DNA of 31,220 bases, taken from IMG/VR virus record IMGVR_UViG_3300047375_000330, positions 1 through 31,220 of that record; one strand, written 5' to 3'. Position numbers and translations under genes: made by a program. Position 1 is the first letter of the stretch; every line of letters begins with the position of its first letter. Source of the stretch: a virus. Below the pieces are notes generated by a model, which saw only the letters and a list, made by a program, of their open reading frames with translations, had not been told where the DNA came from and ran no database searches. This document shows, piece after piece, positions 1 through 31,220 of this stretch.

Positions 1-1920
1 GTTGTAGAAAAGCATTTGATTCTGAGCGTTTGTTGCCGCCCTAGAGATTGATACTGTGCCTCCGCTTGCTATAGTACAAGTGCTATTACTTCCAGATGCA
101 ACACTAGAATCACCCACAAGCAAGTTGCCGCTTGCATCTATGCGCATGGCATTTGAGGTGCCATTTCGGAAGTTAATATAACCTCCAGACGCAGATGCTA
201 GGTCAACAAAATTTCCAGCACTATGATTTACACCTTGAAGTGTTAGTGCGGCTCCATTAGAGATTGATTCGGAACTACCGCCAAATATGCGAATACGACT
301 GCTATTTGAACCTGTTCTTATTATATTGTCTGTAGCACTTGAAAGTTGAAGATCGCCGTTGAGATCTATGCGCATGGCTTCTGAGCCATTGGTATTAAAA
401 CGCATGGAATTATCGCTGTTGTCGTAAGCTACGCGACCTACAGAGTCACTGTCAGTATCACCAAAAAATAAAGCCGCTTGATTTGACGCCGGAGAAACAA
501 TAGAAACAAGAGTGTCCCCAGTTCCTTGAATGTCTAAATTGCGACTTGGGGTACAGCCAATACCAACATTACCGCTGGCATCTATGCGCATACGTTCTGT
601 TGCGCCGTCAGAACCGTCAACGCCAAAAGCAAGACCAGTGGTAACGGCAGACACTCTGCCAGCAATAACCCCACTTTTTGTGATCTGAACAGCAGTATCG
701 CCAGAACCTGCTATGGCAATCTTTGCGCCGGCTGTAGGTGGCGTTGCAGTCCGACCCACCAAGAGATTACCGCTGGCATCAAGCCTAGCCTTCTCAGTTG
801 CGGTTGTCCCTGTGGAAAATTGAAGTATCTCTCCTTCAATCCGCAGTGGCTCGTATTGATTTGTTGTTCTATCGTAGTTAATAATTCTCGAGTAGCCATT
901 ACCAGAGTCATCAGGAGATATTTCAACCCCCATAGCTCCACCGTCAGAAATCACCAATTTTTTAGAAGGGCTGTCTGTACCAATACCAACCCGCTGTGAT
1001 GAGTCTATGGCTAAAGCATCCGCGCCAGCGACATTTATTTTAAAGCCTTGCCCGTTTCCCAGCGTGTTAGCAATTAGTTTAGTTGGTAGATATCCGTCAG
1101 TTCTTTCAAGCCATAACTCTGGTGAACCGCCTGATTTACCAATGTGCAACCGCGCACTAGCATTTGGACTGGTAGTCCCCAGACCCAAAGACTCCGCAGA
1201 ACTATCCCAGAACAGAGATTGACTGGTGCCGCTGGAATTGTAGAAGCTGATGTCGCCTGTAGCGTGGTCAATTTGAAATCTGTTTACAGGATTAGCATCT
1301 GAATTATCTACTGTTTGTATTTGTAGCTTACCTGCGGCGTTTCTAATTCGAGTATTTACATCAGTAGTATCTGTTTCGCTTAAGAAAATCTTTGGGCTTA
1401 GACCAGATATTTCAAAATCACCAGCAAAAGAACCATCACCATCTACAGTCAAACCATCAGCAGTCACTGTGCCAGTAACGTCTATGCCTGTGGAGGTGGT
1501 CTGAAATTTTTGAGCATCGTTGTTATAAAGTTTGACCGCACCGTCTAAATCAGCGACCAGAAAATTCTCAGCGCCATCTGCACTTTGAATACGAACATCA
1601 GTGCCTTGTAGCTTTAAATGTCCCGTTCCTGAATCTCTAACGTAGCTATGGCTGCCGTCGTGAAAAATCTCTAGATCCGAGCCACTACCAAAGATGGCTT
1701 TATCATTGTCGCCAAAGGATATGTTGGCCGTGGTGGAGATGTTGTTGGTGATAGCCCAGTTGGAACCATCCACCCGCGCCATCTCGAACCCCCCTGCCGT
1801 GGAGCCGTCGTTGACGACTAATGAGTCGTTGGTGGTGTTTACTACTACCTCACCCTCGGCACCTGTGAAAGCGGCTACCTGTGCGCTGGTTCCGCGTCTA
1901 ATCTGTAATTGAGTAGCCAT
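1..1920 (-). CDS. Tail fibre protein, N-terminal part (cut by left edge)
   Basis: An open frame begins with ATG at 1920-1918 (MATQLQIRRGTSAQVAAF) and runs 640 codons without a stop to the left edge, so its C-terminus lies outside the window. The N-terminus resembles the virion-attachment segment of many phage tail fibres. The rest is built of degenerate repeats of the type 'ASGNVGIGT-SPS--L' and 'ATERMRIDASGNLLVG', which form long trimeric beta-structured shafts. The preceding gene stops at 1921-1923, one base upstream of the start, and GGAGA lies 5 bases before the ATG. Residues encoded by 755-990 are nearly identical to residues in the fibre fragment at the right edge, so both may belong to one long protein or to two duplicated fibres. 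The host-recognition role is inferred from family and position. Confidence 0.85.
   Translation of the reverse strand, partial: MATQLQIRRGTSAQVAAFTGAEGEVVVNTTNDSLVVNDGSTAGGFEMARVDGSNWAITNNISTTANISFGDNDKAIFGSGSDLEIFHDGSHSYVRDSGTGHLKLQGTDVRIQSADGAENFLVADLDGAVKLYNNDAQKFQTTSTGIDVTGTVTADGLTVDGDGSFAGDFEISGLSPKIFLSETDTTDVNTRIRNAAGKLQIQTVDNSDANPVNRFQIDHATGDISFYNSSGTSQSLFWDSSAESLGLGTTSPNASARLHIGKSGGSPELWLERTDGYLPTKLIANTLGNGQGFKINVAGADALAIDSSQRVGIGTDSPSKKLVISDGGAMGVEISPDDSGNGYSRIINYDRTTNQYEPLRIEGEILQFSTGTTATEKARLDASGNLLVGRTATPPTAGAKIAIAGSGDTAVQITKSGVIAGRVSAVTTGLAFGVDGSDGATERMRIDASGNVGIGCTPSRNLDIQGTGDTLVSIVSPASNQAALFFGDTDSDSVGRVAYDNSDNSMRFNTNGSEAMRIDLNGDLQLSSATDNIIRTGSNSSRIRIFGGSSESISNGAALTLQGVNHSAGNFVDLASASGGYINFRNGTSNAMRIDASGNLLVGDSSVASGSNSTCTIASGGTVSISRAATNAQNQMLFYN
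755..990. repeat. 236-bp direct repeat, left copy
   Basis: This segment matches 30905-31140 base for base except at two positions (862 and 958). Both copies lie in the same reading frame of a fibre gene and encode about 78 near-identical residues, from 'GIGTDSPSKKLVISDGG' to 'LDASGNLLVG'. Near-identity at DNA level points to recent duplication or recombination of a shaft module, and it is a likely place for an assembler to break the contig. Confidence 0.95.
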
Positions 1921-2157
1921 CTAGTTCTCCAGTGTGGGCCAGTCTTCCTCTTGAAGCTCGGGCCAGTTTTCATGCGTTGTTAGGTCGCGTAGGGCTTGCC
2001 GGTATGTGCGGTATTTTAGCTGATCCGCGTCTGAGAGGGGCGAGTCATTTGTCTGCGTCCAGTCGGTTTCCGCTAAGGCTTCATTCCTTCTGGTATAGTT
2101 CAACTGATAATAATCTACAATTAGCGTTCCATCAGATGTGCGGTAGTAGTACGTCAT
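1921..2157 (-). CDS. Phage tail assembly chaperone-like protein
   Basis: A 78-residue protein whose second half contains the pattern 'R-NEALAETDWTQ..D.PL.DADQLKYRTYRQALRDLT' followed by '.NWPEL...DWP'. This is characteristic of the small Phage_tail_APC family of tail assembly chaperones found beside fibre genes. The start ATG overlaps the stop of the large upstream tail-tip gene (ATGA at 2157-2154), and the fibre gene starts directly after its stop. It probably helps fold or attach the fibre; the exact partner is inference. No membrane segment or signal is visible. Confidence 0.75.
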   Translation of the reverse strand: MTYYYRTSDGTLIVDYYQLNYTRRNEALAETDWTQTNDSPLSDADQLKYRTYRQALRDLTTHENWPELQEEDWPTLEN

Positions 2158-5100
2158 CGGGATAGCGCCTCCACCGCCACAAAGCTATTCTTCCAATATC
2201 CACCCAATACATAGCCTTGGGGAGTTGCCGTGTAAATCGCTCGCTGATATCCGTAAAGCTTGACGTACACAGTGCTGCCACCCCTCAAATCCCTTGCAGC
2301 AGGCAATCTCAAGAAACCTGTGGCTTTTTCGCCAACCAAGATGACTTCAGAATAAAAGTTGTCATCGCCAGATCGCGTTCCGTTTATGTCATACGCTTGA
2401 CCGAGACTATTTGTCCTTTGGATGTGCAAGGTCAGCATCGAATCCGAAGTTGAAAACGCAGTTCCTGCGGCGAAGGCATCACATTGAATCACATATTCCA
2501 AGGTGTCTGACGTTGTCAGCGGGGTTGTGAACGTGACGCTACCTATTTCTTGCAGGGTATAGCTACTATATTTGTGGTAAGGGGTAGACGCGATAAACAG
2601 AAAAGGCGAAACAGAGAAGTTGGTGGCAGTTTGAGAAGCGTTGAAGTCACCCTTAGTTGTTCCCAAAGCGTTAGCTTTAATCTGTGGCGAGTCAACACCA
2701 GAGGCGTGAATGATTAACTGCCCAGAACCGTCGGTGTCTAGGGTAACGTTATCAATGTTTATTCGGTTGGCGTTGATGGTGCCAGTGGTTATCACCCCAC
2801 CCGATATAGCGGTGACGTTTGAGTTAACCTGCCCGCCGTTAATGAATGCGGAGTCATTGTTTAGGTCAGAGACGTTGTCGCCCTGCACGACGATACTGCC
2901 AGCAGAGATGATGGTAGAAACCGAAACCGTACCAGTGGCCCCCGCCACACTTTGAACAGGTGCCGCGCTAGCAGCGCCCGAAGCATTTACGAATCCACTG
3001 TCATTGGTTAAATCAGACACCGCAGTCGGTAGGTCAGCCGTTACCGCAATACTGCCTGCCGTGATGATTGTGCTCGCTGATACTGCACCAGTAGCACCCG
3101 CTACGCTCTGGACTGGAGCCGCCGAAGCCGCCCCCGAAGCGTTCACATAGGCGCTGTCATTGGATAGTTCAGAAACCGCCGTTGGAATGTCTGAGGTGAT
3201 AGCAATGCCACCAGCAGTAATGATGGTCTGGGCGCTTACATTTCCCGTAGAACCCGCGACAGACTGCACTGGGGCCGCAGATGCCGCGCCAGATGAATCA
3301 ACATAGCCAGCGTTATTGTTCAGGTTGGAGATGTCATCATTTGAGACGATGATAGAACCAGCCGTGATAATCCCTGCAACATCCAAGCGAGCAGTGGGCA
3401 CCGTTCCTGAAGAAATGTTGCCGCCGTTCAAGTTGTAGACGGAAACCTGCGAGGCGTTGATGTTACCCGCGTTCACCGTTCCCAAGTTCGCGGAGATAGC
3501 CGATAGACTGGACACGTCAATCTTGCCAGCAGTCACCGCGTCTGAGGCGATGTTCACACTCTCTACGAACTCGAAGTTAGCCACCGCAGCATCAACAGCC
3601 GCCGCCGTGATAGACGATGCTTGGATCGCGCCGATCACCGCTGTATCAGCAAAGACCTCACTCACGTTTAACTTGGCAGCCGTCACCGCGTTAGCGTCTA
3701 GGGCCGCAGTCCGGACTTGTCCTGTCGTAAGGCTGGAAGCCTGAACCTGACCGAATACCTGCGTCTGGAGATTTACTTGGTCATCTAGGTCTGCTGCTGA
3801 GATGGCAGAAGTCCACGAGGTTCCGTTGTATCGATACAGCTTTCCATCAGTGGTAAGCATCACCACTCGCCCAGTGCTCAAACTCGTGGTCGGTAAAGTA
3901 CCCACCCGCTCAATCGGTCTAATGGTGTCGCTGAACAAACTTTCAGCTAACGTGCCTGACAAATCTGTCGTGTTAACCAGTGTGGTGAACTCAGGAACCG
4001 ACGAATCATAGCGGTAAACCTTGGAGTCGGTGGTTAAGAACACCAAAGACGTTCCGGTGTACCCAGTGGGAGAGGGTAGGCTTGTAACCGCAGAGATTGG
4101 CTCGACACCACTAGCAAACGAAGCCGCAGTGATAGAACCGGGGTCAACAGATGATGCCGTGAAAAGGTCTGTAGTCCACGCAGTGCCGTTCCAGACATAC
4201 AGCTCAGATGTGGTTGTCAGGAACTTAATCTGCCCTACATGCGACCCTGTAACGCCTACAAGGGTGCTAACAGGCTCAATACCGAAGGCATCACCAGCAG
4301 CAAACTCATCCAAGACATCCTGAGCGAAGTCATCCAGAACAATCTTTTGTGTGGTAGCTGAGAATGACGCGCTGTAGCCCGACAGGTTGCCAGAGCGGTC
4401 AGCACTTCTAAGCCAATAGTAGCGGGTGACATCGTTGCCCAATCCTGTGACTGTGTGCTGGTCGGACTTCGTGCGGACAATCAGGCTGGCGGATGAAAGG
4501 TTGTTAACCGTACTTTCGAAGACTTCCACATAGGCTAGGTCACTGTCAGATGGCAATTCGAAATCCAGCTTAATCTGCTGGATGCCGCCGGTAGCCGTGA
4601 TACTGGATGGGATAGCTGGGGCAGTCTGGTCGCCCTGCAAGGTCAGAGCTTCGGTGATAAAACCAGATGTCTTGCCAGTCAGCGTGACCGCCCTCACCCT
4701 AAAGGTGAACTCCTCCAATTCCTTCATGCCGGCAATGACAGTGCTGGTGCCGTAGACGTTTATGGAAGAGAAGTCTGTACCGGCTCCACTGATCGCCTCG
4801 TTCACCCCACCATAGTTAAGCTCTAAGGTCGTGGCGTCAGCAACAGAACCGTAGTTGATGGTCTGATTGTAGGAATCTGCAACCTGCCCGTAGTCGATTT
4901 CGCCTTGTGAGGTTTGCTTAAACTCAACCTCGTAGAATGAAACGTAGGTGTTAACACTAGGCGCAGTCCATGACACACGAACAGCAGGCAGAACAGAGCC
5001 ATCATTACCCAAGACAGTAGTTTCTGTGAGGGTGAGAGCCGTTGGTGGCCCTTGCGCTGGCGTATCGTCAACAATGTCTGAGTAGTCTGGGTTGTTTGGC

Positions 5101-6965
5101 CCCACCGTGGCGACGATGTTGGATGTGTCGTTGTCTGGGTTTCGGTCTGAGCGAACAAAGGGGTCATCACTGCCGCCACCATAAGCTAAAGCGCGCACCC
5201 AATAATATCGGGTGTCGCCTACTGCTAGTGGGTCTGTGGCGTTGGATGCGTCGTGTATAAACTGAGTGCCGCGAGTCTCACCAATGACCTGGCTATTAGC
5301 CCACGAAGAATCCGCAGAGGCATAAACCGCGATAGTCTCAAAGAGCTTCGAGTTAGCTGGGTTGGTCCAGTTCAACTCGATGTTTTTTAGACCTGCCGTA
5401 GCCGATAGGTTCTGTGGGTCAGGAACTCCACGGAAGGCCTCGGTGATAACGCCAGTGGCCTCGATGGTGCTGTATTCGCCTGCTGTGGGGTCGGCATATG
5501 ACCCCGCGTCATCTTCCAGCAGTGTGAGGTTAACCACCCCATCCTGAGTATCTGAGAACGACCAGCTAGCGCAGCGGAACACCTTGTTGCTGTAGTTCAG
5601 TTCCTCAACGGTGACAGACACTCTGTCCCCAACGTCGATTCGCAGACCTGTGAGGTTGGCAGGGAATGTCAGTACCTTTTGCTGGTCTGAAATCTGAACT
5701 TGTTTGTGCGCGATCCTCTGCGCCATGAACGAACTATTGGTAAACGGTAGCTCTATGTCTTTGGTGAGAACCTCGTCATTATCTCGGCTAACTGCCGCTG
5801 TAATAGATACCGCTGGAGCTTCGACTGATTTATGGTGCTGGGCGGGATCAATAAAAATCGGGCGGATTGTATTAAAACGCTGGCCGCGCTCCACCGAAGT
5901 CTTAACGCTAATTGGCCCTGCGAGGTCATCTTCCGTGAGGCTCTCAGTGGGCGTTTCATAGATACCTGCCCTGATAGTGTAAATACCGTTGGAATATACG
6001 AGGCTGCCGTTCATGGAAGACAGCAGCTTGTTGATGTTCGCTCGGTGAGTGTCTGTTGCGAACAAAACGCCGTTCGCAGTAAACCGCTTTTGCGTCCCTG
6101 AGTTGGGCACCGTTACCGTAACATCACAAGCATCCGCCGCAGTCTCTACCGCAGCCCAGTCAATCTTGCTAACTGGGATGGACAGACCAAACTTGGTGTC
6201 GGTCAAGTAATTAGCCACACACAAGGCGGGATTGTCAGACCACTGCTGATAAGTTGCGCTAGTAGGATTGGCCCCCGCACTCGTATCAAGTCGAGGGTCG
6301 TATATGTCTTTCTTGCCTTTGACCAAGGCTTTGATGTTCTGTGGCTTCTTTCTATCCCACAATTGCTGGGATGAGTCGGTCAGCGTCCACTTAGTTGATA
6401 TCGTGGCAATCCCACGAGTCCTGTGTGCTGTGCTCCAGTTTGCACCCACAAAGGTCTGGAGCAACGTATCATAGGTCTGGTCGCTTGCGCCTAGCCGTCG
6501 ATTAATCTGGGTGATGGTAACTAATGGGTCATCAGAGGTTGGGCCGTAGGTTCCAGCGGTTACGTTGAAGCCGCTAATCTGGGCGTCCGTTATAACCTCT
6601 AAGTCGAAGTGAACGTCTCCAATACTTTGGCATTCATGCCCAGCGAGGGCGATGGCGTGATATAGGTCTTTATTGTCAGTCCCACCCAAGCCAACAAAGA
6701 AGATAGGCCCAGACACCAAAGCCTCGCCATAGACCATCTTCTGGCTTTCAATTGTTCCTTTGACTGTCTGCTGTCTGGTCTTGTCGTTATCTGCTTGCGG
6801 TATTGATAGATCAGGAACTAACCCGCGCAAGGCGACAGCGCCGCCAACAACGGTGACAGCGCCAATCGCCAAAGCAATGCCGCCGGTAGCAACGCCGAGC
6901 GTAACCGCTGTCCCTACAGTCGTTAAAGCTGTACCTATAAAACCTATAACTGCTGCCGGTGGCAT
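2154..6965 (-). CDS. Tail-tip / host-specificity protein J-like, 1603 aa
   Basis: This is the largest gene in the window and the central tail-tip protein of a siphovirus. Residues about 1-45 are a hydrophobic Gly/Ala-rich segment common at the start of J-like proteins. Residues about 50-510 form the conserved J-type core. Three fibronectin type III-like units follow near 513-625, 638-775 and 782-865. Next come three imperfect units of the 'FLTTDSKLYRYNGTSWTT' kind (about 880-1060). A coiled or shaft region then contains three 52-residue tandem repeats (about 1218-1374). A beta-rich C-terminus probably contacts the host. It lies between the small tail-tip genes and the fibre, the usual siphovirus order. 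Receptor binding is inferred. Family assignment is firm and domain edges are approximate. Confidence 0.9.
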   Translation of the reverse strand: MPPAAVIGFIGTALTTVGTAVTLGVATGGIALAIGAVTVVGGAVALRGLVPDLSIPQADNDKTRQQTVKGTIESQKMVYGEALVSGPIFFVGLGGTDNKDLYHAIALAGHECQSIGDVHFDLEVITDAQISGFNVTAGTYGPTSDDPLVTITQINRRLGASDQTYDTLLQTFVGANWSTAHRTRGIATISTKWTLTDSSQQLWDRKKPQNIKALVKGKKDIYDPRLDTSAGANPTSATYQQWSDNPALCVANYLTDTKFGLSIPVSKIDWAAVETAADACDVTVTVPNSGTQKRFTANGVLFATDTHRANINKLLSSMNGSLVYSNGIYTIRAGIYETPTESLTEDDLAGPISVKTSVERGQRFNTIRPIFIDPAQHHKSVEAPAVSITAAVSRDNDEVLTKDIELPFTNSSFMAQRIAHKQVQISDQQKVLTFPANLTGLRIDVGDRVSVTVEELNYSNKVFRCASWSFSDTQDGVVNLTLLEDDAGSYADPTAGEYSTIEATGVITEAFRGVPDPQNLSATAGLKNIELNWTNPANSKLFETIAVYASADSSWANSQVIGETRGTQFIHDASNATDPLAVGDTRYYWVRALAYGGGSDDPFVRSDRNPDNDTSNIVATVGPNNPDYSDIVDDTPAQGPPTALTLTETTVLGNDGSVLPAVRVSWTAPSVNTYVSFYEVEFKQTSQGEIDYGQVADSYNQTINYGSVADATTLELNYGGVNEAISGAGTDFSSINVYGTSTVIAGMKELEEFTFRVRAVTLTGKTSGFITEALTLQGDQTAPAIPSSITATGGIQQIKLDFELPSDSDLAYVEVFESTVNNLSSASLIVRTKSDQHTVTGLGNDVTRYYWLRSADRSGNLSGYSASFSATTQKIVLDDFAQDVLDEFAAGDAFGIEPVSTLVGVTGSHVGQIKFLTTTSELYVWNGTAWTTDLFTASSVDPGSITAASFASGVEPISAVTSLPSPTGYTGTSLVFLTTDSKVYRYDSSVPEFTTLVNTTDLSGTLAESLFSDTIRPIERVGTLPTTSLSTGRVVMLTTDGKLYRYNGTSWTSAISAADLDDQVNLQTQVFGQVQASSLTTGQVRTAALDANAVTAAKLNVSEVFADTAVIGAIQASSITAAAVDAAVANFEFVESVNIASDAVTAGKIDVSSLSAISANLGTVNAGNINASQVSVYNLNGGNISSGTVPTARLDVAGIITAGSIIVSNDDISNLNNNAGYVDSSGAASAAPVQSVAGSTGNVSAQTIITAGGIAITSDIPTAVSELSNDSAYVNASGAASAAPVQSVAGATGAVSASTIITAGSIAVTADLPTAVSDLTNDSGFVNASGAASAAPVQSVAGATGTVSVSTIISAGSIVVQGDNVSDLNNDSAFINGGQVNSNVTAISGGVITTGTINANRINIDNVTLDTDGSGQLIIHASGVDSPQIKANALGTTKGDFNASQTATNFSVSPFLFIASTPYHKYSSYTLQEIGSVTFTTPLTTSDTLEYVIQCDAFAAGTAFSTSDSMLTLHIQRTNSLGQAYDINGTRSGDDNFYSEVILVGEKATGFLRLPAARDLRGGSTVYVKLYGYQRAIYTATPQGYVLGGYWKNSFVAVEALSR
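2844..3311. repeat. Three tandem 156-bp repeats inside the tail-tip gene
   Basis: Three in-frame copies with a period of exactly 156 bp (52 codons); equivalent bases are 2959, 3115 and 3271. Each copy encodes 'NASGAASAAPVQSVAG-TG-VS--TIITAGSI', then 'DLPTAVSDLTNDS' or a close variant. The copies differ mostly by synonymous or conservative changes, so the array is not freshly duplicated. Such Ala/Ser/Gly-rich repeats are typical of phage tail-shaft segments. Confidence 0.9.
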
Positions 6966-6966
6966 T

Positions 6967-7338
6967 CTATACGCTCCATCCTGCTATCAAGTATCGGTCT
7001 GGTATTTGAACCATTCCTTTTTGGGTCAGACAAACAACGCGATCTGACAGCTTAATTCCGCACACCTGCCCAATCATCGGGATATCAACAATGCAAGGGT
7101 CGCCGTCCTTTATGTCAGAACTGACATCACCCAAGATGCTGCCAATGAAGTCGACTAACTCACCCTCTCTACCCACCAAAACTTCAGCCTGAGCCTCTGA
7201 ATCGTATTTGAACTGCTCAGAGTAATCCTTGCCGGTAAGCTCTTTGACGATGAAAGCCGCGAACTGGCAGCAGTCAGCATCGCCATAATTGAACTCTCGG
7301 CGCTTCCACTTGTTTAGTGCGTTGTGAACTCTCATCAA
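6967..7338 (-). CDS. DUF6950-like tail protein, possible NlpC/P60-fold hydrolase
   Basis: A 123-residue protein with 'WKRREFNYGDADCCQFAAFIVKELTG' near residues 11-36. An aromatic-Tyr-Gly...Asp-Cys pattern at this position is typical of NlpC/P60-like tail-tip cysteine peptidases and the related DUF6950 family. The Cys in 'DCCQFA' would be the nucleophile. A later His is not obvious, so activity is uncertain. It starts in a 4-base ATGA overlap with the preceding tail gene and ends one base before the J-like gene, matching the lambda order in which a K-like hydrolase precedes J. A role in local peptidoglycan opening during DNA entry is inferred. Confidence 0.65.
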   Translation of the reverse strand: MMRVHNALNKWKRREFNYGDADCCQFAAFIVKELTGKDYSEQFKYDSEAQAEVLVGREGELVDFIGSILGDVSSDIKDGDPCIVDIPMIGQVCGIKLSDRVVCLTQKGMVQIPDRYLIAGWSV

Positions 7339-7997
7339 AATCTGAAGTTGTTGCCGAAATCGCTAGGGTCGATGTTGTTGGGGTCGAATGGCGTGAAGGT
7401 GCCGGGTCTAGGCGTTCCAATGATCGCGTTAGACGCGGCATCGCCCCATCTCAGCTTTGCCCCGTCAATGTCAGCCATTAGGTCAAAGCCTAAATCGCCA
7501 GCAAAGTCCTTCTGCAACTGAGCGTTGGTGTATTTCAGATTGGATGCTTTGTTGAATCTGGCAAGCTCTGACTCAGCGGTTAGCGAGATGACATCCCCGC
7601 TCTCTGCTCCCACCGATACGGTCATCTGATCCATAGCGCCTTCCCACACAATCGTGGGGTCAGCAATCAGTTCATCACTAGAATCTAAAACACCAAGGTA
7701 AACCGTGACCGGCTGGAGGTAGTAGTCCTCAGTCAAAGCGGCGGCAGATATGTCTGGATCTAATCCACTAAGGGAGAGAGTGATCTTGTAGGGGCTGACA
7801 TCAGCGCCCTCTTCAATCTCGCTGATCTCTCCCAGATCACCAGTACCTAGCCAGTCCTCCCCGCCCCAAGTATAGGTGCCGATTGAGTTATGAAGGTACA
7901 AATTCCCGCTTGGAAACTCCAATTTGGCAAACGTAACCAGCGCAACATGCTGAGCAGATAATGCCGTGAGGACATTGGATGGAAAGCCTCGACTCAT
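7335..7997 (-). CDS. Minor tail / tail-tip hub protein
   Basis: A 220-residue protein beginning 'MSRGFPSNVLTALSAQHVAL' and containing 'LYLHNSIGTYTWGGEDWLGTGDLG' followed by a beta-rich domain. This layout is typical of the DUF2163-like or hub-forming minor tail proteins that lie between tape measure and J in marine siphoviruses. It overlaps both neighbours by 4 bases, consistent with translational coupling. No enzymatic motif is visible. The structural role follows from family resemblance and gene order; exact homology to lambda L or M is not claimed. Confidence 0.65.
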   Translation of the reverse strand: MSRGFPSNVLTALSAQHVALVTFAKLEFPSGNLYLHNSIGTYTWGGEDWLGTGDLGEISEIEEGADVSPYKITLSLSGLDPDISAAALTEDYYLQPVTVYLGVLDSSDELIADPTIVWEGAMDQMTVSVGAESGDVISLTAESELARFNKASNLKYTNAQLQKDFAGDLGFDLMADIDGAKLRWGDAASNAIIGTPRPGTFTPFDPNNIDPSDFGNNFRF

Positions 7998-8593
7998 GCC
8001 AGAACGTCCTCCACCGCTTCAATGTTGAAATTAGAAGTTATATCAACTTGGGTATCCCATGAGGCTGGGCCTGCCAACATAAAGACCCCGCTCACTGGTG
8101 CTGAATAAACCACCACAGCATCATCCGATGGAGTCTTGCGAATGGGAGGAGCGATTGACAAGGTCACATTTCCAGAGGCGTCACTGTTCGCGTCAGCCAC
8201 GACCATGTGAAGCTCGTTGTTGAACGAGATGTAATCACCCGCTCGCAGGTAGTTATTCACGCTAGCCGTCGCCCCATCACAGACCAAACTGGTACCCGAT
8301 TGAGAACCACCGTTGACTTGTAATGTGCCGCCACCCGCACCCCTACGAGTAAAGGAGTGGTCGTGCAAGGTGAACCGATGCTGCTGCCCGTTTAGCTTAA
8401 CCAGAAACGCCTGCATCTCTTGGCGGTCATCACCTGAGAGGCTTCTAAACTGCAAACTGGCTCGCCAAAGCGAACCTTTGCGAGAGGTGGTCTGAACAGC
8501 GTTGGTTAAGGGAGACTTGAACGTGCGAGTGTTAGAAACAAGCTCGAACGTATTGGTCGTTGGGGTGATACTTGGGAAGGTGAAAGTGGTCAT
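7994..8593 (-). CDS. Distal tail protein-like minor tail protein
   Basis: A 199-residue, beta-rich protein with 'SRKGSLWRASLQFRSLSG' near residue 38 and a glycine-rich stretch near residue 85. The central 'LRAGDYISFNNELHMVV' segment resembles a beta-barrel insertion seen in distal tail proteins. It directly follows the tape measure gene (1-base junction at 8593) and overlaps the next tail gene by 4 bases, the usual place for the protein joining the tube to the tip complex. Function is inferred from context; sequence resemblance is moderate. Confidence 0.6.
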   Translation of the reverse strand: MTTFTFPSITPTTNTFELVSNTRTFKSPLTNAVQTTSRKGSLWRASLQFRSLSGDDRQEMQAFLVKLNGQQHRFTLHDHSFTRRGAGGGTLQVNGGSQSGTSLVCDGATASVNNYLRAGDYISFNNELHMVVADANSDASGNVTLSIAPPIRKTPSDDAVVVYSAPVSGVFMLAGPASWDTQVDITSNFNIEAVEDVLA

Positions 8594-10431
8594 TACGCAA
8601 ATCTGCCCCTTCTCATGAGATCCTGTATGGTCATTATAGTCTGTTGACTGGTCTGGGCCATAGCGCTTTTAATTCTTTGGTCTACGTCAGCACCTGATCC
8701 TCTAGCGTCCACGTTGTTAACAACAGTAACGCCCCCGCCCATGTTCTTGTTTGGAACTATCGAGCCAGACTGATTGGGCACGAACATCTCAGGCCCACGC
8801 TCTCCAACCATGTAAGGGCTGCCAGCTTGTACTGGGCCTCCGATGGCCCTAGCCGCTGGCGTGGCCACTCCACCACCACCACCGCCGGTTACAGCTTTTT
8901 TCATTCCAAACAGTGCGCTCGCAATACCACCTGTTAATCGGTCAATGATGTAGAACTGAATGAGTTGAGCGACCATGTTCTTTATCATTGCCTTGAAAGC
9001 GTCTTTTAGGCTGCCGGTTCCCATGACAGCGTTAGTCAGCGCGTCAGAGAATGAAGCCAGCGTTTTTGTCGTGATCTGTTCCATCTTGGTTCTAACATCG
9101 TCGTTTGCGCTGTTGAACTTCTTAATCGCGTCGGTTGCTCCCTCGTAAGCTAGTTGTAGTTTGTTGACTTCGTCAGTTTGTGTTCTGGTGCCTGCGCCTT
9201 CGGTTTCTCCAAGATCAAAGCCTTCTGATAATTGCGCCTGCAAACCTTTCAAACCAGAAAGCATTCCGCCGGTGAAATCATCAACATTGAACTCGGGGAT
9301 TTCTTGCAGGGCTTGAACTTGTGGGGCGAGCTTCTCCAACTCTTCGTTTACTACCTTGAGCCTCGCTTCATCGCCAAGGATTGCATCTACCGTAGCACCG
9401 ACACCGAAAGTCGCTTTACCTTCTCGGACTGCATCGCGCAGCCTCTCTATTTGTGCTCTGCCCTCGCCAATACGAGCATTCAAAACCTCTTGCTCTTTTG
9501 TCAACTGCGCTTGTGCGCCTATGGCACCTTGACCGCTAGCTTCTTGGAATGCCCGAATACCTCTTTTTATGGCGTTAATACCTTGGATTATGGTATTTAC
9601 CATGTTTTCACTGCCTTCTATGACAGTGACAAAAGCGCCAATCATTGATCCGGCTATATTGTTGGCTAGCTGCTTAAATCCACCCTCTGCTAGACCCGCC
9701 TCCCTCACCATGTCAGTGAGTGATGTCACGATAGATTCAAGGGCGGGAGCCAACGCCGCCACAACCTGATCTTTCAGTCCGCCCATAACAGTTTTAAGTC
9801 GAGTGAGAGCGTCTTGTGCATCCTCAACACCCTTGGCTGCATCTGTAGACATTACAGCGCCAAGAGCTTCGGCCTCGCTAAACATCTCACGCAGGCCAGC
9901 AGAACCAGCACCTAAAGTCTGGACTAATGCCACACCCTCACTATCGAACAGTTTCATAGCAAGGCGCACTTTGTCTGCGTCGGTCTGAACGTCAGCAAAG
10001 GCATCAGCCAGCTTAATCATCTGCTCGTCTAGGTCTAAACGAAGAAGGTCGTTGGCATTCAGGCCAAGCTCGCGGATAGCGTCCTTCGCCTCACCTGTAC
10101 CACGGGCAGCCTCAGCAGTTCTGCGAGTGAACCGCTGCATAGCCATGTTCAGGGTTTCAGTAGATACGCCACTGATATCCGCAGCGAAGTGCAAACGACT
10201 CAGCGCCTCAGTGGTCGTACCAATACGAGTAGCAGTCTTCGCCAGAGCGTCTGTAGCGTCCAGAGAGCGCGATATGAGCAAACCTATACCGGCAGCACCA
10301 GCTACGCCGACAAAGGCTGTCTTGAGGTTTAGAGCGGCCCCTGCAACCGTCCTGAGGCCTTTGGTGATACCAGAGAAGGCTCGCTTGGTTTGGTCAACCG
10401 CTTTGATCTTAATTAAGACATCGTTAGCCAT
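8593..10431 (-). CDS. Tape measure protein, 612 aa
   Basis: The first 250 residues are typical of tape measure proteins: 'VDQTKRAFSGITKGLRTVAGAA', then 'DALAKTATRIGTTTEALSRLHFAADISGVSTETLNMAMQR', alanine-rich helices with alternating hydrophobic stretches. A Gly-rich linker lies near residue 525, followed by 'GGPVQAGSPYMVGERGPEMFVP', a common C-terminal element of this family. By the usual rule of about 0.15 nm per residue, 612 residues imply a tail near 90 nm; that is an estimate. The ATG at 10431 is preceded by GAGGAACAAG and overlaps the end of the frameshifted GT extension. Membrane-active segments (residues about 25-55) fit a role in DNA ejection. Confidence 0.92.
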   Translation of the reverse strand: MANDVLIKIKAVDQTKRAFSGITKGLRTVAGAALNLKTAFVGVAGAAGIGLLISRSLDATDALAKTATRIGTTTEALSRLHFAADISGVSTETLNMAMQRFTRRTAEAARGTGEAKDAIRELGLNANDLLRLDLDEQMIKLADAFADVQTDADKVRLAMKLFDSEGVALVQTLGAGSAGLREMFSEAEALGAVMSTDAAKGVEDAQDALTRLKTVMGGLKDQVVAALAPALESIVTSLTDMVREAGLAEGGFKQLANNIAGSMIGAFVTVIEGSENMVNTIIQGINAIKRGIRAFQEASGQGAIGAQAQLTKEQEVLNARIGEGRAQIERLRDAVREGKATFGVGATVDAILGDEARLKVVNEELEKLAPQVQALQEIPEFNVDDFTGGMLSGLKGLQAQLSEGFDLGETEGAGTRTQTDEVNKLQLAYEGATDAIKKFNSANDDVRTKMEQITTKTLASFSDALTNAVMGTGSLKDAFKAMIKNMVAQLIQFYIIDRLTGGIASALFGMKKAVTGGGGGGVATPAARAIGGPVQAGSPYMVGERGPEMFVPNQSGSIVPNKNMGGGVTVVNNVDARGSGADVDQRIKSAMAQTSQQTIMTIQDLMRRGRFA

Positions 10432-10917
10432 CTTGTTCCTCGCCTCTAATCTTGTAGAAGGCTAGCCACTCGTTGAATTCAGACAACGACATCTGCTCGG
10501 CCTCTGAGATGCTCATGTGTAGCCGATCCGCCAAGGCAACCAAGTTAAACCTCAACGAATCGGCTCTTAGTTTTTTTCCTGATCCTCGACGGACTGGATC
10601 TCTGCAAACATCTGCTCGGCTATGCCAGAGATGACGCTAGTCTCCTCGCCCATCAAATCCATGCGGTCTTCTGCCGCAGTAAACAGCCTAGCCCCACCCT
10701 CGTCACTGGCTTTCATGACTATTAGGTCAATCATTGCCGATATCGTGGTGTTCTCCATGAACTTGGGGTGCTTCTTTTGAAGCTCGCTGATGTCGTAGCA
10801 AGTTATCGGGAAGCAATACATGGCAAAGGGCTGTCCATCTGGATCAGCCCATGCCGCAACCTCGATCTTTCGAGCATTCACTTTTCTTCTATTTCGTAAG
10901 TCTTTAGCTAAACCCAT
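10424..10917 (-). CDS. gpGT-like tail assembly chaperone made by -1 frameshift
   Basis: The zero frame of the gpG-like gene ends CAG GAA AAA AAC TAA. The heptamer A AAA AAC (10576-10570) immediately precedes the stop and is a canonical -1 slippery site. A single slip back continues at 10570 with CTA and reads 48 more codons, including 'LHMSISEAEQMSLSEFNEW', to TAA at 10426-10424, which overlaps the tape measure start. The fused product is about 164 residues. Lambda-type siphoviruses make gpGT in exactly this way, between major tail protein and tape measure, to load the tape measure and tail tube subunits. No plain start explains the 138-bp gap before the tape measure, which supports the fusion. 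Confidence 0.88.
10567..10917 (-). CDS. gpG-like tail assembly chaperone, unshifted product
   Basis: A 116-residue acidic-tailed protein starting at ATG 10917 after AAAGGAATCCCCA. It contains 'YCFPITCYDISELQKKHPKF' near residue 35 and ends '...QSVEDQEKN'. It occupies the slot between major tail protein and tape measure, where the short gpG-type chaperone is always found in this phage class. It would be the major product, with the frameshifted GT form the minor one. Sequence similarity to lambda gpG itself is not evident; the assignment rests on position, size and the slippery site at its end. Confidence 0.85.
   Translation of the reverse strand: MGLAKDLRNRRKVNARKIEVAAWADPDGQPFAMYCFPITCYDISELQKKHPKFMENTTISAMIDLIVMKASDEGGARLFTAAEDRMDLMGEETSVISGIAEQMFAEIQSVEDQEKN
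10570..10576 (-). promoter_or_regulatory. A AAA AAC slippery heptamer for -1 frameshifting
   Basis: The minus strand reads GG AAAAAAA C TAA, with zero-frame codons GAA AAA AAC TAA. This matches X XXY YYZ with X=A, Y=A, Z=C, the most efficient class of bacterial slippery site. The stop codon directly downstream fits known phage G/GT sites. I did not find an obvious strong downstream stem. Confidence 0.88.
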
Positions 10918-10928
10918 TGGGGATTCCT

Positions 10929-11330
10929 TTAAGCAGTGGCTTCGGTAACCGCTCCCGATACTTGCAGAGCGAAACTACCCTCAACCATACCATCAAACGA
11001 GGCCGTCAATGACTTGCTCGTCAGGATTCCAGAACCACTGTAATACTTCTCACCAGTGCCGGTTCCCGTTGGGTACAGTTCCCAATCAAGGTCTGCTCCA
11101 GAATCCATTACCAATTGGACTGCGTCAGCGTCGTCCCAGTAAACGTCCATAGAGAGAGTGGCAGAAGTCAGAGAGGACAAATATGTGCGAGCGGTATCGC
11201 CCATCACGCTGTCTTCTATCGTGTCTGCCGTTTCATCCAAAGTGAAGCTACGGACTTCACCCATAGCAGCGACACTGCCGCCACTTACCGCCAATTTGAC
11301 TACGCCGCTTGAGCCTTTAGTCGTTGCCAT
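10929..11330 (-). CDS. Major tail (tube) protein
   Basis: A 133-residue protein beginning 'MATTKGSSGVVKLAVSGGSV', with 'VRSFTLDETADTIEDSVMGDTARTYLSSLTSATLSMDVYWD' in the middle and a small beta-rich C-terminal half. The 'F-ldeta-tie-s-mGd-ar-yl-gl-satls' pattern is diagnostic of siphovirus tail tube proteins. A good ribosome site (AAGGGG, 7 bases before ATG) fits a highly expressed structural gene. It sits between the tail terminator and the chaperone pair. It polymerises as hexameric rings around the tape measure. Confidence 0.9.
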   Translation of the reverse strand: MATTKGSSGVVKLAVSGGSVAAMGEVRSFTLDETADTIEDSVMGDTARTYLSSLTSATLSMDVYWDDADAVQLVMDSGADLDWELYPTGTGTGEKYYSGSGILTSKSLTASFDGMVEGSFALQVSGAVTEATA

Positions 11331-11342
11331 GATTAAACCCCT

Positions 11343-11777
11343 TTAGGTTGTTCCACGAGTGTACTGGTACTCAATGCGTACCGTTAAAATCACCCCACCG
11401 ATGGGGGTAATGCTGCCGTCGTCGGTTTCTACGCTGACAATCTGTGTGTCGATTGCATAGCCACCACGCGATCTGTCTTCGTCTAGCTTTTCTTCTATAG
11501 CCTCGACGATGTTATTCCTTGCTTGATCCAAGCCTGTCCCCTTCACATAGCAGACAAGTTGGTAATCAATCGTGCCAAACCGCTGGGTCATGCTCCCGCC
11601 CACGGTTGCATCTTCCCTGTTTTCGTTTGTGGTTCTGACTAGCACCGCCGGATATTGCGCGTTGCTTAACTTGTCAAAATCAAACGGCTCGCGGGTCACG
11701 AACTTGATGTCTGTTGGTGTTGTCACCGCTTGTAGCGAAGTCACCAGATTGCCTGCTATGTTCTCTCTCGCGCTCAT
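11343..11777 (-). CDS. Tail terminator-like protein
   Basis: A 144-residue protein with 'REPFDFDKLSNAQYPAVLVRTTNENREDA' and a C-terminal strand series ('ITPIGGVILTVRIEYQYTRG'). Size, mixed alpha/beta look and position between a gp10-like connector and the major tail protein match lambda gpU-type tail terminators, which cap the tail tube and join it to the head. It overlaps the preceding gene by 4 bases. The assignment is mainly contextual. Confidence 0.7.
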   Translation of the reverse strand: MSARENIAGNLVTSLQAVTTPTDIKFVTREPFDFDKLSNAQYPAVLVRTTNENREDATVGGSMTQRFGTIDYQLVCYVKGTGLDQARNNIVEAIEEKLDEDRSRGGYAIDTQIVSVETDDGSITPIGGVILTVRIEYQYTRGTT

Positions 11778-12208
11778 AGTTGTAACTGCTTCCTGAACAC
11801 ATCAGCCAACACCTTTTCTTCCTTCTTGTTGAAACCGAAGAAAGGTCTAATACGGTTGTTAAACGCCGCTTTCTTAGCTTGCGTAGCGTTATCAAAGTAC
11901 AAGACAGCCTCATTAGAACTGGTCACCACCGCTTGCATAGATCGCAGCATGTCGCCTTCGTTCTCTAAATCAACGGGCGTAGTAGGGTAGCCAGCAGCTT
12001 CAAGCCATGTTTTATATTTCTCTGGGTAGCCTGCGAACTTGCCGTTGATACCCATGCCTCTACTGGTACGCTCGTCAATGATCTCCTTACCTTTTGATGC
12101 CGCCCGAGCTATACCTTTGGTCACGCCGCGCTTCACATCACGCCTCTGCGCCCTTGTGATCTTCGTGAAGTCTTCAGGGAACGTCTTGACGTCAATCTTG
12201 ATGCTCAT
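11774..12208 (-). CDS. HK97 gp10-like head-tail connector / tail completion protein
   Basis: A 144-residue basic protein with 'ITRAQRRDVKRGVTKGIARAASKGKEIIDERT' at residues 17-48, a helical segment typical of gp10-like or minor-tail Z-like completion proteins. The C-terminal half contains 'RPFFGFNKKEEKVLADVFRKQL', resembling the 'RPFLG...' element at the end of this family. Four-base overlaps on both sides suggest coupled translation. It would act at the neck between connector and tail terminator. Confidence 0.65.
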   Translation of the reverse strand: MSIKIDVKTFPEDFTKITRAQRRDVKRGVTKGIARAASKGKEIIDERTSRGMGINGKFAGYPEKYKTWLEAAGYPTTPVDLENEGDMLRSMQAVVTSSNEAVLYFDNATQAKKAAFNNRIRPFFGFNKKEEKVLADVFRKQLQL

Positions 12209-12618
12209 CGTGTGAGTCGCCCATAAGCGACAATGCCCTTCTCATCATCTTCAATGGTGCCGCTTGCGTCATCGTCATACTCAACACCGTCAGCAAATAC
12301 CGCCACCAGTTCTTCTTGGTAGCGCTGCTGGTAAAAGTTAATCATGTTGAGAAAGCGGTCATCTTGAACCCAGTTGGTTAGCTGGGGGAGGGCGAACTTC
12401 CATAACACCAAGTAGGCATTGCAGCGAGTCCACTGGGAATCTGTCAGATAGGCGGGGTTCATCTCCCCTGGGATCTGCTTCTTGTACCACCACTCGTTTC
12501 GGATGGTACGGGTTAAATCTGTTTGCGCTTTCGCGTGCTCAGTCGCAAAGGATGTGATGCCGAAGTCCAAGATGTCAGGGACAAGGGCTACCAGATCGGA
12601 GTCTTGAGAAAATGCCAT
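12205..12618 (-). CDS. Head-tail adaptor/completion protein
   Basis: A 137-residue protein with many aromatic residues and helices ('TRTIRNEWWYKKQIPGEMNPAYLTDSQWTRCNAYLVLWKFALPQL'). Start choice: ATG at 12618-12616 overlaps the preceding TAA (TAATG), with AAGGTG 8 bases upstream. A GTG two codons earlier is possible but less likely. It lies after the major capsid gene and before the gp10-like gene, where connector adaptors occur. I do not recognise a named family with certainty, so the role is from position. Confidence 0.6.
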   Translation of the reverse strand: MAFSQDSDLVALVPDILDFGITSFATEHAKAQTDLTRTIRNEWWYKKQIPGEMNPAYLTDSQWTRCNAYLVLWKFALPQLTNWVQDDRFLNMINFYQQRYQEELVAVFADGVEYDDDASGTIEDDEKGIVAYGRLTR

Positions 12619-12905
12619 TACCACTTCACCTTGTCAGCCCAATACGCGGCTGATGCTGTTTTGTCTTTGCGCCCTGCTGCTATCTGCTTGGCGAACCTAG
12701 CCTTGAACGATCTACGCTTGGCCTTGTCTGCCTCACTCTCACCCTTGCGAGGGGGCTTATTCTCCGCACCTTGTAGCCCAAAGCGGATCAGACGAACCTT
12801 GTCGCCTTCCTTTGCCAATACTGCATGGCTTTTCTCTGGGTGCTTGGGTGTGCGCTTGGGTTTGTTGTAACCCTCGAACCGCTCGCCTCGGTAAGTTATA
12901 GCCAA
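12618..12905 (-). CDS. DUF6321-like small basic protein, TTG start
   Basis: The conserved part reads 'ITYRGERFEGYNKPKRTPKHPEKSHAVLAKEGDKVRLIRFG', then 'SFKARFAKQIAAGRKDKTASAAYWADKVKW'. This matches what I recall of DUF6321, a family of small phage proteins encoded in head modules. I place the start at TTG 12905-12903, because GGAGG lies 5 bases upstream; the earlier ATG (12962) lies inside the terminator stem and would add non-conserved residues. The product is 95 residues, basic and probably nucleic-acid- or capsid-associated, but the function is unknown. Its ribosome site abuts the T-tract of the upstream terminator. Confidence 0.75.
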   Translation of the reverse strand: MAITYRGERFEGYNKPKRTPKHPEKSHAVLAKEGDKVRLIRFGLQGAENKPPRKGESEADKAKRRSFKARFAKQIAAGRKDKTASAAYWADKVKW

Positions 12906-12915
12906 TAGAACCTCC

Positions 12916-12964
12916 AAAAAAGGGACGGCCCCACCCCAAAGGAGAGATAGGGGCAGGGCCATCC
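12916..12964 (-). terminator. Strong intrinsic terminator after the major capsid gene
   Basis: On the minus strand GGATGGCCCTGCCCC (12964-12950) pairs with GGGGTGGGGCCGTCC (12937-12923), a 15-bp stem with three G-U pairs and a 12-base loop. It is followed by C and six T (12921-12916). It lies 8 bases past the capsid stop codon. It would end or attenuate most transcripts after the capsid gene. Confidence 0.85.
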
Positions 12965-12971
12965 AAACGCT

Positions 12972-13805
12972 CTAGATGCTAGCGTCGAACAACATCTCGC
13001 AGCCATAGGTATCATCAAGCTCGCCCACACCATAAATGGCGGTAGCGTTAAGCTCGAAGGCCCGTAGCGATGCGTCTCGTTGTGCTTCGATCTGGAAGTC
13101 GCGCTTCATAGCGATAGCCAAAGCCTCGCGTGAGAAGACAGCGCCTTTCGCGTCACCAGAACCGTCTACAGTCACATTGGATGACTCGTAGATGTCGATT
13201 CCAGCGATGGTTCCAACGTAAGCGTTAACCATAGCCGTGTTCTGCGCATCACCGCCATTGGGGTTAGCGAAGGTATTGGTTAGGTTGGCTTTCAGCTGGT
13301 ACGCCTGGAAAGGGTTTACAACCGCGAAGATGTCGCCTTGTGCCTTGTTGTTACGCAAGGTAGCAGCAGCCTTGAATAGATCAGCAACAGTGATCTCTTG
13401 AGCGGCAGCGCCGAAGGAAGTGCTGAACCCATCGAACAAAGCGATCAGGTCTGCGTCCATCTTGGTGGCGATAGCGTTACCCAATACCGTACCCAACTCT
13501 TCAGCAGGGTTGCCAGCACCCATAGCAGCCAAGTCGGTCAATACTACCTGTGCGCCAACTTCACCAACGGTAATGTCAACAGAGGAAGTAGAAACAGTCG
13601 TGCTGGTCAGGTCGGTGCCTTCGGTTAGGTCAGCGGCAGTGATTGCAGGGTACTTTGGCACCTGAATCGTCTTGCCGGCTTCGTCGCCGATGTTGTACTG
13701 AGTCACCAATCCCATCATTAGGGATTCTTCTTCAGCGGTGAATCGTGCCTGAGCGATGATGTTCGCAAACAGGTCGTCAAGGGTTGTGCTAGTTGTAGCA
13801 GCCAT
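12972..13805 (-). CDS. Major capsid protein, HK97 fold
   Basis: A 277-residue protein with the N-terminal 'LDDLFANIIAQARFTAEEESLMMGLVTQYNIGDEAGKTIQVPKYP' and a central 'VGAQVVLTDLAAMGAGNPAEELGTVLGNAIATKMDADLIALFDG'. The pattern of extended N-arm, spine helix and beta segments is typical of HK97-fold capsid proteins without a fused protease or delta domain. A scaffold gene lies just upstream. The C-terminal segment contains 'REALAIAMKRDFQIEAQRDASLRAFELNATAIYGVGELDD', strongly family-like. The gene lies between a consensus promoter upstream of scaffold and a strong terminator downstream, consistent with very high expression. Confidence 0.93.
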   Translation of the reverse strand: MAATTSTTLDDLFANIIAQARFTAEEESLMMGLVTQYNIGDEAGKTIQVPKYPAITAADLTEGTDLTSTTVSTSSVDITVGEVGAQVVLTDLAAMGAGNPAEELGTVLGNAIATKMDADLIALFDGFSTSFGAAAQEITVADLFKAAATLRNNKAQGDIFAVVNPFQAYQLKANLTNTFANPNGGDAQNTAMVNAYVGTIAGIDIYESSNVTVDGSGDAKGAVFSREALAIAMKRDFQIEAQRDASLRAFELNATAIYGVGELDDTYGCEMLFDASI

Positions 13806-13831
13806 ATTAGTAGTCCTATATCAAAAGTGGT

Positions 13832-14500
13832 TTATTTGGCTTTCTTCTTTAACGCGGCAAAGGCTTCTCGCCCTCCGTCGTTCCAGTTTTCTACCATGTC
13901 AGCCACAGATATAGGCTTCTGCGTGGAGCCACCAGCCATTCCCTGAGTGCCAGCGCCACCTTGGGAGGCTCTGACAAAATGCGGGTTAGCCGTAAGAAAG
14001 TCACCCACCAACTCATCAACTGAGAGGGGGTCGGCTTTGTCGTTGTATCGGACTGTTCCGTTATCGTCTAAGACTTCAACCGAACCATCGTCGGAGAGTT
14101 TTACACGATTCCGCAGCAACTGCGATACCTGTTGAGAATCCACAGCGTTGTGCTTGCTAGCTGCTGTCAGTAACGCACCGTCTATCTTGGTGGTTTCTAA
14201 CGCGGCCCGCATAGCGGCAAGCTCCAGATCCTTCTTTTCGACAGTCTGCTTCAGTACCTGCTCGAACTCGCCTTTTTCCTTTTGGCGTTCAATCTGCGCC
14301 TGTTCACGCTCAAGCATGAGTTGGCGAGCTTCCTCGATGTCGATACCTTCCAGCTTCTTGTCTAGCTTGCGCCTCTCCCTCTGGATTCGATCAGCAACAA
14401 TGCGATCAAGCTCCTCTTGGGTAAACGTCTTGCTTTCCTGAACTTCCGTATCCTGCACTGGTTCAGTTTCAGTGCTTTCAACCATGACTTCTTCGCTCAT
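13832..14500 (-). CDS. Capsid scaffolding protein (DUF4355/GP20-like)
   Basis: A 222-residue acidic, highly helical protein with 'ESKTFTQEELDRIVADRIQRERRKLDKK' near residues 23-50, the hallmark of phage scaffold-like proteins. A long coiled coil follows (about 45-110), then a C-terminal capsid-binding region. Start choice: ATG 14500-14498, preceded by AGAGG and 7 bases. An upstream in-frame ATG at 14527 lies within the promoter -10 region, so it would not be transcribed from that promoter. It is directly followed by the major capsid gene. Confidence 0.85.
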   Translation of the reverse strand: MSEEVMVESTETEPVQDTEVQESKTFTQEELDRIVADRIQRERRKLDKKLEGIDIEEARQLMLEREQAQIERQKEKGEFEQVLKQTVEKKDLELAAMRAALETTKIDGALLTAASKHNAVDSQQVSQLLRNRVKLSDDGSVEVLDDNGTVRYNDKADPLSVDELVGDFLTANPHFVRASQGGAGTQGMAGGSTQKPISVADMVENWNDGGREAFAALKKKAK

Positions 14501-14525
14501 GTACGAACCTCTTTCGAGTGGGGGC

Positions 14526-14552
14526 ATTATACCAGCATCACAGGGATGTCAA
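14526..14552 (-). promoter_or_regulatory. Consensus sigma70-type promoter for scaffold and capsid genes
   Basis: The minus strand has TTGACA (14552-14547), a 15-bp spacer and TATAAT (14531-14526), preceded by TG to give an extended -10 (TGGTATAAT). Both hexamers are perfect; the spacer is shorter than the usual 17. Transcription would start near 14519, about 20 bases before the scaffold ATG. Confidence 0.75.
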
Positions 14553-14570
14553 TAGCTGGCGGTTTACTTT

Positions 14571-14828
14571 TTAGACTTCTTTTTCTTCTTCTTGTTCATC
14601 GGGTTCTTGGTCTTCGTCTTGCTGTGTCCGTAATGGCTCGGCATCTTTTTTCTTCCTAGTCTTCTTGGGGAGGGGGAGCAGCACGTTCACGATTCCATAT
14701 AGGTCTTCAAACTCCAGCTTCTCTTCCTCTGGTGCCGCCGCTGCTAACGGCTCCAACAGTTCGCGGATAGCTGGTGGGATTGGCCGTCTAGCGACCAGAT
14801 TCTTTGCTCTATCTAGCTCTTTGCTCAT
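14571..14828 (-). CDS. Small charged head-module protein, unknown function
   Basis: An 85-residue protein, 'MSKELDRAKNLVARRPIPPAIRELLEPL...', with a basic patch ('KKTRKKKD') followed by an acidic Glu/Asp/Gln tail ('DEDQEPDEQEEEKEV'). The ATG overlaps the stop of the Mu F-like head gene by 4 bases. I do not recognise a family. The alternating charged C-terminus resembles small accessory scaffolding or capsid-binding proteins, but this is only a suggestion from position between portal/head genes and scaffold. Confidence 0.65.
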   Translation of the reverse strand: MSKELDRAKNLVARRPIPPAIRELLEPLAAAAPEEEKLEFEDLYGIVNVLLPLPKKTRKKKDAEPLRTQQDEDQEPDEQEEEKEV

Positions 14829-15709
14829 ACTTCTTCCTCTACTATTGGTATCCAGCGATGACGGCAGTTGTAGCCGCCGCGGACTATGAACGGGTCACCG
14901 GCACTTTTACCGGCCCAACTCCCCTCCCATATCTCAGCTATCTCATCACGGGTGTATGTCTTGTTTCTGTGCTTCTTACAGAATTCTCGGGTATCGCGTA
15001 TGACGTTGCCCCGATACCTAAACTTCTCTATTCCCGCCTGATTAGCGATGTCAATCGTGAGTGAAGCCGAGAACTGGTTGATTGAATCTGTTGCGTAAGT
15101 TGTCGCATAACGCCGAAGGTTATTACCAAGGCGATCTGAGTTATAAACTCCATGGAGTCTATCAATCGCTGCCTGTTGCGTGGCTCCAGTCGTTGTTTTA
15201 GCGACCTCCACCAATTCTTCAATCTCTGCCTGATCGCTTGCTTGATAGATTCCATTGATGCGCCCCCTGACCTCTTTAATGAAGTCCTGTTTTGACCTGC
15301 CAGACAAGGACGCCTGATAGACCCCGTTCGCCAAGGCATCCAGTTGTGATTGCGCCAAAGCCTCAAAGCCTTGGAATGATAGCCTCTGAAGCCCTGAAAT
15401 GACCTGTGGCTGTACTTTTGCGAAGTCCCCATAAGTGCCTAGCATCTCCTGTAAATCGCCTGAGAGGCCTCTGTAGTCGCCCAGAATGGTCTGTACGCTA
15501 GAAAGGTAATCTTCCTCTAGTATTCGGCGCATCTCAGAGCGAGCATTGATCGCCCAATCCAAGTCGAATAGCTTGCCTGCGCTATCTGGCGCGGACTGTA
15601 TGAGGTCGGCCATATCCCGCTCGGTCAGGTCGAAAGCGTTAGACAAGAATTCCTTGTGCCGCTCCTCCATAGCCTCTTGGATATTTTCATAGACGTCATC
15701 TGCCGCCAT
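14825..15709 (-). CDS. Mu F-like minor head / head morphogenesis protein
   Basis: A 294-residue protein. Residues about 1-200 are helical. The C-terminal domain has 'GNVIRDTREFCKKHRNKTYTRDEIAEIWE' followed by 'GDPFIVRGGYNCRHRWIPI', the diagnostic Phage_Mu_F / SPP1 gp7-type motif with paired Cys/His residues. Proteins of this family attach to the portal and are ejected or aid head assembly. It follows the portal gene with a TAATG 1-base overlap, the expected order. Confidence 0.88.
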   Translation of the reverse strand: MAADDVYENIQEAMEERHKEFLSNAFDLTERDMADLIQSAPDSAGKLFDLDWAINARSEMRRILEEDYLSSVQTILGDYRGLSGDLQEMLGTYGDFAKVQPQVISGLQRLSFQGFEALAQSQLDALANGVYQASLSGRSKQDFIKEVRGRINGIYQASDQAEIEELVEVAKTTTGATQQAAIDRLHGVYNSDRLGNNLRRYATTYATDSINQFSASLTIDIANQAGIEKFRYRGNVIRDTREFCKKHRNKTYTRDEIAEIWEGSWAGKSAGDPFIVRGGYNCRHRWIPIVEEEV

Positions 15710-17100
15710 TACTGCGCCTCAGTCTCCACTGGGAACTGCCCTAGAACCTGCGCTGATCCCTCAATCTCCACATGGGATTGCGCCAACTTGTCATCATCAA
15801 GGGCGAGGTCGGCTATCTGCTTGTCTAGCTCTTGCGCTAATGTCACTGACCTCACGCCGCTGGCTTTCATCTTCTGCAAGAACTCAAGCTCTTTGTCGTA
15901 GTCGCGGATGTCGAAGGAATCAGGATAGAACACCTCAACGTCTGGCGTTACGTCTAGCCAGTTGCAGAAATACGTCCACAAGTGTTCCTCAGCCAACTCC
16001 AATAGGTCGGCTTTCTCTGATAGCTTGGCGTTTAGCATTTGGAACTCGGTCTGCATGGCAATGCCTGACATCGTCTTTGCATCTGTTCCGCGTACAGCGC
16101 CCATCTGGGCCATGCGGTTGATGGACTCCACCTTGTCTTTGATGGACTCCCTGATGCTGTTGATGTTCTGACCAGAGGGTTGTAGCAGAAACGGCTTCAT
16201 GGTTTCGGCTGCGTCATCGGGTACGTTGATAACAGAACCCGCTCCCGCGCTCGCATCTGTGTCGTAGGTCTTAACCAGAGAGGGGTGGTTGCTAATCCTG
16301 ATTAACTGCTCGATCTCTGAAAGCTCGCTGTAGATAGCCTTCTGCATGTAGGCGATGTCTGACAAGTCACTCACCCCCACACCACGGGTCACACTGCGTT
16401 GGGCTGGTAGATAGACCGCTGGAATCTTGCCCAGTGGGTTGTCTATCTCGCTAATCATCTGTTCCTTGTCGCCGTCAGACTTCCACTGCTGGATCGTGTC
16501 TTTGCGCCAGATGCGGTAGTAACTCACCTTGGTTGTGGCGTTCTCACGGTCGACCGCTTCCCTGAGCTTCAGGTAGGTCAGTTCAAAGCGTCCAGAGGGA
16601 GTGCGCTCCCACTTCCAGTCAAATACGTTTTCAGGCGTGAACAGCGACAGATAGGGCCGTATGTCTTGGTCTAGCTCCTCCGCTCTCGTCTGCGCGTTGG
16701 ACTCTGGCTTGTCCACAAGAATCCAGACGTGACCATAAACCGATGACCATATCTGAGCCTGCTTCATAAAACTGTTGAGGCTTGCGCCGTCCAAGTCGGC
16801 ATCGTTTATCATCGCCTCTAGCGCTGGGTTATTGGCTAGAGAGTTGAACACGCGAACAGGGGGAGTGCGCCACAGGAACGAACTGTAGATGTGCACCACG
16901 TTGCGGCAGTGGTTATCAATCGGGGTCAACTGTATGCGTCGGGCATACTCGTTCTCTGACTCGTTCAAGTAGCCGGTCAGGTAGTTGCCTGCCTGATACT
17001 CCTCACCCCCAAGGTATGAGCGGACATAAAGCTCCCACCTATTCTCGTTGGCATCATAGTCGGGATGTTGATACTCGATATTGCTGGCCACTAGCTCCAC
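15709..17100 (-). CDS. Portal protein (DUF4055-like)
   Basis: A 463-residue protein starting 'MELVASNIEYQHPDYDANENRWELYVRSYLGG', with 'LTPIDNHCRNVVHIYSSFLWRTPPV' near residue 78. The stem/clip region contains 'LGKIPAVYLPAQRSVTRGVGVSDLSDIAYMQKAIYSELSEIEQLIRISNHP' and a following helix ('RMAQMGAVRGTDAKTMSGIAMQTEFQMLNAKLSEKADLLELAEEHLW'). This arrangement fits the DUF4055 portal family. It forms the dodecameric DNA channel at one capsid vertex. It overlaps the terminase gene by 10 bases and precedes the Mu F-like gene. Confidence 0.88.
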   Translation of the reverse strand: MELVASNIEYQHPDYDANENRWELYVRSYLGGEEYQAGNYLTGYLNESENEYARRIQLTPIDNHCRNVVHIYSSFLWRTPPVRVFNSLANNPALEAMINDADLDGASLNSFMKQAQIWSSVYGHVWILVDKPESNAQTRAEELDQDIRPYLSLFTPENVFDWKWERTPSGRFELTYLKLREAVDRENATTKVSYYRIWRKDTIQQWKSDGDKEQMISEIDNPLGKIPAVYLPAQRSVTRGVGVSDLSDIAYMQKAIYSELSEIEQLIRISNHPSLVKTYDTDASAGAGSVINVPDDAAETMKPFLLQPSGQNINSIRESIKDKVESINRMAQMGAVRGTDAKTMSGIAMQTEFQMLNAKLSEKADLLELAEEHLWTYFCNWLDVTPDVEVFYPDSFDIRDYDKELEFLQKMKASGVRSVTLAQELDKQIADLALDDDKLAQSHVEIEGSAQVLGQFPVETEAQ

Positions 17101-18302
17101 CTCACTGGTTGTTCAATTTCTCTTTGCTTACGAATCGGGTACAGGTACTCGACCAGATACCCTAGCGCGTCATTCATGTGGTCATAGCCGTCATCTTTGT
17201 TGGGTTGGCTAGTGCCTTCCTTGTAAGTGTGTCGTTCAAGCGAAGCGATGGTCTGCTTGCACTTGGGGTCAACAAACAAAGACCGCACTCCACTGGTGGA
17301 GCGTAGCCTGCTGTTCACGCTGTTGATTCTGTCTCTGATTGCGGGGTGACTGTTCCGCACCTTTACCGCAAACCCTGCATTCTGGAGGATTGATAGGTCT
17401 GTCCTCCCTCCCGCGCTGGTCTTTCTCTGTTTACTAGCTGGGTCAGGGTAGATAGTGATTTGCCTGTCACCATACCGTTGCTTGATCTCGTCCACCATCT
17501 CATCGGTGTTCGACCCATAAATAACGATCTCGTCGATCACTTGGATCGTATCCGCTTCCCTCACGCACACAGCTGCGCTCATAGGGTCTAGGTTAAAGTC
17601 CATGCCGATATGTAGCTGGTCGTTCATGTAACCCTTCCGCACGCTCTCCTCTCGGCTGAATGCGTAGTAGATAATGCCGGAGTAGTTAACGAACTTGGCT
17701 TGATACTCTTGGCTGAATGTCCGCTCGTCTAGGTCATTCCGCGCTGCCTCGATCTCAGCCTCATCAACATTGCCGCCCTCGATGGTCGTATACTGGAAGG
17801 CTTCCCAGCCCTCCTCCTCATCGACGCCTCGCGTCCAGATGTCATAGAAATGGTTGCGCCCCTTCGGTGTTCCAATGAACAAGGCAGAACCTAAACGATC
17901 CGACAGACTGGGCCGCAGCACTTCGTACCACGCTTCTTTCCGCATATCTGCGAACTCGTCTAGCACCACAAAGTCTAACGCCCTCCCTCTGAGGTTGTCA
18001 GGCTTCTCTGCCCCTTTGAGGGATATGGTAGAACCATTCTTCAGCGTCAGCGATAGTGCGGTTTCGTTCCGCTTACTGATATACCCAGCAGGCAAAGCCT
18101 CGTTCAGCATGTCCCACGCTATCTCTTTTGCAGCCTTGTAGGTCGGCGCTACATACCAGCAGTTCCTGTTCTTGCCTTCTAGGGCAGCACGAAGAAGCTC
18201 GTGGGTAGACAGAAACGTCTTCCCAAATCGTCTGCCAGCGACCACCGCCCTGAACCGTGAGTCACTGAAGAAGATGTCATCTTGTGGCTTAGTTAGCCTC
18301 AC
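17091..18302 (-). CDS. terL: Terminase large subunit
   Basis: A 403-residue DNA-packaging motor. The ATPase domain has a Walker A-like motif GRRFGKT (residues 23-29) and Walker B 'LDFVVLDEFA' with D115-E116. A coupling-type 'IGTPKGRNHFYDIW' follows. The C-terminal nuclease domain begins with 'IGMDFNLDPMSAAVCV', supplying the first metal-binding Asp, and ends with 'DDGYDHMNDALGYLVEY', supplying later acidic residues. The length is at the short end for the family but no domain appears missing. It overlaps the small subunit gene by 14 bases. Cos or pac type cannot be told from the sequence. Confidence 0.95.
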   Translation of the reverse strand: MRLTKPQDDIFFSDSRFRAVVAGRRFGKTFLSTHELLRAALEGKNRNCWYVAPTYKAAKEIAWDMLNEALPAGYISKRNETALSLTLKNGSTISLKGAEKPDNLRGRALDFVVLDEFADMRKEAWYEVLRPSLSDRLGSALFIGTPKGRNHFYDIWTRGVDEEEGWEAFQYTTIEGGNVDEAEIEAARNDLDERTFSQEYQAKFVNYSGIIYYAFSREESVRKGYMNDQLHIGMDFNLDPMSAAVCVREADTIQVIDEIVIYGSNTDEMVDEIKQRYGDRQITIYPDPASKQRKTSAGGRTDLSILQNAGFAVKVRNSHPAIRDRINSVNSRLRSTSGVRSLFVDPKCKQTIASLERHTYKEGTSQPNKDDGYDHMNDALGYLVEYLYPIRKQREIEQPVRWS

Positions 18303-18630
18303 CCGCCCTCTCGATAACGATTGGTGGCAGGTCTTGCGCTTCTACTTCTGGCTGGTCTGACTGTCCCAACCAGTTCTTACCTAACCACACAAGCATTGTG
18401 GTGTTGCCGTCCATCGCAGCCGTATATTGCTTGCGACGCAGGCTCATCTTCCCGCCGCTACTTTTTTGCGCGTAATAGTCCGAAAAACCTAGACCCTTTT
18501 CACGCTTGCAGGCTGCATTCAGGGTGTCATAGTCGATCCCTAGAACTGCTGCCTGCTCCTCCCCCGTACAGTGGATGCGGCACATCTCATCAACCTGATC
18601 CCAGTCTATTTCAATCAAGGGTCTGCTCAT
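18289..18630 (-). CDS. terS: Terminase small subunit-like DNA-binding protein
   Basis: A 113-residue protein with an N-terminal helix-turn-helix-like segment, 'WDQVDEMCRIHCTGEEQAAVLGIDYDTLNAACKRE', followed by 'FSDYYAQKSSGGKMSLRRKQYTAAMDGNTTMLVWLGKNWLGQ'. This combination is a recurrent form of phage small terminase subunits: recognition helix, oligomerisation segment, and the 'LR..Q...A..GN..M.IWLGK..LGQ' motif. It overlaps both neighbours and directly precedes the large subunit. It would recognise the packaging site. Confidence 0.85.
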   Translation of the reverse strand: MSRPLIEIDWDQVDEMCRIHCTGEEQAAVLGIDYDTLNAACKREKGLGFSDYYAQKSSGGKMSLRRKQYTAAMDGNTTMLVWLGKNWLGQSDQPEVEAQDLPPIVIERAGEAN

Positions 18631-18998
18631 TTCTTTGTTGCTCGCCTAACTGCTTTGCGCTCTGCCTCAGTGTACGAAGCCTTGCCTTTGCCCCCTTTGG
18701 AGGCTTTGTTTTTGGCTCTTGATCCTGCTGCCTTCTGTCCCGATGACAGAGAATCCCGCGCACCTTTTGGTAGATACCGGCCCTGACCTTTCTCGCCCAC
18801 ATAGTCCCAGTCTTGATCCGTCCAACGGCTCAGTGATGTTTCCTTCTTCTTGCCTTCGTACTTACCACCCATGTCTTTGTAGTAAGTGACCGCTAACTGC
18901 GCAGCCCTTCCAGACCATTTGCCGCCCATCTTACGCTTGGCTTTTGCTTTGGCCCTCTCCCATATCTCGGGATTCTTTCGCTTTGCTGTGTCTGCCAT
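18627..18998 (-). CDS. DUF5872-like basic protein
   Basis: A 123-residue, very Lys/Arg-rich protein. It contains 'MADTAKRKNPEIWERAKAKAKRKMGGKWSGRAAQLAVTYYK' and 'SLSRWTDQDWDYVGEKGQGRYLPKGARDSLS', then a lysine-rich tail ending 'KASYTEAERKAVRRATKK'. The 'W..qdWdY......RYLPk..r..L' element matches DUF5872 as I recall it, a family found in phages and large eukaryotic viruses. DNA binding is likely from charge; the role is unknown. It lies just upstream of the terminase genes with a 4-base overlap. Confidence 0.7.
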   Translation of the reverse strand: MADTAKRKNPEIWERAKAKAKRKMGGKWSGRAAQLAVTYYKDMGGKYEGKKKETSLSRWTDQDWDYVGEKGQGRYLPKGARDSLSSGQKAAGSRAKNKASKGGKGKASYTEAERKAVRRATKK

Positions 18999-19219
18999 CA
19001 GTTGTTGAAGCTCGTCTTGGTTCGGTCAGGGCTGTCGAATCGCTCCACCATCCCCTCTAGGGCGCGGATCTTAGCTTGTGGTGATAGCTGGTGATAGTAG
19101 AAAAGTTTTCGGCTTGTCGGGTTGTGCAAGGCTCCAGTGTGTACCACGCCATCGGACATCGTATGGACTTGGCCTGCGTAGATCGTGCCATCTTTATTGA
19201 ACAGCAGAACCCCCCTCAC
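18998..19219 (-). CDS. Small hypothetical protein, GTG start overlapping holin gene
   Basis: The frame reads 'RGVLLFNKDGTIYAGQVHTMSDGVVHTGALHNPTSRKLFYYHQLS...' to TGA at 19000-18998. I place the start at GTG 19219-19217, which overlaps the holin stop in GTGA and has AAGG about 7 bases upstream, giving 73 residues. The 'DGT.YAGQVH.M.DG.VHTGA.H...SRKLF' pattern resembles short phage proteins often seen near lysis or packaging genes, but no function is known. The longer in-frame extension to 19396 overlaps the holin fully and is probably not translated. Confidence 0.6.
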   Translation of the reverse strand: MRGVLLFNKDGTIYAGQVHTMSDGVVHTGALHNPTSRKLFYYHQLSPQAKIRALEGMVERFDSPDRTKTSFNN

Positions 19220-19686
19220 TTGTCTGCCTTGTGGCTTGCGCCGAAGTAGAAACTGACAACAGCGGAAACGATGCCGCCCAAGTAACCCAAGACCAAATTG
19301 ACAATAGCCTCGTTCTGTTCCGGCATCAGCGTAACCATGCTCACATAACCACCAAAGAACAAAAACGCCAGCATAGCTAATACTTTGGGCGTCCAATCCC
19401 CGCGCCCCATCTCCCGCGCACTGGATCTATCCGCGTTTTCAAGCTCGAAGATATCCACCTCTAACTCTGCAAGACGGGTTTTATAGGCGAGGTCGGCTTT
19501 CTTGATCTCGGCTAGTTGTTCCGGTGAGGCTTCACTGAGCGCCTTCTGAACGGCTTGCGGCTCTGCTGGTACCCCAAGTACCTGTGCGAGTATTTTCCCC
19601 GCTCCGGCCCCTACTGGGCCTCCTATGGCGCTTCCTATGGTCGGTGCTACTGCGCCTACCAAATTTTTGATTGAATCCCACTTCAT
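19216..19686 (-). CDS. Holin, 3TM (GTA-holin) family
   Basis: A 156-residue protein. The first third is a Gly/Ala-rich hydrophobic segment ('LVGAVAPTIGSAIGGPVGAGAGKILAQVLG'). A charged helix follows ('SPEQLAEIKKADLAYKTRLAELEVDIFELENADR'), with the family-typical 'ADRSSAREMGRGDWTPKVLAML'. Two C-terminal membrane segments come next: 'VLAMLAFLFFGGYVSMVTLM' and 'LVLGYLGGIVSAVVSFYFGASH'. The element 'aR.........W.pk.La' followed by two membrane spans and a terminal 'fyFGasHK' marks the Holin_3TM family. It would permeabilise the inner membrane at lysis. It lies next to the DUF5675 gene (ATGA overlap). Confidence 0.85.
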   Translation of the reverse strand: MKWDSIKNLVGAVAPTIGSAIGGPVGAGAGKILAQVLGVPAEPQAVQKALSEASPEQLAEIKKADLAYKTRLAELEVDIFELENADRSSAREMGRGDWTPKVLAMLAFLFFGGYVSMVTLMPEQNEAIVNLVLGYLGGIVSAVVSFYFGASHKADK

Positions 19687-20087
19687 ACCTCAGCCCTCAC
19701 ACCCGTGATCTTCAGGGTCATTCTTTCTTCATGCCCGTTGAATATCTCCATCAGCTTTTGCAGCGTCTTCTTGGAGTTGTAAACAGCAGGCTCAAGCGCA
19801 TCTGACACAAAGCGATCCCCAACACCGATACATCCCTCTACGTCGTGTGGGAAATTTGCGACATGAACAAGGATAAACGTGCGGTCTGGCACATCCATCA
19901 CCTGAATAACGTCCTTGAACCGCGTCCCACTAAATGGCTGGCAGGCATACGTGCCTTCGGGAATACAGGATACGTTTGGCTGGTTATCCTTCCAAGGTCG
20001 TTCAATGGTGAAGCATGACCAGTCGCCAATACTTAGCTTTCCAAGCGTTCCACTGTCTAGGTATGCAAATCGTTGCAATAAAGCCAT
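19683..20087 (-). CDS. DUF5675 family protein, candidate lysis-associated
   Basis: A 134-residue protein: 'LGKLSIGDWSCFTIERPWKDNQPNVSCIPEGTYACQPF', then 'FILVHVANFPHDVEGCIGVGD' and a C-terminal helix. 'T-ERPW.dN....SCIP.GtY' and 'iHvgN...d..GCI.vG' are the defining features of DUF5675, a phage and bacterial family of unknown biochemical function. It is the first gene of the late operon, 34 bases after a likely transcript start, and is coupled to the holin gene. The conserved His/Asp/Cys residues hint at an enzyme; a cell-wall role is only inferred from its holin neighbour. Confidence 0.8.
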   Translation of the reverse strand: MALLQRFAYLDSGTLGKLSIGDWSCFTIERPWKDNQPNVSCIPEGTYACQPFSGTRFKDVIQVMDVPDRTFILVHVANFPHDVEGCIGVGDRFVSDALEPAVYNSKKTLQKLMEIFNGHEERMTLKITGVRAEV

Positions 20088-20128
20088 TTGCGATCCTTGT
20101 TTCGGTGTTCATTATGTGCTAGGTGGGA

Positions 20129-20159
20129 ATTATACCCGTCTTTTTTACAAAAAAGGCAA
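20129..20159 (-). promoter_or_regulatory. Candidate late-operon promoter
   Basis: The minus strand carries a perfect TATAAT (20134-20129) with a weak TTGCCT (20159-20154) 19 bases upstream. The predicted start is near 20121, 34 bases before the DUF5675 gene that opens the late operon. A 16-base A/T symmetric element, CTTTTTT-AC-AAAAAAG (20140-20155), fills the spacer. The poor -35 suggests activation by a factor. Confidence 0.55.
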
Positions 20160-20179
20160 CTTTTTCGCCCTCCCCCCTG

Positions 20180-20207
20180 TTGTATGTGTAAACCTTTGGT
20201 GTACAAT
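20180..20207 (+). promoter_or_regulatory. Early promoter with operator in its spacer
   Basis: TTGTAT (20180-20185), a 16-bp spacer and TACAAT (20202-20207) precede the 20234 gene. The spacer holds GTAAACCTTTGGTGTAC (20188-20204), a near-palindrome (GTAaACC / GGTgTAC around TTT) also present at the 24.7-kb promoters. Repressor binding would block RNA polymerase directly. Confidence 0.65.
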
Positions 20208-20233
20208 AACCCCATCAACAACGAGGGACGGAC

Positions 20234-20527
20234 ATGACCAGCAGCAAAACCATCGACCAAATCATTGCTGAAGTTGAAGCAAGCATCGAATCCGAGAAGA
20301 ACTTGCTCAAGCAATTTAGCTTCAAAAAAGGGTCTTGGTTTACAGGCTATGAAGTGAAAGCAAACGGATCTTTTGAAGGCTTGGATTTCTGGATGGTGCG
20401 CTTCGAGAAAGTTGGAGCAGGTTGGGCAGCATTCCCAATTTGTGAGCGCCAAGCCACTGAGCCAAAGCGGTTTGAGACACTGCATCAAGCCAAAGTCAAC
20501 ATTTTGAAAAATGCAAAGGCCGCGTAA
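20234..20527 (+). CDS. Hypothetical early protein, 97 aa
   Basis: First gene of the plus-strand early unit, starting at ATG 20234 after GAGGGACGGAC. The protein begins 'MTSSKTIDQIIAEVEASIESEKNLLKQF', an amphipathic helix, followed by a compact alpha/beta segment with many aromatic residues ('FEGLDFWMVRFEKVGAGWAAFPICERQ') and a C-terminal helix ending 'ILKNAKAA'. I do not recognise the family. No catalytic or metal motif is visible. Its stop codon lies in the loop of a GGCCGC-GTAA-GCGGCC hairpin, as does that of the 24788 gene, so the two may be regulated alike. Confidence 0.7.
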   Translation: MTSSKTIDQIIAEVEASIESEKNLLKQFSFKKGSWFTGYEVKANGSFEGLDFWMVRFEKVGAGWAAFPICERQATEPKRFETLHQAKVNILKNAKAA

Positions 20528-20533
20528 GCGGCC
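20518..20533 (+). promoter_or_regulatory. GUAA-tetraloop hairpin around a stop codon, copy 1
   Basis: GGCCGC GTAA GCGGCC has perfect 6-bp arms and a GNRA-type loop. The stop codon TAA (20525-20527) lies in the loop. The ribosome site AAGGGA for the next gene follows within 2 bases. A 20-base match containing this element recurs at 24995-25014. Confidence 0.75.
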
Positions 20534-20545
20534 CAAGGGAATACC

Positions 20546-20713
20546 ATGAAACTACGCTATCCACTCGCCCTGCTCTTGATCGTCGGCTTCTTTGCTTCCG
20601 GTCAGAACGACTATGAAAACGAAGTTATGGAGGAACAGCAGTACATCGAGCGCGTCTGCGATGGAGTCCACGAGGACTATCTCAATCTGCGGCCTTCCTG
20701 TAATGCAAAATGA
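20546..20713 (+). CDS. Small exported or membrane peptide overlapping mom-like gene
   Basis: A 55-residue frame starts at ATG 20546, 6 bases after AAGGGA: 'MKLRYPLALLLIVGFFASGQ', then an acidic stretch and 'CDGVHEDYLNLRPSCNAK'. The N-terminus is a good signal peptide or single membrane span (basic start, hydrophobic core, small residues near 17-19). There are two Cys in the mature part but no lipobox. Its last 11 bases overlap the Mom-like gene's first codons (ATGCAAAATGA), so translation may be coupled, although Mu Com is unrelated in sequence. I do not recognise the family. Confidence 0.65.
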   Translation: MKLRYPLALLLIVGFFASGQNDYENEVMEEQQYIERVCDGVHEDYLNLRPSCNAK

Positions 20714-21275
20714 TCTCTTTGGAATAACAGCAACCCCGCCAGCTTCCCCTAAGATGTTCTCAATTCAGGACATAAGCAAAGGTATGGCGGCTGAGGTCTA
20801 CAAGGAAAGCCATTACTTTGGCGATAAAGGCTTCCTGCATGTGTACAGCTTTGGCGCTGTATTCGATTCGTTTTGCTGGGGGGCGATAACCTACGGCACA
20901 CCAAATGCCAAGAACATCAACGGCCTATACAAAAGCGACGAACAACATGGGGTTTTGGAGATCACAAGACTAGCCTTCAGGGAAGGATCGCCCAGAAACT
21001 CACCCTCTCGGCTTATATCCCAATCAATCAAATTACTTCAACAGCGCTATCCACTGCGTCTGGTTATTACCTACGCTGACACTGCCCAAGGCCACACTGG
21101 TGGAATCTACAAAGCGTCGAATTTTACTTATCACGGACTAACCGCTCAGAAGACAGACTTTGTCCATCCAGACGGAAGCATCAAGAAGATGAAAGGCGTG
21201 AGGTATTCAGATATGGAAGGCGAGTGGATTAAGCGTAGCAGAAAACACTTGTTTAGCTTTCAGCCTTCTTGCTAA
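20703..21275 (+). CDS. mom: Mom-like DNA modification protein
   Basis: A 190-residue protein matching the Mu Mom type: 'FDSFCWGAITYG' (55-65), 'GVLEITRLAFREGSPRNSPSRLISQSIKLLQQRYP' (83-117), 'RLVITYADTAQGHTGGIYKASNFTYHGLT' (119-147). The 'E..RL...d..PrNs.SrLI..s..lL....P....v.sYaDt.qGH.G.iYqA.nw.y.G' pattern is diagnostic. Mom converts adenine in phage DNA to an N6-carbamoylmethyl form, protecting it from restriction enzymes; it has a GNAT-like fold. Start choice: ATG 20703 overlaps the upstream gene. The longer frame from 20592 reads low-complexity residues from the other gene. It converges with a minus-strand gene, overlapping it by 23 bases. Confidence 0.85.
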   Translation: MQNDLFGITATPPASPKMFSIQDISKGMAAEVYKESHYFGDKGFLHVYSFGAVFDSFCWGAITYGTPNAKNINGLYKSDEQHGVLEITRLAFREGSPRNSPSRLISQSIKLLQQRYPLRLVITYADTAQGHTGGIYKASNFTYHGLTAQKTDFVHPDGSIKKMKGVRYSDMEGEWIKRSRKHLFSFQPSC

Positions 21276-21414
21276 CCAGCCAGATATTCTCCCTTTCCTG
21301 ACCCTCTGGCATCTCCGCTGAAGGGTTAGGGTCTGGCTCCTCTTCGTATAGGTCCGAGACGATGACTGTCACCTGACAGTTGTTGGGTAGATCCTCAATC
21401 AGAACTGTCGGCAC
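21253..21414 (-). CDS. Small hypothetical protein at end of recombination operon
   Basis: The 53-residue frame starts at GTG 21414 (MPTVLIEDLPNNCQVTVIVSD...), with GAGAGG a few bases upstream. A longer start at 21459 would overlap the previous gene by 65 bases. The protein begins with a beta-rich stretch and continues with an acidic Pro/Glu region, ending 'NIWLVSKKAES'. No family is recognised. It is the last gene of the minus-strand operon, tail to tail with the Mom-like gene. Confidence 0.5.
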   Translation of the reverse strand: MPTVLIEDLPNNCQVTVIVSDLYEEEPDPNPSAEMPEGQERENIWLVSKKAES

Positions 21415-21595
21415 CAAACCTCTCCTCGATGAACCGTTCTCGTTGAACAAGTGTAGCAAGATCGCGGCAGGCTTCCTCTAAAACTTGGATGTCCTTCGTG
21501 ACCCCGTATTCCGTAATCAAGTGAACCACCCGCCCACTCAGGTAGTTGAGTTGGTTGGCAATTATGTACTCGGTGGCGTCTATCTCGCGCATCAT
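21395..21595 (-). CDS. Small helical hypothetical protein
   Basis: A 66-residue helical protein, 'MMREIDATEYIIANQLNYLSGRVVHLITEYG', then 'QVLEEACRDLATLVQRERFIEERFG'. The start lies in ATGATG, overlapping the stop of the metallophosphoesterase gene by 4 bases, so translation is probably coupled. A longer reading to 21628 lies within that gene. I do not recognise the family. Heptad-like spacing of Leu/Val residues suggests dimerisation. Confidence 0.6.
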   Translation of the reverse strand: MMREIDATEYIIANQLNYLSGRVVHLITEYGVTKDIQVLEEACRDLATLVQRERFIEERFGADSSD

Positions 21596-22560
21596 TCGTA
21601 ATCTACTCGGTGGATCTCGCCCCGCCACTCGTATTCTGCTGGCTTGTGAACCTTCACGAACTCTGGCGTTAGCAGGAAGTTATCACGGACGGTAAGGACA
21701 ACAAAGCCTGACACCCAGTTCTTTGGAGTGTCTTCGGCATAATCAAAGCTCGGCTGATGTGGGTCTGCCATCGTCCCGCATTGCACCCCATAGCGATGCG
21801 CGTTGTAATCACTCCAACTCTTACACTCCATTTGGTGTGTATGGCCGGTTATTATGTGAATTCCAGATTTCAGGGCGTTCGTGTATCCAGCGTGGATTCC
21901 GCCATTGAATCTATGCTTGATCATGATCGGCTTTTCTGCACCATCAACCCATAGGGACATACAGAAAGTCCAGCTAGGAAAATGGTCTTTTAGGCTGAAC
22001 CCTGGGACTCCCTGGAACATCGCCGCATTCTGCGCCAGTGACATATCAAAGCGCTGGTCGTGGTTGCCCATTGTCCAGAACCGCTCCGCGTTGGGCGCAG
22101 CCTTCTCAATCTCTGAGAGCCTTTGCGTCACGGTGTTTAGCTCTTGTTCCACTGTGGGCTTTTCTTCCCACCCCAGTGGGGCGTGGCGGCTGATGCTTGC
22201 GCCATCCATCAAGTCACCATTCAAGACGATGACATCTGGCTGGAGTTGCTTGGCTAATTCAACGAAGGCAAGGTGGGCAGTGGTTACGGTGTTGGCCTCG
22301 TAGTGGGCGTCTGAACCGATTAAGAAGGTTTTGTCTTTCTTGATGGTGAGCGTCTGACGAACTGCCTTTCTCGGCCCGTTGGTCTTGGATAGGTGCGCAG
22401 GGACGTTCAAAGTCCTGCCCAGCATACCCTCCACCCGCTTGCGTTTCGCAAACACGTTTCTGACCGAGACGTTGTACTTGGCCGCCATATTGGTCGCGCC
22501 CAATGCCTCAAACTCTACTGCGAACACCTCTGGATCAGTCGGTAGGATCGGTCTTGCCAT
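21592..22560 (-). CDS. HTH-linked calcineurin-like metallophosphoesterase
   Basis: A 322-residue protein from ATG 22560, which follows GAGGGGGCC. Residues about 10-50 ('EVFAVEFEALGATNMAAKYNVSVRNVFAKRKRVE') look like a helix-turn-helix. The catalytic domain has SDAH (D84, H86), GDLMD (D116), GNHD (165-168), H216, H223 and GHTH (239-242), the full binuclear-metal set of the superfamily. Its position beside NinG and a YqaJ exonuclease suggests a nuclease or phosphodiesterase acting on DNA ends. Substrate cannot be read from sequence; such HTH-phosphoesterases are common in aquatic phages but little studied. Confidence 0.85.
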   Translation of the reverse strand: MARPILPTDPEVFAVEFEALGATNMAAKYNVSVRNVFAKRKRVEGMLGRTLNVPAHLSKTNGPRKAVRQTLTIKKDKTFLIGSDAHYEANTVTTAHLAFVELAKQLQPDVIVLNGDLMDGASISRHAPLGWEEKPTVEQELNTVTQRLSEIEKAAPNAERFWTMGNHDQRFDMSLAQNAAMFQGVPGFSLKDHFPSWTFCMSLWVDGAEKPIMIKHRFNGGIHAGYTNALKSGIHIITGHTHQMECKSWSDYNAHRYGVQCGTMADPHQPSFDYAEDTPKNWVSGFVVLTVRDNFLLTPEFVKVHKPAEYEWRGEIHRVDYE

Positions 22561-22717
22561 GGCCCCCTCGCCTTGCGTATGAATTGCAGACATGGGCAAA
22601 AACCAATGCCTTTAGCTTCTCATCCGATTCTTTTTTTGGTTCAGAGTCCCAGACCTGTTTGGCTGCTGCGTCCATAGCTTTCACCATGTCTTGCGCTACA
22701 ACCCTGGGGGATCTCAT
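22535..22717 (-). CDS. Small hypothetical protein between ninG and phosphoesterase
   Basis: A 60-residue protein, 'MRSPRVVAQDMVKAMDAAAKQVWDSEPKKESDEKLKALVFAHVCNSYARR...'. Its ATG overlaps the NinG-like stop by 4 bases, which is the main evidence that it is translated; its end overlaps the phosphoesterase start by 26 bases. It is helical, with no recognised family. The Arg/Gly-rich tail may partly be a by-product of the overlap. Confidence 0.55.
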   Translation of the reverse strand: MRSPRVVAQDMVKAMDAAAKQVWDSEPKKESDEKLKALVFAHVCNSYARRGGHGKTDPTD

Positions 22718-23148
22718 CTGCCACGCTCCCCTAAGCGTCTTTCATGGGCCATGATCTGCTGGCCCCAGTCTTCTATCATTTCACGATAGTCGGCAGCGTA
22801 ATACTTCACGGGGTCTTTCTTGGTCGCCAGCATGTACTCCACTGCTTCCTTCCCGTACCAGTCTAACATCCAGATCGTGTACTGCGCTTCTGCGCTGCCA
22901 TGCTTCATGCCGAAGCCGTTGCAGCCCTTGCACTGCGGATTCACGTTCTGCTCTTCCAGCGCCCATCTACTCGATGAACCCTTCGGGATAAAGTGTCCGC
23001 CGTCCATGTTCTTGTAGTGGTCTAAGCGGCCACATGAAACGCACTTACAGTATCCATTGTCGTCAGCCGCGCTGATTCTTGCAAGTTTTTGCAGAGTCTT
23101 CAATGCCTTAGCGCGAAGCGTTGCTGAAGTTTGTTTCTTCGACTTCAC
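22714..23148 (-). CDS. ninG: NinG (Rap)-like recombination endonuclease
   Basis: A 144-residue protein with 'GYCKCVSCGRLDHYKNMDGGHFIPKGSSSRWALEEQNVNPQCKGCNGFGMKHG' (residues 32-84). C36/C39 and C73/C76 form a zinc site. The 'DGGHFI...........N..PQC..CN' segment is an HNH-like core diagnostic of lambda NinG/Rap. Lambda Rap binds branched DNA and acts as a structure-specific endonuclease in recombination. It lies directly after a YqaJ-type exonuclease (4-base overlap), making a recombination cassette. Confidence 0.85.
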   Translation of the reverse strand: MKSKKQTSATLRAKALKTLQKLARISAADDNGYCKCVSCGRLDHYKNMDGGHFIPKGSSSRWALEEQNVNPQCKGCNGFGMKHGSAEAQYTIWMLDWYGKEAVEYMLATKKDPVKYYAADYREMIEDWGQQIMAHERRLGERGR

Positions 23149-23777
23149 AACTGGGCTTTGTAGTTTGCGTCTATGGTCTGTTTAAACATATTTACCCTTT
23201 CCCGTACTTCATGCAAAAAATCTATTACTTGCAGCTCTAGCGCCAAAATTTCTTCTTGAGATGGCGAAAATCTCTTTATCCAAATGTTGCGCTCATCAGG
23301 AAGTCTAGGGTCGTACATCACAAAGTCGCACCATTTGCGCCTCGTGCAAGCAAGTTGCCACATCATTTGCGTCTTGTAGTTTTCTGGAATGTCGCCTCTG
23401 ATAACTGTATTAACCATCGTTGTAGTATTCGGGCATTTAATTTCTATCAGCCCGTTATCCCCGACCAATCCGTCAGGGCTTGCGCTTGATTCTTCGATTA
23501 GTGGGTGGGGTACACTGCCAGTTTCGCATACATCACAACCCTTAATTAATTCATAGGCTTGGCGAGCCAACGGTTCTGTTTCTACGCCCCATTGCATCGC
23601 TGGGCTTGGAATTATTATCCTGCGCTCACCCGTAAGCCTTTCATTCACAAGGTCATCCATCAATTTCTGGCGCGATGCGCTATATCCACTCTTGGTCTTA
23701 GCGACAGCCTCATGGCATCTACTTGCGGTCAAGTTGCCAATTCTGGAAAGATGCCATTCTTCGCTTCCCTGGATCAT
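23145..23777 (-). CDS. YqaJ / lambda-exonuclease-like recombinase
   Basis: A 210-residue 5'-3' exonuclease. 'EEWHLSRIGNLTASRCHEAVAKTK' starts the family domain. 'MQWGVETEPLARQAYE' (61-76) carries a catalytic Glu. 'SASPDGLVGDNGLIEIKCPNTTT' supplies D102, E112 and K114, the D...E-x-K nuclease triad. 'KTQMMWQLACTRRKWCDFVMYDPR' completes the fold. It would resect phage DNA ends to give single strands for the ERF annealing protein encoded at 25.6 kb, forming a split Red-like pair. It starts by a TGATG overlap with the preceding gene. Confidence 0.9.
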   Translation of the reverse strand: MIQGSEEWHLSRIGNLTASRCHEAVAKTKSGYSASRQKLMDDLVNERLTGERRIIIPSPAMQWGVETEPLARQAYELIKGCDVCETGSVPHPLIEESSASPDGLVGDNGLIEIKCPNTTTMVNTVIRGDIPENYKTQMMWQLACTRRKWCDFVMYDPRLPDERNIWIKRFSPSQEEILALELQVIDFLHEVRERVNMFKQTIDANYKAQL

Positions 23778-24094
23778 CAGACGATACGTCGCTGGTTGGC
23801 TTGCTTGGTTCGTTCAGCATCAAACGCCAGTTGCCCAAGCATTATCTTCTTCTTGAGTGTCTCAGCCTTCAGACTGGCTTGTTGGACTGTTCGGTAGTGG
23901 TTGGCCCACTCTCCGCTTGATCTGGTTTCTGTTTGCGCCTTAGCAGCGCTTGCCCCTGCATCCATGTGCGCCTTCTGGCTGCTAGCTTCAAAGCTCTTAA
24001 AATTGGTTTCTGCTTCAATTGCTTCCCTACTCGCCCCCTCCCACTCGTTTATACGTTGGCCCAACCTATCCAATATCTGGTCTAGTCTATCCAT
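23777..24094 (-). CDS. Coiled-coil hypothetical protein before exonuclease
   Basis: A 105-residue, almost wholly helical protein: 'MDRLDQILDRLGQRINEWEGASREAIEAETNFKSFEASSQKAHMDAG...'. Start choice: ATG 24094-24092, preceded by GAGGGAGAGAGTC; an earlier ATG at 24121 lacks a ribosome site. No motif or family is recognised. Its place directly before the exonuclease (1-base overlap) suggests a partner or modulator of recombination, but this is inference only. It is the first gene after the regulator on this strand. Confidence 0.65.
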   Translation of the reverse strand: MDRLDQILDRLGQRINEWEGASREAIEAETNFKSFEASSQKAHMDAGASAAKAQTETRSSGEWANHYRTVQQASLKAETLKKKIMLGQLAFDAERTKQANQRRIV

Positions 24095-24467
24095 GACTCT
24101 CTCCCTCTTTCGTTTAGACATGCCGTGACATTTAGTAGGGTTTGGTGGCCCCTACCAATCTTAGTCTCTATTGCTAGTCCGTATTTTCACTCGACCACTT
24201 CCACGCTGGCCCAGACGTTGCCCACCTCCCATACCCATATATCAACTGGGGGGGAGGGTTTTTGCCACCTTTAACGAGTGTTCAACTTGGCGTTCCTACT
24301 AAGACGCCCAGATTCAAGCAAATTGTCTTTGGTCGTTCTGCTCAACGGGTCAACCACCCGCACCCGTACGCTTTTCCGTACACGCCTCTGCCACCGAAGT
24401 GGAGCAAATAAAAAGGGCCAGCCCCTCACAACAACAGGGGAGGGAGGAGGGAAGGAGGGACTGACCG
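24095..24467. other. Gene-free gap between regulator and recombination operon
   Basis: I see no convincing gene in these 373 bases. They hold overlapping inverted repeats GTAGGG / CCCTAC (24135-24140 and 24150-24155) and TTGGT / ACCAA just upstream of the 24094 gene, and a run of seven G (24246 region). They also hold a GTACG / CGTAC hairpin near 24365-24380 and a likely terminator at 24410-24440. A promoter for the 24094 gene is expected here; TTGGTA-15-TACTAA on the minus strand overlapping the inverted repeat is a weak candidate. Confidence 0.5.
24410..24440 (-). terminator. Probable terminator after regulator gene
   Basis: On the minus strand CCCCT (24440-24436 region) pairs with AGGGG (24426-24422) around a 9-base loop. 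An alternative small stem GGGC-TG-GCCC (24424-24415) lies directly against TTTTT (24414-24410). It is 28-58 bases past the regulator stop codon. The stem is short, so efficiency is uncertain. Confidence 0.4.
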
Positions 24468-24665
24468 CTAATCATAGAAAACATCTGGCCGCAATTCTTC
24501 GCGTCGAACCGCTCCACCTGTCAACTTTTCCAACTTTATCACATGGACAGCCGGTACTTGGCTTTTCCATTTCTGAATATGTTGTCCGCTGACCCCACAC
24601 TGTCGGGCGATCTCAGCCTTTGACCCAACAATCTCGACGACTCTTTTGAATGCTTCTGTTTCCAT
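24468..24665 (-). CDS. YdaS/Cro-like HTH transcriptional regulator
   Basis: A 65-residue protein from ATG 24665 (METEAFKRVVEIVGSKAEIARQCGVSGQHIQKWKSQVPAVHVIKLEKLTGGAVRREELRPDVFYD in short form). The helix-turn-helix spans about 14-34, and the 'VPA......E.LTGG.V.R.eLRPD.F' tail is the YdaS/Cro-like signature. A longer start at 24773 would add Cys/Ile-rich residues and run through the promoter region, so it is rejected. It is divergent from the early operon, and operator-like repeats lie between them, so it probably controls both directions. No separate CI-type repressor is visible. Confidence 0.85.
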   Translation of the reverse strand: METEAFKRVVEIVGSKAEIARQCGVSGQHIQKWKSQVPAVHVIKLEKLTGGAVRREELRPDVFYD

Positions 24666-24680
24666 TCCGTCCACAGTACA

Positions 24681-24698
24681 GATACACCAGCAGTTTGC
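24681..24698. promoter_or_regulatory. Operator-like motif, copy before regulator gene
   Basis: GATACACCAGCAGTTT (24681-24696) matches GATACACCAATAGTTT exactly 60 bases away (24741-24756) at 14 of 16 positions. It lies 16 bases upstream of the regulator ATG, inside a possible minus-strand promoter (TTGCAA-16-TACTGT, or TTGTTC-16-TATCTG). Autoregulation of the regulator is inferred. Confidence 0.6.
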
Positions 24699-24733
24699 AA
24701 GAACAATAATACAAAAAAAGTTTGCATTAGTGC

Positions 24734-24761
24734 TTGCATGGATACACCAATAGTTTATTAT
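24734..24761 (+). promoter_or_regulatory. Early operon promoter with operator in its spacer
   Basis: TTGCAT (24734-24739), a 16-bp spacer and TATTAT (24756-24761) precede the 24788 gene. The operator-like motif ATACACCAATAGTTTAT (24742-24758) fills the spacer, starting 14 bases before the -10, exactly as at the 20.2-kb promoter. This would drive the plus-strand early operon. Confidence 0.7.
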
Positions 24762-24787
24762 GGCTTCACACAACAGGAGAACGAAAC

Positions 24788-25003
24788 ATGAAATTTGAAG
24801 CCGGAAACACCTACACCACTCGAAGCGCTTGCGACCACAACACCATCGTGACCGCTGAAGTGCTGAAGCGATCTGCCAAGTTCGTGACAGTCAAAACGCA
24901 GATGGAAGAGTCCAAGCGTTGCGGCATCCTCGTCATCGACGGTGTTGAAACCATCAAGCCTTGGGGTTCCTTCTCCATGTGCCCAATCATCCGAGCCGCG
25001 TAA
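24788..25003 (+). CDS. Small early phage protein, 71 aa
   Basis: The start is ATG 24788, 8 bases after AGGAG. The protein reads 'MKFEAGNTYTTRSACDHNTIVTAEVLKRSAKFVTVKT', then 'RCGILVIDGVETIKPWGSFSMCPIIRA'. This 'F..G.tY.trS.cDh.ci....v..Rt.ktv.......rr.i...dgvE...P.G.ySM.PiI.A' pattern recurs in short proteins of phages and conjugative plasmids of Gammaproteobacteria; function unknown. It is the first gene of the early operon. Its stop lies in the GUAA hairpin. Confidence 0.75.
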   Translation: MKFEAGNTYTTRSACDHNTIVTAEVLKRSAKFVTVKTQMEESKRCGILVIDGVETIKPWGSFSMCPIIRAA

Positions 25004-25008
25004 GCGGC
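24995..25008 (+). promoter_or_regulatory. GUAA-tetraloop hairpin around a stop codon, copy 2
   Basis: GCCGC GTAA GCGGC has 5-bp arms with the stop TAA (25001-25003) in the loop. It is followed by CCAAGGAGGAATC and the next ATG at 25022. It lies within a 20-base perfect match to 20519-20538, although the genes ending there are unrelated. Confidence 0.75.
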
Positions 25009-25021
25009 CCAAGGAGGAATC

Positions 25022-25456
25022 ATGCTTGTACCTGATAGACCAATCGAAGCTGACCCAGAGTTCCAAAGACTTTGGGGCGATGACATAGATCAAACCACCT
25101 GCCCAACCTGCAAGTCAGACATGGTGGACTTCCGAGACTCTGGCAGAGGCTTCATCCTTTGCCCTCACTGCGATCTTGGCAAACCTAAAAACAACCACGT
25201 CAACTTTAACCTGCACTGGTACGGCATGGATGAGTACCAGACCTTTGAGAACGGGTTGGTTAGTGAAAGCCGAGCAGACATGGCAGACCTTCAAAAGTGG
25301 TGGGCTGAAAACTTCCATTGGGAGATTCGCGAATATCAGAACGGTGCTTATGTCCCTGCCGACATTTGGGACTGCAACGAATCGGGCCAGTGGTTCATCT
25401 ACCACCGTGGCTATCAGATTGGCTGCGTGACGGAGGTTCCTCATGGGTCGCGTTAA
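25022..25456 (+). CDS. Zinc-ribbon hypothetical protein, 144 aa
   Basis: The start ATG 25022 follows AAGGAGGAATC. C27-x2-C30 and C47-x2-C50 ('CPTCKSDM...ILCPHCD') make a zinc ribbon of the C-x2-C-x16-C-x2-C type. The rest is rich in Trp, Tyr and acidic residues ('DLQKWWAENFHWEIREYQNGAYVPADIWDCNESGQWFIYHRG'). I do not recognise the family. Its size, zinc ribbon and place in the early operon suggest a regulatory or nucleic-acid-binding role. It overlaps the next gene by 14 bases. Confidence 0.75.
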   Translation: MLVPDRPIEADPEFQRLWGDDIDQTTCPTCKSDMVDFRDSGRGFILCPHCDLGKPKNNHVNFNLHWYGMDEYQTFENGLVSESRADMADLQKWWAENFHWEIREYQNGAYVPADIWDCNESGQWFIYHRGYQIGCVTEVPHGSR

Positions 25457-25628
25457 ATCTGAACTAATGACCGATGGGCCAGACGATGAACTGGTACCCA
25501 CCCCCATTTCGCAGGTTGTGGACAACATCCGCAACTGTGATTTACCAAGAAACTCGGTAGAGCGTCACCTTTACCTTAAAACCCAACTAAAGGAGTTGAT
25601 GAATGGAATCAAAACCAACCTTGATTAG
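25443..25628 (+). CDS. Small hypothetical protein, 61 aa
   Basis: Starts at ATG 25443 within the end of the upstream gene, after GGAGG and 6 bases. It reads 'MGRVKSELMTDGPDDELVPTPISQVVDNIRNCDLPRNSVERHLYLKTQLKELMNGI'. A strong ribosome site and operon position support translation. The C-terminal half is a helix; no family is recognised. It overlaps the ERF gene start by 26 bases, and that gene's ribosome site AAGGAG lies inside it. Confidence 0.6.
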   Translation: MGRVKSELMTDGPDDELVPTPISQVVDNIRNCDLPRNSVERHLYLKTQLKELMNGIKTNLD

Positions 25629-26235
25629 CGCACTTGTGAAGGCGCAGTCAGAAATGTCCCACGCGGGATTTGACCAAACCAACCCTGCCTTCAAGAACGC
25701 AAAGTTTGCATCTTTGAAGAGCGTGATTGACGCTGTAAAGCCAGCGCTCAACGCCAACGGTATAGCCTTTGTGCAAAAATCTGTACCCATGGATCATGGT
25801 ATCGCTGTAGAAACCGTCTTTTACGGTCACGGTGAGGAGTTATTTACAGGGCCAGTTCCCGTCCCAATCGACAGGGAGAATGCTCACGGCTTTGGCTCGG
25901 CCCTAACCTATGCCAAGCGCTACTCTCTGGCGATGGCTTGCGGTGTAGCAGCAGATGAGGACGATGATGGCAACGCGGCAGCAAAGAACACTACTGGCCG
26001 AAAGCCTCAGTCAGTCACCAAGACTGTTATTCAAGAGGAGGGCATCAAGGTCGATGAGGGAAAACGAACCAGTTACATTTCCCTTCTCACGGAAGCCACT
26101 TCCGCCGAAGATCACGCAGGCATGAAAGAACTGCTCGATGAATTACGCCAAGACAGTGATATGAAGCTAGCGGTGTGGGCAGAGCTTCCTAGCAACATCC
26201 GATCAGCAATCAGAAAAGTGGAGAATCCCAAATGA
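25603..26235 (+). CDS. erf: ERF family single-strand annealing protein
   Basis: A 210-residue recombinase. 'LISALVKAQSEMSHAGFDQTNPAFKNAKFASLKSVIDAVKPALNANGIAFVQ' opens the domain. 'HGFGSALTYAKRYSLAMACGVAADEDDDGN' near residues 93-122 is the ERF hallmark ('G.a.TYarRYal....gi...eDdD'). ERF proteins coat and anneal single-stranded DNA, promoting phage recombination and genome circularisation. The matching exonuclease is encoded on the other strand at 23.1-23.8 kb. The C-terminal third is helical and variable, as in the family. Start ATG is 7 bases after AAGGAG. Confidence 0.9.
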   Translation: MESKPTLISALVKAQSEMSHAGFDQTNPAFKNAKFASLKSVIDAVKPALNANGIAFVQKSVPMDHGIAVETVFYGHGEELFTGPVPVPIDRENAHGFGSALTYAKRYSLAMACGVAADEDDDGNAAAKNTTGRKPQSVTKTVIQEEGIKVDEGKRTSYISLLTEATSAEDHAGMKELLDELRQDSDMKLAVWAELPSNIRSAIRKVENPK

Positions 26236-26630
26236 GAAAACCAAGACTCGGCTTTAGTAGAGACATCTACGAAATCCTTGAAGAGCATGGCCCAATGGCC
26301 TACCACGGCATCAGGCAGCAGCTGATCGCCAGAGGTTCAGAAATGAAGCCAAAGCAAACACGCTACGCCATCAGCAACCTTTGCCAAAGAGGTTACGTTG
26401 AACGCAGCAGGAAGGATCACCGCAGGTTCGAGATAATTAAAACCCGCAACATCGGCTTGGAGATGGCTGACCCTATACAAACACCCTCTCCCGTAGATAA
26501 AACGCCGGAGAGCGTCGAAATAACGCCCACAGAGGGCTTGTTTGGCATGAACCTCAAAGACTCTGCCATCGTCATTGTCATTGCTGTCATCACGTCAGCG
26601 CTAACCACCACCATTCTGGAGATCCTATGA
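26232..26630 (+). CDS. Winged-helix protein with C-terminal membrane segment
   Basis: A 132-residue protein. Residues about 8-70 ('RDIYEILEEHGPMAYHGIRQQLIARGSEMKPKQTRYAISNLCQRGYVERSRKDHRRFEII') form a winged helix-turn-helix. A Pro/Thr-rich linker (80-105) leads to 'LKDSAIVIVIAVITSALTTTILEIL', a single membrane helix ending at the C-terminus. It may therefore be a tail-anchored DNA-binding protein. It is coupled to the ERF gene and the next gene by ATGA overlaps at both ends. The function is unknown; it may tether phage DNA or sense membrane state. Confidence 0.75.
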   Translation: MRKPRLGFSRDIYEILEEHGPMAYHGIRQQLIARGSEMKPKQTRYAISNLCQRGYVERSRKDHRRFEIIKTRNIGLEMADPIQTPSPVDKTPESVEITPTEGLFGMNLKDSAIVIVIAVITSALTTTILEIL

Positions 26631-26890
26631 GCTACGACAACGAACTGAAGATAAGCCTGTGGAAGAGTGACGGCACCAACGCCAAAGCTCCAATACTGAA
26701 AGGCAAAGCGACCATTAACGGCACCGAATACGAAGTGGCCTTGTGGAAGAACGACAGCGACAACCCCAGAGCGCCCACGCTCAACGGGAAACTGCAACTG
26801 CCACAATCTCGGCCCCAAGCCGGTGGTCAGCCAGCGTTCAAGGCTGCGCTTCCACAAGAAGAGGACTGGAAGGAAGACATCCCCTTTTGA
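26627..26890 (+). CDS. SSB-tip-bearing small protein with internal duplication
   Basis: An 87-residue protein made of two copies of a 17-residue unit, LWKSDGTNAKAPILKGK (11-27) and LWKNDSDNPRAPTLNGK (39-55), identical at 10 of 17 positions. A Pro/Gln/Gly-rich linker and the terminus 'EEDWKEDIPF' follow. That last element matches the acidic C-terminal tip of bacterial SSB (…DDDIPF), which recruits repair and replication proteins. Placement after the ERF gene supports a single-strand-DNA role. It resembles small phage SSB-like proteins more than classic OB-fold SSB; DNA binding itself is unproven. Confidence 0.75.
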   Translation: MSYDNELKISLWKSDGTNAKAPILKGKATINGTEYEVALWKNDSDNPRAPTLNGKLQLPQSRPQAGGQPAFKAALPQEEDWKEDIPF

Positions 26891-27067
26891 TGTAACATTG
26901 CCGAGCGGGTGATTCAGGCAGGCTAGCGGCAGAGTCAGCCTCCCCTCGGGGCATGAGAGACAGATCGCTTGCTTGCGGCCCGCAACATTCACCGCCAAAG
27001 CGATCAACTGCCGCACTTAAATAGGATATTTCACGGCTTGTAATATCCTACTAATCAGGGGAAAAAT
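26891..27067. other. Structured intergenic segment in the early operon
   Basis: This 177-base gap has no gene but several inverted repeats: GATCGCTT / AAGCGATC (26963-26970 and 26998-27005) enclosing TTGCG-GCC-CGCAA (26973-26985), CCC-CTCG-GGG near 26943-26950, and TAGGATATT / AATATCCTA (27022-27030 and 27042-27050). The beginning (GCCGAGCGGG) recalls a class II tRNA D-arm, but no T-arm is present. It could be a leader RNA, operator or origin. Confidence 0.5.
27022..27050. repeat. 9-bp inverted repeat upstream of 27068 gene
   Basis: TAGGATATT and AATATCCTA are perfect complements separated by 11 bases. They end 17 bases before the next ATG and just upstream of the ribosome site AGGGGA. It could be an operator or an RNA hairpin controlling that gene. 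Chance alone would give a few such pairs in 31 kb if loop length is free. Confidence 0.6.
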
Positions 27068-27526
27068 ATGGATAAACACGACTTCACAGCCCTCTATGAT
27101 CAGTGGTTTGCTCTGCATCCTTTCAAGAAACGGGACTGGGTGGAATTAGGGAAAGTACACTATCAAGCGTTCTCTAGAGAGAGCGTGGCTTTGATGACCG
27201 AAGCGTTGGGGCAATTGACTGAGGAGATAGACAACTTCCCCTCACCCAAACAGATAAGGGCAAAGCTAAACCAGCTTTCTAGCAGCAAGACAGAAGGGGG
27301 AGAGGTTAAGACCAACGTAACCTCACACAATGAAACCCTAGCCACTCGGCTTTGCGAGCACCTGTACGGAATAACGTACAACGGTAAAGCCGTGAAGCGG
27401 CCCAGTGACGTACCAAACTGGGTGGTAAACGTGGTTAACGAGGCTAACCAACGCCTTCCAGAAGATTGCCCAATCAATATCAGGCTAGCAAGAGTCGGTC
27501 TAGCAGTAGCTCAGGGGGAACGATGA
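27068..27526 (+). CDS. Hypothetical protein, possible replication-associated
   Basis: A 152-residue protein: 'FTALYDQWFALHPFKKRDWVELGKVHYQAFSRESVALMTEALGQLTEEIDNFPSPKQIRAKLNQLSS' followed by a linker and a second helical part ending near 'VNEANQRLPEDCPINIRLARVGLAVAQ'. The 'W...l......v..A...l......nFPSPkqIrakL' type of N-terminal domain is seen in phage replisome-organiser or helicase-loader proteins, but the match is weak. Its place in the early operon after the annealing and SSB-like genes fits. No ATPase motif is present, so a DnaC-like loader is excluded. Confidence 0.65.
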   Translation: MDKHDFTALYDQWFALHPFKKRDWVELGKVHYQAFSRESVALMTEALGQLTEEIDNFPSPKQIRAKLNQLSSSKTEGGEVKTNVTSHNETLATRLCEHLYGITYNGKAVKRPSDVPNWVVNVVNEANQRLPEDCPINIRLARVGLAVAQGER

Positions 27527-27714
27527 ACGAAGCCGTCAAGAAATTTCTTGAAGAAGGGGGCCAGATCACTCAAATTCCGTTTGGCGTACCACGCGACATG
27601 CAAGTTTGCATGAACTGCAAAGGGTTGTTCGAGACTAAGGATCTGACCAAGGGGATAACGAGACGATGCCAGAAATGTCATCAAAGGCATACGAGCTTCA
27701 GGGAGCGCCGGTAG
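27523..27714 (+). CDS. Com-like zinc-finger protein, 63 aa
   Basis: The start ATG 27523 overlaps the previous stop (ATGA) and follows AGGGGGAACG. The protein has C29-x2-C32 and C49-x2-C52: 'CMNCKGLFETKDLTKGITRRCQKCHQRH'. Length, Cys spacing (C-x2-C-x16-C-x2-C) and nearby residues (C-x-N-C...LF...RC-x-[KR]-C) agree with Mu Com as I remember it, the RNA-binding activator of mom translation. Since this phage has a Mom-like gene, a Com-like role is an attractive inference, though the genes are 6 kb apart. A generic zinc ribbon is the alternative. Confidence 0.7.
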   Translation: MNEAVKKFLEEGGQITQIPFGVPRDMQVCMNCKGLFETKDLTKGITRRCQKCHQRHTSFRERR

Positions 27715-27716
27715 AC

Positions 27717-27947
27717 ATGTTTTATCAAGCTATTGTCTGCCAAGAGAAACTGCGGGAGCGGTATATCTCTGAGGTTCTAGCTTCGGTGATAGCGCCGTTC
27801 AGCGAGGAGACCAAGCGGCAGATCTACGAGTGGCAAAGGGAGGGAATGAGCACCAGATGGATGGCAGACCAGCTAGGTGTCACACGACACAAAGTGATGC
27901 TGCTAACCAAGCGGACTTCTTGGCCCTCTCCCTCTAACCTTTCTTAG
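27717..27947 (+). CDS. HTH-containing small protein, last early gene
   Basis: A 76-residue protein from ATG 27717, two bases after the previous stop; an ATG at 27666 would overlap that gene by 49 bases. 'EETKRQIYEWQREGMSTRWMADQLGVTRHKVMLLTKR' (about residues 30-66) is a helix-turn-helix of the resolvase/Hin or sigma-like type ('G.s.r.iA..lGvtr..v'). It may be a regulator, for example a switch to late genes, but nothing in the sequence shows its target. The stop codon is immediately followed by the parS-like palindrome. Confidence 0.65.
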   Translation: MFYQAIVCQEKLRERYISEVLASVIAPFSEETKRQIYEWQREGMSTRWMADQLGVTRHKVMLLTKRTSWPSPSNLS

Positions 27948-27963
27948 TGTTCCACGTGGAACT
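27948..27963. promoter_or_regulatory. parS-like ParB-binding palindrome
   Basis: TGTTCCACGTGGAACT contains the perfect palindrome GTTCCACGTGGAAC (27949-27962). It agrees at 15 of 16 positions with the Pseudomonas chromosomal parS sequence TGTTCCACGTGGAACC as I remember it. It fills the whole space between the end of the early operon (27947) and the stop codon of the converging late gene (27962-27964). No parA or parB gene is present in the window. Confidence 0.6.
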
Positions 27964-28156
27964 ATTCGTCTTCCTCGGATGGTTCCATCTCTTCCTTGAT
28001 CTGTTGAGCGTGAAACCGAATGTTCTGGTCGGCTTCTTGCTGAGCCAGTATCAACTTCACGACCTCTGCTCGTAGCTCCATGATCCTGTTAGCGCGGATC
28101 TTAGAATCTCCGCTTAGCTCTTCTTCCGTGTATTCAACGCCATCAATTGTGATCAT
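27962..28156 (-). CDS. DUF6447-like small protein
   Basis: A 64-residue protein, 'MITIDGVEYTEEELSGDSKIRANRIMELRAEVVKLILAQQEADQNIRFHAQQIKEEM...'. The 'itidGkeY.ee.Ls..ak....hi.....ei..l..q.a..q..r..y...lk..l' layout matches DUF6447 as I recall it, a family of short helical proteins found near phage structural and fibre genes. It is the last gene of the minus-strand late unit, and its stop codon overlaps the parS-like palindrome. Function is unknown. Confidence 0.75.
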   Translation of the reverse strand: MITIDGVEYTEEELSGDSKIRANRIMELRAEVVKLILAQQEADQNIRFHAQQIKEEMEPSEEDE

Positions 28157-28186
28157 TTGATTCTCTCAGTTTGTGGATATTCGATT

Positions 28187-28909
28187 CTACTGGCCTTCGT
28201 GCTGTTTGACCAACACCGCCTCAACAAAAATAGCGATCTGGTTGGTGCTCGAACTAGACTTCGCTTCAAACTGGAAATCTGTCTTTTCTGCTATCTTGAA
28301 GGGAATTTGCCGATCATAGTTCACTTGGCTTTCGGAAAACGTCGCCTCGGCTACCTTTAACTCTCGCCCTGTACTGGTTCGCAAAGCGTTCCTGATGGTT
28401 AGGTACTGCGACCCTGTAGCGGTTGCTGAGTTGGCCGTGATCCTGAATAGGTATAGGTCGTACCCATTAGGCACTGTATACAGGCAGGCTTGTGTGGCAC
28501 CCGTTCCTGCCTCGATGAAGGCATAAGTCACACCGCCGTTGGCAATGGTGATATTGCCTGCGTTATTTCCAGCCAAGATGACTGCCGAGTTGATGCGGTA
28601 GAACTGCGTGGAGAGCGTTACAGCGACCGTTCCTGTAAGGGTTATAGTCTCACTAATTTGGTCATAGTTCGCGTCTAAGCCGCTCACAAGGATGCTCATG
28701 GTGTCACTTGCGCTGCTAGATACAGCGGTCATAGTTAAAGCGGATGTTGGGTAAACGTAAGCATCGCCGTCATTCCAGACCGTCTCAAATGATCCGTTCA
28801 CGTCACGATTGAACCCAAAAATGTTAACCGCCTCGCTGTCGTACATCTTGCCTTTGGCAATATCAAACAATAGGTGGGGCGTGGGTCTTTGGTAGTGGTA
28901 TTGGTACAT
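28187..28909 (-). CDS. Beta-rich phage structural protein, 240 aa
   Basis: The start ATG 28909 lies 5 bases after GAGG. After 'VNIFGFNRDVNGSFETVWNDGDAYVYPTSALTMTAVSSSASD' comes a series of Thr/Ser/Val strands and a C-terminal 'IPFKIAEKTDFQFEAKSSSSTNQIAIFVEAVLV'. The 'n.fG.N.dv....etvwd.g..y.yp..a..l..vSsSa.D....' pattern is common in virion-associated proteins of marine podo- and siphoviruses. No enzymatic motif is visible. A decoration or fibre-accessory role is inferred from neighbours. Confidence 0.7.
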   Translation of the reverse strand: MYQYHYQRPTPHLLFDIAKGKMYDSEAVNIFGFNRDVNGSFETVWNDGDAYVYPTSALTMTAVSSSASDTMSILVSGLDANYDQISETITLTGTVAVTLSTQFYRINSAVILAGNNAGNITIANGGVTYAFIEAGTGATQACLYTVPNGYDLYLFRITANSATATGSQYLTIRNALRTSTGRELKVAEATFSESQVNYDRQIPFKIAEKTDFQFEAKSSSSTNQIAIFVEAVLVKQHEGQ

Positions 28910-28966
28910 TGTTGCCTCAAATTGTGTAAGCCAGCCAGACGGCTAGCACTATCCCGACGATCATGG

Positions 28967-29410
28967 CTAGGACGTAGCCCACCAGACCACCAGTGCAATG
29001 GCGACGGGAACCAACCCAAGTGCGATAGCCAGAACAATCAGAACCTCGATCATCTGCTTTTTGCGCTTCTTGGCAGCTAATTCTTGCCGCTTGATTTCTT
29101 CCTGCCGCGCCTTCCTAGCTTCAGCCATCTTCCTTTGCATGTCGTTCCACAAATCCAGCCGATTTGTAGCAAGGAACACGTTGTAGATATTTTCCTTGGA
29201 CTGGCGAACCATCTCTTCGGCCATCACGGCTTTTGCAGCCTCGGCCTCGTTCATGCTTCTGGTTTGGTTCTTGGCTCGCTGTAAGTCGAATTCTGCCGCA
29301 CCCATGCGTCCTATGAAGACGCCCAAGGACTCTATGTTGTTGGCCGCTCCCGCCGCCATTTCCAAGGCTTTGCAGGCAGTCGTTACCGCTGCAACAGCCT
29401 CAATAATCAC
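28967..29410 (-). CDS. Helical protein with C-terminal membrane span
   Basis: A 147-residue protein with GTG start at 29410 (GTGA overlap with the previous stop). 'AVAAVTTACKALEMAAGAANNIESLGVFIGRM' opens it; a long charged coiled coil follows ('WNDMQRKMAEARKARQEEIKRQELAAKKRKKQ'), then one membrane helix, 'MIEVLIVLAIALGLVPVAIALVVWW'. This topology and the 'cK.le.a.gaa.niesl...lg.....e.dl' start match a family of uncharacterised phage proteins I have seen beside fibre genes in aquatic phages. A role in lysis (spanin or holin partner) is possible but unsupported. Confidence 0.7.
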   Translation of the reverse strand: MIIEAVAAVTTACKALEMAAGAANNIESLGVFIGRMGAAEFDLQRAKNQTRSMNEAEAAKAVMAEEMVRQSKENIYNVFLATNRLDLWNDMQRKMAEARKARQEEIKRQELAAKKRKKQMIEVLIVLAIALGLVPVAIALVVWWATS

Positions 29411-29613
29411 TGGAGGTGACTAACTACAATAGTGACAACACCCGTCACAGCAGAGGCGACAACAAGCCACGCCAACTTCTCCCACCGCAGAGCGTGAGCA
29501 TCAGTAGCCTTGCGTAGCTCTCGAAGCTCCACCAGAGCCTCTCCCCACCTCTGAGCACATTCTTGCTCGTGCTTGGCTATCTTCTCTAAGGCTTGCTCTG
29601 CTCTATCACTCAC
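29407..29613 (-). CDS. Small XhlA-like membrane protein
   Basis: A 68-residue protein with GTG start at 29613, overlapping the previous stop (GTGA); another GTG lies one codon earlier. A charged coiled coil ('AEQALEKIAKHEQECAQRWGEALVELRELRKATDAHALRWEKL') precedes a single C-terminal membrane helix, 'AWLVVASAVTGVVTIVVSHLQ'. The 'kle.he.ec..r......el......' coiled coil plus terminal membrane span is typical of XhlA/holin-associated small phage proteins. It may help membrane disruption at lysis, although the main holin candidate lies at 19.2-19.7 kb. Confidence 0.65.
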   Translation of the reverse strand: MSDRAEQALEKIAKHEQECAQRWGEALVELRELRKATDAHALRWEKLAWLVVASAVTGVVTIVVSHLQ

Positions 29614-29924
29614 CACGGCACCCCGTCAGCGGTTGTTGGGTTCTTCTGCTCTTCAATGCTAGCAGTGAGGGAGGCTTCAATGGCATCAACGTCCAACTCA
29701 CCCTGAACCCAGCCAATGACATCAGCTTCAGTCAGGTCATCGTATGCAATGTATCCTTCAGAGGAAGGGTCTGGGGTAAACCCACAGGTTCCATAGTGCG
29801 AAGCAACGTATACCACCTCCCCCACAGTTTCTTCTTCATTTACCTGCCAGTGGGCAACGATAACGCCTCCCGCTAGGTCGCCCTGCAAGTCTCGTTCAAG
29901 TGTTCCAATAGTCCATGTAGCCAT
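29610..29924 (-). CDS. DUF7936-like fibre-neighbour protein
   Basis: A 104-residue protein from ATG 29924, after GGAG and 7 bases. It reads 'MATWTIGTLERDLQGDLAGGVIVAHWQVNEEETVGEVVYVASHYGTCGFTPDPSSEGYIAYDDLTEADVIGWV...EASLTASIEEQKNPTTADGVPW'. The pattern 'W.i..leR....GgVivaHW.v...e.....syG...f.pd....fi.y..lte..v..Wv' is that of a small family almost always found beside tail fibres of aquatic phages. An earlier start at 29984 lies within the fibre gene. The sequence CTGGAGAACTA before its ATG also precedes the fibre start at 1920. Confidence 0.75.
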   Translation of the reverse strand: MATWTIGTLERDLQGDLAGGVIVAHWQVNEEETVGEVVYVASHYGTCGFTPDPSSEGYIAYDDLTEADVIGWVQGELDVDAIEASLTASIEEQKNPTTADGVPW

Positions 29925-29937
29925 TTTAGTTCTCCAG

Positions 29938-31220
29938 TTAAGTTGCTGAGATGATGAAGGCGAGTAGTTCAGAGTAGCGCACACCTAAGCGTGTCTGCTC
30001 GTTACCATCTTCATCAGTCCATGTGCTTGATATAAACATTGCGTAGCGTCCAGCGTCTAAGCCTTCAGCAGTAAATGCGTCCTGTAGGTCTTGTGCAATG
30101 ATCCCGAAGTGAATACGTGCATCATCACCGTTTTCTTCTACGCTGTTAATCCAACGGAACTTACGCAGCAATCCTTTAGCCGCTACTGCTACACGTTGCT
30201 CTGCGTCAGACAGTGCCTCAATGTCTTGCTTTTCGTTACGGTCAGAGGTTTGAATTGTGCCGTTGGTGGCGTAGATGTCGTCAAATCTATAACTACCGTG
30301 ACCCAAGTCTGTGTTGTTATCTTGCTTCGCTCCCACTTGGTTAGCAGGATAAAGATTGCTACCACCAAACGTCCAACCTCTTGCTGTTCCAGAAAAGTAA
30401 GCGTTTCCTACCGCTGCACCAATACTACCTACGGGTGCGCCGTCTTTGCGGAAGCTTGCAATAATTCCATCAGTTCCTGTTCTGTTCAGGAATAAACTAG
30501 CATTTCCAGAGCGACTGTGAGCCGCGTAACCTGCCGCACCAATAGAATGCCCTACATTTGTATTGCCTACACCTACTGCCGCATCAGTAGTCCCCACCAA
30601 GAGATTACCGCTAGAGTCGATGCGTGCTCTCTCAGTAGCGCCTGTGTAAAAAACTAGTGTGTTTGAAGAACCTTCAAGTTTAAAGCCTGAGCGAACTGTT
30701 CCAGAACTGCCTCCGTTGTGAGAGTAGATAAAATTATTTGCGGAGCTAACGATGTTGCCGCCAACATTAGCAGCGCCTGATAGGTAGAGGTCTCGCCATC
30801 TAAAAGAAGATGTCCCCAAGTCGTAGGAATTATCTGCAATAGGATAGGTAAACTTGAGTCTAGTGTCGCCATCTACTGTTAACTTACCGCTAGACGTAGT
30901 AGTCCCCACCAAGAGATTACCGCTGGCATCAAGCCTAGCCTTCTCAGTTGCGGTTGTCCCTGTGGAAAATTGAAGTATCTCTCCTTCAATCCGCAGTGGC
31001 TCGTATTGATTGGTTGTTCTATCGTAGTTAATAATTCTCGAGTAGCCATTACCAGAGTCATCAGGAGATATTTCAACCCCCATAGCTCCACCGTCAGAAA
31101 TCACCAACTTTTTAGAAGGGCTGTCTGTACCAATACCAACATTACGGCTTGAGTCAATCGTTAAAGCTGTTGTTCCAGAAACAGAAAAGCTGAATGGGTC
31201 GCCGCTAGTTCCATAAGCTC
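29938..31220 (-). CDS. Tail fibre C-terminus with S74 intramolecular chaperone (cut by right edge)
   Basis: The frame is open to the right edge, so the N-terminus lies outside; the visible part encodes 426 residues. Fibre-shaft repeats ('SRNVGIGTDSPSKKLV', 'ARIDSSGNLLVG') lead to 'IYATNGTIQTSDRNEKQDIEALSDAEQRV', 'RIHFGIIAQDLQDAFTAEGLDAG' and a final 'VRYSELLAFIISAT'. 'SDRN-K-DI' and 'G.iAQ...' are the signature of the Peptidase_S74 chaperone domain, which trimerises the fibre and then cleaves itself off just before the conserved Ser. An internal ATG at 31107 is not a likely start. It could be the remainder of the fibre at 1-1920. Confidence 0.88.
   Translation of the reverse strand, partial: AYGTSGDPFSFSVSGTTALTIDSSRNVGIGTDSPSKKLVISDGGAMGVEISPDDSGNGYSRIINYDRTTNQYEPLRIEGEILQFSTGTTATEKARLDASGNLLVGTTTSSGKLTVDGDTRLKFTYPIADNSYDLGTSSFRWRDLYLSGAANVGGNIVSSANNFIYSHNGGSSGTVRSGFKLEGSSNTLVFYTGATERARIDSSGNLLVGTTDAAVGVGNTNVGHSIGAAGYAAHSRSGNASLFLNRTGTDGIIASFRKDGAPVGSIGAAVGNAYFSGTARGWTFGGSNLYPANQVGAKQDNNTDLGHGSYRFDDIYATNGTIQTSDRNEKQDIEALSDAEQRVAVAAKGLLRKFRWINSVEENGDDARIHFGIIAQDLQDAFTAEGLDAGRYAMFISSTWTDEDGNEQTRLGVRYSELLAFIISAT
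30905..31140. repeat. 236-bp direct repeat, right copy
   Basis: Same sequence as 755-990 with two mismatches (31012 and 31108). It lies in the same reading frame, near the right edge of the window. See the left copy for the encoded residues. Confidence 0.95.

Follow-up and report, generated by a model that had tools for sequence, protein, structure and literature searches.

A putative YdaS/Cro-type operator shared by two apparently equivalent gene-cassette slots of an uncultured virus

The DNA analyzed here, referred to below as the window, is a stretch of 31,220 nucleotides that makes up one entire IMG/VR virus record (IMGVR_UViG_3300047375_000330), with a G+C content of 51% and no exact terminal repeat, and it comes from an uncultured bacterial virus. 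No near DNA match to named phages was found for the window, and no Rfam family matched within it; the best named relatives of its terminase were Pelagibacter phages and DSL-LC06, with 52-56% identity, and the annotation of DSL-LC06 contains no named regulator. Leftward from position 20087 lie the terminase, portal, capsid and tail genes, and to the right of these structural genes follow the M operon (from 20234), a leftward operon carrying the regulator, and a right operon, which beyond the gene F1 contains an Erf annealing protein (25603-26235) and an SSB-like gene. No CI-type repressor was recognized among the genes scanned between 20 and 28 kb of the window, a set that included only part of the small open reading frames, and no integrase, including the integron type, was recognized among the window proteins scanned, which covered part of the open reading frames. 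The features of the locus are as follows.

20180-20207, plus strand: M promoter, with -35 TTGTAT (20180-20185), a 16-bp spacer and -10 TACAAT (20202-20207)
20188-20204, no strand assigned: putative operator in the M-promoter spacer, dyad GTAAACCTTTGGTGTAC
20208-20233, plus strand: M leader, 5' border of the cassette, ATCAACAACGAGGGACGGAC, common to R-slot leaders of relatives
20234-20527, plus strand: M-slot cassette gene, 97 aa, family F15, present in the R slot of L013 and L122
20519-20538, plus strand: 3' border of the M-slot cassette, hairpin GCCGC-GTAA-GCGGC with the stop codon, then CCAAGG
20546-20713, plus strand: F0, conserved gene after the M slot
20703-21275, plus strand: Mom-like DNA-modification gene, last in the M operon (Pfam Mom, 107.5 bits; phrog_1384)
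21253-24121, minus strand: rest of the leftward regulator operon, with YqaJ exonuclease (23145-23777), NinG (22714-23148) and phosphoesterase (21592-22599)
24468-24665, minus strand: P0001, 65-aa YdaS/P22-Cro-like regulator, proposed binder of the three operators
24673-24700, minus strand: regulator promoter, with -35 TTGCAA (24700-24695), a 16-bp spacer and -10 TACTGT (24678-24673)
24682-24698, no strand assigned: putative operator O1 within the regulator-promoter spacer, ATACACCAGCAGTTTGC
24710-24724, no strand assigned: possible weaker middle operator, TACAAAAAAAGTTTG, low-scoring and conserved in relatives
24734-24761, plus strand: R promoter, with -35 TTGCAT (24734-24739), a 16-bp spacer and -10 TATTAT (24756-24761)
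24742-24758, no strand assigned: putative operator O3 in the R-promoter spacer, ATACACCAATAGTTTAT
24788-25003, plus strand: R-slot cassette gene, 71 aa, family F11, present in the M slot of L023
24995-25014, plus strand: 3' border of the R-slot cassette, GCCGC-GTAA-GCGGC-CCAAGG
25022-25456, plus strand: F1, conserved gene after the R slot

The regulator P0001 exceeded the Pfam cut-offs of two families, with 72.7 bits for YdaS (PF15943, cut-off 30) and 34.4 bits for P22_Cro (PF14549, cut-off 30.2), and its nearest solved relative by profile match was 3bd1, a Cro protein. At the sequence level, the arrangement of the locus is that of a YdaS/P22-type Cro, with dyads overlapping both the regulator's own and the divergent promoter, and no relative of P0001 was found as a host or prophage protein in the bacterial genome collection. 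The three 17-bp sites that the original prediction had placed at 20188-20204, 24682-24698 and 24742-24758 were all present there, and each is a copy of the dyad TAMACY-N3-RGTKTA. The original prediction had described them as a directional motif, TACACC-NNN-RGTTT, a reading that we rejected: the site is a near-palindrome, as the plus strand from 20189 (TAAACCTTTGGTGTA) illustrates, and it is inverted between relatives, so that the strand on which it is written carries no meaning.

The exact 14-mer TACACCNNNRGTTT matched three times in the 31,220 bases, always at the three sites, while the reversed control did not match at all. When two mismatches were allowed, 14 matches were found in comparison to 11.8 expected from shuffled sequences; this count was discarded as evidence since it shows no excess, and the signal thus rests on the exact sites. 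A symmetrized matrix trained on the regulator-proximal sites of relatives only, with 60 shuffled windows as control, scored the distant M site at 19.2 bits, in comparison to 17.75 bits for the best of the 60 shuffles. The M site thereby ranked second in the whole window, and at the level of sequence the motif was not equally frequent outside promoters; equal frequency there was the outcome that the original prediction had named as speaking against it.

Promoter elements were called by consensus and their geometry was read from the sequence. As had been predicted, both rightward promoters have a 16-bp spacer and in both the 17-mer begins 14 bases before the -10; what needs correction is the third site, which is likewise enclosed by a promoter, the leftward one of the regulator itself, again with a spacer of 16 bp. 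The geometry of the M and R promoters is the same in relatives, and in their regulator promoters the -35 is conserved and the -10 reads TAYTGT or TATGGT. About 8 nt separate the end of the regulator -10 from the ATG, relatives have no conserved ribosome site, and with the transcription start predicted at about the ATG the regulator mRNA is therefore probably leaderless. The word early, as applied to the operon behind the 20188 site, which ends in the Mom-like gene, is an assumption.

Conservation was assessed in 26 contigs whose regulators are 86-100% identical and in 4 further contigs found by profile. The motif occurred in 25 of the 26 related records at orthologous positions, with 58 matches in total, whereas the reversed control gave 3. 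Several lineages carry the right operator in inverted orientation next to an altered flank (L020-L022 lack 12 bases), and in L020-L028 a promoter with -35, 16-bp spacer and -10 has been rebuilt around the inverted dyad; at both rightward promoters the dyad stays within the spacer, flipped or not. The sites of L102-L105 have drifted (TAAACTCAAAGTTTA, TATACCAAAAGTGT) with ACY-N3-RGT kept.

In some relatives the regulator locus is occupied by other YdaS/Cro-family members. The genome L122 is nearly identical to the window in its backbone (TerL 97%, portal 99%, g23777 100%), its regulator is only 33% identical, and the TAMACY dyad is absent from both its right and M promoters. For a count over regulator types, loci were fetched via NinG and g23777 and only genomes with both sites visible were sorted, leaving out the automatic M regions of L018, L140, L181 and L232, which are not M promoters. 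The dyad was found at both sites in the P0001 type (n=14) and the L120 type (n=5), and at neither site in the L120b, L122 and L114 types (n=13), counts that are not independent because the genomes are related. In the L117 type (L117, L071, L146 and L208) the TAMACC operator is present at M only and the own-promoter/R operator is different. The matched similarity of R and M regions ranked 5 among 720 permutations of the types, a rank that is approximate because a few R regions were wrongly cut (L191, L193, L240 and truncated P0001-type copies). The covariation thus supports the link between regulator and operator in part; the L117 type is a true exception, in which either the M operon has escaped control or the regulator tolerates both sequences. 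Several regulator types replace one another at a single position and the matching operator lies about 4 kb away, which makes the locus a naturally occurring test case for the co-evolution of repressor and operator.

The gene directly behind each of the two rightward promoters is not conserved among relatives and is in fact hypervariable, while the next gene is conserved (F0 at M and F1 at R). Roughly 18 families were found in the M slot, for which the M label of L029 is a contig-end artefact, and eight in the R slot, which is empty in some genomes. Four families, F9, F11, F12 and F15, were seen in both slots of different genomes. In L013 and L122 the R slot holds F15 DNA that is 99-100% identical to the M-slot copy of the window, and this cross-slot identity starts in the leader (CAACAACGAGGGACGGACATG) and stops in the 3' element. 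Some slots hold two tandem cassettes, each with its own 3' element (L010, L013, L064 and L078). Because the same operator stands at both slots, a cassette would be regulated alike in either, and any gene inserted there is probably subject to one off-switch. The two slots thus look like equivalent sites of expression, with the common operator as their control element.

The 3' border is a distinctive element of its own. When gene ends were read without selecting for the element, about 22 of the 26 slot families ended in GCCGC[GA]TAAGCGGC or in a sequence very similar to it, in most cases with CCAAGG behind it, where the next ribosome site begins, and the core genes after the slots lack the element. 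A search by the element, in which its core letters were fixed, returned 80 distinct copies; in 76 of them the TAA-terminated frame was the longest open one, and the encoded proteins formed 30 families, all ending in -AA. The RNA was predicted to fold into a hairpin of 5-6 bp with a GUAA loop (-13 to -15 kcal/mol, z about -2.6). The element also occurs in other phage groups, for instance after an ArdC-domain gene, and an exact 21-base copy was not found in the bacterial genome collection, only short, weak matches with high E-values were obtained in named phages, and the literature search of open-access papers returned no description of it. A C-terminal -AA acting as a degron was considered and is possible, but the hairpin extends past the stop codon, so that a role at the nucleic-acid level fits better.

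Judging by the identity breakpoints, cassette exchange is likely to proceed by homologous or annealing recombination at the borders of about 20 bp, possibly performed by the YqaJ/Erf pair that the phage itself encodes. A broader reading, which we offer tentatively and with somewhat less than even confidence, is that of a phage gene-cassette system, in which promoterless single genes with a stop-codon hairpin dock at two Cro-controlled promoters, recombine between operator-leader and hairpin, pass from slot to slot and between lineages whose repressors differ in specificity, and provide rapidly changing functions, probably in counter-defence, that are expressed for a short time after infection. 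M operons were observed to end in Mom-like and cytosine-methyltransferase-like genes; given these genes and the ArdC-domain gene that carries the 3' element elsewhere, some cassette genes are plausibly anti-restriction.

Taken together, it is quite probable that the three sites are operators of P0001, that a dimer shuts the three promoters as a lytic timer, and that both rightward promoters are equivalent cassette slots. This reading draws on the sites, promoter geometry, conservation, family membership, partial covariation, cassette turnover, cross-slot identity and shared 3' element, all of which were read from sequence. The P0001 dimer would bind the 15-17 bp dyad between the -35 and -10 of the three promoters, and its occupancy would exclude RNA polymerase from the right operon (Erf recombination), the M operon (cassette and Mom-like gene) and its own leftward promoter. 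On entry, both rightward operons and the regulator would fire, and the regulator would build up and close all three; a lytic timer is the likely role since the promoters are sigma-70-like and no CI-type repressor or integrase was recognized. The cassettes lie between the leader (CAACAAC..GGA) and the stop-codon hairpin and would have the same control in either slot, and short-homology recombination at these borders would probably swap them, perhaps via YqaJ/Erf. That P0001 is the binder, as the original prediction had proposed, is favored by its family match, by the conserved operators and by operators that differ with the regulator, and is at odds with the deviating L117 subtype. The proposed regulon of two promoters plus the regulator's own gene appears plausible from its conservation at orthologous promoters and from the tested precedent of the CP-933P YdaS (PMC8630535), and one small repressor thus appears to share a common DNA switch at two distant promoters and its own.

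Other explanations of the dyad were weighed against this one. It could be the site of a host transcription factor, through which the phage taps a host signal at three promoters while its regulator acts elsewhere; with such a factor it would be understandable that the M operator is kept in L117-type genomes despite their different regulator, but one copy of the dyad lies in the promoter of the regulator itself, and in L122, on a near-identical backbone, the operators have changed at both promoters upon exchange of the regulator region alone, so that we consider this quite improbable. Recent copying of two promoters from a third, which would make the motif a matter of shared ancestry without function, is conceivable in that leaders and cassettes move between both slots; the R and M promoters are, however, dissimilar outside the dyad, and the dyad has been kept, in some places inverted, next to diverging flanks, which makes this explanation very improbable.

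The regulator could also be an activator or a CI-like maintenance repressor of a temperate cycle, not a lytic Cro-like timer. Its gene does diverge from the right operon and, like cI and paaR2 (PMC8630535), seems to give a leaderless mRNA. Operators inside the -35/-10 spacers, however, suit the blocking of polymerase and not its recruitment, P0001 is of the short Cro/YdaS type, and no integrase was recognized among the proteins scanned, which together make such a role unlikely. With the dyad taken as the probable operator of P0001, the shared site would explain the common control of two hypervariable loci, and the operator-leader together with the stop-codon hairpin can be used as a search pattern for small phage genes that evolve fast and have no known function.

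In phage lambda, one Cro protein acts on matched operators, OR and OL, at two distant promoters, and matched operators at two distant promoters were likewise found here. The locus differs from lambda in that no CI-type repressor that would compete for these operators was recognized among the scanned genes, in that transcription of the regulator starts at its own promoter and runs away from the right operon, and in that the second operon carries a Mom-like gene. Like integron cassettes, the units described here are promoterless single genes with a 3' hairpin, sometimes in tandem, behind a fixed upstream promoter. No integron integrase was recognized among the proteins scanned, which covered part of the open reading frames. 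Unlike in integrons, attC-type recombination sites were not found at the cassette ends, where there is instead a hairpin of 14-16 nt that overlaps the stop codon and is far below attC in size; homologous exchange is the more likely route.

A direct precedent is YdaS of the cryptic prophage CP-933P in E. coli O157:H7, which gives footprints on divergent promoters and represses its own, the divergent and the distant PL promoter (PMC8630535). Both systems have a small Cro-like regulator of the same family with dyads overlapping divergent promoters, GTTTA in the half-site, and a leaderless gene at the locus (in CP-933P, the neighbouring repressor gene; here, probably that of P0001). In CP-933P there are also a CII-like YdaT and another repressor, the CI-like PaaR2; the inverted repeats of that system measure 18 bp (GTTTAGTAA) with several per set, in comparison to 15-17 bp and mostly one per promoter here, and no cassette slots were reported for it, in comparison to two here (PMC8630535). 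The SAS/ESAS elements of Cluster K mycobacteriophages, which occur at many genes per genome and for which a role in translation was proposed, are also conserved elements with inverted repeats that precede small genes from unrelated families (PMC3203893), whereas the present system involves two promoters, a Cro-type operator and a separate 3' hairpin border. Short conserved boundary sequences have been proposed for phage mosaicism (cited in PMC3029335), and the borders described here resemble them as short common stretches where general recombination could swap modules, with the difference that they flank single genes, recur in two slots and consist of an operator-leader and a stop-codon hairpin. 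Another near precedent comes from archaeal viruses, in which anti-defence genes have been discovered via regulatory sequences (PMC11065993). As far as our searches show, a Cro operator combined with two slots for interchangeable single genes and with a stop-codon hairpin as border has not been described, and the operator system itself is a further member of the YdaS/Cro type, a familiar design in an uncultured phage.

A single 3' hairpin element was found to be common to the ends of small genes of unrelated families, with the ribosome site of the next gene following it, and the element also occurs in tandem copies (related contigs L010, L013, L064 and L078). The features considered here are as follows.

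20519-20538 and 24995-25014: the common 3' element, which forms a hairpin with the stop codon in its GTAA loop
20129-20170, minus strand: TATAAT box and A/T-rich block, conserved in relatives
23511-23525: operator near-match TACACTGCCAGTTTC within the YqaJ gene, fourth best by score

The near-match in the YqaJ gene is probably due to chance. The TATAAT box and A/T-rich block, which lie 60 bp away from the operator of the M operon and precede the leftward genes for lysis and structural proteins, probably constitute the late promoter. The mRNA of the YdaS/Cro-like regulator appears from its sequence to be leaderless, because about 8 nt separate the -10 from the ATG (24663-24678, minus strand) and no ribosome site before the gene was conserved among the relatives compared.

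At the place where the window carries a Mom-like gene, L006, L011, L022 and L072 carry a cytosine-C5-methyltransferase-like gene, so the M operon seems to close with a slot for DNA modification. L117, L071, L146 and L208 retained the TAMACC dyad at the M promoter, while their regulator and right-operon operator are of another type, suggesting either escaped control or broadened specificity.

Genes ending in the same 3' element were also observed on other, longer phage contigs (L119, L130, L131, L113, L128 and L111; 48-60 kb among them), and the genes closed by it there include an anti-restriction-like ArdC-domain gene.
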